Shown: positions 1-64,000 of the stretch, piece after piece
Position numbering within the stretch: the stretch's first letter is position 1
Layout of the letters: every line of letters starts with the position of its first letter
NCBI GenBank assembly: GCA_003278855.1
Contig: QCCU01000007.1
Coordinates: forward strand, 1 to 64,000
Reading direction: 5' to 3'
Length of the DNA stretch: 64,000 nucleotides
Source: Prochlorococcus sp. AG-347-M23
GTDB lineage: Bacteria; Cyanobacteriota; Cyanobacteriia; PCC-6307; Cyanobiaceae
Made by a program: the position numbers and the translations under genes
Notes under the pieces: model-generated
Told to the model about the DNA's origin: nothing
What the model saw: only the letters and a program-made list of their open reading frames with translations
The model's database searches: none

Positions 1-280
1 CTGAAGCTTGGGGGATAACTTGTTGAACTTCCCCAAGTGCTCCATTTCTTCCTACGCTTTGATGACCAAGGTGCGGTGGTCTAACACCATGCAATTTGAG
101 CAAGAAGACTTCAGGATCTCCAAGCCCTCTTGCTGAGGTTATAAAAGTTTTAAAGCCTTTGGCCCTCATTCTCCTCAAAAGACGAGTTTCATAACCACCC
201 TCAAGAGGAGCAAAGATTGCAAGACATTTTTTAGTTTTTAAATCGTTATGAAACTTTTTCCCTGTGAGAAGTAACGGCAT
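1..280 (-). CDS. ndhN: NAD(P)H-quinone oxidoreductase subunit N (5' part, runs off window)
   Basis: Translating the minus strand from the ATG at 278-280 gives about 93 residues beginning [15 protein letters not shown] and continuing through [17 protein letters not shown] and [12 protein letters not shown] recognise this as NdhN, a peripheral subunit found only in the cyanobacterial/plastid NDH-1 complex, which oxidises reduced ferredoxin and passes electrons to plastoquinone in cyclic and respiratory electron flow at the thylakoid. The full protein is about 155-160 residues, so the C-terminal 40% lies left of the window. It is divergent from the ribosomal operon and shares a 278-base spacer with rplC. 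Confidence 0.93.
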
Positions 281-558
281 AAAAATTTCCTTTATTTCTA
301 TTTTATTTTATTTTATGGTACTTGATGATGTACAATTATGATTCAGTGAATTTTTAAGCTCGCAAGCTAGCCGAGCCTCTGTCAAATTTCACATTTTTTA
401 GCGTTTCGTTAAAAAATTCAGGTGGGTTTATCCCAGGAGAAACTATCTATTTTCAGATAAGTCTCAACCTTATTAATTGTTTTTTTATTAACTTAACCTT
501 AATAACTAAAGGGTTTAGATAATTTAAAAATCATTAGGAGCTAGCCTAATTTAGTCTT
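281..558 (+). promoter_or_regulatory. Divergent ndhN/rplC spacer and structured leader of the ribosomal operon
   Basis: This is a 278-base gap in front of an otherwise packed operon. It holds several inverted repeats in the rplC direction: GCTCG (358-362) with CGAGC (372-376); TGGG with CCCA around 423-435; TATCT (444-448) with AGATA (455-459), extended imperfectly by GAGA/CTC; CTAAA (506-510) with TTTAG (514-518); and ATTAGG (533-538) with CCTAAT (545-550) just before the start codon. The left part must also hold the ndhN promoter. I see no convincing -35/-10 pair. Leader control by a ribosomal protein (L4 in E. coli) is the obvious analogy, but it is inference here. Confidence 0.45.
533..550 (+). 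promoter_or_regulatory. Hairpin covering the only GGAG upstream of rplC
   Basis: ATTAGG and CCTAAT form a perfect 6-bp stem with a 6-base loop (AGCTAG). The only Shine-Dalgarno-like string upstream of rplC, GGAG at 537-540, begins inside the 5' arm and ends in the loop. It lies 18 bases from the ATG at 559, which is too far for normal use unless the hairpin folds. The site could therefore affect translation of the first operon gene, which is inference. Confidence 0.4.
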
Positions 559-1212
559 ATGTCTATAGGAATTTTAGGAAAGAAACTGGGCATGTCCCAA
601 CTTTTCGACGACAAAGGTAATTCAGTACCAGTTACTCTTATTGAGGCAGGTCCTTGCCGTGTCACTCAATTGAAAACAACCGATTTGGATGGTTACAAAG
701 CCGTTCAAATCGGTTATGGCTTGTCTAAAGATAAGCATATAAGTAAACCTGAAAAGGGACATTTATTGAAATCAGGTGAAGAACTTTTAAAGCATTTGAA
801 AGAATATAGGGTTGAAGAAACTTCATCTTATGAAGTCGGAAATCAAATAACTGTAAAAAACTTCGAGGTTGGTCAAAAAGTTGATATCAGTGGCAAATCT
901 ATGGGTAGAGGTTTTGCTGGTTATCAGAAAAGACATGGTTTTAGTAGAGGCCCTATGAGTCATGGTTCAAAAAATCATAGAGCACCTGGATCTACAGGAG
1001 CAGGAACAACTCCAGGCAGAATTTATCCTGGAAAAAGAATGGCAGGAAGATATGGAGGAAAACAGATTACTACCAAAGGTTTGTTAGTTTTAAAAATTGA
1101 TGATCAGAAAAATTTGCTTGTAGTAAAGGGTTCAGTCCCCGGTAAGCCAGGCTCAATAGTAAACATTAAGCCAAACAATGTCGTAGGCAATAAAGGAGGT
1201 GAAAAATCATGA
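559..1212 (+). CDS. rplC: 50S ribosomal protein L3
   Basis: The 217-residue protein starts [20 protein letters not shown], the standard L3 start. The central loop [20 protein letters not shown] reaches the peptidyl-transferase centre, where a glutamine is commonly methylated. The length is normal for cyanobacterial L3. It is the first gene of the merged S10-spc-alpha run. rpsJ, which precedes rplC in E. coli, is instead found behind tufA at 42889. The stop overlaps the rplD start by four bases, so translation of the two is probably coupled. Confidence 0.97.
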
Positions 1213-1841
1213 CAACACTTGAAACTCTTAAGTGGGATGGTAAAAAATCTGGCAAAGTTAATCTTGATTTAGCAGTTGCTAAAGAAACTTCTTCGGCAGA
1301 TTTAATCCATAGAGCAGTCCTTAGGCAATTAGCTAATAAAAGACAAGGGACAGCATCAACTTTGACAAGATCTGAAGTGCGTGGAGGCGGCAGAAAGCCA
1401 TACAAACAGAAAGGTACAGGAAGAGCTCGTCAAGGATCAATAAGGACACCTTTAAGACCTGGCGGCGGAATAATTTTTGGACCGAAGCCACGTTCTTACA
1501 ATCTTGATATGAATCGTAAGGAACGTAGATTAGCTCTTAGAACTGCACTTATGTCTAGAGTATCTGATATGAAGGCTGTTGAAGATTTTGGATCTACTCT
1601 TAAGCATCCTAAAACAAGTGACATCATCAATGGCCTTGCTCGATTAGGTATACAAAAAACTGAAAAAGTTTTGGTTATTCTTGATAGTCCTTCCGATGTT
1701 ATAAAAAAATCAATCAATAATATTGAAAAAGTAAAATTAATCGCCGCCGATCAATTAAATGTATTTGATATTCTCAATGCCAATAAATTGGTAATAGGTC
1801 AATCAGCTATAGATAAAATTCAGGAGGTATATTCATCATGA
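1209..1841 (+). CDS. rplD: 50S ribosomal protein L4
   Basis: The 210-residue protein has the L4 hallmark [20 protein letters not shown] at about residues 58-77, the extended loop that lines the nascent-chain exit tunnel. In E. coli L4 also represses its own operon by attenuating the leader; whether it does so here is unknown, but the leader upstream of rplC is structured. The gene overlaps rplC by four bases at its 5' end and rplW by four at its 3' end. A GGAGGT ribosome-binding site lies just before its ATG inside the end of rplC. Confidence 0.97.
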
Positions 1842-2140
1842 GTAAATTATTCGATTCTCGTTTAGCCGATGTAATACGAAAGCCAGTTATTACTGAGAAA
1901 GCTACAAATGCATTAGACCTTAACCAATATACTTTTGAAGTAGATCATAGAGCGGCAAAACCACAAATAAAGGCAGCTATTGAAGCCTTGTTCAGTGTTA
2001 AAGTCATAGGAGTTAACACTATGAATCCTCCTAGGAGAACAAGAAGAGTCGGGAAATTTTCCGGTAAACGTTCTCAAGTCAAGAAGGCAATTGTACGTCT
2101 TGCTGATGGAGACAAAATCCAACTATTTCCAGAATCTTAA
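1838..2140 (+). CDS. rplW: 50S ribosomal protein L23
   Basis: The 100-residue protein has the L23 core ([17 protein letters not shown], then [20 protein letters not shown] and [14 protein letters not shown]). L23 sits at the tunnel exit on 23S rRNA and is the docking site for trigger factor and signal recognition particle. The ATG overlaps the last codons of rplD and is preceded by an AGGAGG-type site. The length matches the family. Confidence 0.96.
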
Positions 2141-2152
2141 GGAGTTTTAATC

Positions 2153-3016
2153 ATGGCAATCCGTAAATTTAAACCTTATACACCTGGTACTAGGCAGAGA
2201 GTAGTTACTGACTTTAGTGAAATAACAAGTACAAAACCTGAAAGATCACTAATAGTTTCAAAACATAGAGTTAAAGGCAGGAATAATCGTGGAGTTATCA
2301 CTTGTCGTCATCGTGGAGGTGGTCACAAAAGGCAATATAGATTGGTCGACTTTAGAAGAGATAAAAGAGACATCAACGCTAAAGTTGCAGCTATACACTA
2401 CGATCCTCATAGAAATGCAAGGCTGGCACTTTTATTCTACGAAGATGGAGAGAAAAGATATATTATCGCTCCAGCAGGCGTAAAAGTCGGACAAAATGTC
2501 ATATCTGGAGACAGTGTTCCAATTGAAGATGGTAATGCAATGCCACTTTCTGTTATGCCATTAGGATCTAGTGTTCATTGTGTTGAGTTATATGCAGGTA
2601 GGGGTGCTCAAATGGTTAGATCCGCAGGAGCTAGTGCTCAAGTTATGGCAAAAGAGGGAGATTATGTTGCTTTAAAACTCCCATCTACTGAGGTAAGACT
2701 TGTTAGAAAAGAATGCTACGCAACGCTTGGTGAGGTAGGTAATTCTGAAATAAGAAATACTAGCTTAGGTAAAGCAGGAAGAAGAAGATGGCTTGGAAGA
2801 AGGCCTCAAGTAAGAGGTAGTGTAATGAACCCATGTGATCATCCACATGGAGGAGGAGAGGGAAAAGCACCAATTGGGAGAGCAGGCCCAGTTACTCCAT
2901 GGGGTAAACCAGCTCTTGGACTAAAGACACGTAAAAAGAACAAACCAAGTAATAAATTAGTTGTTCGAAGACGCCGTCGCGTTTCTAAGAGGAGTAGAGG
3001 AGGAAGAGACTCTTGA
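2153..3016 (+). CDS. rplB: 50S ribosomal protein L2
   Basis: The 287-residue L2 is complete, with the conserved C-terminal region GVAMNP-like string [20 protein letters not shown] at about residues 223-242. Its histidine is linked to peptidyl-transferase activity and subunit association. The N-terminal OB fold is represented by [16 protein letters not shown]. The gene is preceded by a GGAG site 12 bases after rplW. The arginine/lysine-rich tail is typical. Confidence 0.97.
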
Positions 3017-3053
3017 TTACTTCATTTATTATTTCAATTTCTATTACATAATC

Positions 3054-3332
3054 ATGGGACGTTCACTAAAAAAAGGACCTTTTATAGCAGATAGCCTGCT
3101 CAAGAAGGTAGAAAAACAAAATAATGATGATGACAAGTCTGTTATCAAAACTTGGTCAAGATCCTCTACGATTTTACCTTTAATGATCGGTCATACAATC
3201 GCTGTACATAATGGCAAGACTCACATTCCAGTATTTATTACTGAACAAATGATTGGTCATAAACTCGGTGAATTTGCTCCTACACGCACTTACCGAGGTC
3301 ATATAAGAGATAAGAAAGGAGCAAAATCATGA
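3054..3332 (+). CDS. rpsS: 30S ribosomal protein S19
   Basis: I place the start at ATG 3054, giving 92 residues that begin [20 protein letters not shown], the universal S19 start. An in-frame upstream extension to 2961 would overlap the end of rplB and is not family-like. S19 binds the 16S head near the A-site finger and contacts S13. The motif [16 protein letters not shown] is conserved. The 37-base gap after rplB is larger than most in this operon, and the 3' end overlaps rplV by four bases. Confidence 0.96.
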
Positions 3333-3715
3333 CAAAAACACCTGAAACAACCAAAACAGCAATTGCTCATGGAAATTATGTTCGGGGATCAGCCTCTAAA
3401 GTGAGAAGAGTTTTGGATCAGATAAGGGGTAAATCTTATAGAGATGCATTGATTATGTTGGAATTTATGCCTTACAGATCTACAGACCCCATTACTAAAG
3501 TTCTAAGATCTGCGGTTGCCAATGCAGAACATAACCTTGGAATGGATCCATCTACCCTAGTTATTTCCTCTGCATGGGCTAATAGTGGTCCAGTAATGAA
3601 AAGGTATAGGCCCAGGGCTCAAGGTCGAGCTTTTTCAATTAAAAAACAGACTTGCCATATCAGTATTTCTGTTGAGTCTGCTCTTACTCAAATTAATGCG
3701 GAGGTACAAAACTAA
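3329..3715 (+). CDS. rplV: 50S ribosomal protein L22
   Basis: The 128-residue L22 has the core [19 protein letters not shown] and the long beta-hairpin string [16 protein letters not shown] (about residues 89-104) that lines the exit tunnel near the macrolide-binding region. The start overlaps the rpsS stop (ATGA), and the last base of its stop is the first base of the rpsC ATG (TAATG). Both junctions imply coupled translation. Confidence 0.96.
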
Positions 3716-4446
3716 TGGGACATAAAATACATCCTTCTGGACTAAGATTAGGCATTACACAAGAGCATCGCTCTAAGTGGTTTGCTACTTCTAAAACATA
3801 TCCAATTCTTCTCCAAGAAGATTTTAAAATTCGTAACTTCATACAAAAAAAATATGGAGCAGCGGGAATTAGCGATGTTTTAATAGCTAGAAAAGCTGAC
3901 CAACTGGAACTTGAATTAAAAACAGCAAGACCAGGAGTTATAGTTGGAAGACAAGGAAGTGGTATTGAAGAATTAAGATCTGGCATTCAAAAAACCATAG
4001 GGGATAGAACAAGGCAAGTTAGAATAAACGTTGTTGAAGTTGAACGCGTAGATGCAGATGCTTTTTTACTAGCTGAATATATTGCGCAACAACTTGAAAA
4101 AAGAGTCGCCTTTAGAAGAACTATAAGGATGGCCTTGCAAAGGGCTCAAAGGGCTGGAGTCTTAGGTCTTAAAATTCAAGTCGGTGGCAGGTTGAATGGT
4201 GCTGAAATAGCTAGAACTGAATGGACTAGAGAAGGTAGAGTTCCATTACATACTTTGAGAGCTGAAATTGACTATGCAACACGTGAAGCTAATACAACTT
4301 ACGGTGTTCTAGGCATTAAAGTTTGGGTTTTCAAAGGTGAAGTTCTACCTAAAGAAGAACAAACTATCCCTGTGGGTGCGAGCCCTAAGAGGAAAGCTAG
4401 TAGAAGACCTCAGCAATTTGAGGATCGTTCAAATGAGAATTCATAG
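3715..4446 (+). CDS. rpsC: 30S ribosomal protein S3
   Basis: The 243-residue protein starts [20 protein letters not shown] and contains the KH-domain GxxG loop in [17 protein letters not shown] (about residues 71-87). S3 forms the mRNA entry pore with S4 and S5 and contributes to helicase activity. The gene starts on the last base of the rplV stop. The C-terminal tail is basic and low in complexity, as in other cyanobacterial S3 proteins. Confidence 0.97.
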
Positions 4447-4457
4447 GAGGTATAAAA

Positions 4458-4940
4458 ATGCTTAGTCCAAAACGTACTAAATTCCGTAAACAACATAGAG
4501 GCAGAATGAGGGGTGTAGCCTCAAAAGGCAATACTATTGCATTCGGTCAATTTGCTCTCCAAGCTCAAGACTGTGGCTGGGTAACTGCACGTCAGATTGA
4601 AGCAAGCAGAAGAGCTATGACTAGATATATCAAACGTGGCGGTCAAATCTGGATAAGAATATTTCCTGATAAACCTGTAACCATGAGACCTGCCGAAACC
4701 AGAATGGGTTCTGGTAAAGGTAATCCAGAGTTTTGGGTCGCAGTTGTAAAACCTGGAAGAATACTTTTTGAAATGGGTGGTGAGGATATCACTGAGGAAA
4801 CTGCAAAGGAAGCTATGCGTCTGGCTCAATACAAACTTCCTGTAAAAACAAAATTTATCTCCATTGATAAAAATCTAGAAAATTCCTCCCAAGAAAATAC
4901 AAAACAAAGTAAAGAATCTCAAGAGGAGGTTAAACAATGA
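4458..4940 (+). CDS. rplP: 50S ribosomal protein L16 with extended C-terminal tail
   Basis: The first ~137 residues are ordinary L16 ([19 protein letters not shown], then [20 protein letters not shown]). L16 helps place tRNA at the A and P sites and contacts the stalk base. The ORF continues to 160 residues with a Gln/Glu/Ser-rich tail ([18 protein letters not shown]) absent from the E. coli protein, probably disordered. An AGGAGG site precedes the ATG. The 3' end overlaps rpmC by four bases, so the tail's coding DNA also carries the rpmC ribosome-binding site. Confidence 0.96.
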
Positions 4941-5155
4941 AAAACTCTGAGTCACTCAAGGAATTTAAAAAATTAAATTCTGATCAAATCACTGAAAAGA
5001 TTGACCAATTGCGAAAAGATCTTTTTGATTTGAGATTCAAGCAAGCTACAAGACAGCTCAATGAAACTCATAAATTTAAAATTATCAAGAAACAAGTTGC
5101 GCAATTACTTACTCTCAGTAAGAGTCAATCTGCTTCTAAAACAACTTCTGATTAA
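4937..5155 (+). CDS. rpmC: 50S ribosomal protein L29
   Basis: This small two-helix protein of 72 residues has the L29 signature [21 protein letters not shown]29 lies at the tunnel exit beside L23. It overlaps rplP by four bases and has an AGGAGG site within the rplP tail codons. Its normal place between L16 and S17 supports the call. Confidence 0.95.
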
Positions 5156-5164
5156 TTATTAGTT

Positions 5165-5431
5165 ATGGCACTCAAAGAAAGAATTGGTACTGTTGTCAGC
5201 GACAAAATGGATAAAACAGTTGTTGTTGCTGTTATTAACAGATATCCACATCCCACTTATAAAAAAATTGTAAGTAGAACTACACGATATAAAGCGCATG
5301 ATCCAGAAAATACATGTGTTTTAGGTGATCGAGTTAAAATTAGAGAAACTAGACCGCTCAGCGCTCATAAAAGATGGGCAATAGAAGAGATTCTCAATAA
5401 AACAAGTCAAGCTAAGGAGGTTAAAAAATGA
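5165..5431 (+). CDS. rpsQ: 30S ribosomal protein S17
   Basis: The 88-residue OB-fold protein has the S17 start [21 protein letters not shown] and the C-terminal motif [15 protein letters not shown]. It is a primary 16S rRNA-binding protein. It is nine bases behind rpmC and overlaps rplN by four bases. Confidence 0.96.
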
Positions 5432-5793
5432 TTCAACAAGAAACTTATTTAACGGTTGCTGATAATAGCGGAGCAAAAAGACTTCAATGTATTAGGGTTT
5501 TAGGCTCTAATAGAAGGTATGCACATGTCGGAGATGTAATCGTAGCAACTGTAAAAGATGCTCTTCCTAATATGGGAGTTAAGAAATCTGAAGTTGTTAA
5601 AGCAGTTATTGTCAGAACTAAAGCAACATTAAGAAGAAATACTGGTAATTCAATCAGATTTGATGATAATGCTGCGGTTTTGATTAATGAAGATAAGAAT
5701 CCAAAAGGTACTAGAGTCTTTGGTCCTGTAGCTAGAGAACTTCGGGATAAAAATTATACAAAGATTGTTTCTCTTGCTCCGGAGGTGATTTAA
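5428..5793 (+). CDS. rplN: 50S ribosomal protein L14
   Basis: The 121-residue L14 starts [20 protein letters not shown]. Its conserved end region includes [25 protein letters not shown]14 forms an intersubunit bridge with 16S helix 14 and is the docking partner of the silencing factor RsfS. The start overlaps rpsQ and the stop directly abuts the rplX ATG. Confidence 0.97.
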
Positions 5794-6150
5794 ATGTTGG
5801 ATTCATTAAAACAAAAGAAAAATTTCCAGAGAATAAAAATGAGAATCAAAACTGGAGATTTGGTAAAAGTAATTAATGGCAAGGACAAAGGTAAAACTGG
5901 TGAGGTTTTGAAAACTATCCCTCTTGAAAATAGAGTAGTAGTAAAGGGAATTAACCTTAGGACTAAACATGTTAAACCAACTCAGGAAGGAGAAACTGGA
6001 AGAATACTTACAGAAGAAGCATCTTTACATGCATCAAATGTAATGTTCTTTTCAAAGGATAAAAATCTTACAAGTAAGATTGAGTACTTTATTGATAAAG
6101 AGGGGGTTAAGAAAAGAAGACTGAAGAAAACTGGTGAAGTAATTGATTAA
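5794..6150 (+). CDS. rplX: 50S ribosomal protein L24
   Basis: This is a KOW-domain protein with the canonical core [19 protein letters not shown] at residues 16-34. The first 15 residues ([15 protein letters not shown]) extend beyond most L24 proteins. I keep the ATG at 5794 because a strong GGAGGTG site sits six bases upstream, while no such site precedes the internal ATG. L24 starts 50S assembly at the exit tunnel. It is followed by an unusual 74-base gap before rplE. Confidence 0.95.
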
Positions 6151-6191
6151 TTTTTCATCAGAAACCAGATTTCAACTTTTTCTAATTTATC

Positions 6192-6213
6192 AATTCTGAC
6201 AAAGACCAGAATT
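6192..6213 (+). promoter_or_regulatory. Inverted repeat in the rplX-rplE gap
   Basis: AATTCTG (6192-6198) and CAGAATT (6207-6213) form a perfect 7-bp stem with an 8-base loop, ending 11 bases before the rplE ATG. The 74-base gap breaks a tightly packed run, and no clear Shine-Dalgarno site precedes rplE. In E. coli the translational repressor S8 binds the mRNA at this same L24-L5 junction. An S8 target is a positional inference; I did not match the S8 consensus base by base. Confidence 0.4.
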
Positions 6214-6224
6214 AACAAAAAATT

Positions 6225-6764
6225 ATGACTCTAAAAAATCGCTACAAAGAATCAATAAGACCAAAACTTTTAAAGGACCTTGGTCTTAAAAATATTCATC
6301 AAGTACCTAAAGTTGTCAAAGTCAACGTTAACAGAGGTCTTGGTGAGGCAGCTTCGAATTCGAAAGCTCTTGAAGCCTCTTTAAATGAAATGGCAACAAT
6401 TACAGGACAAAAGGCTTTAGTAACTAGGGCCAAAAAAGCTATCGCGGGTTTTAAAATTCGTGAAGGTATGCCAATTGGTTGTACTGTAACTTTGAGAGGA
6501 GACAGGATGTATTCTTTTTTGGAGAGATTTATAAATCTAGCTTTACCAAGAATAAGAGACTTTAGAGGAGTTAATCCAAAAAGTTTTGATGGGAGAGGTA
6601 ATTACACCGTTGGCGTGAAAGAGCAATTGATTTTTCCTGAAATCTCTTTTGATAAAATAGATTCAATAAGAGGTATGGATATAACTATTGTCACTAGTGC
6701 AAAATCAGATCAAGAAGGTAAAGCTCTTTTGCAGGAGTTAGGAATGCCTTTTAGTAAGAATTAA
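6225..6764 (+). CDS. rplE: 50S ribosomal protein L5
   Basis: The 179-residue L5 has the typical [25 protein letters not shown] start and the conserved [25 protein letters not shown] region (split in the middle of the protein). L5 binds 5S rRNA and contacts P-site tRNA. The gene following it in E. coli, rpsN (S14), is absent here, and rpsH comes directly after nine bases. The start has no obvious ribosome-binding site and lies behind a hairpin. Confidence 0.97.
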
Positions 6765-6773
6765 ATTAAAACT

Positions 6774-7175
6774 ATGTCAAATCACGATCCTATTTCCGAT
6801 ATGCTTACTCGAATTAGAAATGCGAGTCAAAAAAAGCATACAACCACAACAATCCCAGGTTCAAAAATGTCCTTAAGTATCGCCAAAGTACTTCAAAAAG
6901 AGGGGTTCATTTCTGATATTAATGAGGAAGGTGAAGGTTATAAATCACAAATAATACTCGGCCTCAAATATAGTGGAAAAAATAAATTTCCTACTATTCG
7001 ATCCATGCAAAGAGTTAGTAAACCTGGTTTGAGAATATATAAAAATACTAGAGGTTTACCAAAAGTTCTTGGAGGTCTTGGAGTTGCCATAATATCAACT
7101 TCTAAAGGCGTTATGAGTGATCGCGATGCTAGAAAGCAAGGCATTGGCGGCGAAGTCCTCTGCTATGTTTATTAA
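6774..7175 (+). CDS. rpsH: 30S ribosomal protein S8
   Basis: The 133-residue S8 starts with [20 protein letters not shown] and ends with the family motif [20 protein letters not shown]. It is a primary binder of 16S helix 21 and, in enterobacteria, the repressor of the spc operon. It directly follows rplE because rpsN is missing from this locus. Confidence 0.97.
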
Positions 7176-7187
7176 GGAGAATTAATC

Positions 7188-7727
7188 ATGTCAAGAATCG
7201 GAAAAACACCAGTACTTATTCCAGAGAAAGTTACAGTTGATTTTGATGGATTAACAGTTACAGTTAAAGGTCCTAAGGGTGAGTTAAAACGTCTCATGCC
7301 TGAGGGAGTTAGTTTTGATAAGAAAGATAATACTGTTGTCGTAAGTCCTACAACAACCAAAATACATTCAAGGCAGAGACATGGTTTATGTAGAGCTTTA
7401 ATTGCAAATATGGTTGAAGGGGTTACTCAAGGTTTTTCAAAGAAACTAGAAATTGTAGGCGTTGGATCAAGAGCACAAGTAAAAGGTAAAAATCTAGTTG
7501 TAAGTGCAGGATATAGTCATCCTGTAGAAATGATCCCCCCTGATGGTATAACATACAAGGTTGAGAGTAATACAAACGTTACTGTATCTGGAATTGATAA
7601 GGAAATTGTTGGTAATGAAGCAGCAAAAATCAGATCAATTAGACCTCCAGAACCATATAAAGGTAAAGGAATTAAATATCATGATGAGAGAATTCTCAGA
7701 AAAGCTGGTAAATCTGGCAAAAAATAA
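7188..7727 (+). CDS. rplF: 50S ribosomal protein L6
   Basis: The 179-residue protein has a tandem duplicated fold. It starts [20 protein letters not shown], and the C-terminal domain ends with [21 protein letters not shown]6 binds near the sarcin-ricin loop and the factor-binding site. An AAGGAG site lies seven bases before the ATG. Length and order are normal. Confidence 0.97.
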
Positions 7728-7741
7728 TTCCAATTAAAAAA

Positions 7742-8110
7742 ATGACCAAACTTTCTAGGAAATTACAAACCCAAAAAAGACATAGAAGATTAAGGAGATT
7801 CTTAATTGGAGATGCAAATCGTCCAAGATTGTCTGTTTTTCGCTCTAATAACCATATTTATGCTCAGGTTATAGATGATAGCGCTCAAACAACTATTTGC
7901 TCAGCTTCAACTGTTGATAAAGAACTAAGAGAAAAATCTGAGAAATTACCCTCTGATTGTAATTCTTCTTCCATTGTTGGAAAATTATTAGCAAAGAGAG
8001 CGATAAAAAAAGGTATTAAGCAAGTAATTTTTGACCGTGGAGGTAATTTATATCACGGTAGAGTAAAAGCACTTGCAGATGCTGCTCGTGAAGCTGGCCT
8101 AGAATTCTAA
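7742..8110 (+). CDS. rplR: 50S ribosomal protein L18
   Basis: The 122-residue L18 has the conserved [20 protein letters not shown] region and the end motif [21 protein letters not shown]18 binds 5S rRNA with L5. The gene lies between rplF and rpsE, as in other bacteria. Confidence 0.97.
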
Positions 8111-8126
8111 CTCTTAATTTTTTACT

Positions 8127-8747
8127 ATGACTGACACTCCAACAAAACAAGAAATTCAATCCAAGAACGATAACGTTCCTGGAGCTACGCCCGTTGAACA
8201 AAAAAAGAATAATCGTAATGATCGAAAAAGAAATAGAAGAGGTGATTCAAAAAATCTAGAGAGAGATTCTGATTGGCAAGAAAGAGTTGTTCAAATTCGA
8301 CGCGTTTCTAAGACTGTTAAGGGTGGTAAAAAAATGAGTTTTAGAGCAATTGTTGTTGTAGGTAATGAGAAAGGTCAAGTTGGTGTTGGAGTCGGTAAAG
8401 CAGGGGATGTTATTGGTGCGGTGAGAAAGGGAGTTTCAGATGGTAAAAAGAATCTTGTTAGGGTTCCCTTAACCCCAAACAATTCAATACCGACTTTATC
8501 TATTGGTCGAGATGGTGCTGCTAATGTACTAATTAGACCAGCTGCCCCTGGTACAGGTGTAATTGCTGGTGGTTCAATAAGGACAGTTTTAGAATTAGCC
8601 GGCATCAAAAATGTCTTGGCAAAAAGATTGGGTAGTAAAACACCTTTGAATAATGCAAGAGCTGCTATGGTAGCTCTTTCACAATTAAGAACACACAAAT
8701 CCGCCTCAAGGGAGAGAGGGATCTCACTTGAACAGCTCTATTCTTGA
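8127..8747 (+). CDS. rpsE: 30S ribosomal protein S5
   Basis: This 206-residue protein has a Lys/Asn-rich, probably disordered N-terminal extension (about 45 residues) before the conserved S5 core [21 protein letters not shown]5 takes part in decoding fidelity and the mRNA entry helicase. rpmD (L30), normally next, is missing, and rplO follows directly. The stop lies five bases before the rplO ATG. Confidence 0.97.
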
Positions 8748-8752
8748 AAATT

Positions 8753-9211
8753 ATGACTTCAACATTAAATACACTTAAATCAAACTCTGGCTCGAGAAAG
8801 AAAAAATTAAGAAAGGGTAGAGGTATTGCAGCCGGTCAGGGTGCATCATGTGGTTTTGGAATGAGAGGACAAAAGTCACGTTCTGGAAGACCCACACGTC
8901 CTGGTTTTGAAGGTGGCCAAATGCCTCTTTATAGAAGAGTTCCAAAATTAAAGCACTTTGAAATAATTAACCAAAAGAACTTTTCCATAATTAATTTAGA
9001 AAAATTAAATGATTTCAAAGATAATGATACTGTTAACCTAGACTCACTAGTTAAGAAAGGATTAATCTTCAAGCCCAAATTCCCATTAAAAATCCTTGGT
9101 AACGGAAAACTTAATGTAAAGTTAACAGTCCAAGCTCATGCATTTACAAAAGTTGCAAAACAAAAAATTGAGGATGCTGGTGGATCCTGCGAGCTTATAA
9201 ATAATAAATAA
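8753..9211 (+). CDS. rplO: 50S ribosomal protein L15
   Basis: I use ATG 8753 (152 residues, [20 protein letters not shown]) rather than the TTG at 8744, because the TTG would overlap the rpsE stop and adds non-conserved residues. The glycine-rich, basic N-terminal part ([20 protein letters not shown]) is typical of L15, a 23S-binding assembly protein. It lies between rpsE and secY, with rpmD missing. Confidence 0.95.
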
Positions 9212-9240
9212 ATTTACAGAAAATTTAGGTAACTTTCAAA

Positions 9241-10560
9241 ATGTTTGTAAACAAAAGTAGAAATCCTAGCGCTTCTGAAATACTTTCCCAATTATTTTTA
9301 AATAAAGAGCTGAGGAGTAGAGTTTTAACTACTCTAGGTCTCCTCCTTTTAGTAAGACTTGGTATTTATATCCCTATGCCTGGTATTGATAGGGTTGCTT
9401 TTAAAAGTTTTATAGATCAAGGGGGGCAATTAATAGGTTTTTTAGATATTTTTACTGGAGGAGGAATTTCAACCTTAGGAATATTCGCATTAGGCATACT
9501 TCCCTTTATTAACGCATCAATTATTATTCAGCTTCTCACAGCTTCATTGCCTGTGCTTGAAGATTTACAAAAAAATGAAGGAGAAGCGGGGAGAAGAAAA
9601 ATTGCTCAAATAACTAGATATGTTTCATTAGGATGGGGTTTTTTGCAAAGTATAATTTTTTCCTTAATTCTCAGACAATATGCAATTGAGGGGATAAGTG
9701 AAACTACATTTGTCTTGCAAACCTCAATTGCCTTGGTTACTGGCTCAATGTTAGTAATGTGGTTTAGTGAAATTATTACGGAAAAAGGGATAGGTCAAGG
9801 TGCTTCACTGGTAATTTTTTTGAATATTGTTTCGACTTTACCTAAGGCTCTAAGTTCAACCATTGAAAAAGCTCAAACCGGCGATAGAGGAGATGTTTTA
9901 GGTATAGCAGTTTTACTTGGAGTATTTTTACTGACAATTGTTGGGATCATTTTTGTCCAAGAGGGAGCAAGACGCATTCCTATTGTTAGTGCAAAAAGGC
10001 AGATAGGAAGTGCAACACTACTTCCTACAAGGCAAAGTTATTTACCTTTGAAATTAAATGCAGGAGGAGTCATGCCTATAATATTCGCATCTGCTTTAAT
10101 CTTTTTACCTATAACTATCGCAAATGTTACGGGTAATCCAGTCTTAATAAAGTTAGCCAGTAGTTTAAATCCCGGATCTTCTAATCCATGGCCATATGCT
10201 CTTACATTCTTCTCCTTGATTTTAGGTTTCTCCTATTTTTATGCATCTCTTACTATCAATCCAGTTGATGTAGCTTCAAATTTAAAGAAAGGAGGAGTAG
10301 CGATTCCAGGAGTTAGACCAGGAACAAATACAGCCAACTACCTATCAGGTATACAAAATAGGTTGACTTTATTGGGAGGATTATTTCTGGGTTCAGTAGC
10401 TATAATCCCAGCTGCAGTAGAAAGAGCTACTAATGTTCAGACTTTTCAAGGTCTAGGAGCAACTTCATTACTTATTCTTGTGGGTGTTGCTATAGATACT
10501 GCTAAGCAAATTCAAACTTATGTTATTTCACAAAGGTATGAGGGATTAATTAACAATTAA
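9241..10560 (+). CDS. secY: Preprotein translocase subunit SecY
   Basis: The 439-residue polytopic protein has about ten hydrophobic segments. Signature stretches include [29 protein letters not shown] and [14 protein letters not shown]. SecY is the channel of the Sec translocase and serves both plasma and thylakoid membranes in cyanobacteria. It keeps the normal position at the end of the spc block. The last base of its TAA is the first base of the adk ATG. Confidence 0.97.
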
Positions 10561-11108
10561 TGAAGAAACATATACTATTTTTAGGAGCTCCTGGAGCAGG
10601 GAAAGGGACTCAAGCCGATTTGCTAAGTCAAAGTAATTCTTATTTACACCTTTCTACGGGTGAATTATTAAGAAAAGAAATCGAAATGAATACTGCCCTT
10701 GGTATTCAGGTAAAGGATATTATGAATCGAGGGGAACTTGTTAGTGATGAACTTGTATTAAAGATAGTAAGACAAAATTTAGTCAAGGATAATAAAGGTT
10801 GGATTCTAGATGGTTACCCTAGAAATTTATCTCAAGCAAATTCATTGAATGAAGTCTTAAATGAAATAAATCAACCTTTAGAATTGGTTTTTTATTTAGA
10901 TATTCCCGAAGAAGTACTAATTCAGCGTTTGCTTTTAAGAGGTAGAAAAGATGATACGGAAGAGACAATTAGAACAAGAGTTGATATTTATAAAAAAACT
11001 ACAGAACCATTGATTCAATATTTTAAAGATCTCTCATTGTTAGAATATATTGATGCTGATAGAGATTTAAAAACTATTTCCTCTGATATCAAACAAAAAA
11101 TGGCTTGA
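10560..11108 (+). CDS. adk: Adenylate kinase (short form)
   Basis: The 182-residue enzyme interconverts 2 ADP with ATP and AMP. The P-loop [12 protein letters not shown] is at residues 8-19, the AMP-binding region includes LSTGELLR, and DGYPRN follows. The protein lacks the zinc-type LID insertion and is shorter than the ~214-residue E. coli enzyme, as is common in cyanobacteria. The start overlaps the secY stop by one base. infA, which often lies between adk and rpmJ, is not in the 45 bases that follow. Confidence 0.95.
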
Positions 11109-11153
11109 TGATGATGTAGAATATAGTATTAACGTTTTATTTGTTAAACCCCT

Positions 11154-11270
11154 ATGAAGGTCAGATCTTCAGTCAAAAAAATTAGTCCTGACGATCAGAT
11201 CGTGAGGAGAAGAGGTAAAATCTATGTTATTAACAAGAAAAGACCTCGTAATAAACAGCGTCAGGGTTAA
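11154..11270 (+). CDS. rpmJ: 50S ribosomal protein L36, cysteine-free form
   Basis: ATG 11154 opens a 38-residue frame starting [20 protein letters not shown] and ending [11 protein letters not shown], clearly L36 by its ends and its place between adk and rpsM. Canonical L36 carries a zinc ribbon (three Cys and one His, as in KICEKC). Here the positions read KISPDDQ and KKRPRNKQ, so there is no cysteine or histidine at all. The protein is thus the zinc-independent type. No strong ribosome-binding site is visible. Confidence 0.94.
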
Positions 11271-11311
11271 ATTTCAACCCTTAATTTCAAACTTTTATTT
11301 ATTCAAAACAC

Positions 11312-11677
11312 GTGGCCAGGATTGCAGGAATTGACATACCTCGCGAAAAGCGAGTTGAAATTGCACTTACATACGTCTATGGAATTGGTTTAACGAGATC
11401 AAAGCTAATTCTTGCTAATACGGGTGTAAACCCTGATACTCGCGTCAAAGACCTTTCAGATTCAGATGTTCAAAAGCTCAGAGGCGCTACAGAAGAATTC
11501 ACTTTAGAAGGGGATTTGAGAAGAAAAGAGGGAATGGCTTTAAAACGTTTACAGGATATAGGGTGTGTAAGAGGCAGAAGACATAGAATGAGTCTTCCAG
11601 TAAGAGGTCAAAGAACTAGAACCAACGCAAGAACAAGACGGGGTTCTAGGAAAACAGTTGCTGGAAGAAAAAAATAA
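11312..11677 (+). CDS. rpsM: 30S ribosomal protein S13
   Basis: The 121-residue S13 begins at a GTG ([20 protein letters not shown]) and ends with the basic tail [20 protein letters not shown]. It forms intersubunit bridges and contacts P-site tRNA. GTG 11312 is chosen because the following residues match the universal S13 start. It opens the alpha-operon segment, in which rpsD is absent. Confidence 0.97.
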
Positions 11678-11721
11678 ATAACTAAATCTATTTACAAATT
11701 GAAGTATTAAATTAAAACATC

Positions 11722-12114
11722 ATGGCAGCTACAGTAAAAAAAACAGGTTCAAAGAAATCCAAACGTAATGTACCCAATGGCGTGGTACATATCCAAAGCA
11801 CATTTAATAATACTATCGTCTCAATTACTGACACCTCTGGTCATGTAATTTCTTGGTCTTCTGCAGGCGCAAGCGGATTTAAAGGCGCTCGGAAAGGTAC
11901 GCCATTTGCTGCTCAAACAGCTGCTGAAGCTGCAGCTAGAAGAGCACTTGATCAAGGTATGAGACAAATAGAAGTGCTAGTTAGAGGTCCTGGCGCAGGT
12001 AGGGAAACGGCCATAAGAGCTTTACAAGTGGCCGGATTAGAAATAACTCTAATAAGAGATGTAACTCCATTACCTCATAATGGATGTAGAAGACCTAAAC
12101 GGAGACGCGTTTAG
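11722..12114 (+). CDS. rpsK: 30S ribosomal protein S11
   Basis: The 130-residue protein has the hallmark [15 protein letters not shown] and the conserved end region [20 protein letters not shown] (here [13 protein letters not shown]). S11 forms part of the mRNA exit platform. It lies 44 bases after rpsM and 54 before rpoA. Confidence 0.97.
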
Positions 12115-12168
12115 GTCTTAACCACATTCTCAACCCCCCAAAAAAAACTTTTAACCTCATTATTTTCC

Positions 12169-13107
12169 GTGTTGCAATACCAGATTGACAGAATCGACCA
12201 TCAAATAGCAGATGATCGCTCCCAAACAGGAACTTTTTTAATTGGTCCTTTAGAAAGGGGGCAAGCTACAACTTTGGGTAATTCCCTAAGAAGAGTCCTT
12301 ATGGGAGGACTTGAAGGGAGTGCAGTTACTGCAGTAAGAATAGCAGGAATTAATCACGAATATGCCACTATACCTGGAGTTAGAGAAGACGTTTTAGATA
12401 TCCTGCTTAATTGCAAGCAACTATCAATAAATAGTTCTAATCCAGAACTCGAAATTGGTAGGTTAGTGGCGACTGGTCCAATGGAAGTGAAAGCAAATGA
12501 CATCCAATTCTCCTCTCAAGTTGAAATTGTTGATGGCGAAAAACCGATCGCGACTATCCAGGAGGGTCACAACTTAGAGCTGGAAATCCATGTTGAAAGA
12601 GGTGTTGGATATAGACCCGTAGACCGTAAGAGTGAAGAGACAACTGCGATTGATTTACTTCAAATAGATGCTGTATTTATGCCAGTTAAGAGAGTGAATT
12701 TTACGATTGATGAAACTGCTGTGGCAGAAGGGGGCACGGGACGAGAAAGATTAAAAATGGAAGTTGTAACAGATGGTTCAACGACTCCTGATGATGCTAT
12801 TGCTGAAGCTGCAAATCAGTTAATAGAACTTTTTCAACCCCTTGCTACTGTCACAATGGTTGAGGAAATACCTGAAGAACCTGAACCATCTCCTGAAGCT
12901 CAAATTCCTCTAGAGGAACTAAATTTGTCCGTTAGAGCATATAATTGTTTGAAAAGGGCGCAAGTTAACTCAGTTTCAGATTTAATGGGCTTCAGTTATG
13001 AAGATCTTCTTGAAATTAAGAACTTTGGCTCTAAATCTGCAGATGAGGTTATTGAGGCTCTTGAGCGCATCGGCATTTCTATTCCACAAAGCAGAACATC
13101 TGTTTAA
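12169..13107 (+). CDS. rpoA: RNA polymerase subunit alpha
   Basis: The 312-residue alpha subunit begins at GTG 12169 ([20 protein letters not shown]). The N-terminal assembly domain includes [18 protein letters not shown]. The C-terminal domain (from about residue 245) has the DNA- and activator-binding helix-hairpin-helix region [15 protein letters not shown] and [20 protein letters not shown] Pro/Glu-rich linker separates the two. It is cotranscribed with rpsK and rplQ by position. Confidence 0.97.
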
Positions 13108-13121
13108 CAATTTTAAAGATT

Positions 13122-13472
13122 ATGAGACACCAACTTAGAATTCCATTATTAAGTAAACCTGCTGATCAGAGGAAAGCACTTCTAAGAGGTTTAACTACTC
13201 AATTAATTAGGGAAGGTAGAGTAACTACAACAAAAGCTCGTGCTAAAGCTTTAAGAAATGAAGCTGAAAGAATGATTTCACTCGCTAAAGATGGGAGTTT
13301 GGCCTCTAGGAGAAGGGCTATTGGATATATTTATGATAAAAAATTAGTTCATTCATTATTTGAAAAAGCAAAGGAAAGATATGGAGACAGAGATGGTGGT
13401 TATACACGCATAGTAAGAACTGTATCTAGAAAAGGTGATAACGCTCAGATGGCCATAATCGAGCTTGTTTAA
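13122..13472 (+). CDS. rplQ: 50S ribosomal protein L17
   Basis: The 116-residue L17 starts [20 protein letters not shown] and has the [20 protein letters not shown] core. It sits near the tunnel exit on the solvent side. It lies 14 bases behind rpoA, the standard end of the alpha operon. Confidence 0.97.
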
Positions 13473-13510
13473 GTTAGTTCATTAAAGGGGCTTTTACTAA
13501 AAAATAACTT

Positions 13511-14317
13511 TTGAAAAGGGTAGCTTTACTAGTCCAATATGACGGATCTCATTATTCAGGTTGGCAAAAACAAAAAAATGCAACTACTGTTCAAGAAATT
13601 TTAGACAGAGCTCTCTTAAAAATTACTAACCATACAGTAAAGACTTTTGCAGCAGGTAGGACTGATGCTGGGGTTCATGCATCAGGTCAAGTAGTACACT
13701 TTGATGTTGATTGTGTTCTTCCAGGAAATAGTTATTCTGATGTCCTAAATAGTCTCTTACCCTCATCAATTAGGATCTTGGAATCAGTTGAGGTGAAAGA
13801 TAGTTGGCATGCATGCTATTCAGCAATGTATAGACATTATAGATATGTCATTAATAACAGTAAATTCCCAAACTTGTTCATCAATAATTGGTCATGGCAT
13901 AGATATCAAAGAGTATTAGATGAAGTTTTAATGTTAAATGCATCCAAGAAAATGATTGGAGAACATGATTTTTTTGCTTTTCAGAAAAGTGGTAGTAATA
14001 GAACAACCTCAATTACAAAAATAAAAAATATAGATATTAAAAGAGTTGAAGATTTGATTTTTGTTGATATTAAAGCTACTGGTTTTCTATATGGAATGGT
14101 CCGCTTAATTATTGGTCAACTAGTTTTAGTTGGAGAAAACAAAATATCGCCAGAAATTTTTACAGATAGATGGGTAAACAAAAAGAAAAATGATGTTAAA
14201 GAATCTGCTCCAGCTAAGGGGTTATGTTTTGTAAATGCTGTTTATGAAGAAAATGTTTTTAAAAAGATTAATAACAATGATTTTTTTCCTGTATTTTTAA
14301 TTAAGGGTTTTTCTTAA
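13511..14317 (+). CDS. truA: tRNA pseudouridine(38-40) synthase
   Basis: The 268-residue enzyme begins at TTG 13511 (MKRVALLVQYDGSHYSGWQK). The catalytic aspartate lies in FAAGRTDAGVHASGQVVHFD at about residues 47-66. TruA converts uridines 38-40 of the anticodon arm to pseudouridine. The C-terminal part FLYGMVRLIIGQL is typical. Placement between rplQ and rplM is a conserved cyanobacterial arrangement. It is followed by a 111-base gap holding a good promoter candidate. Confidence 0.94.
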   Translation: MKRVALLVQYDGSHYSGWQKQKNATTVQEILDRALLKITNHTVKTFAAGRTDAGVHASGQVVHFDVDCVLPGNSYSDVLNSLLPSSIRILESVEVKDSWHACYSAMYRHYRYVINNSKFPNLFINNWSWHRYQRVLDEVLMLNASKKMIGEHDFFAFQKSGSNRTTSITKIKNIDIKRVEDLIFVDIKATGFLYGMVRLIIGQLVLVGENKISPEIFTDRWVNKKKNDVKESAPAKGLCFVNAVYEENVFKKINNNDFFPVFLIKGFS

Positions 14318-14359
14318 GTTTTAATTAAGAGAATTTTTTGTGAAAATCATTCAAAACTG

Positions 14360-14389
14360 TTGTTTAATATTCCTTCAATAAGGTAGAAT
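14360..14389 (+). promoter_or_regulatory. Candidate sigma-70-type promoter for rplM-rpsI-rpmE-prfA
   Basis: TTGTTT (14360-14365) and TAGAAT (14384-14389) are separated by 18 bases, in the only gap above 100 bases between rplC and prfA. This would give an internal transcription start about 30 bases before the rplM ATG. Confidence 0.45.
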
Positions 14390-14428
14390 TTAATATTAAA
14401 TTTAAATTTATTTGCAGAAATTTGGTAA

Positions 14429-14860
14429 ATGAATAAAACAATTACTCCATCTTTAGAAACAATTGAAAGGAATTGGTTTTTAGTTGACGCAAAAGATAAG
14501 ACGCTTGGTAGACTTGCTACAGAAATCGCAACTGTATTGAGAGGTAAGAATAAACCAACATTTACACCTCATCTAGATACTGGAGATTTTGTCATTGTAG
14601 TAAATGCAGAGAAAGTTGAGGTAACAGGTAAAAAAGCATCACAAAAATTGTACAGGAGACATTCTGGAAGACCAGGAGGAATGAAAATTGAAAAATTTGA
14701 GTCTTTACAAGAAAGAATTCCTGAAAGAATTATCGAGCAAGCTGTTAAGGGCATGCTGCCTCATAATTCTTTAGGAAGACAGCAGTTTAAAAAACTAAAA
14801 GTTTATAAAGGTACTGATCATCCTCATGCTGCTCAGAATCCTGTATTATTAAATAGTTAA
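14429..14860 (+). CDS. rplM: 50S ribosomal protein L13
   Basis: The 143-residue L13 has [24 protein letters not shown] (conserved core) and the end motif [13 protein letters not shown]. It is an early assembly protein of the 50S subunit. It precedes rpsI by nine bases, the universal L13-S9 pair. It is likely served by the promoter just upstream as well as by readthrough. Confidence 0.97.
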
Positions 14861-14869
14861 TTTATCAAA

Positions 14870-15280
14870 ATGAATAGTCAAATAAAAAACAAAGCTGTGT
14901 ATTGGGGAACTGGAAGAAGAAAAACTTCAGTAGCTAGAGTTCGCTTGATTCCAGGAAATGGAATTATAAAAATTAATGGTCGTTCTGGAGATGATTATTT
15001 AAACTTTAATCCCCTGCACTTAAATTCAATAAAAGCACCTTTGCAAACATTAGGCCTTGAAAATTCTTATGATATTTTGGTAAATGTTTTTGGTGGTGGA
15101 TTGACTGGCCAAGCAGATGCTATAAAGCAAGGTGCAGCAAGGGCACTTTGTGAATTATCTCCTGACAATAGGAAACCGCTCAAAACGGAAGGCCATCTGA
15201 GTAGAGATCCTAGAGCTAAGGAAAGAAGAAAATATGGTCTTAAAAAAGCAAGAAAAGCTCCTCAATTCTCTAAACGTTAA
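14870..15280 (+). CDS. rpsI: 30S ribosomal protein S9
   Basis: The 136-residue S9 contains [19 protein letters not shown] and ends in the invariant [18 protein letters not shown], whose terminal arginine contacts the P-site tRNA anticodon loop. It is paired with rplM in the usual order. Confidence 0.97.
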
Positions 15281-15293
15281 AGGAATTTAAATT

Positions 15294-15554
15294 ATGCCAA
15301 AATCAGAAATTCATCCAAAATGGTATCCAGATGCAAAAGTTATTTGTAATGGAGAAGTTGTAATGACTACAGGCTCCACCCAGCCTGAATTACATGTTGA
15401 TGTTTGGAGTGGAAATCATCCCTTCTTCACTGGAACTCAAAAGATTCTTGATACAGAAGGTAGGGTTGATAGGTTTATGAAAAAATATGGAATGGGTTCA
15501 GCTAATTCAGCCACATCAAAAGATCAAAAAGAAGAAAAAGATTCTAAAAAATAG
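15294..15554 (+). CDS. rpmE: 50S ribosomal protein L31, zinc-ribbon-less form
   Basis: The 86-residue protein starts MPKSEIHPKWYPDAKVICNG. In zinc-binding L31 the next residues give CxC and CxxC (as in VCSKCHPFYTG). Here only one cysteine remains, and the second site reads VWSGNHPFFTG, so the zinc site is not complete. This form is usual in cyanobacteria as far as I know. The Lys/Asp/Glu tail is probably disordered. It lies between rpsI and prfA. Confidence 0.95.
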   Translation: MPKSEIHPKWYPDAKVICNGEVVMTTGSTQPELHVDVWSGNHPFFTGTQKILDTEGRVDRFMKKYGMGSANSATSKDQKEEKDSKK

Positions 15555-15581
15555 AATTTTCAAAATTAAGCACAATTTCAA

Positions 15582-16676
15582 TTGGAATACTCAACATTAA
15601 TTGCAAGGTTGAAAACTGCTTCAGAAAGTTTTGAAAATTTGGAAGTGCAACTTGCAGATCCTGATATAGCTAATGATCCAAAAAAATTAGAATCAATAGC
15701 AAGAGAAAGGTCAAAATTAGAACCTTTGGTGATTGATTTTAATAAGTTGCTTGATACTGATAAAGAAATCGAAGATTCAAAAAATCTATTAAAAGAGAAT
15801 AGAAATGATAAAGAAATGGAATCTTTGATAAATGAGGAGTTAATAACTCTAGAGGAATCTAAGAATGAACTGATTCAAAAAACCACAATCGCCTTATTGC
15901 CAAAAGACCCAAGAGATGAAAGAAGTGTGATGTTAGAAATCAGAGCCGGTGCTGGAGGTAATGAGGCTTGTATCTGGGCGGGTGATTTAGCAAGAATGTA
16001 TGAAAGATATGGGCAAAAAATTGGATGGTCTGTAAAACCTGTTAGTGCTTCCGAGTCAGATATGGGTGGATTTAAGGAGTTAGTTATCTCCGTTAAAGGA
16101 GATTCAGTATATAGTCAACTTAAATTTGAGGCTGGTGTACATAGAGTTCAAAGAGTTCCAGCTACTGAATCACAAGGTAGAGTTCACACCTCTACTGCTA
16201 CAGTTGCCGTTATGCCTGAGGCTGATCCTGTTGAAGTTAAAATTGATCCAACAGATCTAGAGGTTGGAACAGCAAGATCAGGAGGTGCAGGGGGACAAAA
16301 TGTTAATAAGGTAGAAACAGCTATTGATCTTCTCCACAAGCCCACAGGAATAAGAGTTTTTTGTACTCAAGAGAGATCACAATTGCAAAATCGCGAACGA
16401 GCAATGGAAATTTTAAGAGCTAAATTGTATGAAATTCAATTAAAAGAAGCGAATGCAAAAGAGAGATCACAAAGGCTTTCCCAGGTTGGAACAGGTGATA
16501 GAAGTGAAAAAATCAGAACTTATAATTTTAAAGATAACAGGACAACTGATCATAGATTAGGTTCCAATTTTTCTCTTGAGCCAATTCTTGCTGGTCAATT
16601 AGAAGAAGTGATTAATGCATGCATAGCTCAAGAACAAAAAAGAATGATGGAAGATTTTAATAAAGAAGTAAATTAA
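15582..16676 (+). CDS. prfA: Peptide chain release factor 1
   Basis: The 364-residue protein begins at TTG 15582 ([20 protein letters not shown]). The GGQ catalytic loop is in [15 protein letters not shown] at about residues 233-247, and the stop-codon-reading tripeptide region is [11 protein letters not shown]1 ends translation at UAA and UAG. It is the last gene of the ribosomal run and is separated by only ten bases from the end of the convergent HNH gene, with no obvious terminator hairpin between. Confidence 0.96.
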
Positions 16677-16686
16677 GATTTTTTTA

Positions 16687-17193
16687 TTAGATTGCAACCC
16701 CTATTACGTATTTACTCCATTCTTTATGCTTGCCAGAGTCAATTTGTCTTGTAGCTTCAAAATTTAGATTACTTAATGGACGATAAGGCCTACGTTTTAA
16801 GGGCATATTCGCCTCTTCGGGGGTTCGATTACCTTTTTGTACATTACATCTTAGACATGCTGTAGTAACATTTTCCCAGTTATCTGTTCCACCTCTGCTT
16901 CTTGGTAAAACATGATCTATTGATAGGTCACTACCCCTATAGTTACAGTATTGGCAAGAATTATTATCTCTCAGAAGAATATTTTTTCTTGTTAAAGAAA
17001 CCTCTCTAAAAGGAACTTTGACGTAGTAACGAAGTCTTATAACTGTCGGCAACTTTTTGCCACTATGAATTGAATATGTTTTATCTTCCTCTAAGCTTTC
17101 TGCTTTACCTTTAATCATCAAAGTTACTGCTCTTCGCCAGGAAGTGATGTTTAAAGGTTCATAAGATGCATTTAAAACTAGAGTCTGGCCCAT
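16687..17193 (-). CDS. HNH endonuclease family protein
   Basis: This single-domain HNH protein starts, in my reading, at ATG 17193 (MGQTLVLNASYEPLNITSWR), because cyanobacterial homologues begin with this stretch. ATG 17217 or 17289 would add 8 or 32 residues and reach into alr. The metal-finger motif is clear: CQYC, then SIDHVLPRSRGGTDNWENV, then CLRCNVQKGNRTP. The substrate is unknown. It is a widely conserved cyanobacterial gene and I see no restriction-modification partner. It is convergent with prfA and divergent from alr. Confidence 0.85.
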   Translation of the reverse strand: MGQTLVLNASYEPLNITSWRRAVTLMIKGKAESLEEDKTYSIHSGKKLPTVIRLRYYVKVPFREVSLTRKNILLRDNNSCQYCNYRGSDLSIDHVLPRSRGGTDNWENVTTACLRCNVQKGNRTPEEANMPLKRRPYRPLSNLNFEATRQIDSGKHKEWSKYVIGVAI

Positions 17194-17261
17194 GCCAAAA
17201 TACAATTTACATGTCATGCTAACTGTATATTTCAATAAGCGCATATATTTGTGCAAAGTTA

Positions 17262-18461
17262 ATGCAAAATAGGCAAACAAATCAGGCATTTAAATTTGAC
17301 AAATATCCAAATTTTGAAAAAGATATAGATTTTAAACAAAGAGCATGGATTGAAGTTAAAGGTAAAACAATAGAAACAAACGTTAGACAGTTAAGATCAA
17401 AATTAAGTAAAAACTGTCAATTCATGGCAGTCGTTAAAGCCGATGGATATGGACATGATGCGGAATTAGTATCACAGTATGCTATCAAAGGTGGAGCATC
17501 TCAATTAGGTGTTGCCACATTAAATGAAGGCATTAAGCTCCGTTCTTCTGGAGTTAAAAAACCAATACTTATCCTCGGAAATCTTTATACGAAAAGGGAT
17601 CTTATTATATGTTTTAAAAATGATCTTATGCCAACTATCAGTAGTATAAGAGAATGTTTAATTTGCAATAACATTGGCAAGCACTTTGGATCGAAATTGC
17701 CTTTACACCTTAAAGTTGATACCGGAATGTCAAGATTAGGATTTGAATACGATAAATTTGTTCAGCAATTTGAAAAAATAAAATCTTTTGAGAACATTTT
17801 AATAAAAGGAATATATAGTCATTTATCCTCTGCAGATGAAGCTACCGCAATAGATTCTCAAAGTATTACACAATTACAAAGAATGAAGTTTAATGAATTA
17901 TTAAAGCAAATTAATCTTGATAGAAATAATGAAATTAAGATTCATTTGTCTAATTCTGCGGGAATGCTTCTTAGCAAAGATTTTCATTTTCACATGGTAC
18001 GTGTTGGGCTTTCTATGTACGGATACAGTCCATTAGACAAAATAGATAAAAATTTATTACTTAAACCAGCTTTATCTTTGAAGGTCAAAGTAGCTTTTAT
18101 TAGAAATATTGATAAAGGTGTAAGTGTAAGTTATGGAGGCAAATTTGTAAGTCATAGAAAAACTAAGTTAGCTGTATTAAGTATTGGTTATGCAGATGGT
18201 GTACCAAGAAATCTTTCAGGCAAGATTAACGTAATCTACAATAATAAATTTTATCCTCAAGTTGGATCTATAACTATGGACCAAATGATGGTAGACATAA
18301 CAGACTCTAATGAAATTAAAGTTGGTAGTACCATGTTATTACTAGGATCTGATGGAGATAAAACAATTTCTCCTCTTGAATGGGCAAGAAAATCTAATAC
18401 TATTCCTTGGGAAATTCTTTGTTCTTTTAAAAATAGATTACCTAAAGTTCAAGTAGATTAG
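17262..18461 (+). CDS. alr: Alanine racemase
   Basis: The 399-residue PLP enzyme makes D-alanine for peptidoglycan. The PLP lysine is in FMAVVKADGYGHDAELVSQY (about residues 53-72), and the second-base tyrosine region is VSYGGKFVSHRKTKLAVLSIGYADGVPR. The core fold starts near RAWIEVKGKTIETNVRQL (from about residue 28), so the first ~25 residues may be an over-extended start. Its 5' end faces the HNH gene, leaving room for only a short shared promoter region. Confidence 0.95.
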   Translation: MQNRQTNQAFKFDKYPNFEKDIDFKQRAWIEVKGKTIETNVRQLRSKLSKNCQFMAVVKADGYGHDAELVSQYAIKGGASQLGVATLNEGIKLRSSGVKKPILILGNLYTKRDLIICFKNDLMPTISSIRECLICNNIGKHFGSKLPLHLKVDTGMSRLGFEYDKFVQQFEKIKSFENILIKGIYSHLSSADEATAIDSQSITQLQRMKFNELLKQINLDRNNEIKIHLSNSAGMLLSKDFHFHMVRVGLSMYGYSPLDKIDKNLLLKPALSLKVKVAFIRNIDKGVSVSYGGKFVSHRKTKLAVLSIGYADGVPRNLSGKINVIYNNKFYPQVGSITMDQMMVDITDSNEIKVGSTMLLLGSDGDKTISPLEWARKSNTIPWEILCSFKNRLPKVQVD

Positions 18462-18484
18462 ACATTTCGATTAAATAAAAAGTT

Positions 18485-18513
18485 TTGAATGTTTGCATAA
18501 AAATTGATAATGT
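18485..18513 (+). promoter_or_regulatory. Candidate promoter for tRNA-Ser
   Basis: TTGAAT (18485-18490) and TAATGT (18508-18513) are 17 bases apart and would start transcription a few bases before the mature tRNA 5' end at 18523. A second TATAAG at 18513 lies too close to the tRNA to serve. Confidence 0.4.
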
Positions 18514-18522
18514 ATAAGAACT

Positions 18523-18611
18523 GGAGAGGTGGCTGAGTGGTTGAAAGCGGCTCCCTGCTAAGGAGTTACAGGAGGTAACTTTTGTCGAGGGTTCGAATCC
18601 CTCCCTCTCCG
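18523..18611 (+). tRNA. tRNA-Ser(GCU)
   Basis: This is an 89-base class II tRNA. The acceptor GGAGAGG pairs with CCTCTCC (18604-18610) and is followed by the discriminator G. The anticodon stem GGCTCC/GGAGTT encloses the loop CTGCTAA, with anticodon GCT (reads AGC/AGU). The long variable arm and the T-arm GGTTCGAATCC are present. CCA is not encoded. The last 11 bases form part of a 12-bp direct repeat that recurs 1.1 kb downstream. Confidence 0.96.
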
Positions 18612-18612
18612 T
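18601..18612 (+). repeat. Left att-like direct repeat (tRNA 3' end)
   Basis: CTCCCTCTCCGT covers the 3' acceptor strand and discriminator of the tRNA-Ser plus one base. It is identical to 19707-19718, and the flanks differ on both sides of the 12 bases. Confidence 0.65.
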
Positions 18613-18728
18613 TATTAATCGAAATTAGAGAAAATCATATACCATTCAAATACCCTGCTATATCTACCATGTGGTAGTTTTGGAGAGATCAAGATCATTC
18701 ATAACATACCACGAAGTTTCAGATAATT

Positions 18729-18774
18729 GGTGGACAATTGAAGGGATAATCCAAATTAAGTGGGGGGACAATCC
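18729..18774 (+). repeat. Left GGGGACAAT-type repeat pair
   Basis: GGTGGACAATTGAAGGGATA followed by ATCC (18729-18752) and TGGGGGGACAATCC (18761-18774). The first unit aligns with 19615-19641 if GACA is inserted. The two pairs flank the cargo genes. Such G-rich ACAAT strings next to a tRNA-integrated element may be arm-type sites for a recombinase or its directionality factor, which is inference. Confidence 0.5.
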
Positions 18775-18856
18775 TAGAAATGCCTTTTAGTTTTATATAG
18801 TAATTGCTTAGTTTTCTATGTTTAAGAAGAGTTTCTATGTTTAATAAAGTGATGGA

Positions 18857-18940
18857 ATGAATGAATCTCTCAATACTGTCATGGCTAAAAAAAGATAATT
18901 GACAGTCGATCTAAAATAAGAGGCAATTAGCTCTTTTTTT
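18857..18940 (+). promoter_or_regulatory. Attenuator-like leader with short peptide frame
   Basis: A 13-codon frame (18857-18898, MNESLNTVMAKKR) ends in a copy of the downstream gene's start: ATGGCTAAAAAAA occurs at 18881 and again at 18941. Perfect arms ACTGTCA (18875-18881) and TGACAGT (18900-18906) enclose that copy. They are followed by AAGAG (18918-18922)/CTCTT (18931-18935) running into seven T's that end exactly at the ATG 18941. The order peptide frame, hairpin, hairpin plus T-run, gene resembles an attenuator. No promoter was identified. Confidence 0.4.
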
Positions 18941-19222
18941 ATGGCTAAAAAAAAATGGAAAAAAGTTTTCAACTTAAATTCTTATGAATGGTGGAGAAAT
19001 CATCGAAGAGTTGTTACTTTTGGTGGATTTTTAATTTTGTTTGCTTGGTATATAAGTCCAGTTATTCAAGAAGCAAATTATAAAAATAAGTGTATTAGAT
19101 ACTTAACTAAAGAATTTACCGTAAATCCTCCTTTTGGCGATGAAGGAAAATCAGGATTAACGCCTAAACAAGTTGCCGAAGCAAATGCCTATAGATTTTG
19201 TAATCACATAGGACCAGATTAA
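18941..19222 (+). CDS. Small single-pass membrane protein, unrecognised (island cargo)
   Basis: I do not recognise this 93-residue protein. The basic N-terminus (MAKKKWKKVFNLNSYEWWRN) is followed by one hydrophobic segment at about residues 26-42 (VTFGGFLILFAWYISPV), so the remaining ~50 residues (with two cysteines and a Pro/Gly-rich patch) probably face the periplasm or lumen. The stop is followed immediately by the ATG of the next gene (TAAATG), so the two form an operon. The start follows the T-run of a hairpin. Whether it is expressed is unknown. Confidence 0.65.
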   Translation: MAKKKWKKVFNLNSYEWWRNHRRVVTFGGFLILFAWYISPVIQEANYKNKCIRYLTKEFTVNPPFGDEGKSGLTPKQVAEANAYRFCNHIGPD

Positions 19223-19603
19223 ATGAAACGATTACTATTCATACCTTTGTTATTAGGTTTTATTCCTGCAGCTAATGCAGGCATATATATTTACCCTTTA
19301 TTTAAACAAGGAATAGAAGTTCGCTGTTTAGATAATGAGCCAAAACATTTAATTTCATTCAAAGCAGGCAGGGTTATGAAGTTTGAAGATTATGGAGATA
19401 ACAAATATAAATTTCCAGAGGTGTTTTTATATCCAGAGAAAACTAATAAGGAATATTCTTATTTCCCAAGTACTGCGGGTACAAAATGTAGCTATAGAAA
19501 ACTTACAAGAAAAGAAAGAGAAAATTATAGAAAAATGGCTCTAGACATTTGTCGTGGAAACGACTTTAATGCAAAAAGAAAGTTTTGTTATGGGTGGAAT
19601 TAA
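19223..19603 (+). CDS. Small secreted cysteine-containing protein, unrecognised (island cargo)
   Basis: The 126-residue protein has a good Sec signal peptide: MKRLLFIPLLLGFIPAANAG, with likely cleavage after ANA (residues 17-19). The mature part has four cysteines (VRCLDN, TKCSYR, DICRGN, RKFCYGWN), enough for two disulfides, and is rich in Lys, Tyr and Phe. I know no family for it. It abuts the membrane-protein gene at 18941. The two may act together at the cell envelope, which is inference from the layout only. Confidence 0.65.
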   Translation: MKRLLFIPLLLGFIPAANAGIYIYPLFKQGIEVRCLDNEPKHLISFKAGRVMKFEDYGDNKYKFPEVFLYPEKTNKEYSYFPSTAGTKCSYRKLTRKERENYRKMALDICRGNDFNAKRKFCYGWN

Positions 19604-19612
19604 ATGAAATGC

Positions 19613-19642
19613 TTGGGGGACAATTCAGGGGACAATAATCCC
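19613..19642 (+). repeat. Right GGGGACAAT-type repeat pair
   Basis: TTGGGGGACAATTC (19613-19626) is followed at once by AGGGGACAATAATCCC (19627-19642). It matches the left pair at 18729-18774 with small changes, so the cargo is bracketed by direct repeats inside the outer 12-bp repeats. Confidence 0.5.
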
Positions 19643-19706
19643 GATAACTCTCTAAAAATTCGTTCATGAGAATTCATAGTCATTCATTAGGATTCAACTC
19701 CTAGAA

Positions 19707-19718
19707 CTCCCTCTCCGT
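19707..19718 (+). repeat. Right att-like direct repeat
   Basis: CTCCCTCTCCGT, identical to 18601-18612. The TCCTAGAA in front of it (19699-19706) also occurs inside the island at 18772-18779, directly after a GGGGACAA string. Confidence 0.6.
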
Positions 19719-19752
19719 GATTTATTTAGAAAATTTTTAATTAATATTTGTT

Positions 19753-20541
19753 TTAAAACAAGTCAAGATCAATATCTTCTAGGTCATAAATAGAATTTAA
19801 AATCAAGTCAGCGCCTGCATTTCTAAGATTTGTTTCGTAAGAATTACGTTCTTTTAATCGAGAATCTAAATGTAAATGAGGGGGAGCTATTCCGATACTT
19901 ATGAATTTCTGAGATGGTATTTCCTTTCTAGCGTTTATAACTGTATTTATATCTGCAATAGTATCTCCTACATATGCAATGGGAATATTTGATTCACCAA
20001 TTTTATCTCCAATAAGCTTTTTTGATAAGTTAATAAAACCTTTAGGATCAGGCTTATCAGGGGCATCTCCCATAGATATTAATGGTGGTGATTTTAGTCC
20101 AAGTCTTTTTTCTAAAACAAATTTTGCAGAAGCATACTCTGCACCACTAACAAAACCCCATATTATTCCATTATCTTGAATTAAATCAAAAAACTTTTTA
20201 TCAACTAATAACTCCTCATTTGTTATGTAACCCGACCAGTATTTACTATCTTTATTTGGATCTCCACCAAAGTAAAACTTTTCAAAACATTTTACTATCT
20301 CTTCTCTTGGAGGAATTTTAAGGTTTAAGTTTTCTTTTTTTATACATCTTTTTATAAGTTCTAAACTTAAATCCCAGTCATTATTCCAGATCCCTTCATT
20401 TTTGGCATTATCAATATCTATATAACTTGGCTCCCATCCGGTAAATTTGTAGACAGTTTTTTTTAATGAAAGTCTGTAACTATTCTCTACGCTGCGGATT
20501 ACCCCATCAATGTCAAACAAAATTAAACCAATATTTTTCAA
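19753..20541 (-). CDS. HAD-superfamily hydrolase (subfamily IA-like)
   Basis: The 262-residue protein begins MKNIGLILFDIDGVIRSVEN, and the DxDG nucleophile motif places the catalytic Asp at residue 9. Motif II/III features follow: FVSGAEYASAKFVLE, then KPDPKGFINLSKK and the acidic motif VGDTIADINTVINARKE. I associate it with the HAD-IA family of unknown substrate that occurs in cyanobacteria; a sugar-phosphate or phosphoglycolate-like substrate cannot be assigned. It lies directly outside the right repeat of the tRNA-Ser island, so it belongs to the core chromosome. Confidence 0.85.
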   Translation of the reverse strand: MKNIGLILFDIDGVIRSVENSYRLSLKKTVYKFTGWEPSYIDIDNAKNEGIWNNDWDLSLELIKRCIKKENLNLKIPPREEIVKCFEKFYFGGDPNKDSKYWSGYITNEELLVDKKFFDLIQDNGIIWGFVSGAEYASAKFVLEKRLGLKSPPLISMGDAPDKPDPKGFINLSKKLIGDKIGESNIPIAYVGDTIADINTVINARKEIPSQKFISIGIAPPHLHLDSRLKERNSYETNLRNAGADLILNSIYDLEDIDLDLF

Positions 20542-20638
20542 TTAATTTTCTTACATCATTATTATAAAAGATTAGTATTCTTATAAAAAAAAAGCAAAGA
20601 AAAACATTCTATTTATAAAAATTATGGATTAGCCAAAC

Positions 20639-22441
20639 TTAATTTTGTAAATATCCTCTGGGAGTGAGAAATATTTCGTCAATTAAGGTTGTTTGAGAAT
20701 TGCCAATAATAATGATTGATAACATATCAATCTCTTTAAAAGGAATGGTATTTAAAGTAAAAAATTTTTTGGTTTGATTTTCTCTCCCTACTTGTCTAGC
20801 TACTAAAATTGGAGTATCACCATGCCTAGATTGTAAACATATGTCTATCACACTTTTAAGCTGCCAATTTCTCTCAATCGATTGAGGGTTAAATAAAGCT
20901 ATTACAAAGTCGCCCACAAGAGCTCCTTTAATTCTTTTTTCTATTAAAGACCACGGAGTTAATTTATCGCTTAAGCTTACTGAACAAAAGTCATTCATTA
21001 GTGGTGCGCCACTAATTGCAGCAGCTAATTGAACACTACTTATACCTGGATGTACTTCAAAGTAAGGTCTATATTCTTTTTTGATTTTTTGTAGTAATTC
21101 TAAAAGTAAACCAGCCATTCCATAAAATCCAGATTCACCTGAAGAAATTAAAGCGACTTTTATTCCCTCTTCAGCTAGTTTAATTGCTTTACTGCATCTC
21201 TCTTTTTCCTCAGTAAGTTTACTTTCAATTAAAACCTGATCATTCCTTTTTAAGGGTTTTATTAAATCTAAATACATTTTGTATCCAATCCAAACAGTAC
21301 ATCTTGAAAGTGCTTTTCTTGCATTATTGGTTAGGAAGGAGATATCACCGGGCCCACTTCCAATAATATGGATTTCACCATGGGTTGGATTATATTGATT
21401 TTTTGATTCTGCTACAGCGATAGTTACTGCCCCAGATTGATTTTTGAAAATTCTTTTTTCTTCTAATAATTTTGATTCTTCTCCCGCTGCGAGTAAGCAA
21501 GAGGCTTCTGCTACGGAAGGTGTACCAATTTCCTTTTGCACGACATTTGATGGATTTGGAACATTTATTGTTGAAAGATCTTTATTACTAAAAAACTTTA
21601 TAGGCAAGTTTTTTTCTTCAGAAAGTTCTAAAATTCCTTTCTCATCTTTTTTTATATCTATAGTTGCAAATCCCGCAATTGATTGCTGCGATAAATTTAC
21701 TGACTCCAAAAGATTATTTAAAGAATTTGCTATTAATTCTTTGCTTGTATTTCTTTCACATCCAATCCCAATCCATAATACAGGCGGGTGCCAAGTTGTT
21801 CCATGATTTTCGAATATACTCACATGAAATGTTGAATCTGGTTTTTCAGTTTCTTTTTTATCAATTTGATTAATAATCTCAGCTGATTCTGAAGTTTTCC
21901 ATAAGCTATTACCAGATAATTGCTTGCAAAATATTTCTTCGTTTTTAGCTTGTTTAATTACTAGTTTTGACCAATCGTTTATTTTGCCAGATCTTTTCCA
22001 CCCCCATTGATTTCCAAATGCATCAAGATTTAAGAGGCTTTGATCATTGGAATTATTAGTTTCTATAATTTCGCCACCAAGTAAATTAGCAATTTGAAAT
22101 GAAATATTTTGCGTATTTGACTGATGTAAGCCAATTAATGGAACTATCTTGGAACATTTGTTATCTATAACTATTACTCCTGGATCTTGATCTTTAGAGG
22201 TTAAAAATGGATTTATTATGCGTATTGATGCAGCAATTGAGCCTATAAAAATTATTAAATCTATCTTCGGCCATTTTTTTAATAATATTTCCCTAGGTTT
22301 TTGTACTTGAATAAGTTCATTTTCCTTTCCATCCTCTTTTGAAGAACCCGCAATATATATGTCTTTGACAAATTCGGTTTTTTTAAGCCTTTTTAAAATT
22401 TCTTTTGAATTATTAGATAGACCTATCGCAATGCCTTTCAA
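20639..22441 (-). CDS. cobJ: Fused CbiG-type protein and precorrin-3B C17-methyltransferase (cobalamin synthesis)
   Basis: This 600-residue protein has two parts. Residues 1 to about 340 resemble CbiG/CobE, with WIGIGCERNTSKELI (about 225-239) and the C-terminal CbiG region EIGTPSVAEASCLLAAG. Residues from about 358 are an SAM-dependent tetrapyrrole methylase: GEIHIIGSGPGDISFLTNNA, then LISSGESGFYGMAG and EVHPGISSVQLAAA. CobJ/CbiH performs C17 methylation with ring contraction, and CbiG opens the lactone in the anaerobic route. The fusion is consistent with sequential steps of corrin synthesis. It is divergent from psaA. Confidence 0.9.
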   Translation of the reverse strand: MKGIAIGLSNNSKEILKRLKKTEFVKDIYIAGSSKEDGKENELIQVQKPREILLKKWPKIDLIIFIGSIAASIRIINPFLTSKDQDPGVIVIDNKCSKIVPLIGLHQSNTQNISFQIANLLGGEIIETNNSNDQSLLNLDAFGNQWGWKRSGKINDWSKLVIKQAKNEEIFCKQLSGNSLWKTSESAEIINQIDKKETEKPDSTFHVSIFENHGTTWHPPVLWIGIGCERNTSKELIANSLNNLLESVNLSQQSIAGFATIDIKKDEKGILELSEEKNLPIKFFSNKDLSTINVPNPSNVVQKEIGTPSVAEASCLLAAGEESKLLEEKRIFKNQSGAVTIAVAESKNQYNPTHGEIHIIGSGPGDISFLTNNARKALSRCTVWIGYKMYLDLIKPLKRNDQVLIESKLTEEKERCSKAIKLAEEGIKVALISSGESGFYGMAGLLLELLQKIKKEYRPYFEVHPGISSVQLAAAISGAPLMNDFCSVSLSDKLTPWSLIEKRIKGALVGDFVIALFNPQSIERNWQLKSVIDICLQSRHGDTPILVARQVGRENQTKKFFTLNTIPFKEIDMLSIIIIGNSQTTLIDEIFLTPRGYLQN

Positions 22442-22775
22442 ATTAGAAACTATTGATAGTAACTTTGAAATTATATCCTGTCGCTGGATGTAAAAAATTT
22501 TCTTTGAAATATAAAAAAAAATTTAAGAAATTTATATAAATTTTGAGTAAAAATACTCACAAATTAGTCATAGACTAGAATTTAACAAAATATTCATATA
22601 GTAACAATCATTAGAACATTTGTTACGTTAATGCATAACGAAAGAATCTTTGCCTTATTATTTTTGAAACGAATATCTAAAGTTCCGAAGGATTCGTTTT
22701 CTTGAACATTATCATTAAAAATAGGTTCAAGATCCGATCAATCGGCTTTAATGTCAATTATTTTCGAGGTGCTAG
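22442..22775 (+). promoter_or_regulatory. 334-base psaA upstream region with stacked inverted repeats
   Basis: There are no genes here. It shows TGAGTA/TACTCA (22544-22549/22554-22559); GTAACAA/TTGTTAC (22601-22607/22620-22626); CGTTA/TAACG (22626-22630/22636-22640); twin 8-bp hairpins (22667-22732); and CCGAT/ATCGG (22734-22745). A TAGAAT at 22576-22581 is a possible -10 but lacks a good -35. GAGGTG a few bases before the ATG is the likely ribosome-binding site. Light control of psaAB through RpaB is known in cyanobacteria, but I could not match its repeat motif cleanly. Confidence 0.5.
22667..22732 (+). promoter_or_regulatory. Two abutting hairpins of equal geometry in the psaA leader
   Basis: AAACGAAT (22667-22674) pairs with ATTCGTTT (22692-22699) over a 17-base loop. 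Directly next to it TCTTGAAC (22700-22707) pairs with GTTCAAGA (22725-22732), again over 17 bases. Both are 33 bases long with no gap between them. A competing CGAA/TTCG pair (22686-22689/22693-22696) would disrupt the first. Whether this lies in the transcript depends on the unmapped start site. Confidence 0.5.
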
Positions 22776-25079
22776 ATGACCATCAGCCCACCAGAAAGTG
22801 GAGAAAAAAACAAAAAAGTTTTGGAAGATCCTGTCAAGGCCGATCCAAGACCTATTGATTTTGCCAAATTAGATAAGCCAGGATTCTGGTCAAGTAAATT
22901 ATCTAAAGGTCCAAAAACTACAACTTGGATCTGGAATTTGCATGCTGATGCACATGATTTTGATGTGCATACAGGCGATGCTGAAGAAGCAACAAGAAAA
23001 ATCTTTTCAGCTCATTTTGGACATCTTGCAGTCATTTTTATATGGATGAGCGCTGCATTTTTCCATGGAGCAAGATTTTCTAATTACTCAGGTTGGTTAG
23101 CTGATCCAACTCATGTCAAACCAGGAGCTCAGCAAGTATGGGCAATCGTTGGTCAAGAAATGCTTAATGCTGACCTAGGTGCTAATTACAACGGTATTCA
23201 AATCAGTTCAGGAATATTCCACATGTGGCGAGCATGGGGAATCACTAATGAGAGTGAACTTATGGCTCTAGCAATAGGTGCTGTAGTAATGGCGGCGCTT
23301 ATGCTTCATGCTGGAATTTTTCATTACCACAAAGCAGCTCCAAAAATGGAGTGGTTTCAAGATATTGAGTCTATGCTTAACCACCACATAGCTGGTTTAG
23401 TAGGTTTAGGATCTTTAGCATGGGCTGGCCATTGTATTCATATTGGAGCTCCTACTGCAGCTCTATTAGATGCAATTGATGCAGGCTCTCCTTTAGTTAT
23501 TAATGGAAAAGAAATAGCAACTATTGCAGATATGCCAATGCCGCATCAACTCTGCGATCCACAAATTATCGGTCAGATATTTCCAGGGTTAGCAAGTGGT
23601 ACAGGTAATTTCTTTAGTTTAAATTGGTTAGCTTTCTCAGACTTCCTTACTTTCAAAGGTGGACTTAACCCTGTGACAGGAAGCTTGTGGATGACTGATG
23701 TTTCACATCATCATTTAGCTTTTGGTGTAATAGCGATAATAGGTGGTCATATGTACAGAACCAACTACGGTATTGGTCATAGTATGAAAGAAATATTAGA
23801 TTCACAACAAGGAGATCCAATATTATTCCCTGCCCCTAAAGGTCATCAAGGTCTTTTTGAGTTCATGGCAGAAAGTAGACATGCCCAGCTATCAGTAAAC
23901 CTAGCGATGCTTGGATCAATAAGCATACTTGTATCTCATCACATGTATGCGATGCCTCCATATCCTTATATAGCTACTGACTACATGACAGTTCTTGGAT
24001 TATTTACCCATCACATGTGGATAGGTGGATTATTCATAGTAGGAGCAGGTGCGCATGCTGGAATTGCAATGGTTAGAGATTACGATCCAGCAAAACATAT
24101 TGATAATGTATTAGACAGAATTCTTAAGGCAAGAGATGCTTTAATCAGTCACTTGAACTGGGTTTGTATGTGGTTAGGATTCCATAGTTTTGGACTCTAT
24201 ATTCACAACGATACTATGAGAGCTTTGGGTAGACCCCAAGATATGTTTAGTGATTCTGCTATCCAACTTCAGCCAATCTTTGCTCAATGGGTACAGAGTA
24301 TTCAAGCATCTGCTGTTGGGACTTCCCTTTTAGCAGGTACTGCAGAAGCTTTACCTCACAAAGCTTTAAGTGAAGTCTTTAATGGAAGTTTAGTAGAAGT
24401 TGGTGGGAAGGTAGCTATAGCGCCAATTCCACTAGGGACAGCTGATTTAATGATTCATCATATTCATGCTTTCCAAATTCATGTAACTGTTTTGATACTT
24501 CTTAAAGGGGTTCTTTATGCAAGAAGTTCAAGGTTGATTCCTGACAAAGCTTCTTTAGGATTTAGATTCCCTTGTGATGGTCCTGGAAGAGGTGGTACAT
24601 GTCAAGTTTCTTCATGGGATCACGTTTTCTTAGCTCTCTTCTGGATGTATAACTGTTTATCAATAGTTATTTTCCACTTCTCTTGGAAAATGCAGAGTGA
24701 TGTTTGGGGACTTACTGGTGGTAATTTTGCACAAAGTTCAATTACTATCAACGGTTGGTTAAGAGATTTCCTCTGGGCTCAAGCTTCTCAAGTATTAACA
24801 AGCTATGGTCAATCAATAAGCATGTACGGTTTGATGTTCTTGGGAGCTCACTTTATATGGGCGTTCAGTTTAATGTTCCTCTTCAGCGGAAGAGGATATT
24901 GGCAAGAATTGTTCGAATCAATTGTTTGGGCACACAATAAACTTAAGGTTGCACCAACCATTCAACCTCGAGCTCTATCTATTACTCAGGGGCGTGCAGT
25001 AGGTGTTACACACTTCCTTGTAGGTGGTATAGCTACCACATGGGCCTTCTTCCATGCTCGCCTTTTCGGGCTGGGCTAA
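22776..25079 (+). CDS. psaA: Photosystem I P700 apoprotein A1
   Basis: The 767-residue protein with many hydrophobic helices and His-rich chlorophyll sites forms half of the PSI core, carrying P700, A0, A1 and the shared FX cluster. The FX cysteines are in [19 protein letters not shown] at about residues 599-617. The N-terminal [20 protein letters not shown] and the C-terminal [22 protein letters not shown] are conserved. It is the first gene of the psaAB operon, 27 bases before psaB. Confidence 0.98.
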
Positions 25080-25106
25080 TAACCTGAACTTCACCTTTTT
25101 AATTCA

Positions 25107-27335
25107 ATGGCAACAAAATTTCCATCATTTAACCAGGGTCTAGCTCAGGACCCTACAACCCGACGAATATGGTACGGAATAGCTACCGCTCATGACTTTG
25201 AAAGTCATGACGGTATGACCGAAGAAAAACTTTATCAGAAGCTATTCTCTACACATTTTGGACATCTAGCAATTATTGCTCTCTGGGTAGCCGGTAACTT
25301 ATTTCATATTGCTTGGCAAGGTAATTTTGAGCAATTTGTACTAGATCCAACTCATGTACGCCCTATAGCTCATGCTATTTGGGACCCTCATTTTGGATCT
25401 GGCATAACAGAAGCAATGACACAAGCTGGAGCAAGCGGTCCAGTAAACATTGCTTATTCAGGTCTCTACCATTGGTGGTACACAATTGGAATGAGAACTA
25501 ATGAGCAACTCTTCCAAGCTTCAATATTCATGAGTATTTTGGCTTGTTGGACTCTATTTGCTGGTTGGTTACACTTACAGCCAAAATTCAGACCTTCTTT
25601 AGCTTGGTTTAAAAATGCAGAGTCAAGATTAAATCATCATTTAGCTGTCTTATTTGGTTTTAGTAGCATCGCTTGGACAGGCCATTTGGTTCATGTGGCT
25701 ATACCTGAATCAAGAGGTCAGCATGTAGGTTGGGATAACTGGTTAACTGTGCTTCCACACCCAGCTGGATTGGCTCCTTTCTTTACTTTAAACTGGGGAG
25801 CTTATGCCCAAAATCCTGATTCGTTAGATCAAGTATTTGGAACAGCTGAAGGAGCTGGAACAGCAATCTTTACTTTCTTAGGTGGTCTTCATCCTCAAAG
25901 TGAAGCATTATGGCTTACCGATATTGCGCATCACCATATTGCGATTGGAACAGTTTTTGTAATTGCTGGTCACATGTATAGAAATACTTTTGGTATTGGT
26001 CATAGCCTCAAAGAAATTACAGAAGCCCATAATACTAGACATCCTAATGATCCTCATAAAGGTAGTTTTGGAATTAACCACGATGGAATATATGAAACTG
26101 TAAATAATTCATTACATTTCCAACTTGGATTAGCATTAGCATCCCTTGGTGTAGCAACTTCTCTTGTAGCTCAACACATGGGTGCACTTCCTTCTTACGC
26201 TTTTATTGCCAGGGACTACACTACACAATCTGCTTTATATAGTCATCATCAGTACATAGCAATGTTCTTGATGGTTGGTGCATTTGCACACGGAGCTATT
26301 TTCTTTGTAAGAGATTATGATCCAGAATTAAATAAAGATAATGTATTGGCAAGAGTTCTTGGAACAAAGGAAGCTTTGATAAGCCATCTTAGTTGGGTAA
26401 CAATGCTGCTTGGATTCCATACGCTAGGAATTTATGTACATAACGATGTTGTTGTAGCTTTTGGTAATCCTGAAAAGCAAATTCTAATTGAGCCTGTATT
26501 TGCTCAATTTGTTCAAGCTGCTCAAGGAAAAATGATGTACGGCTTTAATGCTTTATTATCTGATCCAACAAGTTCAGCAAGTCTCGCTGCTAATTCATTG
26601 CCAGGAAATCACTACTGGATGGATTTGATCAATAGACAAGATGCATTAAGTGCTTTCTTACCTATCGGTCCTGCAGATTTCTTAGTTCACCATGCTATCG
26701 CTTTAGGTCTTCATACAACCGCTTTAATACTTATCAAAGGAGCACTTGATGCTAGGGGAACAAAATTAATTCCTGATAAGAAAGATTTAGGTTATGCATT
26801 CCCTTGCGATGGCCCTGGACGTGGAGGTACTTGTGATAGTTCATCTTGGGACGCTATGTACTTAGCTATGTTCTGGGCATTAAATTTAATAGCATGGGTA
26901 ACTTTCTACTGGCATTGGAAACACCTAGCAATTTGGCAGGGTAACGTAGCACAATTTAACGAATCAGGAACTTATCTAATGGGTTGGTTCAGAGATTATC
27001 TCTGGTTAAACTCTGCTCAACTTATTAATGGCTATAACCCATTTGGAGTAAATTCCCTATCTCCTTGGGCTTGGATGTTCCTATTCGGTCACTTAGTTTG
27101 GGCTACTGGTTTCATGTTCCTAATATCATGGCGTGGTTACTGGCAAGAATTAATTGAAACATTAGTTTGGGCACATCAGCGTACTCCAATTGCTAACCTT
27201 GTTGGCTGGAGAGATAAGCCAGTTGCACTTTCAATTGTTCAAGCTAGATTAGTTGGATTAGCACATTTCACGATTGGAAACATACTTACATTTGGGGCAT
27301 TTGTTATCGCATCCACTTCAGGTAAGTTTGGTTAA
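25107..27335 (+). CDS. psaB: Photosystem I P700 apoprotein A2
   Basis: The 742-residue partner of PsaA starts [20 protein letters not shown]. The FX cysteines lie in [19 protein letters not shown] (about residues 566-584), and the ending [20 protein letters not shown] is typical. It forms the PSI heterodimer in the thylakoid and helps dock plastocyanin/cytochrome c6. It is followed by a textbook intrinsic terminator, so the psaAB unit ends here. Confidence 0.98.
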
Positions 27336-27353
27336 ATTTCCCTTAAATAATTT

Positions 27354-27383
27354 AAATCACCACGTTTGTGGTGATTTTTTTTG
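27354..27383 (+). terminator. Intrinsic terminator of psaAB
   Basis: AAATCACCAC (27354-27363) pairs perfectly with GTGGTGATTT (27368-27377) across the tetraloop GTTT, and the stem runs into a T-tract. It is the clearest terminator in the window and lies 18 bases past the psaB stop. Confidence 0.9.
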
Positions 27384-27438
27384 TTTAATTTTAATGTTCT
27401 AAATTAAGTTAAAATTATATAAATATCATCAAAGATAA

Positions 27439-28401
27439 ATGTCAGATATAAAACAATTAATTTCTATTATTGTCCCCGTTTATAACGAAAGCGAGAGTAT
27501 TGGTTTTTTATTGGATGAAATTATTAATGTTATGTCATTTCATGAATTTAATTTTGAATTGATTGTTGTTAATGATGGTTCTAAAGATAATACTTATCCA
27601 GTATTGAAAGAACTAACTCTCAAAATTAAAGAATTGTCAGTAATTTCCCTTCGCAAAAATTATGGGCAAACTGCGGCAATGTCAGCTGGCTTTGATAATT
27701 CTAAAGGTGATATTATCATTACTTTGGATGGCGATTTACAGAATGATCCAAATGATATTCCTACATTAATTTCAGAAATTAATAATGGCTATGATTTGAT
27801 TTGTGGATGGAGGTTCGATAGAAAAGATAAATTAATTAACAGAAGGATACCATCAAAAATAGCGAATAAATTAATAGCTCAGGTAACAGGTTTGAAGTTG
27901 CATGACTATGGATGCTCATTAAAAGCTTTTAAGAAAGAAATAATAGATGATATTAAATTGTATGGTGAACTTCACAGGTTTCTCCCTGTTTTAGCAAATA
28001 TTGAAGGTGCAAGAATCAAAGAAATTAAAGTAAATCATAGAAGCCGGCAATATGGATCAAGTAAATATGGAATTGATAGAACTTTTAGAGTTTTAATGGA
28101 TTTACTAACTGTTTGGTTTATGACTAAATTTTTAACAAGACCAATGTATGGATTTGGTTTTGTTGGGATTATAAGTATTTTAATTAGCCTTGCGATGAGT
28201 TCTTATTTGATAGTTTTAAAAATAATTGGTGAGGATATTGGAAATCGTCCGTTGCTAATGTTTGCATTACTATTAGGAATTGCTGGTGTTCAATTATTTA
28301 GCTTTGGATTATTGAGCGAACTATTAATTAGGACATATCATGAAAGTCAAAGTCGTCCAATTTACAGAATTAGATCAATAAAAAGTGCTAAGCAAAATTG
28401 A
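27439..28401 (+). CDS. Family 2 glycosyltransferase with C-terminal membrane helices
   Basis: The 320-residue protein has a GT-A domain: LISIIVPVYNESESIGFLL at residues 7-25, LIVVNDGSKDNT, the DxD motif in TLDGDLQNDPNDI (about residues 95-107), and RRIPSKIANKLIAQ. Two hydrophobic segments follow (about 231-260 and 270-300). This is the layout of polyprenyl-phosphate glycosyltransferases (DPM1/GtrB/ArnC type), which load a sugar on a lipid carrier at the cytoplasmic face. The sugar cannot be told from sequence. It lies between psaB and psaI with no obvious functional link. Confidence 0.88.
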   Translation: MSDIKQLISIIVPVYNESESIGFLLDEIINVMSFHEFNFELIVVNDGSKDNTYPVLKELTLKIKELSVISLRKNYGQTAAMSAGFDNSKGDIIITLDGDLQNDPNDIPTLISEINNGYDLICGWRFDRKDKLINRRIPSKIANKLIAQVTGLKLHDYGCSLKAFKKEIIDDIKLYGELHRFLPVLANIEGARIKEIKVNHRSRQYGSSKYGIDRTFRVLMDLLTVWFMTKFLTRPMYGFGFVGIISILISLAMSSYLIVLKIIGEDIGNRPLLMFALLLGIAGVQLFSFGLLSELLIRTYHESQSRPIYRIRSIKSAKQN

Positions 28402-28405
28402 TTGT

Positions 28406-28798
28406 TTACTTGAACTGTCTTATTAATAACGCTGAAATTTCAACGACTTCAGGAGAAATATCTCTTAAGCCTTTTCGTAAAATTGGTAATGTTGATTTAT
28501 CAGCCAATTCTTCCGCAATTTTTAATGCCTTTAATTTATTTTCTGTATCATCCTGAAAAAGACTAATCATTTTTTTTCTTTGAGAATTTTTATAAAATAC
28601 TGAGTACTTTTTTTCTTTGTGATTGTATGAATAACTATTTTTTTTAGATAGAAATTTATTATTACTTTTTCTATTTTTTTTTAATTTAATAGAATTTAAA
28701 TTGCTTTGATTTATTAACTTCTTAAAGCTTCTTTTTTTAAAAACTAGAAATAATATTCCTATAAAAATAATAAGTAAAATTGCTAAAAAATTTAACAT
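28406..28798 (-). CDS. Small membrane-anchored HEAT-like protein of unknown function
   Basis: I cannot name this 130-residue protein. It has an N-terminal membrane anchor (LNFLAILLIIFIGILFLVF, residues 2-20), a long Lys/Asn/Ser-rich basic stretch (about 21-80), and a C-terminal helical part (ALKIAEELADKSTLPILRKG, then SPEVVEISALLIRQ) that resembles a single HEAT-type repeat pair. Its stop lies four bases from the end of the convergent glycosyltransferase gene. Confidence 0.7.
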   Translation of the reverse strand: MLNFLAILLIIFIGILFLVFKKRSFKKLINQSNLNSIKLKKNRKSNNKFLSKKNSYSYNHKEKKYSVFYKNSQRKKMISLFQDDTENKLKALKIAEELADKSTLPILRKGLRDISPEVVEISALLIRQFK

Positions 28799-28890
28799 GT
28801 AAAAAGTTAATAATTTTTATATCATCCAGTAATAAAATTAACATTATTTAGCTGATAAATACTAAAGTGTTTAAAGATGTTTAATGAATT

Positions 28891-29004
28891 ATGCCATCTG
28901 ATTTACCAAGTCTTTTACCCTCAATTTTTGTCCCATTAATTGGTATAGCAATGCCTGCTGTTTTTATCGTATTGATTGGAAGATTAATTACAGCAACTGA
29001 ATAA
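28891..29004 (+). CDS. psaI: Photosystem I subunit VIII (PsaI)
   Basis: ATG 28891 opens a 37-residue frame: MPSDLPSLLPSIFVPLIGIA followed by a hydrophobic stretch and ending GRLITATE. One membrane helix, the size and the position just before psaL identify PsaI, which stabilises PsaL and PSI trimers. It is too short for usual ORF cut-offs. It is 27 bases upstream of psaL, so the two are probably cotranscribed. Confidence 0.92.
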   Translation: MPSDLPSLLPSIFVPLIGIAMPAVFIVLIGRLITATE

Positions 29005-29031
29005 ATTATCAAACACTAAACTATTAAAAAA

Positions 29032-29631
29032 ATGAGCGACTTTCAAAAATCATTCTCTGAATCAACAAGTTCTATTAAGTTTGATGAGAAATACATAGAT
29101 ACTTCTGTACAACCAAATGATATTGGCGTAGCAGAACAATGGGCAGTAAAAACTGTTGCTGATCCTTGTGTTGGTAATTTAGCTACTCCAGTTAATAGTG
29201 GTTATTTTACAAAAGCCTTTATAAATAATTTACCTTTTTACAGAGAAGGTATTTCTCCTAATTTTAGAGGTTTAGAAACTGGAGCAGCTTTTGGATATCT
29301 TCTATACGGACCGTTTACCATGACTGGCCCATTAAGAAATTCTGAATTTGCTCTAACAGCTGGCCTTCTCGCCACAATTGGAGCTGTTCATATTTTGACA
29401 GCACTCTTTGTTCTATACAATGCACCTGGTAAAGCACCTAATGTTCAACCTCCAGATGCGACTGTTAATAATCCACCAAAGGACTTATTTACAAGAGCTG
29501 GATGGGCTGATTTTACAAGTGGATTTTGGTTAGGAGGATGTGGAGGAGCTGTTTTTGCTTGGTTACTTGTTGGGACATTACACTTAGATACCATAATGCC
29601 AATCATTAAAAATATTTGGACTGCTGGTTAA
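29032..29631 (+). CDS. psaL: Photosystem I subunit XI (PsaL)
   Basis: The 199-residue PsaL has a longer N-terminus than in freshwater cyanobacteria, then the conserved [20 protein letters not shown] (about residues 46-65), [18 protein letters not shown] and GPLRNSEFA. There are about three membrane helices. PsaL mediates PSI trimer formation. It sits in the psaI-psaL unit. Confidence 0.97.
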
Positions 29632-29694
29632 TTTCTAAATAAAAGAATAAGTAATATTTAATTTAATTTAAAATTTTAAGGCGAGCTCTATTAA

Positions 29695-30453
29695 TTAACG
29701 AATAGTGCGATCCCATCTATAATTTCTAACTACTCTTCCTGCCGAAATAAGTTTAGATTTATAATGCAATGAGATTTTATCATTAGACTTTTTTAGAGTA
29801 TCTAATCCTATTCCATTTCTGCCAAAATCAATTCCAGAGCTATGGTAATAGAGTCCGTCTCCTTTGTAGATTCCAATATGATCACATTTTTCTTCATTTC
29901 CAAAAAATAAAAGATCACCAGGTCGTAGAGCCGCATACGATTCTTCGTAATAAAAAAGGTGCTTACAAAAACTTTTTATTTGAAAAGAGTCTCGAGGTAT
30001 ATAAATTTGATGCTTTAAAAAAGCAGTCTGAATTAATCCTGAACAATCAAAATTAGGTCCTAATGTACCTCCCCAAAGATATTCATTATTTAACTCAGAT
30101 TGATCCTTGATCCATTTTAAGATTGAGTTAACTTTATCTTTTATAAAGAAGTGTTCATTTTCTAAACTGTTATTTTTTTTGAATTCGTATTTCTCAATAA
30201 TTAATCCATTTAAATTTATCCAACAGACGTAACCATCTTCATATAGTTGAACTAGTATTCTTGAAAATTTATGGTTGTTTTGATAAATATTTGGATAAAT
30301 AAGCCTAAAAATCCTATTTTTAAATATTTCAGTAACTAATTTATCTTCTGTTTCATTTTGATATCCCGAAATATTAACTTTTAATTTCCACCAAATAGTT
30401 TTTGAAAAATTAGTTTGTTTAAATAGTGAGATAGGATTTTTATAATTTTCCAT
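29695..30453 (-). CDS. NlpC/P60-type cell-wall peptidase
   Basis: The last ~140 residues of this 252-residue protein form an NlpC/P60 domain. The catalytic Cys is in FDCSGLIQTAF (about residues 135-145), PRDSFQIKSF follows, and the His is in CDHIGIYKGDGLYYHSSG. This domain cuts the D-glutamyl-diaminopimelate bond of peptidoglycan peptides. The N-terminal ~110 residues resemble an SH3-like targeting region only loosely. I see no signal peptide. Its start codon lies three bases from the start codon of the divergent serine hydrolase. Confidence 0.88.
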   Translation of the reverse strand: MENYKNPISLFKQTNFSKTIWWKLKVNISGYQNETEDKLVTEIFKNRIFRLIYPNIYQNNHKFSRILVQLYEDGYVCWINLNGLIIEKYEFKKNNSLENEHFFIKDKVNSILKWIKDQSELNNEYLWGGTLGPNFDCSGLIQTAFLKHQIYIPRDSFQIKSFCKHLFYYEESYAALRPGDLLFFGNEEKCDHIGIYKGDGLYYHSSGIDFGRNGIGLDTLKKSNDKISLHYKSKLISAGRVVRNYRWDRTIR

Positions 30454-30456
30454 ACA

Positions 30457-31359
30457 ATGTCCTTTTACTATTTAAGTGAAGAGATGGGTCTAGCCTTAAA
30501 TGATATTTTAGGGAGAGTATGCTCTTATAATAAAGATTTTTCGAGTGAAGATATTGCCATAACTTGGATTAATTATAAAAGTGGAAATAAAGGTGTATTT
30601 AAGGGTTTTGGCACTGGCATAAATAATAAAAAAATGGTTTACCCTGCCAGCATAGTCAAGTTGGTGTATGGTCTTGCTACATATTATTGGATTAAAAAAG
30701 GAAGTTTATTGTTATCGGATGAAATTATTGATGCTGCAAGGAAAATGTTATCTTTCTCTAGTAATAATGCAACAAGCTTCTTAATTGATTTACTAACTGG
30801 AACAACAAGTGGACCTTGTATTGAGGGAGAATCATGGGAAAATTGGAAATATCAAAGAAGTATAATAAACGATTGGCTACATGATTTACATTGGGAGGAA
30901 TTGAGCGGTTTAAATTGCTGTCAAAAGACCTGGGATGATGGACCATTTGGTCGTGAAAAAGAATTTTATGGACATAATAATAAAAATAGAAACGCTATGA
31001 ATTCTGATTCGGCTGCAAGAGTTTTGGAGGAAATTATGATTCATATTGATTATCAAAAAAATGATTTAAATTTGCGAAGTTTTTTAAAAAGAAATTTAGA
31101 TAAAGTTGTTCTTAAAAACGATTCTCTTAATCAAATAGATGGTTTTTTGGGTGCAGGCTTACCAGAAAGCATTAATCTTTGGAGTAAAGCAGGCTTAATG
31201 TCAGAAGTTAGACATGATTCTGCTTGGTGGACTAATAGTCAATCACTACACACTTTATTGGTTGTTTTTTGTGATGGTGAAAAATATTCTAAGGATTCTT
31301 CTTTCTTACCATTAATATCAAAAGAAGTATATGAATTTAATAAAAAATATACTATTTAG
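30457..31359 (+). CDS. Beta-lactamase-fold serine hydrolase
   Basis: The 300-residue protein has the three motifs of class A beta-lactamase/PBP-type enzymes: SxxK in MVYPASIVKLVYGLAT (Ser at about residue 70), SxN in LSFSSNNATSFLID (about 106-108), and KxG in LWSKAGLMSEV (about 243-247). There is no signal peptide in the predicted N-terminus. A later ATG at 30484 (MGLALNDILGRV) is an alternative start that would widen the divergent spacer. A cytoplasmic or non-classical role in cell-wall turnover is possible, and true beta-lactamase activity is not implied. Confidence 0.82.
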   Translation: MSFYYLSEEMGLALNDILGRVCSYNKDFSSEDIAITWINYKSGNKGVFKGFGTGINNKKMVYPASIVKLVYGLATYYWIKKGSLLLSDEIIDAARKMLSFSSNNATSFLIDLLTGTTSGPCIEGESWENWKYQRSIINDWLHDLHWEELSGLNCCQKTWDDGPFGREKEFYGHNNKNRNAMNSDSAARVLEEIMIHIDYQKNDLNLRSFLKRNLDKVVLKNDSLNQIDGFLGAGLPESINLWSKAGLMSEVRHDSAWWTNSQSLHTLLVVFCDGEKYSKDSSFLPLISKEVYEFNKKYTI

Positions 31360-31361
31360 GA

Positions 31362-31574
31362 CTAAATTGAATCTTCTAAGAAATTAGAATCTAGTTTGTC
31401 AGTATATGCTTCATAAGGCAACATCATTACTTCTTCAAAATCTAAATCATTCATAATCCATTCTCTATATTCAGCTAATAAACTTTTTCTATCTTCATTA
31501 TCTAATTCATAAATACGCAACGCTGTATCTTTAAAATTTTCTTTAATTAAATTTTCAATTTCTTTTCTTTTCAT
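31362..31574 (-). CDS. Small acidic protein, unrecognised, paired with the recombinase-like gene
   Basis: This is a 70-residue acidic protein (MKRKEIENLIKENFKDTALR, ending DKLDSNFLEDSI) predicted to be mostly helical. I recognise no family. It follows the serine-recombinase homologue by one base on the same strand, so the two are almost surely cotranscribed. Its stop is two bases from the end of the convergent serine hydrolase gene. Confidence 0.7.
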   Translation of the reverse strand: MKRKEIENLIKENFKDTALRIYELDNEDRKSLLAEYREWIMNDLDFEEVMMLPYEAYTDKLDSNFLEDSI

Positions 31575-31575
31575 T

Positions 31576-32199
31576 TTATGTTAGTTCTCCTTCCAAAATT
31601 ACTCTTCTTATTGTTGACAACGCAATTCCTGTTTGTGATCTGATTGATCGATAAGAATATCCTTCATTACGCAATCTGATTACTAAAGATTCTTTTAGAG
31701 GACTTATTTTGGGCCTTCCTCCCAAATTATTTCCAGAAAATTTTCTGCGTAATAGTTGTTCTTTTTTTCTTTCACCTAAACTTTTGTCTTCTAAATTATC
31801 TAATTCATATAAAATCTTAAAAATTGAAGAATTTTCATTAGAAGATTCATTAGCAGCAAAAAAACCAGTCAAAGTTCTCAATTGAATATCATTATTAATA
31901 AGTTTATTTATTGTTTTCAAACATTCTTTTTTATTTTTAAATGCTCGATCAAGCTGAGTTATTATTAATTGATCGCCTTTTGATAAGGAATCTATAGCTT
32001 TATTTAGTTGGGGTTTGATTTCCTCATCTAAACTTATAAATTCAGAGAAAACTAAACTGCAACCCTCTTCTTTCAAAAATTTTATTTGCTCTTCCAAATA
32101 TTCATATTCGTTATGAGTAGCTCTAGCATAACCTATTGATTTAGAGTTTTTACTTTTTTCCGATAATAAAATACGTTTTCTTTTAAATTTAAAAGCCAA
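31576..32199 (-). CDS. Degenerate serine-recombinase (resolvase/invertase) homologue
   Basis: The 207-residue protein aligns with Hin/gamma-delta resolvases: SIGYARATHNEYEYLEEQIK at about residues 21-40, KGDQLIITQLDRAFKN, a hinge ending in GERKKEQLLRR, and a C-terminal helix-turn-helix GGRPKISPLKESLVIRLRNE to IALSTIRRVILEG. The usual catalytic YxRVS reads YARAT, so Ser becomes Thr, and the DRLGR motif reads DRAFK, losing the second arginine. The first arginine (YAR) and LDR remain. It may be a DNA-binding regulator rather than a recombinase. No invertible repeats flank it. Confidence 0.82.
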   Translation of the reverse strand: MAFKFKRKRILLSEKSKNSKSIGYARATHNEYEYLEEQIKFLKEEGCSLVFSEFISLDEEIKPQLNKAIDSLSKGDQLIITQLDRAFKNKKECLKTINKLINNDIQLRTLTGFFAANESSNENSSIFKILYELDNLEDKSLGERKKEQLLRRKFSGNNLGGRPKISPLKESLVIRLRNEGYSYRSIRSQTGIALSTIRRVILEGELT

Positions 32200-32538
32200 T
32201 GTTTTATTACATATATTTTTTACTGTATCAACAAATAATCAAAAAAACACTTTTTAGTACAAAATAGTGCTGATTTTTTTAACTTTTTAGCTATATTTTT
32301 AAAATTAGTACGTTCTGATATCTGTATTAAAAATAACGTTATGAAATCTGATTCAATTTTAGTTAATGAAACATGAACTTTGTGTTACGAGTAAATTTAA
32401 TTAAGATTTTCTAAATTGCAGAAGGATTAGTTGAATTAATTTATTTACTTCTGTTGAATGAGCTTCGTCTTTGAAATTATAAATAGTTAATTCATCTTGT
32501 TTTTAGTAAAATAAAAATACAGGTCAAGAAGATTTAAT
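32200..32538. other. 339-base gap between the recombinase-like gene and lipA
   Basis: I see no credible gene. Arms CACT (32248-32251) and AGTG (32266-32269), extended by T/A pairs, form a hairpin. On the minus strand it is followed directly by seven T's and lies about 50 bases upstream of the recombinase-like gene, so it could act as an attenuator there. On the plus strand a T-run follows at 32274-32280. The right part should hold the lipA promoter, but no clear -35/-10 pair stands out. Confidence 0.4.
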
Positions 32539-33432
32539 GTGACTAATAATCCTAATAGTTTAATTTCAAAACCTGAATGGTTAAGGGTCAAAGCTCCACA
32601 AGTTGAGCGGATTGGTAATACTGCAAATTTATTAAATGATTTAAATCTCAATACCGTATGTCAAGAAGCAAGCTGTCCAAATATCGGCGAATGTTTTGCT
32701 AGTGGAACTGCAACTTTCCTCATAATGGGTCCTGGTTGCACTAGGGCATGTCCATATTGCGATATTGATTTTGATAGATCTAAGAGAGACTTAGACCCAA
32801 CTGAACCATATCGTTTAGCCGAAGCTGTTTTTAGAATGAAGCTTAAGCATGTTGTAATCACATCAGTTAATAGAGACGATCTTGAGGATGGTGGCGCATC
32901 TCAATTTTTTCAATGTGTTCATCAAATAAGAGAAAAATCTCCTGATACTACTATTGAGCTTCTAATACCTGATCTTTGTGGCAACTGGAAAGCTCTTGAA
33001 AAAGTTCTTGATGCAAATCCAAACGTTTTAAACCACAATATCGAGACTGTGTCTGCGCTATATAAAAAAGTAAGACCTCAAGGCAAATATGAAAGAACTC
33101 TTGAGTTGCTTAAAAGAACCAGAGACTATTCTCCCAAAATTTATACAAAGTCAGGCTTCATGCTTGGTTTAGGGGAAAAAGACGAGGAGGTCTTAAGTCT
33201 GCTTAAGGATTTAAAAAGTAATTTCGTTGATATTGTTACTATTGGCCAATATTTATCTCCTGGCCCTAATCATTTACCTGTTAAAAGATTTGTAAGTCCT
33301 TCAAAATTTAACTACTTTAAAGTGTTTGGGGAAAAAGATTTAAACTTCATGCAAGTAGTTAGTTCTCCTTTAACTCGAAGTAGCTACCATGCTGAAGAGA
33401 TTCAAAAACTTATGAAAAAGTATCCAAGATAA
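32539..33432 (+). CDS. lipA: Lipoyl synthase
   Basis: The 297-residue radical SAM enzyme starts at GTG 32539. It has both iron-sulphur motifs: the auxiliary cluster [12 protein letters not shown] (about residues 41-52) and the SAM cluster CTRACPYC (about 67-74). The C-terminal RSSYHAEE serine is also a cluster ligand in the family. It inserts two sulphurs into octanoyl groups on pyruvate dehydrogenase, glycine cleavage H protein and others. It is convergent with the YCII gene. Confidence 0.96.
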
Positions 33433-33438
33433 TTATGT

Positions 33439-33732
33439 TCATTTATTTGGATCTACCCACTTATTAAATTTCCATTCAACTAGGTCATTTTTAATCATTG
33501 GATCATTCTTAATTATTTTTAGTGCATTTTTATAATTATTCATCTCAAGAATAAGTAATCCGCCGTCACCTGGCCTATTTAACTCATCTACCAAAAAGCC
33601 ACTTTTTATATTAATTCCCTCTTTTTTTAATTTTTTTACCCAATCAATATGTTCGCTAATTATTTTTCGTTTTAAATCATTATTAATTAAGTATTCTTTT
33701 TTTATAATTTCAGTTTTTACAAAGAAAGGCAT
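33439..33732 (-). CDS. YCII-domain protein
   Basis: This is a 97-residue ferredoxin-like small protein. The conserved His is in EHIDWVKKLKKEG (about residues 27-39), with GDGGLLILEMNNYKNALKII and an NDPMIKNDLVEW stretch matching the YciI family (HD pair, then xxDP). The biochemical role is unknown for most members. It starts on the base after the gltB stop, so it is the second gene of a gltB operon. Confidence 0.83.
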   Translation of the reverse strand: MPFFVKTEIIKKEYLINNDLKRKIISEHIDWVKKLKKEGINIKSGFLVDELNRPGDGGLLILEMNNYKNALKIIKNDPMIKNDLVEWKFNKWVDPNK

Positions 33733-36700
33733 TTACATTTTTTTTATATCAAGCATCTCTTTTTCGCTTGGGGGAACAATCAATTTGAAAGTACTCTTAA
33801 AATAAGACCAATTTTCAAGTATTTTGGCAGCCTTTATGCTATTTGTTTTTGCTTGATATTCTCTAATAATTTCCAATAAGATATTTTCCTGCTTTGATGA
33901 AGTTATTTGATGAATGCTTACTATTTCTTTATTTACTTTATTACTTAAATCATTATTTTCATCGATTATAAAAGCTATTCCACCAGTCATGCCCGCACCA
34001 ATATTCCTTCCTGTGGAACCTAAAATAACAACTTTCCCACCAGTCATGTATTCACAACAATGATCACCTGCTCCTTCTGTTACCGCTGTAGCACCACTAT
34101 TTCTAACCGCAAATCTTTCTCCCGATTTTCCTAATGCAAATAATTTTCCACCTGTTGCTCCATAAAGACAAGTATTTCCTAGGATGACTTGTTCGGAGGA
34201 TATTTCATTTATTTTTGGTGGAATTATTGTGAGTATTCCTCCATTCATTCCTTTACAAACATAATCATTAGCTTCTCCGATTAATTGAACATTCATTCCC
34301 TTCAATAAAAAGGCACCAAAGCTTTGTCCTGCATATCCTTTGAAATTTAAGTTGAGTTCGCCATTGAAGCCAGTGTTGCCATGAAGTTCTGCGATTTCGC
34401 CTGATATTTTTGCACAAACACTTCTATCTGTATTTTTTATCTCAATTTCTTTGGTTAATATTTCGTGATTTTTAATTGAATCTATAAATTTAGTATCAGA
34501 CAAAAACTTGTCTTCTAATACAGAACCATTACTATGGGCAGTTTTTATGTGTTTTAACCATGATCTATCGGGGGTTGAGTGTTCATTTATTAAAGAAGAA
34601 AGATCAATATTAGAAGTTTTTGGGAGATCGATATTTCTTGCAGAAAGAAATTCTCGATTACCAATCAGTTCTTCCATATTAGAGACACCGATACTACTCA
34701 TTATCTGTCTTACTTCTTCAGCAATATACAAGAAAAAATTGACGACATTTTCTGGAATACCTTTAAATCTTTTTCTTAATTCTTCTTTTTGAGTGGCAAC
34801 ACCAACAGGACACTTGTTTGTATGACAAACCCGAGCCATTATGCATCCTTCAGCAATCATCGCTACAGAACCAAAACCGTATTCTTCAGCACCTAGTAAA
34901 GCTGCAATAACTACGTCCCAGCCTGTTTTAAGACCTCCATCAGTTCTCAAAATTACTCTTTCGCGTAAGTTATTCTCTAAGAGAGATTTATGAACCTCAG
35001 CAACACCAAGTTCCCATGGTAAACCTGCATGTTTAATGGAACTCAGGGGTGAAGCACCTGTACCTCCGTCGTGGCCTGATATTTGAATTACATCTGCATT
35101 AGCTTTGCTTACTCCAGCAGCAATAGTGCCTATACCAATTTCAGAGACAAGTTTAACGCTTACTTTCGCTTTTGGATGAACTTGGTGTAAGTCGTGGATA
35201 AGTTGAGCTAAATCTTCAATTGAATAAATATCATGATGCGGGGGAGGAGATATTAAAGCTACTCCAGGTTTACTATTTCTTAGTTTTGCAATGTAAGAAT
35301 CAACTTTTGGACCAGGTAATTGTCCCCCCTCTCCAGGTTTTGCACCTTGAGCCATTTTAATTTCAAGTTGTTTACCACTTCTTAGATATTCAGGTGTAAC
35401 TCCAAATCTACCTGATGCTATTTGTTTAATAGCGGAGCATGCGGTGTCTCCATTTTTTAAGCCTTTAATAAATGGCAAAGTCGCTGACTGAGTATTTTCA
35501 TCGATATCATTTAAAACATTAAAACGAGCTGGATCTTCTCCCCCTTCTCCACTATTACTTTTTCCACCAATTCTATTCATTGCAACTGCTAAAACTTCAT
35601 GCGCTTCTCTGGATAAAGCACCTAAACTCATGCCTCCAGTACAGAACCTTTTGCAAATTGATTCAACACTTTCAACTTCCTCTAATGGAATACTTTTTCT
35701 TTTTGAATTAATTGTTAGTAAATCTCTAAGAGATGTTGTCGGTCTATTACTAATAAGTTTTTTGTAAGTTTCAAAATGATCGTATCCTGGCCCTTGTTTT
35801 ACCGCCGAATGTAAAACTTTGGACATCTCTGGGTTATTGGAATGATATTCTCCATTATTTCTAAATTGTACAAATCCTAAAAATTCTAATTTCTTTAAAT
35901 CGATCTCTGGATAGGCTTTCGTATGTATTGAAAGTGTTTCGTTAGTTAATTCTTTTAATGTTATGCCAGCGATACGACTTGTTGTACCATCAAAAGCAAT
36001 TTTTATTAAGTCAGATCCAAGGCCTACAGCTTCAAAAATTTGTGCACCATGGTAACTAGATAAAAGTGAGATGCCTATTTTTGAGAGAATTTTTCTTAGG
36101 CCGTCTTCTAGAGCTTTTTTAATATTTTCTTGAACATCAACTATTGATAATGGATTTATTTTTTTGCTATCAATGAGTTTTTGTGTTTTTGGATGTTTTA
36201 ACCAGTGTCTACCTGCTTCGAAGGTCAACCAAGGGCAAACTGCACTTACTCCATATCCAATTAAACAAGCTAAGTGATGTGTGCTCCAACATTGACCGGT
36301 CTCAATTATTAGAGAAGCTTTTAGCCTGATTTCTTTTTTAAGAAGATAATGATGAATTGCTCCAACAGCAAGTAAAGGAGGTATGAAAGTCTTTTTAGGA
36401 TTAATTCCCTTATCAGAGATGATAATTAAAGAGCAACCTTCATTTATAGACAGCTCACTCTGTTTACAGATTAGTTTTAATTGGTTCTCTAAGCCTTGAA
36501 TACCTTCCTCTAAATCAAACAAACTTGAAATTGTCTTAGATTTAATTTTTGACTTTTTGATGGAAATGAGTTCTTCCTCATTTAGAATCGGACTTTGTAA
36601 ATGAATAAAAGGTTTAGCATCTTTAATTTCAAATGGTGTACATCTTTCTCCTAGATGCATCTCTAAACTCATTACAAGTTTTTCTCTCAGAGGGTCAATA

Positions 36701-38304
36701 GGAGGATTAGTAACTTGTGCAAATCTTTGCTTAAAGTAGTCGTATAAAATATGTGGCTTAGATGAAAGAACTGCTAAGGGGATGTCGTCGCCCATGCAAT
36801 AAGTAGGCTCTTTAGCTAATGAAGCCATTGAATCTAAGATAAGGTCATTATCTTCCGCTGAAAACCCGTATGCAGTTTGTTGTTGCAACAACTCAAGGTC
36901 TTTTAGTTTGCAGTCTTTGACCCATTCATTATTTTCAATTTTTATAGTTCTATTATTGAGAAGATTTTTATAATCATGCCTTTGTGCAGCTTCAGATTTT
37001 ACTTCCCAATTTCTTAGGATTCTATTCTGATGAAAATCAACTGCTAACATTTGTCCTGGTCCTAATCGACCTTTTTCTATTACTCTTTCTTCTTCAAGAT
37101 CTACTACTCCTGTTTCAGAACCCATTATTACAAAACCATCGTTTGTAATTGAATATCTTGCTGGTCTTAGGCCATTTCTATCAAGCGTTGCCCCGACAAA
37201 ATTTCCATCAGCAAATACAAGGAGTGCTGGACCATCCCAAGCTTCTTGTAGGCTTGCAGAATATTCATAAAAAGCTTTTATATACTCTCTCTCCTCAAGT
37301 TCTGGTTGATCTCTAAATGCTTCAGGAACAAGTTTTAATAATGAGTCAGTAATGGGCTGACCTGAACGAATATTGATTTCAAGGGTTGCATCAAGATTTG
37401 ATGAATCACTTTTGTTTACATCTACAATAGGTTTAATTTCATTAGATAACTCTCCCCAAAAATCATCTATATGTGTTTCTGAAGCTTTAGCCCAATTAAT
37501 ATTTCCTAAGAGAGTATTTATTTCGCCATTATGACCCAAAAATCTCATGGGCTGAGCTAGTGGCCATTTTGGAAGCGTATTAGTACTAAATCTTCGATGA
37601 TAAACAGAAAATGAAACTTTAAAACTTTCTTCTTTAAGATCTTTATAAAACTCGGATAATATTTCAGAGCGGACCATACCCTTATAAACAACTGTTTGAG
37701 AACTTAGTGAGGCAAAATAAAATTCACAATCTCCAACATCGTTTTTGAAAGTTTCTCTTATTTTTTTCTCAATTCTTTTCCTTAATTGAAATAAAAGCCT
37801 TTCAACATCCTTATGATCTTTTTTATCTATATATAAAATCCACTGACAGATGAATGGAGCATTTGCTTTAGCTAAAGGACCTAAGATTTCATTATTAACG
37901 GGTACTGTTCTCCAAGATGTTTTGTTGATTTTTAATTTTTCTGCCTCTTCATCACATATTGATTTACATATTTCAATTTTTTCTTTTTTATTAGGCATAA
38001 AAACCATGCCTAAACCTCTATTACATTCTTGAGTATTTTTTAGATTAATTTTCTCTTCTAGATATCCCCATGGAATTGAACACAAAATGCCTGCTCCATC
38101 TCCTGAGTCACTATCTCCTCCACAACCTCCTCTATGCTCCATGCAGTTGAGGCCCTTTAGAGATTGTTTAAGGATCCAGTTGCTTTCTATACCTTCAATA
38201 TTTGCTACGAAACCAACTCCACACGCATCTTTCTCCCCAATTATTCCATTTGGGGAATAACTATCTTGATATGGGCCAACGATTCTTTTGATACTCTCTC
38301 CCAT
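33733..38304 (-). CDS. gltB: Ferredoxin-dependent glutamate synthase, large subunit
   Basis: At 1523 residues it has the full length of the ferredoxin-dependent enzyme (GlsF type). The glutaminase domain begins at a probable mature N-terminal Cys28 after a 27-residue propeptide (GEKDACGVGFVANIEG). FMN-domain features include GGKSNSGEGGEDPARF and VKLVSEIGIGTIAAGV. The 3Fe-4S ligands are CX5CX4C in CIMARVCHTNKCPVGVATQ. The C-terminal GXGXG beta-helix is at the end (GGKVVILGSTGRNIGAGMTG). It makes two glutamates from glutamine and 2-oxoglutarate, with reduced ferredoxin. Confidence 0.97.
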   Translation of the reverse strand: MGESIKRIVGPYQDSYSPNGIIGEKDACGVGFVANIEGIESNWILKQSLKGLNCMEHRGGCGGDSDSGDGAGILCSIPWGYLEEKINLKNTQECNRGLGMVFMPNKKEKIEICKSICDEEAEKLKINKTSWRTVPVNNEILGPLAKANAPFICQWILYIDKKDHKDVERLLFQLRKRIEKKIRETFKNDVGDCEFYFASLSSQTVVYKGMVRSEILSEFYKDLKEESFKVSFSVYHRRFSTNTLPKWPLAQPMRFLGHNGEINTLLGNINWAKASETHIDDFWGELSNEIKPIVDVNKSDSSNLDATLEINIRSGQPITDSLLKLVPEAFRDQPELEEREYIKAFYEYSASLQEAWDGPALLVFADGNFVGATLDRNGLRPARYSITNDGFVIMGSETGVVDLEEERVIEKGRLGPGQMLAVDFHQNRILRNWEVKSEAAQRHDYKNLLNNRTIKIENNEWVKDCKLKDLELLQQQTAYGFSAEDNDLILDSMASLAKEPTYCMGDDIPLAVLSSKPHILYDYFKQRFAQVTNPPIDPLREKLVMSLEMHLGERCTPFEIKDAKPFIHLQSPILNEEELISIKKSKIKSKTISSLFDLEEGIQGLENQLKLICKQSELSINEGCSLIIISDKGINPKKTFIPPLLAVGAIHHYLLKKEIRLKASLIIETGQCWSTHHLACLIGYGVSAVCPWLTFEAGRHWLKHPKTQKLIDSKKINPLSIVDVQENIKKALEDGLRKILSKIGISLLSSYHGAQIFEAVGLGSDLIKIAFDGTTSRIAGITLKELTNETLSIHTKAYPEIDLKKLEFLGFVQFRNNGEYHSNNPEMSKVLHSAVKQGPGYDHFETYKKLISNRPTTSLRDLLTINSKRKSIPLEEVESVESICKRFCTGGMSLGALSREAHEVLAVAMNRIGGKSNSGEGGEDPARFNVLNDIDENTQSATLPFIKGLKNGDTACSAIKQIASGRFGVTPEYLRSGKQLEIKMAQGAKPGEGGQLPGPKVDSYIAKLRNSKPGVALISPPPHHDIYSIEDLAQLIHDLHQVHPKAKVSVKLVSEIGIGTIAAGVSKANADVIQISGHDGGTGASPLSSIKHAGLPWELGVAEVHKSLLENNLRERVILRTDGGLKTGWDVVIAALLGAEEYGFGSVAMIAEGCIMARVCHTNKCPVGVATQKEELRKRFKGIPENVVNFFLYIAEEVRQIMSSIGVSNMEELIGNREFLSARNIDLPKTSNIDLSSLINEHSTPDRSWLKHIKTAHSNGSVLEDKFLSDTKFIDSIKNHEILTKEIEIKNTDRSVCAKISGEIAELHGNTGFNGELNLNFKGYAGQSFGAFLLKGMNVQLIGEANDYVCKGMNGGILTIIPPKINEISSEQVILGNTCLYGATGGKLFALGKSGERFAVRNSGATAVTEGAGDHCCEYMTGGKVVILGSTGRNIGAGMTGGIAFIIDENNDLSNKVNKEIVSIHQITSSKQENILLEIIREYQAKTNSIKAAKILENWSYFKSTFKLIVPPSEKEMLDIKKM

Positions 38305-38403
38305 AGATTATTTAATTCTATTTAGTTATTTATGTATACCTATTATAAAAATAAATATGAAAATAAATCTAAAGATAATGAATATTTACCAAATAATTTT
38401 AAT

Positions 38404-38466
38404 TTGACAAATTTTAAAAAAAATATAATTAAAAACTTTTAGTTAGTGCTCTTAAAAGGTTATGAT
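38404..38466 (+). promoter_or_regulatory. Weak promoter candidates for the str operon
   Basis: TTGACA (38404-38409) and TATAAT (38424-38429) are near-perfect hexamers but only 14 bases apart, so this pair is doubtful. TATGAT (38461-38466), about 35 bases before the rpsL ATG, matches the -10 seen before rpsT but has no good -35. The spacer from 38305 to 38500 must also hold the gltB promoter. No GTA-N8-TAC (NtcA-type) site was found in it. Confidence 0.3.
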
Positions 38467-38500
38467 GGTTAAAAGTTTATTTTTATCTAAGTTTTAATAG

Positions 38501-38875
38501 ATGCCCACCATCTCACAATTAGTAGGTTCAGAAAGAAAACGTCTGACAAAGAAAACAAAATCTCCTGCATTAAAAGCTTGCCCTGAAAGAAGAGGGGTAT
38601 GTACAAGAGTCTATACATCAACACCTAAAAAACCTAATTCAGCTTTGAGAAAAGTTGCTAGGGTTAGATTAACTTCTGGTTTCGAAGTAACTGCTTATAT
38701 TCCTGGTATTGGACATAATCTGCAAGAACATTCTGTAGTACTGCTTAGGGGTGGAAGAGTAAAGGATTTACCAGGAGTTAGATATCATATAATAAGAGGA
38801 ACTTTAGATACGGCTGGAGTCAAAGATAGACGTCAATCCAGATCTAAGTATGGAGCAAAAGCTCCAAAAGATTAA
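38501..38875 (+). CDS. rpsL: 30S ribosomal protein S12
   Basis: The 124-residue S12 starts [20 protein letters not shown]. It has the decoding-centre loops [19 protein letters not shown] and [13 protein letters not shown], the latter around the aspartate that is often methylthiolated. It is the first gene of the str operon, which here extends to rpsJ. Confidence 0.97.
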
Positions 38876-38901
38876 TTTTGTAAACATTATTTTTTTTAAA
38901 C

Positions 38902-39372
38902 ATGTCCCGTCGTAATGCAGCAGTAAAAAGACCAGTCCTGCCTGATCCTCAATTTAATAGTCGTCTTGCTTCAATGATGATTTCTCGATTAATGAAGCAT
39001 GGTAAAAAATCTACAGCACAAAGAATATTGTCTGATGCGTTTTCTTTAATAAGTGAGAGAACAGGAGGGAATGCAGTGGAATTATTCGAAACAGCTGTAA
39101 AAAATGCTACTCCTCTTGTCGAGGTGAGAGCTAGAAGAGTTGGTGGTGCAACATATCAAGTACCTATGGAAGTTCGCCAAGAGAGGGGTACGGCTATGGC
39201 ATTAAGATGGCTTGTTACATTCTCAAGAGCAAGAAATGGCAAGAGTATGTCCCAAAAACTTGCTGGTGAGTTAATGGATGCTGCAAATGAAACTGGTAGT
39301 TCCGTTAAAAAAAGAGAAGATACACATAAAATGGCAGAAGCTAATAAAGCTTTTGCACATTACAGATATTAA
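38902..39372 (+). CDS. rpsG: 30S ribosomal protein S7
   Basis: The 156-residue S7 starts [20 protein letters not shown] and has [21 protein letters not shown]. It nucleates assembly of the 30S head. In E. coli S7 represses the operon by binding the rpsL-rpsG gap; here that gap has 26 bases with no clear structure, so that control is unlikely at the same place. Confidence 0.97.
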
Positions 39373-39468
39373 TTTCATCAAAAGGTACTTAAGTAGTTTA
39401 TTATTATTAAAGTTTGCTTTTAGAGTGAACTACACTTATCAAAAATTATTTTATTTGGAGCTTTAAAA

Positions 39469-41544
39469 TTGGCACGCGACTTTCCCCTAGAACGAGTAAG
39501 GAATATAGGTATAGCCGCTCATATTGACGCAGGTAAGACAACAACAACTGAAAGAATTTTGTTTTATTCAGGTGTAGTCCATAAGATAGGAGAGGTTCAT
39601 GATGGTGCTGCTGTAACAGATTGGATGGCTCAAGAAAGAGAAAGAGGAATAACTATTACTGCTGCTGCAATATCTACTAGTTGGCAAGATCACAGGATTA
39701 ATATTATTGATACTCCTGGACACGTTGATTTTACTATTGAAGTTGAAAGATCGATGCGTGTGTTGGATGGAGTCATAGCTGTATTTTGCGCAGTTGGTGG
39801 GGTTCAGCCTCAATCCGAAACGGTTTGGCGTCAAGCAGATAGATACTCTGTTCCAAGAATGGTTTTTGTTAATAAAATGGACAGAACTGGTGCTGATTTT
39901 TTAAAGGTTAATAAGCAAATTAAAGATCGACTTAAGGCAAATGCACTTCCAATCCAATTACCTATTGGGGCTGAAGGTGATCTCACAGGTATTATTGATT
40001 TAGTAGCCAACAAAGCATATCTCTACAAAAACGATTTAGGTACTGATATCGAAGAAGCCCCAATTCCATCTGACATGGAAAAGGAAGCTTCTGACTGGAG
40101 ATTTAAGTTAATGGAAAGTGTTGCAGAAAATGATGAAGAGTTAATAGAAATATTTCTCGAAACAGGAGAACTATCTGAAGATCAACTTAAAAAAGGTATC
40201 AGAGAAGGGGTTTTAAAACATGGATTGGTTCCAGTATTATGCGGTTCAGCCTTTAAGAATAAAGGTGTCCAACTTGTACTAGATGCTGTAGTTGATTACT
40301 TGCCAGCTCCAGTTGATGTGAAACCAATACAAGGTGTGCTACCCAGTGGTAAAGAAGATGTTAGACCTTCAGATGATAATGCCCCTTTCAGTGCATTAGC
40401 TTTCAAAGTAATGTCAGATCCCTATGGAAAATTAACTTTCGTAAGAATGTATTCGGGTGTTCTTTCAAAAGGAAGTTATGTAATGAATTCCACAAAGGAT
40501 GCTAAAGAGAGAATTTCTAGATTAGTCATCCTTAAGGCTGATGAAAGAGAGGAGGTTGATGAATTAAGGGCTGGGGATTTAGGAGCTGTTTTAGGTCTTA
40601 AAAATACAACAACTGGCGACACTTTGTGTAATACAGAAGATCCAATAGTTTTGGAGACATTGTTTATCCCTGAACCAGTTATCTCAGTGGCTGTTGAGCC
40701 CAAAACTAAAGGTGATATGGAAAAATTATCAAAAGCTTTAACCGCTTTGTCTGAAGAGGATCCAACCTTTAGGGTAAGCACAGATCCTGAGACTAATCAA
40801 ACTGTCATAGCAGGTATGGGTGAATTGCACTTAGAAATTCTTGTTGACAGGATGTTAAGGGAATTTAAAGTGGAAGCAAATATAGGAGCTCCGCAAGTTT
40901 CATATAGAGAAACTATTAGGTCTAGTTCTAAAGGTGAAGGTAAATATGCAAGACAAACTGGAGGTAAAGGTCAGTATGGTCATGTAATTATTGAAATGGA
41001 ACCTGCTGAAGTTGGTAAAGGTTTTGAATTTGTAAACAAAATTGTAGGTGGAGCTGTTCCAAAAGAGTATATTGGTCCTGCATCTAATGGAATGAAAGAG
41101 ACGTGCGAATCTGGTGTTCTTGCCGGTTATCCACTCATTGATGTAAAAGTAACACTAGTCGATGGTTCATTCCACGATGTAGACTCATCTGAAATGGCCT
41201 TCAAAATTGCAGGTTCCATGGCTTTTAAAGACGGGGTTAAAAAATGCAATCCTGTCCTTTTAGAGCCTATGATGAAAGTTGAGGTCGAAAGTCCTGACGA
41301 CTTTCTTGGATCTGTAATTGGTGATCTCTCTTCCAGAAGAGGTCAAGTAGAAGGACAATCTGTCGATGATGGATTGTCTAAGGTACAGGCCAAAGTGCCC
41401 TTAGCCGAAATGTTCGGTTATGCCACTCAACTCCGATCAATGACTCAAGGTCGGGGTATATTCTCAATGGAGTTCGCAAATTATGAGGAAGTTCCTCGTA
41501 ATGTTGCTGAAGCTATCATTTCCAAGAATCAGGGCAACTCCTGA
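39469..41544 (+). CDS. fusA: Elongation factor G
   Basis: The 691-residue translocase begins at TTG 39469 ([20 protein letters not shown]). GTPase motifs are [15 protein letters not shown] (G1), [16 protein letters not shown] (G3) and NKMDRTGAD (G4). EF-G drives tRNA-mRNA movement and ribosome recycling. The 96-base gap before it is wide for this operon and holds a GTAGTT/AACTAC repeat (39393-39398/39428-39433). GGAG precedes the TTG. Confidence 0.97.
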
Positions 41545-41589
41545 TCTCTAAACTAAAACACTCTTAAACCCTCGATTCTTTAATTCAAA

Positions 41590-42789
41590 ATGGCTCGCGA
41601 GAAGTTCGAAAGAAACAAACCACATGTCAACATAGGTACTATTGGCCATGTTGATCATGGAAAAACAACACTAACAGCTGCTATTACAAATGTATTAGCT
41701 AAAAAAGGTCAAGCTCAAGCTCAAGACTATGGAGACATTGATGGTGCTCCTGAAGAAAGAGAACGTGGCATTACCATTAATACAGCTCATGTTGAATATG
41801 AAACTGAAGGAAGACATTATGCTCATGTCGATTGTCCAGGACATGCTGACTATGTGAAAAACATGATCACAGGGGCCGCCCAAATGGATGGAGCTATTCT
41901 AGTTTGCGCAGCTACAGATGGCCCTATGGCTCAAACAAAAGAGCATATTCTATTAGCTAAACAGGTTGGAGTTCCTGCTCTTGTAGTTGCTCTCAATAAG
42001 TGCGATATGGTCGACGACGAGGAAATTATTGAACTTGTCGAAATGGAAATTAGGGAACTTTTAGATAGTTATGACTTCCCCGGAGATGACATTCCCATAG
42101 TTCAAGTTTCAGGTTTAAAAGCTCTCGAAGGCGATTCTACTTGGGAATCAAAGATCGAAGAGTTAATGAAAGCAGTTGATGCTAGCATTCCCGAACCAGA
42201 AAGAGAAGTTGATAAACCTTTCTTGATGGCGGTTGAAGATGTTTTCTCGATTACTGGTAGAGGAACTGTTGCTACTGGAAGAATTGAGAGAGGTAAAGTT
42301 AAGGTTGGAGAAGAAGTAGAAATAGTTGGAATAAGAGATACAAGATTAACAACTGTTACTGGAGTTGAAATGTTCCGAAAACTTCTTGACGAAGGTATGG
42401 CTGGTGATAATGTTGGTTTACTTTTAAGGGGTGTCCAGAAAGAAGATATTGAGAGAGGAATGGTTCTTGTAAAGAAAGGATCTATTACTCCTCATACTAA
42501 GTTCGAAGGAGAAGTTTATGTTCTCAAAAAAGAAGAGGGCGGAAGACATACTCCTTTCTTTGCAGGATATAGGCCTCAGTTTTACATCAGAACAACTGAT
42601 GTGACAGGTCAAATAACCGCATTTACCTCAGATGATGGCTCTAATGTTGAAATGGTTATGCCAGGAGACAGAATTAAGATGACTGGAGAATTAATTTGCC
42701 CAGTAGCTATTGAACAAGGTATGCGATTCGCCATACGTGAAGGTGGACGTACTATCGGTGCTGGAGTTGTTTCTAAAATTCTCAAATAA
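41590..42789 (+). CDS. tufA: Elongation factor Tu
   Basis: The 399-residue EF-Tu has [14 protein letters not shown] (G1), [34 protein letters not shown] (G3) and [10 protein letters not shown] (G4). It carries aminoacyl-tRNA to the A site. It is the only tuf copy in this window, in the usual place behind fusA. Its 3' flank holds a strong hairpin before rpsJ. Confidence 0.97.
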
Positions 42790-42842
42790 TAAACTTGAAT
42801 TTTAAAAATTTAACCTCAATCATCTAAAATATGTTTATGGAT

Positions 42843-42866
42843 AGGGTCATTTTAGTTAATGACCCT
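42843..42866 (+). promoter_or_regulatory. Strong hairpin between tufA and rpsJ
   Basis: AGGGTCATT (42843-42851) pairs perfectly with AATGACCCT (42858-42866) across a six-base loop. No T-run follows, so it is not a standard terminator. It ends 22 bases before the rpsJ ATG. It could act as an mRNA processing or stability element that separates tufA from rpsJ output, or as a translational operator. Confidence 0.5.
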
Positions 42867-42888
42867 TCACTAAAAGTTATTTGAAACT

Positions 42889-43209
42889 ATGACTGCATCA
42901 ATTGCACAACAAAAAATAAGAATAAGGCTCAAAGCATTTGATAGAAGAATGCTTGATTTATCATGCGACAAAATAATCCAAACTGCTGATACTACCTCTG
43001 CCTCAGCGATTGGTCCTATACCTTTACCTACAAAAAGAAAGATTTATTGTGTACTAAGATCACCACATGTTGATAAAGATTCTAGAGAGCATTTTGAAAC
43101 AAGAACGCATCGAAGAATAATAGATATCTACAGTCCTTCTGCAAAAACTATTGATGCTTTAATGAAACTAGACCTCCCTAGTGGTGTAGATATAGAAGTT
43201 AAACTTTAA
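42889..43209 (+). CDS. rpsJ: 30S ribosomal protein S10
   Basis: The 106-residue S10 ([20 protein letters not shown], then [19 protein letters not shown]) lies behind tufA rather than in front of rplC, the arrangement seen in cyanobacteria. S10 acts in the 30S head and, as NusE, in transcription antitermination with NusB. Downstream there are 56 bases before the LON-domain gene. Confidence 0.97.
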
Positions 43210-43265
43210 TAAATCCCGAAACCGCCCTAAATTGATTAGTATAAAAAAAATGTAATGAGGTTTAA

Positions 43266-43922
43266 ATGGGAGAACTCTCTGTAAGGGAATTACCTTTATT
43301 TCCTTTGCCAGAGGTAGTTCTTTTTCCTCAAGAAGTATTGCCTTTACATATTTTTGAATCGAGATATAGGATTATGCTCCAATCTGTACTTGAAAGTGAT
43401 TCTATGTTTGGAGTGATTAAGTGGGATCCAACTACTAAAAGTATGGCTAACGTGGGATGTTGCGCACAAATTTTAAAACATCAAACTGCAGAGGATGGGA
43501 GAAGTAATATTATTACTCTCGGTCAACAAAGATTTCAAGTCTTAGAAATTACCCGTTCGACACCATTTTGTTCCGCTATGGTTAGTTGGATTAGTGATGA
43601 TAATATTGATGACTTTCAAAAATTAGATTCTCTAAAAGATTCAGTAAAAGAAGCACTTAGTGATGTAATTAATTTAACGAGTAAATTGACTAATACTAAG
43701 AAAAATCTACCTGATAAATTACCTGACAACCCAATGGATTTATCATTTTGGATAGGAGCTCATTTGGGCGGTCCTGTTGCGGAAGAACAGCAAAGACTTC
43801 TTGAGGAGAGAAATACTTTTACCCGTTTGCAAAGAGAATATGAAATGCTTGATCATACAAGAAAACAACTTGCTGCAAGAACAGCATTGAAAGAGAGTTT
43901 TCCTGATATTAAAGAAAATTGA
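43266..43922 (+). CDS. LON N-terminal (substrate-binding) domain protein
   Basis: The 218-residue protein consists of the Lon N-domain only: RELPLFPLPEVVLFPQEVLP at residues 6-25, LHIFESRYRIMLQSVLESD, then a helical bundle to the end. No AAA or protease part follows, because a different gene starts right after the stop. Such stand-alone domains are widespread in cyanobacteria and resemble CRBN-like binding domains. The target is unknown. It is directly adjacent to the methyltransferase gene (TGA then ATG), so the two are cotranscribed. Confidence 0.87.
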   Translation: MGELSVRELPLFPLPEVVLFPQEVLPLHIFESRYRIMLQSVLESDSMFGVIKWDPTTKSMANVGCCAQILKHQTAEDGRSNIITLGQQRFQVLEITRSTPFCSAMVSWISDDNIDDFQKLDSLKDSVKEALSDVINLTSKLTNTKKNLPDKLPDNPMDLSFWIGAHLGGPVAEEQQRLLEERNTFTRLQREYEMLDHTRKQLAARTALKESFPDIKEN

Positions 43923-44858
43923 ATGTTTGAGTTATTATCCCCTTTTTTTTTATTAGTTTTATTCTTTCTAGTCCTAGCACTAATATGGAGAAATAATGCT
44001 AGAAAATATATTTCTTCCGGTACAGTAGCTTCTGCATATGATGCTTGGACCCAGGATAAATTACTTGAGAGATTATGGGGAGAACATATACATTTGGGTT
44101 TTTATCCTTCAGGGAAAAAAAATATTGATTTTAGAAAGGCTAAAGTTCAGTTTGTTCATGAATTAGTCAAATGGAGTGGTTTAGATAAATTACCAAAAGG
44201 TTCCAGAATACTTGATGTAGGTTGTGGAATAGGGGGAAGTTCTAGGATTCTTGCAGAATATTATGGGTTTAATGTAACTGGTATCACAATTAGTTCGGCC
44301 CAAGTTAAAAGAGCAAGAGAACTTACGCCTCATGGGCTAAATTGCAACTTCCAAGTTATGGATGCTTTGGATTTGAAATTTGAAGATGGATCATTTGATG
44401 CCGTCTGGAGTGTTGAGGCTGGAGCACACATGAATGATAAAACAAGGTTTGCAGATGAAATGCTTAGAACTCTAAGACCTGGAGGATATTTCGCGTTGGC
44501 TGATTGGAACTCAAGAGATCTCGGTGCTTACCCCCCATCATTTTTTGAAAAGTTGGTTCTTAAACAATTACTTGAACAATGGGTACATCCTAATTTTATT
44601 AGTATTAATGAATTTAGTAACATTCTTAGAACTAACGAAAATAGTTCGGGAATAGTTATTTCTGAAAATTGGAATTCCTATACAAATCCTTCATGGTACG
44701 ACTCCATTATTGAAGGTATTCGAAGACCCTTCGTAATTTTGTCACTCGGCCCATTTGCGATAGTGAAGTCGATTAGAGAGATTCCAACAATACTTCTAAT
44801 GAATTGGGCATTTAGAAAAGGTTTAATGGAGTTTGGAGTTTATAAATGTAGAGGATAA
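43923..44858 (+). CDS. Membrane-anchored SAM methyltransferase, probably methyl-phytylbenzoquinol methyltransferase
   Basis: The 311-residue protein has an N-terminal membrane segment (LLSPFFLLVLFFLVLALIW, residues 4-22), then a class I SAM domain: ILDVGCGIGGSSRILAEYYG at about residues 97-116 and VWSVEAGAHMNDK later. The overall plan matches the cyanobacterial enzyme of tocopherol/plastoquinone synthesis that methylates 2-methyl-6-phytylbenzoquinol. A gamma-tocopherol or other quinol methyltransferase role is the alternative. It sits in a two-gene unit with the LON-domain gene. Confidence 0.75.
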   Translation: MFELLSPFFLLVLFFLVLALIWRNNARKYISSGTVASAYDAWTQDKLLERLWGEHIHLGFYPSGKKNIDFRKAKVQFVHELVKWSGLDKLPKGSRILDVGCGIGGSSRILAEYYGFNVTGITISSAQVKRARELTPHGLNCNFQVMDALDLKFEDGSFDAVWSVEAGAHMNDKTRFADEMLRTLRPGGYFALADWNSRDLGAYPPSFFEKLVLKQLLEQWVHPNFISINEFSNILRTNENSSGIVISENWNSYTNPSWYDSIIEGIRRPFVILSLGPFAIVKSIREIPTILLMNWAFRKGLMEFGVYKCRG

Positions 44859-44859
44859 A

Positions 44860-45705
44860 TTAATCTAGTTCAACATTTTCAGAAAAATAATTTCCAAAGT
44901 CTACAAAATTCTTGCAAAGTGGTTTTAGCTTATTTTTTAATTCAAGGAGATTTTTAATGTTATTTTGATTATTGATTTCTAAATCAACATAAATTATGTA
45001 TTCTCCTAATTCTCTTTTTGAAGGTCTCGATTCAATTTTACTCATATTAAACCCAAAATCTGCAATATAATTTATTGCTTTAAGCAAAGCACCAGGCTTA
45101 TTTGAAATTAATGAGAAAGCAAAACTGGCAATATTAGCTAAATTTGAATTTGATTCCCTGCTCAATAAAACAAATCTAGTGCAATTGCCTGGCACATCAT
45201 TAATAGGAAAGGCTAATTCTTTCAGTCCTTTGATTTGAATTAGCGATTTTGAACCGATAGCAGCTCTAAATTTACTCCCCTTGATCATATTGACAGCTTC
45301 TGATGTTGAATTTGTTGGAAGAGGAATTGCATTTGGAAGATTCTCAGATAACCATTCTGAACATTGAGCTAATGCTTGAGGATGAGATAATACTTCTGAA
45401 ATGCTAGAAAGTTCTCCATCACTAATTAATGCATGTTTGATAGGTAAAACAATTGCTTTATTTATAAGAATTTCAGGAAATTTCCAAAGGGCATCTAGAG
45501 TAGCTGTAACTCCCCCTTCTACAGAATTTTCTATAGGGACTACAGCAGCATCACAATTGTTGTACGCTATTGATTTAATGACCGAATGTAACCCATTACA
45601 TGGTACAAATATAGGTGTCTGAAAATTGGCAAGCTTTGATAATATATGGGCTGCTTTTTCTGCGTATGTTCCTTGAGGACCTAAATATGCAACTTGTTTG
45701 CGCAT
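44860..45705 (-). CDS. pheA: Prephenate dehydratase
   Basis: The 281-residue monofunctional enzyme of phenylalanine synthesis has YLGPQGTYAEKAAHIL at its N-terminus, IPIENSVEGGVTATLD, the catalytic TRF motif in GNCTRFVLLS (about residues 166-175), and an ACT domain with the phenylalanine-binding KIESRPSKRELGEY. There is no fused chorismate mutase. Its stop abuts the end of the convergent methyltransferase gene. Confidence 0.95.
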   Translation of the reverse strand: MRKQVAYLGPQGTYAEKAAHILSKLANFQTPIFVPCNGLHSVIKSIAYNNCDAAVVPIENSVEGGVTATLDALWKFPEILINKAIVLPIKHALISDGELSSISEVLSHPQALAQCSEWLSENLPNAIPLPTNSTSEAVNMIKGSKFRAAIGSKSLIQIKGLKELAFPINDVPGNCTRFVLLSRESNSNLANIASFAFSLISNKPGALLKAINYIADFGFNMSKIESRPSKRELGEYIIYVDLEINNQNNIKNLLELKNKLKPLCKNFVDFGNYFSENVELD

Positions 45706-45757
45706 GATTAATTGTAAAAAAAAGAGAGATCAAATAAGCATTGGAGGAATATAGAAC

Positions 45758-46276
45758 ATGCTATTGTCTTTTGATGCTAAACAGAAACTCAAGCTTTCCG
45801 TAACACGTAATAAAGAATATCTTTCTAAATATCTTTTGGAAGAAGAAAGAGTTGTTGGAGCAATGCTTGACTCCAAGAAATTAGTACCAGAAGGAGTAGG
45901 TAGATATAAGTATACAGTAACAAGTTTTAAGGTTTTTCAATTAGATATTAACCCTGTTGTCTCAATTGCAGTAGAAAATAAAGATGGAATTTTAAAAATG
46001 AGTGCCCTTGAGAGTACATTGGATGGTTTGGGGATGATAGATGATTTTAATCTGATTTTGAAAGCAAATTTGGAAGCAACTGATATTGGTTTAGAAGGTG
46101 AGGCGCTTCTTGGGGTGTCTGTAAGCCAACCCCCTCTACTGAAGCTGGTACCAAAGAAAATTTTGGAATCTACTGGTCATTCGGTATTAAATGGGATTCT
46201 GTTGGGTATAAAGTCAAGGGTTCAGCAGCAACTCGTAAAAGATTTTTTAGATTGGTGTGAATTAAATAAGATTTGA
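45758..46276 (+). CDS. DUF1997 family protein
   Basis: The 172-residue protein ([20 protein letters not shown]; core [20 protein letters not shown]; end [20 protein letters not shown]) matches the DUF1997 family found in cyanobacteria and plastids. No function is assigned. The family looks like a lipid/hydrophobic-ligand fold, which is inference. Its 3' end overlaps the 3' end of the convergent rnhB by 15 bases, and it is divergent from pheA. Confidence 0.8.
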
Positions 46277-46843
46277 TTTTTTTAAAAAACTTTTCCTATG
46301 AAGTTTAGTTATTCCATTTTTTTTGATTAATGAAAGATGCTCTCTTGTCCCATAACCTTTATTTTTAAATATCAAGTATCCTGAGTATTTTTTTTCTAAC
46401 CTCTCCATTAGATTGTCGCGAGAAACTTTGGCAACTATGCTTGCTGAAGCTATAGAGATAAACTTTGAGTCTCCAGATATTATGTTTTTTTGAATTCCCT
46501 GCCATGGCCTTAATAATAAGGGACCATCAATTATTAATTCAGATGGCTTTTTTTTTAATTTTTTTAAAGCTCTTATCATTGAAAGTTCTGTCGCTACCCT
46601 GATACCTAACTTATCTATTTCTCTGGCAGAAGATTGCCCAATTCCATAATCTGAAGAGAGTAATAAAATTTTTGGTAAAAGTAATTTTCTTTTGGTGGGA
46701 GTTAGTTTTTTACTATCTGTTACTCCAAATTGTTTTAAGATAAATTTATTTTTTTCAGTTAATACTACAGCTGCTGCAAAAACTGGACCAAAAATTGCTC
46801 CCCTTCCAACTTCATCTATTCCAACTTCGAAAACTTTATTCAA
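46262..46843 (-). CDS. rnhB: Ribonuclease HII
   Basis: The 193-residue enzyme removes RNA from RNA-DNA hybrids and single ribonucleotides. The catalytic DEDD set begins in [20 protein letters not shown] (residues 8-27), with LIIDGPLLL and [14 protein letters not shown] following. It overlaps the end of rne by eight bases and is thus the second gene of an rne-rnhB operon, an arrangement common in cyanobacteria. Confidence 0.95.
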
Positions 46844-48662
46844 TGCTTGCTGAAGATCTTCTTCTTTTTTTTCTTGAATTGTTTAGCTCATCTGTAATGT
46901 CAATCTCATTCTTTTTATCTGTAAATACAACTTCATTATTTTCATTGGTTTTATTTGTTGATTGATTTTTAGAATTTGGATTTGCTTCAATTTTAATTTG
47001 AATCTTTTCTTCTCCCGATTTTGATATTTTTTTTATTTGTTTTGCTTTTGTTTTTTTATTTTCTAAGGGTTTTTCAGTTTCTTTATTACTTTCTTTTAAA
47101 CGTACAAAATTATTGCTGGTGAGATATTCTTTACCTAACTTTATAAGTGGATTAATACCTAAGTGACTGAAAACAATTTTTTCTTCATTTGTAAGATCAA
47201 CTGTTATTATATTTTTTTCTTTTGCATTTGATTGGTTCAAAATATCATGATCATTTTCTTTTTCTTTTTTATTAGAAGAATTCTCTTTACTTAAGTCTTT
47301 GGAGTTAATGAATTCCTTATTAATTATTTTTTCCTGCTCATCAGTTGATTGAGAAGCATCTGGCTCTAAAGACTTTAGATTGTTTGATTGATTAGATTTA
47401 TTTTCAACATTTTTAATTTTTAAGTTAGAAATTTCATGATTTAATATATTTTCTACATGACCTGTACCATCGCATGTAGAACATTTTTTGCCGAATAATT
47501 CATATATATTTTGACCTTGTCTTTTTCTGGTTAATTCTACTAATCCTAATTCAGTAAGCTGTGCTATTTGAGGCCTAGCAGAATCATCCTTTATTGCTGA
47601 CGTAAAATGCTCAAGTAACTGAAATTGATCTCTTCTAGATTCCATATCGATAAAATCTATTACTATAACTCCACCAATATTTCTTAATTTCATTTGCCTT
47701 GAGATTTCAACTGCTGCTTCGCAGTTTGTCCACAAAACGGTTTGTCTTGAATTTGCCGATCTTGTAAATGATCCAGAGTTTACATCGATTACTGTTAAAG
47801 CTTCAGTAGGTTCGATAATGATATAACCACCTGAAGGGAGATCCACTCTGGGCTGGAGGGCTTTTTGAATTGTTTTCTTAATTTCGTACTTTTCGAAAAT
47901 ATGTTGGTTTAAACTGTTATCGTGAAATTCAATTTCTATATCAGATTCATAATTTATTAAAAAATCTTTTGCCCTTGCTACTGAAAATTTACTATCAATA
48001 ATTATGCTTTGAGTTGATTCTTTAATATAATCTCTTAAGATTTTAAGAGAGAAATCGTCATCTCTTTTTATTAAATTTGGAGGATTAGAAGCTTCTGAAA
48101 CTTTTAGTACATTTTCCCATTGTTGAATTAATTGTTCTAAATCTTCAATTAGAAGTTCTTCTTTTATTTTTTCAGCTTCCGTTCTGAATAACAAGCCAGT
48201 GCTGGGTGGTTTTATTAAAACCCCAAGAGCTTTCAAACGGCTTCGTTCAGTTTCTGTATTTATTTTTCTTGAAATATTTACTCCTTGGCCATATGGCTGT
48301 AATATCAAGTATTTTCCTGGGATTGAAATACTTCCAGTTAGTCTGGGCCCTTTAGATCCTGTGGGTTCCTTTATTACCTGTACAAGAACTTTTTGTTTAG
48401 GTTCTAGTAATTCAGTTATTCCAAATGTCCCTTTTTTAAGTCTTAGTGGACCTAAATCTGAAACATGGATGAATCCATTTTTCTCACTTTCACCAATATT
48501 TATAAAAGCGGCATCAATGCCAGGGAGAACATTTTCAACTGTTCCTAAAAAAATATCGCCAATTTGATATTGACCTTGTGCGACGATTAATTCATCAACT
48601 CGATCATCTGTGAGTAGTGCTGCTATTCGCGCCTGCTCAGCGATGATAATTTGCTGAGACAT
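46836..48662 (-). CDS. rne: Ribonuclease E/G
   Basis: The 608-residue endonuclease starts [20 protein letters not shown]. The S1 domain is near residues 35-120. The catalytic DNase I-like region has [14 protein letters not shown] and [15 protein letters not shown], and the Zn-link is [13 protein letters not shown] (about residues 397-409). The C-terminal ~200 residues are Lys/Asn/Glu-rich and disordered. The end RKKRRRSSA (followed by SIE) matches the nonapeptide that recruits polynucleotide phosphorylase in other cyanobacteria. It is the main mRNA decay and processing enzyme. Confidence 0.95.
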
Positions 48663-48956
48663 ATAATTGATTCTGAATGATTTGGATTTTGAAAATCGTC
48701 TAAATTAAAGAATTAGATTTTATCTTTAATAAGCAATTTTGTTGGCTATTATTATTTACTTTTTAAAATTAATAAAGTTAATAGTGATTGAATTATGCTG
48801 TTTATAAAGCTTTAAACGATTTTCAAACTAATTGAAACTGATTTTACAGCTATGATTATCTCTTGAATTAACCATAACTAAGATAATTTTAACATCTAAT
48901 CACCACTAAAGCACGTTAATACATTATTCTAATATTGGAGATATTTTTTATCTAAA
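48663..48956. promoter_or_regulatory. Divergent rne/dapL spacer with a 12-bp inverted repeat
   Basis: In these 294 bases TTTGAAAATCGT (48688-48699) and ACGATTTTCAAA (48816-48827) are perfect inverted copies 116 bases apart, both on the rne side. ATTATCT/AGATAAT is a shorter pair near 48860-48890. If the rne transcript begins to the right of 48827, the arms could fold the 5' leader. In other bacteria rne autoregulates through its leader. GGAG at ~48942 serves the dapL GTG. Confidence 0.4.
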
Positions 48957-50183
48957 GTGGTTCAAGTAAACGAAAATTATTTAAAACTCAAAGCAGGCTA
49001 TTTATTCCCTGAAATTGCTAAAAGGGTAAAAAAATATTCTCAATCTAATAAGAATGTTGAAATTATTAAGCTTGGCATAGGAGATGTTACAGAACCATTA
49101 CCTAGAGTATGCATAGAGGCTATGGGTAAAGCTTTAGATGAAATGGGAACAAAAGATGGTTTCAGAGGTTATGGACCAGAACAAGGTTATTCTTGGCTAA
49201 GAGAAAAAATATCTGAGCATGATTTTATTTCTAGAGGGTGTCAAATTTCACCTGAAGAAATCTTTGTTTCAGATGGCTCTAAATGCGATAGTAGCAATAT
49301 TTTAGATATTCTTGGCAAAGACAATTCAATTGCTGTAACAGATCCTGTTTATCCTGTTTATGTAGACAGTAACGTCATGACAGGCAGGACTGGTGATGCT
49401 CTTGAAAATGGTACTTATCAAGGATTAACATATCTTGCAATAAACGAGGAGAACAACTTTCTGCCAAAACTACCTGAAAAAAAAGTTGATATTTTATATC
49501 TTTGTTTTCCTAATAATCCGACCGGGGCAACTATCACTAAAAAAGAATTGAAAAAGTGGGTTGACTATGCTCTTCAAAACAAATCTCTGATACTTTTTGA
49601 TGCAGCTTATGAAGCATTTATTCAAGATAATGATATTCCACATTCAATCTATGAGATTGAGGGGGCGAAGGATTGTGCTATTGAATTTAGATCTTTTTCA
49701 AAGAATGCAGGATTCACAGGAGTTAGATGTGCTCTTACAGTAATACCAAAAAATCTCAAAGGTTTGAGCTCAAAAAATGAGGAAATAGACTTATGGCCTC
49801 TTTGGAATAGACGACAATCTACAAAGTTCAATGGAGTAAGTTATGTGGTTCAGAGAGGAGCAGAGGCTGTTTATTCTCTTGAAGGGAAGCAACAAGTGAG
49901 AGGTTTAATTGATTTTTATATGGAAAATGCAAAAATCATGAAAAATAAACTTCAGAATGCAGGATATCAAGTTTATGGTGGGGATAATGCTCCTTATATC
50001 TGGATTAAAGTTCCTGATCAAATGACATCTTGGGACTTTTTTGATTTCCTTCTGCAAAAAGTCAGTGTAGTGGGAACACCTGGCAGCGGATTTGGATTGT
50101 CAGGAGAAGGTTATTTTCGCTTGTCAGCATTTAACTCACGATCAAACGTTATTGATGCAATGGAAAGAATAATTAATATATAA
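48957..50183 (+). CDS. dapL: LL-diaminopimelate aminotransferase
   Basis: The 408-residue fold-type I PLP enzyme starts at GTG 48957 ([20 protein letters not shown]). The PLP lysine is in [18 protein letters not shown] (about residues 239-256), and the substrate region has [14 protein letters not shown]. It makes LL-diaminopimelate directly from tetrahydrodipicolinate, the route used by cyanobacteria and plants for lysine and peptidoglycan. GGAG lies before the GTG. clpS follows by 32 bases. Confidence 0.96.
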
Positions 50184-50215
50184 TTATTAGTACAATTTAG
50201 ACCCTAAAAATTTTA

Positions 50216-50533
50216 ATGTTATCCATAAAGTTAGAACAAAGTGTAAGTAATAATTCAGCAGTGATTGAAAAGAAACCTGCTGAATTAAAAAATAAATCTC
50301 CAAAATATAAGGTCTTACTTCATAATGATCCAGTTAATTCTATGGAGTATGTAACTATTTCACTAAGAGAAGTTGTGCCGCAATTAAGTGAACAAGATGC
50401 CATCACAATTATGCTTGAGGCACACAATACGGGTGTAGGTTTGGTAATTGTTTGTGATTTAGAGCCAGCAGAATTCTACTCAGAATCATTAAAATCTAAA
50501 GGCATTTCTAGTTCAATTGAAAAAGAGGATTAA
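50216..50533 (+). CDS. clpS: ATP-dependent Clp protease adaptor ClpS
   Basis: The 105-residue protein has a poorly conserved N-terminus, then the ClpS core YKVLLHNDPVNSMEYVTISL (about residues 31-50) and MLEAHNTGVGLVIVCDLEPAEF. ClpS delivers N-degron substrates to ClpC/ClpA. Cyanobacteria often carry two ClpS types; the NDPVNSMEYV pocket looks like the canonical one, though I cannot be sure which type this is. Confidence 0.92.
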   Translation: MLSIKLEQSVSNNSAVIEKKPAELKNKSPKYKVLLHNDPVNSMEYVTISLREVVPQLSEQDAITIMLEAHNTGVGLVIVCDLEPAEFYSESLKSKGISSSIEKED

Positions 50534-50548
50534 AAACTGTTGAATTTA

Positions 50549-52168
50549 TTATTTAGAATAAGCTAATTTCCTTTCCGATAAAGGACGCACTGTTAAGGAT
50601 TCTTTTAAGGAGGACTTACCATATTCTCTCTCGAGAATATTGATAACTGTTTTGCCAAATTCATCTTCTGGATTATCAAAAGCTTCCAAGCAAACCTGAC
50701 CAAGTTTTTTACCTAGTGAGCCTGGATTCCAAAGAAGTTTTCTAGCTGTCCAGGGCATCATGCTCATTGGATTGTAATTTGGTTTCAAAATTTTATTTTC
50801 CAAGGCATACTTCTCAAGAAGAGTATGAGGTTGTAAACCTATAAAGAATATAGCTGGATCAACTAAGCCTTTACCAAAAATATTTTCTAATTCTCTATGG
50901 TAAGCAATTGTTTGTCTTATAGTGCTGGGCGTTTCATCAAAAACATTAAATGAATAATTGACTGAAACATGATTCTTGAAACCTGATTTGACTAACATTC
51001 TGCAATTATTTAATACGGTTTCAAGGTCATATGCTAATCTCATTTTTCTAACAAGTTCTTGAGATCCCGACGTGATACCTATTTCAAAATAGCTCATACC
51101 TGTATCAACCATAAGCTGAGCTAGTTCAGCATCAATATTATCTGCTCTGATGTAGGCAGCCCAATTAATATCATCCCAGCCTTGATCTTTAATTGCTTTC
51201 AAAAGTGTTTTTGCATCTTCAATATGTTTTTTGGCTGGAATAAACTGTGCATCAGTGAACCAAAATCCCCTTACCCCAAGATCATACAATTGTTTCATTT
51301 CTTTGATTACTTCGTTAACAGGATTAACGCGAACCTGTTTCCCCTCCACAACTGTATAAACGCAGAAACAACAATTATGCGGACATCCTCTTTTTGTTTG
51401 CACTCCAACGTAGTAGTCTCCACCTTCAATATACCAGTTGAATTCAGGCCATATTGATTTAATATATTGATAGTTGCAGGCAGTTTTAACAGTGCCTGAA
51501 GGTTGTTCATGTATTAATTTGTTTCGAGGCTTTTGTCCTGCAATGTAACATCTTTCTTCCTCGATTGAATCTCCTCTAATAATTTTTTCTATAAGATTTT
51601 CTCCCTCTCCAACTGAAATAACAGTTCCTTTTGGGAGTAGATTCCCCAATTGTTCATAGAAGACACTAACAGCTCCACCTCCTAAAATTACTTTTACATT
51701 CTTGTTATATTTTTGTGCTCTTTTTAGTCCCAGCTTGACTAAAGAAGTATTTCTATATATTTCTCCATAATGAGATGCAATTAATTTTAATCCTCCCCAG
51801 GAACCTCTAATTTTTTTAAGGATATTTTTTGAGTAGAAAACTTCAAAAGAGTTTTGTAGGGGATTTCCGCTTCTACCATCAACAGGTGCATAAATTTGTA
51901 TATCTCTCCATGAAAAAATGATAAGATGTGGTCTAAATTGATCAATTTTTCTAGATAAGTATTTGGAAACTTTATTAGATGGAATTATTGCGAGATCTAT
52001 GAATTGCTGCTCTATATCTGGAAAAGATTTATGAATATGGTCTGCTAAATAAATAGGTCCAATTGGAAATATTGGATTACATGGCAGTCTTACCGTTAGG
52101 ATTTTGCCATAGTGCTTTCTTTGGTAATCTTTTTTATTTAAATTTTTTAACTTCAAATTAAAATTCAT
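50549..52168 (-). CDS. B12-binding-type radical SAM protein of unknown substrate
   Basis: The 539-residue protein has an N-terminal Rossmann-like region typical of B12-binding radical SAM proteins (VRLPCNPIFPIGPIYLADHI at about residues 27-46, VKVILGGGAVSVFYEQLG further on), though the DxHxxG base of true cobalamin binders is not seen. The radical SAM cluster is CPHNCCFC (CX3CX2C, about residues 262-269). FWFTDAQFIPAKKHIEDAK and YFEIGITSGSQELVRKMRL follow. It resembles BchE/MiaB-like families only in architecture. The substrate is unknown. Confidence 0.82.
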   Translation of the reverse strand: MNFNLKLKNLNKKDYQRKHYGKILTVRLPCNPIFPIGPIYLADHIHKSFPDIEQQFIDLAIIPSNKVSKYLSRKIDQFRPHLIIFSWRDIQIYAPVDGRSGNPLQNSFEVFYSKNILKKIRGSWGGLKLIASHYGEIYRNTSLVKLGLKRAQKYNKNVKVILGGGAVSVFYEQLGNLLPKGTVISVGEGENLIEKIIRGDSIEEERCYIAGQKPRNKLIHEQPSGTVKTACNYQYIKSIWPEFNWYIEGGDYYVGVQTKRGCPHNCCFCVYTVVEGKQVRVNPVNEVIKEMKQLYDLGVRGFWFTDAQFIPAKKHIEDAKTLLKAIKDQGWDDINWAAYIRADNIDAELAQLMVDTGMSYFEIGITSGSQELVRKMRLAYDLETVLNNCRMLVKSGFKNHVSVNYSFNVFDETPSTIRQTIAYHRELENIFGKGLVDPAIFFIGLQPHTLLEKYALENKILKPNYNPMSMMPWTARKLLWNPGSLGKKLGQVCLEAFDNPEDEFGKTVINILEREYGKSSLKESLTVRPLSERKLAYSK

Positions 52169-52471
52169 GTCATGAAATTTAATGAATTTACCTTATTAAT
52201 GAATCTAACTACTTTATTACTAATTTGGAGAAATTAAAAATCCTAAGAAAATTTTCAAAATATTTTATTTAACTTAAGATATAAGAAAATATATATCCAG
52301 CATACTTTGAGAAGTTTTAACCAATCTATCACTTAACACATAAAAAACTTAATCAACGCATTATGACTTCTGTGTCAAAATAAAACATAAAAGGTACAAA
52401 AACTAATGATTAAAAATGATATTTAATTTTAAAATTTGTTTAATCATTTTAGTTTTAATTTGCTTTTTAAG
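52169..52471. other. 303-base AT-rich gap between the radical SAM gene and tRNA-Thr
   Basis: I see no gene. The right part holds a perfect 10-bp inverted repeat, AATGATTAAA (52405-52414) and TTTAATCATT (52439-52448), on the 3' side of the tRNA-Thr. In this AT-only sequence it is weak evidence for a terminator. The left part should contain the radical SAM gene promoter, but no clear hexamers stand out. No copy of the tRNA-Thr 3' end was found here. Confidence 0.4.
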
Positions 52472-52543
52472 TGCCGATAATTGGAATTGAACCAATGACC
52501 TACTGTTTACGAGACAGTTGCTCTACCCCTGAGCTATATCGGC
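52472..52543 (-). tRNA. tRNA-Thr(CGU)
   Basis: The minus strand folds as a 72-base tRNA. The acceptor GCCGATA pairs with TATCGGC, followed by discriminator A. The D-arm is AGCTCAGGGGTAGAGC. The anticodon stem ACTGT/ACAGT has loop CTCGTAA, so the anticodon is CGT (reads ACG). The T-arm is ATTGGTTCAATTCCAAT. CCA is not encoded. Confidence 0.95.
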
Positions 52544-52597
52544 AATATTAAACACTGAATTTTTCATATAGACTTAATTTTATAATTGAAAAAATTT

Positions 52598-52834
52598 ATG
52601 TCAAAAATAGATCCTGAATTAAAAAAGAAATTATTAAAAGAGTCCCAAGCTCCTTTCAAGGGTTTGAGAAGAATATTGTGGATAGCTTTTAGCGGATCTG
52701 CATTTTTAGGACTTGTAATAATGCTTTCCAGAATTGCAAGCGGAACTGCATTACAGCAAAACAACCTTCTGATACAGTTGGGTGCTTGTATAATATTTCC
52801 TACTTTATTATTTCTCGACAGAAATAAAGATTAA
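52598..52834 (+). CDS. Small two-helix membrane protein (DUF3493-like)
   Basis: I start at ATG 52598, giving 78 residues (MSKIDPELKKKLLKESQAPF), rather than the TTG at 52586. The hallmark is the N-terminal KKKLLKESQAPFKGLRRILW followed by two hydrophobic segments (about residues 28-47 and 57-72), typical of the DUF3493/LPA1-like family of cyanobacteria and plastids, linked to photosystem II assembly in plants. The link to that function here is inference. It is convergent with infB. Confidence 0.78.
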   Translation: MSKIDPELKKKLLKESQAPFKGLRRILWIAFSGSAFLGLVIMLSRIASGTALQQNNLLIQLGACIIFPTLLFLDRNKD

Positions 52835-52850
52835 TAAGCTAGATGTTTAA

Positions 52851-55800
52851 TTATTGTGATAACGTCCTTTTTTTAGTGACAAATTTGAATGCTTCTATTA
52901 AATCTCCTTCAATCCATGAAGAAAACTTATCACAACCAACTCCACACTCAAATCCGGTATTTACCTCTTTTACATCATCTTTAGCTCTTTTTAGAGAGTC
53001 TAAATTACCCTCAAATATTACTTTATCTGATCTAATAACTCTCAGCGAACAATTCCTTTGTAATTTACCTGTTTGTATATAACAGCCTGCAATAGCTCCT
53101 TTACCAACTGCGAAAGTTGCTCTAACTTCCGCTTGACCTAATGATTCTTCGACAAGATCGGGTTCTAGTAGACCTTCCATGGCCAACTGAATATCTTCTA
53201 AGAGTTTATAGATTACTTCATATTCTCTTATATCAACGTCATTAGCATCAGCTGCTCTCTTCGCACCAGAAGCCAATGAGGTGTTAAACCCAATGATTAC
53301 TGACCCAGATGCAGCAGCGAGATCTATATCTGTCTCAGTTATTTCTCCAGGAGCAGAAAGTAGAACTCTGACTTGAACTTCATTTTTTGGTAATTGTTCT
53401 AGTGATCCTAATATCGCTTCAACACTACCTTGAACATCAGCTTTGAGAATTAAGTTTAACTCTTTTAGTTCTCCATCATTTGCTTGCGTTGATAAGGATG
53501 ATAAGCTGACTCTTCTAGAAGCCATTTGCTGAGCTAATTTTGTAGCTCTAGCATCTGTTGCCCTTTCTCCAACAATGGCCCGAGCAGTTTTCTCATCAGG
53601 GTAGACTTCAAATTCATCTCCTGCAGTGGGTACTTCACTAAATCCTAGCGCTTCCACTGGGAAAGATGGTCCTGCTTCTTTAATTCTATTACCATGTTCA
53701 TCAACCATTGCTCTAATTTTTCCAAGGACTGAGCCCGCAGCTAAAACATCTCCAGATTTCAAAGTCCCATTTTGTACTAACAAAGTAGCCACAGGTCCTT
53801 TGGCTTTGTCTAGGTGGGCTTCAATAACAGTACCTTTTGCAAATCTATCAGGGTTAGCTTGTAGATCTTCTACCTCAGAAACTAATAAAATCATTTCGAG
53901 TAATTTATCAATATTTTGTTTTTTGATCGCACTTACTGGAACCATGACTATATCTCCTCCCCAATCTTCAGCAATCAAATCTTTTTCTGATAGTTCCTGC
54001 TTTACTCTGTCTGGGGATGCCCCTTCTTTGTCAATTTTATTTATTGCAACAACAATTGGTACTTTTGCAGCTCTTGCATGACTGATTGCTTCGAGTGTTT
54101 GAGGTCTGCAACCATCATCTGCAGCAACTACAAGAACAGCTACATCTGTAACCTTTGTACCCCTTGCTCTCATTGCAGTAAAGGCTTCATGGCCAGGGGT
54201 ATCAAGAAAAGTTAATTTTTTCTTTTGAGATTCATGTTCAAATTCAACTTGATAAGCTCCTATGTGTTGAGTGATGCCCCCTGCTTCTCCCGAAGCAACT
54301 CTTGATTCCCTGATGGAATCTAAAAGACTTGTTTTGCCATGATCTACATGCCCCATTACTGTAATAACAGGTGGTCTTCTTATTAAATGATTAATATCTT
54401 CAGATTCAATCATAGCTACTGTTTTTTCAGCAGCTTCTTGAATGTCATCTTGCAAAACAGGTACCCCAAATTCTTCTGCTACTGTTTCAATGGTCGCTAA
54501 GTCGAGTGATTGAGTAACAGTTGCGGTTATTCCTTTAAAAAAGAGAGATTTGATTATTTCAGAACTTTCCAGACTTAATTTATCAGCTAATTCTTGAACT
54601 GTTAAATTATCTTCAGGTACAATTATCATCTCAGGCCTAACTTGTTTGGCTTCTTTGGCAGCCTTTAACTCCATAGCTCTTCTTTTCTGCCTTTGTCTAG
54701 TAGTTTCTTTTTTCTTCTTTTTAAATTGTTTTATAGTTTTTTGAGATTTAGTTTCTTCAGAATTTTCTTTCTTAGGACGCGCCAGACTTGCTGATAAAAT
54801 TGAAATTTTCTCGCCTGAATATCCACTGGTTTCAGATGTTAATGAATCATCATTTTCACCAATAATATGAACTTTCTGCCTTTGTTTTTGAGGATTTTTA
54901 CTTCTTAATGCTTCAAGTTTTGCGCTATCATCCCAGTCTGTCTTTCCAGGTTTCTTTGAACTATTTGAAAATGCTCTATGAGGAGGTTTTTTGGAACTTG
55001 GAGTAGCATTTGGACGACTATTAGGCGCTTTCGCCTTCTGCTTAGGTGCATCGATATTTTGTTTTGCGTTATTCTTTTTACCTAGATTGTCTTCCTCAGA
55101 GTTACTATTTTTTTGAAGTTGTAAAAGTTCATTAGGTGATACAGGCTTCCTTATCCCAGAAGAATTTTGGCCATTGAATTTAGAACCAGGCCTATTGGGC
55201 ATGCCAGGTCTATTGGGAGAACCAGTTCTATTGGGAGAACCAGTTCTATTGGGAGAACCAGTTCTATTGGGATTGCCTTGCCGATTAAATGAGCCAGGTC
55301 TGCCTTGATCTGAAGGTTTGTTTCTTAATCCAGGCCTATTGGGCATACCAGGTCTATTGGGCATACCAGGTCTATTGGGAGAACCAGGTCTGTTTGAGAC
55401 AGATTGTTTAAAAGCAATGTTTTGCTGATTGTTATTTTGCTTATTAGGATTTATTTTTGGATCTTCTCTTCTTATTGGAGCTCCTACGAGCTCAGGGGTT
55501 TTTATTCTATTATTAAAAATTTTTGTTGTAGGTTTGTTCGTATTTTGATCAGGTTTATTTGATAGTCGTCTTTTATCCCCTGCACTTGAGATGTTCTGGG
55601 AAGATTCATTGGATTTAACATTATTGTTTATATTTTTAGGCTTTGCGATTAGTTGAATAGGTGGTTTTGTCGGACTTTTGATAGGTGGGGTTGTGATATT
55701 TGCAAAAGTTTTTTTATCTTGGTTTAAATTCTGTGAAGGTTTACTATTTATATTTTTATTTGTAAGATTTGCTCGAGATTGTGAACTGTTGGTATTTGTG

Positions 55801-56180
55801 GGTTTATTGAGAATTGTAGGTTTATTTGAAATTATTTTTTGACTCTCAGGTTTATTAAGAGGTTTATTCAACAATGGCTTTTTTTTTGAATCGTCTTCAA
55901 GAGGTTTCCCTTTCATAGAAGAGATAACTGAAGATTCATTTTCTTTGTTTTGTTTATAATTTTCTTTTTTAATCGAAGGTTTCTTAATAGAAAGAATATT
56001 TTTATCTGAATTTTTTTTATTAATAAGATTTTTTATTTTTTTTGCTTCCTCAGCACTAATTGAACTGCTGTGGCTTTTAACTGAAATTGAAAGTTTTTGA
56101 GCAGCATCCAATATATCTTTATTTTCCAGATTTAAGTCTCTGGAAAGTTCATAAATTCTGATTTTATCGCTGATAGTCAT
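52851..56180 (-). CDS. infB: Translation initiation factor IF-2
   Basis: The 1109-residue protein is long because of a ~500-residue disordered N-terminal half rich in Asn, Lys, Pro and Ser, which contains hexapeptide repeats (see 55186-55383). The conserved IF2_N domain [20 protein letters not shown] and the GTPase ([15 protein letters not shown], about residues 608-622; [15 protein letters not shown]) follow, then domains II-IV. It places initiator tRNA on the 30S subunit. It is the last gene of the rimP-nusA-ylxR-infB operon. Confidence 0.96.
55186..55383 (-). repeat. 18-bp in-frame tandem repeats inside infB
   Basis: Five 18-bp units run head to tail at 55186-55275 (on the plus strand of type CCAGGTCTATTGGGAGAA) and three more at 55330-55383. 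Two adjacent units are identical (55222-55239 and 55240-55257). In protein they give [12 protein letters not shown] hexapeptides at about residues 266-332 of IF-2. In-frame gain or loss of units would be tolerated. Confidence 0.85.
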
Positions 56181-56236
56181 TTAATCTGATTTGTACTCTT
56201 TTGAAATTGAAGAGGATTTAATTTAATTATATTCCC

Positions 56237-56509
56237 TTAATGGGGATAGTTATTGTAGCTTGTAATTTCTTTTTCAAAAATTTCAATAAATTCAGGCTCT
56301 AAAAATGTTTTTAAAGCTTTTTGAAGCTTTTTTTTGATCTTGGAATCTGAGTAGCATTTTTTTGATTTGCAAATGTAAGCTGATCTCCCCATTCCCTTTT
56401 GAAGCATGATGCCTTGCTTATAATCTTTAGTAATCTTTAAAAGATCTTTCCGGTCATATGTTTTTCTACATGAAATGCATACACGCAAAACAGGGATTTG
56501 TTGTGTCAC
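56237..56509 (-). CDS. ylxR: YlxR (DUF448) family RNA-binding protein
   Basis: This is a 90-residue basic protein with the family motif RVCISCRKTYDRKDLLKITK (residues 9-28) and GRSAYICKSKKC. YlxR proteins bind RNA and sit between nusA and infB in many bacteria. Binding to RNase P has been reported in some. The start overlaps the nusA stop by four bases. Confidence 0.9.
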   Translation of the reverse strand: MTQQIPVLRVCISCRKTYDRKDLLKITKDYKQGIMLQKGMGRSAYICKSKKCYSDSKIKKKLQKALKTFLEPEFIEIFEKEITSYNNYPH

Positions 56510-57909
56510 CGTTTTTTCTCCTCTTTGGTAGATATCTCAGTATCTTGAACAGTCTCTAATGGATCATTATCTGTGAATTCTTCTCCTTCGTATTGTTCCT
56601 CTCCATATTCTTCTTCATCTTCGGGAAGGGGATAAAGCTCTCTTAATCTTGCATCTTCTGCAGCACGCTCAGCTTGTTCTGCTTCTAATCTTTGTTCAGC
56701 TTCTCTCTGGAGATTCTCTTCTTCTTCCCTTTGAATGATTAATTCAGAGACTGCAGCATCTTCTGCTTCCTGATCGTATTCATGCGAGTTTTTAACGTCA
56801 ATCTTCCAACCAGTTAATCTTGCGGCAAGTCTTACATTTTGACCTTCTCTACCAATTGCGAGACTTAATTGATCAGGTGGAACTAGTACGTGCGCATGTT
56901 GCCCTGCTGGGTCTACAAGTCTTACTTGATCGACTTTCGCAGGACTTAAAGAGTTTAAAATATACTGTATTGGATTAGATGACCATTTAATAACATCAAT
57001 TTTTTCTCCTCTTAATTCATTTACTACTTGTTGAATTCTTGCTCCTCTCGCTCCAATACAGGCACCTACAGGGTCCACTTCTTCTTCGACACTATCAACA
57101 GCTACTTTTGTTCTTGGCCCAACAGCTCTTGAAGGAGGGTTGGCTTCTCTTGAAACAGCAACAATTTTCACTGTGCCTTCTTGAATTTCCGGGACTTCAT
57201 TTTCAAATAAATAAACCACTAAACCAGCATTTGCTCTACTTACAAAAAGTTGCGGCCCTTTTCTTGCAATTTCGCTAACTTCCTTCAAAAATACTTTGAA
57301 AGTTGCATTTGCTCTATAATTATCATTTGGCAATTGATCTCTTTTGGGAAGTTCGGCCTCTACTTCAGGTCTACCAATACCCGAACTAACTCCCATAATT
57401 ACTGATTGTCTTTCAAATCTTATAACTCTTGCAGTTAAAACAGGATCTTCCAAATCCGCAAATTCTTCTTGGATCATTTTTCGTTGTTGATCTCTTAATT
57501 TTTGGGCTAAAACTTGCTTTGTCGTTGAAGCAGCCATTCGCCCAAAATCCTCTTTTTCTGGAGTAACGTCTAAAACAACTGTGTCGCCTATTTGCGCATC
57601 TTCAGCTACTTGTTTAACTTCTACGAGAGATATTTGATGATCTTCGCTCTCAACTTCTTCAACAATTATTTTACTCGATAATATCCTATAACCTTCTTCA
57701 TCTAGATCTAGTCCAACATCAAAATTACTGAAATACTCTTCATCAAATGGATCTTGGTTAACTCCAATGTAAAAAGTTTTTCTATATTTTTCGTATCCTT
57801 TTAATAAAGCTTCGCGTAATGCTAATTCCACGATATTAGGAGGTAACTTTTTTTCCTCACTAATGTCTTCAATGAGATTGTTTAAACCTGGGAGAATAAC
57901 TAATGCCAT
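56506..57909 (-). CDS. nusA: Transcription termination/antitermination factor NusA
   Basis: The 467-residue NusA starts MALVILPGLNNLIEDISEEK. It has the N-terminal RNA polymerase-binding domain, an S1 domain (about residues 135-200), and KH domains with IGARGARIQQVVNELRGEKI (about 283-302) and IGREGQNVRLAARLTGWKID. The C-terminal part is a Glu-rich coiled-coil-like tail rather than the acidic repeats of E. coli. It is the second gene of the operon after rimP. Confidence 0.96.
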   Translation of the reverse strand: MALVILPGLNNLIEDISEEKKLPPNIVELALREALLKGYEKYRKTFYIGVNQDPFDEEYFSNFDVGLDLDEEGYRILSSKIIVEEVESEDHQISLVEVKQVAEDAQIGDTVVLDVTPEKEDFGRMAASTTKQVLAQKLRDQQRKMIQEEFADLEDPVLTARVIRFERQSVIMGVSSGIGRPEVEAELPKRDQLPNDNYRANATFKVFLKEVSEIARKGPQLFVSRANAGLVVYLFENEVPEIQEGTVKIVAVSREANPPSRAVGPRTKVAVDSVEEEVDPVGACIGARGARIQQVVNELRGEKIDVIKWSSNPIQYILNSLSPAKVDQVRLVDPAGQHAHVLVPPDQLSLAIGREGQNVRLAARLTGWKIDVKNSHEYDQEAEDAAVSELIIQREEEENLQREAEQRLEAEQAERAAEDARLRELYPLPEDEEEYGEEQYEGEEFTDNDPLETVQDTEISTKEEKKR

Positions 57910-57943
57910 CTATGATGGGGATTTGAATAATGGTTGAAAATAA

Positions 57944-58411
57944 TTAATCTTTTAATGTAGAAAGACTAATTTTTAGTACTTCATCAAAAGGAATTTTTTT
58001 AATTCTACCTTTTATGTTAATGGCTAAATAATCTTTAGACTTTTCATAAAGTAAACCATTCAGAAATTTTATTTTTGAATTCTTTTGGTTTAACTCAACA
58101 TTAACTGGAAAACCTTTAAAAGTTTTGAAGTCTCTTTCTGAGGTTAGTTCATCACTGACCCCTTGACTACTAATTTCTAAGACATATGAACAATTAAAAA
58201 GATTTGATTTTTCTATTTCGTCAGATGCTGGGGTATTAAACAGCGCACAATCATCTAAAGAAATGTCATCCCCATCAGTTTTTCTTATAGTTATTTCAAT
58301 AACAATTGGATTTTGATTAGTTTGTATATTTAAACCGCAGATTTCTAAATCCCACTCATTAGCAACTTTTTCTAATAAAGCTTCTAGTTTACTTTTGTTT
58401 TCTTTATTCAA
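57944..58411 (-). CDS. rimP: Ribosome maturation factor RimP
   Basis: The 155-residue protein has the RimP core: [20 protein letters not shown], then [20 protein letters not shown] and [20 protein letters not shown]. It helps 30S assembly around S12. The motif EVSSPG/DRPL of other RimP proteins reads [12 protein letters not shown] here, a modest departure. It is the first gene of the rimP-nusA-ylxR-infB operon and divergent from the HtrA gene. Confidence 0.9.
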
Positions 58412-58546
58412 ATTTATTTTTAAATTTATTTAAAATTTATTTTCACACATTAAGAAGTTTTTTCTATAGAAAAATTTAAAAATTTGCATTTTATGGATGT
58501 AAACAAAAAAACAACAATAATCTCTTTCTTCAATTAGATTTATTAA

Positions 58547-59701
<1,155 letters not shown>

Positions 59702-59748
59702 AGCACCCATTGAAATTTAATAATCTATAACAATTAGAGAAAAAGATT

Positions 59749-60462
59749 TTGGATTTACAAACTCAAATGAAACAAGTAGTTGCTGATGCAGCAATAAAGG
59801 AAGTAAAGAGTGACATGATTCTTGGATTAGGTTCCGGATCTACAGCTGCGTTAATGATAAAAAGCCTTGCGGATGAAATGCGTTCTGGGATACTCCAAAA
59901 TATTAGAGGAGTTGCAACTTCTTTTCAATCAGAAGTTTTAGCGCTTGAACTGGATATCCCACTTATCGATCTAGCTTCTGTATCTCAAATTGATCTAGCT
60001 ATTGATGGAGCAGATGAAGTTGATCCAGGATTTCAATTAATAAAAGGAGGAGGAGCATGCCATGTTAGAGAAAAGTTAGTGGCATCTAAAGCTAATCAGT
60101 TGTTGATTGTTGTTGATGAAACTAAACTCGTGCAAAATCTAAATCAATCTTTCCCTTTACCTGTAGAAGTTCTTCCAAATGCTTGGAAGCAAGTTCAGGA
60201 AGTTATTTCAGAAATGAATGGAACTTCTTCTTTAAGAATGGCTACTAAAAAAGCTGGCCCAGTTGTAACTGACCAAGGCAACCTCGTTCTAGATGTATTA
60301 TTTAATGATGGTATTAAGAATCCAAAAGACATTGAAATGCAGATTAATAATATTCCAGGAGTACTAGAAAATGGTTTATTTGTTGATCTTACAGATAAAG
60401 TATTAGTTGGTAAAATTGAAGATAACATTCCAGTGGTTTACTCCCCTTCAAGAGCTAGCTAA
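59749..60462 (+). CDS. rpiA: Ribose-5-phosphate isomerase A
   Basis: The 237-residue enzyme starts at TTG 59749. The phosphate-binding [15 protein letters not shown] is at about residues 26-40, the catalytic region is [21 protein letters not shown], and the lysine region is KSSGG-like (here [11 protein letters not shown]). It interconverts ribose 5-phosphate and ribulose 5-phosphate in the Calvin cycle and pentose phosphate pathway. Its stop overlaps that of the convergent hisD by two bases. Confidence 0.95.
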
Positions 60463-61745
60463 TTTTCAAATCTTATTTCTACAGAGTTAGCGTGGCTATG
60501 TAATCCTTCACTTTTAGCAAGATTAATAATATCAGGGCTATTAACTTTTAAACTTTCTTCATTAAATTCAATTATTGAAGTATTTTTCATAAAAGTTTCA
60601 ACCCCTAAAGAACCGCTAAATCTAGAATTTCCTGACGTGGGTAAAGTATGATTTGGTCCTGCAAGATAATCTCCCACAGCTTCTGGCGTCCATTTTCCTA
60701 AAAATATCGCTCCTGCATTCTCTATACCTTCAAGAATTTTTTTTGAATCTATGGTAAGGATTTCTAGGTGTTCAGGGGCAAAGTAATTGCTTAGTTCAAT
60801 ACATGATTCGTAATTCTCGCAAATCACAATTAGACCCCAATTTTTTATTGATTGCATGCAAATTTCTTTTCTTGGATGATCATCTATTTTTTTATAAAGT
60901 TCTTCTAAAACTTCTTTTGCCTGGTTCTTTGATGTAGTTAGAAGTATTGATGAAGCTAAAGGATCATGTTCTGCTTGCGCTAGTAGATCAGATGCTATAT
61001 GAGTGCTTTGAGCTGTTTCATCTGCGATGATTAATATTTCACTTGGACCAGCTAAAGAATCAATCCCTGTAGAGCCATAAATGAGTTTTTTAGCAGTTGT
61101 TACATATATATTCCCGGGACCTGAAATAACATCAACTTTATTGATTTGATTTGTACCAAATGCTAAAGCACCAATTGCTTGAGCTCCTCCAATTCTAAAT
61201 ACTTTATTGACCCCTGATAAGTGAGCTGCAGCTAAAACAGTTTTGTTTATTTCCCCTTTTTTATTCCCAGGAGATACCATTATAATTTCTTCTACTCCTG
61301 CTACTTTTGCAGGTATAGCATTCATCAATACTGTACTTGGATAAGCAGCTCTACCTCCAGGAATATAAATACCTGCATTTTTAACTGGTCTCCATCTTCT
61401 TTGGACGGTATCGCCATATTCACCTTTTATAGTGAAAGATTGAGGAATTTCTTTTTCATGGAATTTTTGAATTCTTTTATGAGCGACAATTAGTGAGTGC
61501 TTCAAATTGTTATCAATTTCATCCCATGCATTCTTTATTAGATCAGCACTCACTTGCATAGGGTCTGGGTCGAAACCATCAAATTTTTTTGTATATTTTT
61601 GTACTGCTATATCTCCAGAAATTTTTATATCTTGAAGAATTTCTTCAACAATTGTATTTATCTTATTATTGTTATCTGAATTAGTTCGAATAGAAATCCT
61701 TTTTAATTCTTCAACAGCTTCTTTTGTATTATTTAATATCTTCAT
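60459..61745 (-). CDS. hisD: Histidinol dehydrogenase
   Basis: The 428-residue zinc enzyme performs the last two oxidations of histidine synthesis. Key regions include [38 protein letters not shown], the metal ligands in [14 protein letters not shown], and FAPEHLEIL with [12 protein letters not shown]. The length is normal. It lies between rpiA (convergent, stops overlapping) and rpsT (divergent). Confidence 0.96.
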
Positions 61746-61809
61746 TTGCTTAATTTTTTCAAATAGAAAGGCTCAAAGCCCAATTTAATAACTTCTAAAT
61801 TATATATGA

Positions 61810-61839
61810 TTGATTAGTCGTCGATTTATTTGTTATGAT
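61810..61839 (+). promoter_or_regulatory. Candidate promoter for rpsT
   Basis: TTGATT (61810-61815) and TATGAT (61834-61839) are 18 bases apart, 27 bases before the rpsT start at 61866. The TATGAT hexamer also occurs before rpsL. Confidence 0.45.
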
Positions 61840-61865
61840 AAGGTTCTTCTATTAATGCACCCTCT

Positions 61866-62159
61866 GTGGCTAACAACAAATCAGCAAAAAAGAGAATTCA
61901 AATTGCCGAAAGAAATCGATTAGTAAATAAGTCATATAAATCTACGGTTAGGACTTTAACCAAAAAAACCTTAGAGAATTGCGAAAAATATAAACAAAAC
62001 CCGAATGAGGATAATAAAAATTTAGTAAATATAAGTCTTAATAAAGCTTTTAGCTTAATCGATAAAGCAGTTAAAAAAAATGTTCTTCACAAGAACAACG
62101 CTGCTAATAAAAAATCGAAAATCAACAATTTTGTAAAAACTACTCTTACCACCAAGTAA
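61866..62159 (+). CDS. rpsT: 30S ribosomal protein S20
   Basis: The 97-residue basic, helical S20 starts at GTG 61866 (MANNKSAKKRIQIAERNRLV). The pattern NKSxKKRI is universal in the family, and the end is Lys/Asn-rich. GTG is chosen because no ATG precedes the family start. It is followed by tatD after 16 bases. Confidence 0.95.
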   Translation: MANNKSAKKRIQIAERNRLVNKSYKSTVRTLTKKTLENCEKYKQNPNEDNKNLVNISLNKAFSLIDKAVKKNVLHKNNAANKKSKINNFVKTTLTTK

Positions 62160-62175
62160 AAGACAGATCATAATT

Positions 62176-62985
62176 ATGAGCGATATAGAACTCATAGACT
62201 CGCACTGTCATTTAATATTTGAAAATTTTGAGAGAGATCTTGAAGATGTTGTTTTAAGGTTGCGCTCAAGAGGTGTAAAAAAATTAGTTCATGCTTGTTG
62301 TGAATTAACAGAAATTCCAAAGTTGAAAAAAATATCCCATGAATTTAATGAAATTTACTATTCAGTTGGTTTGCACCCGCTAGAAGCAAAAAAATGGGAA
62401 CAAAGTTCAAAATCTCTTCTAAGAAAATCAGTTCTAGAGGATAGACGAGTTGTAGCTATTGGAGAATTAGGCTTGGATTTTTTTAAAAATGAAAATAAAA
62501 CTCAACAGATTGAAGCACTTATCCCCCAAATGGAGTTAGCTTATGAACTTCAATTGCCCGTAATTATCCATTGCAGAGATGCTGCAAATGAAATGATTGA
62601 GATATGTAGTGATCTTTTTAAAAAAGGAAAATGTCCTAATGGTGTACTTCATTGTTGGACAGGAACACCAAAAGAAATGAAGCAATTCTTGAATCTTGGA
62701 TTTTACATCAGTTTTAGTGGTATAGTTACTTTCCCAAAAGCACATGAAATTCATGAGTGTGCCAAAATAGTACCAAGTGATAAATATTTAATTGAAACTG
62801 ACTCACCATTTTTAGCTCCTGTCCCTCATAGGGGTAAGAGAAATGAACCTGCGTTTGTTGAAAATGTTGCCAATTTTATGGCAGATTTAAGATCTACTGA
62901 ATTATCCACAATTGCTAGAGAGTCATATAAGAATGCTGAAGATTTGTTTAAATTTGACTTGTTAAGTAGACGCAGCAGCTGTTAG
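62176..62985 (+). CDS. tatD: TatD-type metal-dependent DNase
   Basis: The 269-residue TIM-barrel hydrolase has metal ligands HxH in IDSHCHLIFENF (residues 7-18), E in GELGLDFF, H in IIHCRDAANEM, H in VLHCWTGTPKEM and D in IETDSPFLAPVPHRGKRNEP. TatD proteins are 3'-5' DNases or D-aminoacyl-tRNA/phospho-hydrolase-like enzymes. It sits in a unit with rpsT and upstream of rpoB by 221 bases. Confidence 0.93.
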   Translation: MSDIELIDSHCHLIFENFERDLEDVVLRLRSRGVKKLVHACCELTEIPKLKKISHEFNEIYYSVGLHPLEAKKWEQSSKSLLRKSVLEDRRVVAIGELGLDFFKNENKTQQIEALIPQMELAYELQLPVIIHCRDAANEMIEICSDLFKKGKCPNGVLHCWTGTPKEMKQFLNLGFYISFSGIVTFPKAHEIHECAKIVPSDKYLIETDSPFLAPVPHRGKRNEPAFVENVANFMADLRSTELSTIARESYKNAEDLFKFDLLSRRSSC

Positions 62986-63206
62986 AATTAGGAATTACTG
63001 GAAATTTTTCTTAATTTTTTGACTTTAACTTACACAGTTAATGATTTATCAGCATTAAACACAATTTAATTCTTATTTATTAGATTGTTCTTTTGTTGAA
63101 ATCGAGATTTAATGGTTGATCTCATTTCTAGTGAAAAGTTAAAGAACTTATTATTGAGTAGATTAAAAGTAAATAGTAAATCTCACAAAATCGCAGGTTT
63201 TCTTGG

Positions 63207-64000
63207 ATGAGCAGTAGCGCTTTACAGGTAGCAAAAACAGCTACTTATCTACCAGATTTAGTTGAAGTACAAAGAGCAAGCTTTAAATGGTTTTTGGAAA
63301 AGGGTTTAATAGAAGAATTACAAAATTTTTCTCCTATTTCTGATTACACAGGTAAATTAGAATTACACTTTATTGGTGAAGAGTACAGGTTAAAAAGACC
63401 TAGACATGATGTTGAGGAAGCCAAAAGAAGAGATGCTACATTCGCATCCCAGATGTATGTAATTTGTAGGTTAATTAATAAAGAGACAGGAGAAATTAAA
63501 GAGCAAGAAGTATTTATTGGCGAATTACCATTAATGACTGAAAGAGGAACTTTCATTATTAATGGTGCCGAAAGAGTTATTGTTAATCAAATTGTTCGAA
63601 GTCCTGGAGTTTATTTTAAAGATGAACTCGATAAAAATGGTCGAAGAACTTACAACGCTAGCGTTATCCCTAATAGAGGAGCATGGTTAAAATTCGAGAC
63701 TGACAAAAATAATTTACTTTACGTGAGAGTTGATAAAACTAGAAAAATTAATGCTCATGTTCTTATGAGAGCGATGGGTCTTTCAGATAATGATGTAGTT
63801 GATAAACTTAGGCATCCCGAGTTTTATCAAAACTCAATTGACTCAGCCAATGACGAGGGTATTAATTCAGAAGATCAGGCATTACTTGAGCTATACAAGA
63901 AGCTACGTCCTGGTGAACCGCCCTCCGTTTCTGGCGGACAACAGCTATTACACAGTAGATTCTTTGATCCTAAAAGATATGATTTAGGTCGAGTTGGTAG
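63207..64000 (+). CDS. rpoB: RNA polymerase subunit beta (5' part, runs off window)
   Basis: ATG 63207 opens a frame that stays open to the window end (about 264 residues). It starts [20 protein letters not shown] and continues with [38 protein letters not shown]-like (here [20 protein letters not shown]) and [16 protein letters not shown]. This is the N-terminal protrusion/lobe of beta. The rest, and rpoC1/rpoC2, are expected to the right. The 221-base spacer 62986-63206 has no gene. Confidence 0.95.

Follow-up and report, generated by a model that had tools for sequence, protein, structure and literature searches.

A putative small non-autonomous integrative cassette at the tRNA-Ser(GCU) gene of Prochlorococcus sp. 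AG-347-M23

The locus and its insertion

The window, a stretch of 64,000 nucleotides from Prochlorococcus sp. AG-347-M23, carries a tRNA-Ser(GCU) gene followed by an insertion. The features are given below with their strand; numbers with L denote the loci used for comparison.

18522–18612, + strand: tRNA-Ser(GCT), that is tRNA-Ser(GCU), the integration target (ARAGORN; Rfam RF00005)
18601–18612, + strand: left core CTCCCTCTCCGT (attL copy)
18612–19717, + strand: integrated element of 1,106 bp, missing from empty sites
18612–18896, + strand: left arm, common to L037, L119 and L120; its first ~150 bp also in L099
18730–18772, + strand: left arm repeats at 18730–18738 and 18742–18750 (spacing 12, 3 mismatches) and GGGGACAAT at 18764–18772
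18897–18940, + strand: island leader TTGACAGTCGATCTAAAATA with a small stem-loop and a T run, the left cargo edge
18941–19222, + strand: ORF of 93 aa, hydrophobic stretch near the N-terminus by eye; relative in L220/L213
19223–19603, + strand: ORF of 126 aa, signal-peptide-like start by eye; matches in 24 of 266 genomes, its own included
19599–19613, + strand: right cargo edge TTAAATGAAATGCTT, common to the putative island donor and the right arm of L120
19604–19717, + strand: right arm and core, alignable with L120 and L099
19616–19636, + strand: right arm pair GGGGACAAT-TCA-GGGGACAAT, exact, spacing 12
19707–19718, + strand: right core CTCCCTCTCCGT (attR copy)

The original prediction started from an exact 12-bp repeat of the tRNA end. 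Both copies of CTCCCTCTCCGT, one at the tRNA-Ser end and one 1,106 bp further on, are the sole ones in the 1,505,696-base assembly, which is 93% complete. The two ORFs between them showed no mobility-gene match and the cassette contains no integrase, in line with the initial description. The alr, HAD and cobJ genes named as surroundings flank the site in related loci as well, the closest named loci being Prochlorococcus single-cell genomes. A degenerate T-arm proposed at 19690–19701 was ruled out: this is arm DNA of the element, which aligns with L099 and L120 and differs in other elements. An Rfam scan of the element detected only the tRNA itself and, on its antisense strand, one match that stayed below threshold.

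Empty sites and turnover

The locus set comprised 80 named loci obtained via cobJ, 30 via the tRNA and 80 further stretches, 190 in total; the 30 tRNA-derived loci were among the matches listed, and the set is not a random sample. The tRNA was matched in 263 of the 266 genomes of the genus. With the window counted, 184 sequences had the tRNA pattern; the seven loci without it include L121, which has a tRNA variant. Eight short duplicate loci (L001, L002, L113–L118) were omitted and loci with identical ~360 bp around the tRNA end were dropped. The resulting 138 distinct Prochlorococcus loci still include near-copies (L006/L022; L012/L057/L140/L179).

In 72 of the 138 loci the site is empty, the state that the original prediction proposed to look for between alr and HAD. 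Another 59 carry inserts of 179–8,322 bp and seven do not reach HAD. The HAD stop lies 34–40 bp past the tRNA in the empty loci (38 bp in 35/72), and removal of the 1,106 bp from the window would give the same distance. The 11-mer core is identical in 72/72 empty and 59/59 inserted loci, part of it being demanded by the tRNA search pattern. Cargo other than that of the window is present between the same repeats in other loci, and arrays split by additional core copies occur in L015, L028, L045, L050, L077, L083, L084 and L121. Of the 59 inserted loci, 31 show a clean right junction with HAD; in the other 28 it is degraded or unrecognised, so many units at the site have decayed. The predicted site-specific integration at tRNA-Ser(GCU) is solid: empty sites, alternative cargo, tandem arrays and breakpoints at the 12-mer were all found.

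On a tree of alr, a single gene adjoining the site, the 128 loci included (57 occupied, 71 empty) require at least 36 state changes, and branches with good support alone force 22 of these. When the labels were shuffled, the mean was about 42 changes, and 20–23 of 500 shuffles were as low as the observed value; the occupied or empty state is thus slightly clustered. The loci nearest to the window are L007 and L009, both empty, followed by the occupied loci L006 and L120; the element in L006 bears an integrase. With empty nearest loci and a state that turns over, the relatives do not all carry the same 1.1 kb. The tRNA-Ser(GCU) site is an integration hot spot.

Frequent state changes on the alr tree are also expected if homologous recombination in the flanks swaps occupied and empty alr-tRNA-HAD segments, integrase events being old and rare. 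The flanks are similar enough for such an exchange, with alr 82–98% in most loci. It does not account for the many different cargoes, for junctions this precise or for arms of fixed geometry, however, and is quite improbable as the source of the pattern.

Paired repeats in the arms

Pairs were defined as 9-mers with at most one mismatch at a spacing of exactly 12 bp. They were present in 38 of 66 left arms (0.18 expected from shuffles) and 27 of 55 right arms (0.12 expected). Other spacings from 9 to 20 gave 0–2 pairs each, and none of the 72 empty loci had a spacing-12 pair at the same offset. The geometry is fixed: left pairs are located 112–127 bp past the core, with one at 158, and right pairs 91–102 bp ahead of the core. 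The left pair of the window has three mismatches, fails the one-mismatch rule and was not counted; a third copy, GGGGACAAT, follows it.

The repeat word varies between elements. GTGTGGCGA is found in both the integrase-bearing L005 and the integrase-less L023. Other words are TTGTTGGGA in L006, GGGGATGAA in L015 and GTTGTGACG in L028, and the word types GGGTAGGAA, GGTGGGTAA and GGGGATAA are mostly in integrase-less units. The word of the window, searched as GGGGACAAT-N3-GGGGACAAT with at most one mismatch, gave six matches in five of the 266 genomes, each in a tRNA-Ser(GCT) element (reversed control: 1). The carriers are the window, L119 (G049), L120 (G051, both arms), L099 (G236) and L121 (G255). 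The pairs are read as putative arm-type sites of an integrase.

Integrases and cargo at the site

Tyrosine recombinases were detected in 5 of the 59 inserted loci (L005, L006, L015, L022 and L028), are related to one another and have the invariant R, HxxR, H and Y. The elements of L006 and L022 are near-identical. L121, outside the 59, also encodes a tyrosine recombinase with these residues. Pfam Phage_integrase was found in L005 and L015, the two scanned of the five, and in L121. Judged by similarity to the L005 copies, resolvase-like genes accompany 5/5 and AlpA-like genes 4/5 integrase elements. For the arm DNA-binding domain PF13356, the L121 integrase gave a weak match under the Pfam cut-off (E 6.8e-5), and the Pfam scan reported none for the L015 integrase. 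The predicted structure of the latter has a mean pLDDT of 55. A weak match to one integrase (E 0.0048) came from a profile search of the PDB.

No integrase was detected in the other 54 inserted loci by tblastn (four integrases as queries) or by a profile of five sequences, a search that could miss a distant one and saw the seven loci not reaching HAD in part. The inserts of the 54 have a median length of 1.4 kb, and 48 of them stay below 4 kb. Scanned representatives of the cargo at the site encode a carbamoyltransferase (L016), a polysaccharide lyase (L012), polysaccharide export (L043), an arylsulfotransferase and a sulfotransferase (L055), a D12 methyltransferase next to DUF7687/DUF7690 (L023), a SAD/SRA-HNH protein and an exo/endonuclease-family protein (L120) and a methyltransferase (L094).

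Neither a cognate integrase nor a close relative of the island integrases was found in the 93% complete assembly of the window genome. One PF00589 protein was detected, of 389 aa (G000:C1:112465-112884; L238). It is located amid housekeeping-like genes and was not picked up by the island-integrase profile. As this sole detected tyrosine recombinase is not of the island kind, the element may at present be unable to move in this cell.

The element family and its mobilisation

A related left arm with unrelated, integrase-less cargo is present in four elements: the window, L037 (a 146-aa ORF; repeat word GGGGATAA), L119 (577- and 97-aa ORFs; right arm of the L015 type) and L120. The integrase-bearing relative is L121, a four-unit array on the minus strand (reverse-strand 4055–15800); the right end of its last unit was not found. 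Its tRNA and three internal cores have a common variant, CTCTCTCTCCG. Element 2 of L121 combines a window-type left arm and a tyrosine recombinase with a right arm of the GGGTAGGA type. Hence no known integrase is flanked by both window arms, and arms appear to recombine. L119, like L121 element 2, has two repeat types on one element. Fragments of an integrase lie in unit 4 of L121, which also has matches to two small RNAs, Yfr10 and Cyano-1.

L099 is a cargo-free unit of 219 bp that consists of a left arm, one pair and a right arm. Aligned with the window, it is identical at 122 positions of its left 140 bp and at 80 of 104 in its right part. Seven such cargo-free units of 179–227 bp occur in six loci, with exact pairs in L029, L083 (two units) and L099 and two-mismatch pairs in L124, L081 and L084. 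They may result from deletion between left and right pairs or may be a working minimal form.

The window element may be the remnant of an autonomous element that lost its integrase by internal deletion and no longer moves. The cognate integrase missing from the genome, the degraded right cores in many neighbours at the site and the integrase fragments in L121 unit 4 would agree with this, and the cargo-free units indicate that deletions between arms probably occur. Yet both cores and the right repeat pair of the window are exact. Moreover, the integrase-less family has some 325 bp in common on the left, among them the leader, which is not shared by L121 element 2. These units thus look like a separate lineage rather than independent deletions of that element. 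A remnant is therefore unlikely.

The original prediction had left two options, mobilisation in trans or the decayed end of a larger element. The first fits better, because both arms are present with their repeats, related left arms border four unrelated integrase-less cargoes and an integrase-bearing relative exists in L121; the second fits less. Mobilisation in trans is the best reading of the comparisons. The stretch 18612–19717 is probably (at roughly 0.7) a small non-autonomous integrative cassette, inserted at tRNA-Ser(GCU) by a recombinase supplied in trans. This source is suggested since the recombinase gene is absent from the cassette and no close relative was found in the genome. A tyrosine recombinase would bind the paired arm-type repeats and recombine at the last 11–12 bp of tRNA-Ser(GCU). 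It would come from a related integrase-bearing element.

Cargo and capture boundaries

PADLOC and NCBIfam gave no match for either ORF, and a known defence role was rejected on the empty PADLOC search. One Pfam match (E 0.25) and one PHROGs match (E 0.26) on the two ORFs were taken as chance. The search for relatives covered 266 genomes for the 126-aa ORF, and the fetched loci and viral contigs for the 93-aa ORF. Eight of the 18 stretches around matches of the 126-aa ORF hold a tRNA. This ORF is located between a tRNA end and its repeat in L220 (tRNA-Pro) and L222 (tRNA-Cys), and L220 has both ORFs.

The homologies of the window overlap narrowly at both cargo edges. Homology with the arm family (L037, L119 and L120) extends from element position 1 to about 325 and homology with L220 begins at about 286; they share only the ~45-bp leader at 18897–18940. 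On the right, homology with L222 extends to about position 1,000, whereas the right arm of L120 is homologous from about 988 onward, an overlap of only ~14 bp (TTAAATGAAAYGCT). The cargo looks captured from other islands, and we infer from these boundaries that cargo is exchanged by recombination at short repeats shared with them. The two ORFs would have entered at the leader on the left and at the ~14 bp on the right.

The 16-base core of the leader was present at 82 sites in eight closed genomes (at most one mismatch; reversed control 0), and the leader occurs in 6 of the 59 inserted loci. The next ORF of at least 50 aa starts 41–46 bp from the leader start in 18 of 38 aligned copies, and at 42 bp in the window. 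Rfam did not list the leader in the stretches searched. It may act as a terminator-start unit or mark a spot of recombination. By eye, the stem letters change between copies and the leader often stands just after a stop codon. A sigma-70 promoter (TTGACA) was rejected, as no −10 box was seen by eye at normal spacing. A 48-bp repeat reported from Prochlorococcus islands may be this leader; the repeat was not found in the literature searched.

The cassette could also be a miniature phage satellite that is packaged by a helper phage, and excerpts of PMC11389934 place tycheposons among the proposed phage-satellite families. Such a satellite, or a prophage remnant, would have phage-like genes. The PHROGs match at E 0.26 was the only one, and neither ORF matched a PHROGs family better than chance. 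Scans of IMG/VR viral contigs confirmed no relative of the two ORFs, and the nine matches of the repeat pair there, none with a core within 400 bp, were taken as chance. Packaging as a satellite is very improbable. A viral origin of the cargo was rejected on the same scans with both ORFs.

Comparison with known systems

Tycheposons use a set of seven tRNA targets. The original prediction regarded them as relatives by logic, and the cassette shares with them integration into a tRNA gene with a direct repeat, cargo genes and location in islands; the integrase-bearing elements of the site also share the tyrosine recombinase. Two tycheposon features are missing. No recombinase is encoded inside the cassette (it is present in 5/59 inserted loci and L121), and its size is 1,106 bp in contrast to 4–200 kb as given in excerpts of PMC10872708. 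Without its own recombinase and at this size, the cassette is not classed as a tycheposon. Its best reading is an element that acts like a non-autonomous tycheposon, tycheposon- or CIME-like and not a tycheposon by definition.

A cis-mobilizable element (CIME) has attL and attR and lacks integrase and transfer genes, as does the cassette. An integrase-bearing neighbour together with which it can move (accretion) is part of the definition; the window holds a single unit, and side-by-side integrase-bearing units do occur in L015, L028 and L121. The cassette fits a CIME except that no integrase-bearing neighbour adjoins it in this genome. The ssrA islands of Dehalococcoides consist of tandem units divided by repeats of the RNA-gene end, 15 without and 16 with an integration module, according to excerpts of PMC3146451. 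The tandem units, many without integrase, resemble these islands and the model of CIMEs and accretion in the same excerpts. The Dehalococcoides islands described there have a serine recombinase and are larger (PMC3146451), whereas the recombinases here are of the tyrosine type, the smallest units measure 0.2 kb and the arm repeats have words specific to the element. An additive flexible island of Methylophilaceae at tRNA-Lys has 20-bp tRNA-end repeats and contents of 330 bp to 42 kb and is similar in both its repeats and its variable contents; in the excerpts of PMC10872708, neither repeat pairs in arms nor units free of cargo are mentioned for it. Neither such cassettes nor such repeat pairs are described in the excerpts of PMC10872708, PMC3146451, PMC11389934, PMC2784084 and PMC2518516.

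The site bears on the traffic of single genes into and out of the islands of streamlined marine cyanobacteria. At the tRNA-Ser site, genes seem to come and go with borrowed machinery. If true, integrase-based surveys would overlook most units here, given that 54 of the 59 inserted loci have no detected integrase. In integrons, gene cassettes of one to a few genes form arrays and are moved by a recombinase whose gene lies elsewhere. Set side by side by description, the units at tRNA-Ser resemble them in small size, arrays and a recombinase elsewhere and differ in that their site is a tRNA end and a long arm flanks each side. A two-level, integron-like cassette system without an integron in Prochlorococcus, with a minimal module, cargo swapping and word-specific integrases, is conceivable but doubtful. 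The cargo-free module of ~220 bp (core, left arm, one pair, right arm) would be the minimal mobile tRNA-Ser site. Genes of the island pool would come and go between the arms via short shared leaders, and each integrase would move only modules with its own repeat word. Close relatives offer natural empty, cargo-free, single-gene and arrayed states. Together with the predicted binding code of one repeat word per integrase and the mapped capture boundaries, these states make mobilisation in trans and gene capture directly testable.

Repeat pairs at other tRNA genes

Spacing-11 pairs were detected by script in both arms of the tRNA-Cys element L222 and, as one pair in one arm, in the tRNA-Pro array L231; further tRNA-Pro elements showed such pairs on visual inspection only. 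The script found no such pairs in the two tRNA-Thr stretches and the tRNA-Ser(cga) stretch. The L231 array is located at tRNA-Pro(TGG) on the minus strand (8079, 4389, 2114 and 774), and the tRNA end recurs three times in steps of 1.3–3.7 kb. The pairs near its unit ends, assigned largely by eye, differ between units.
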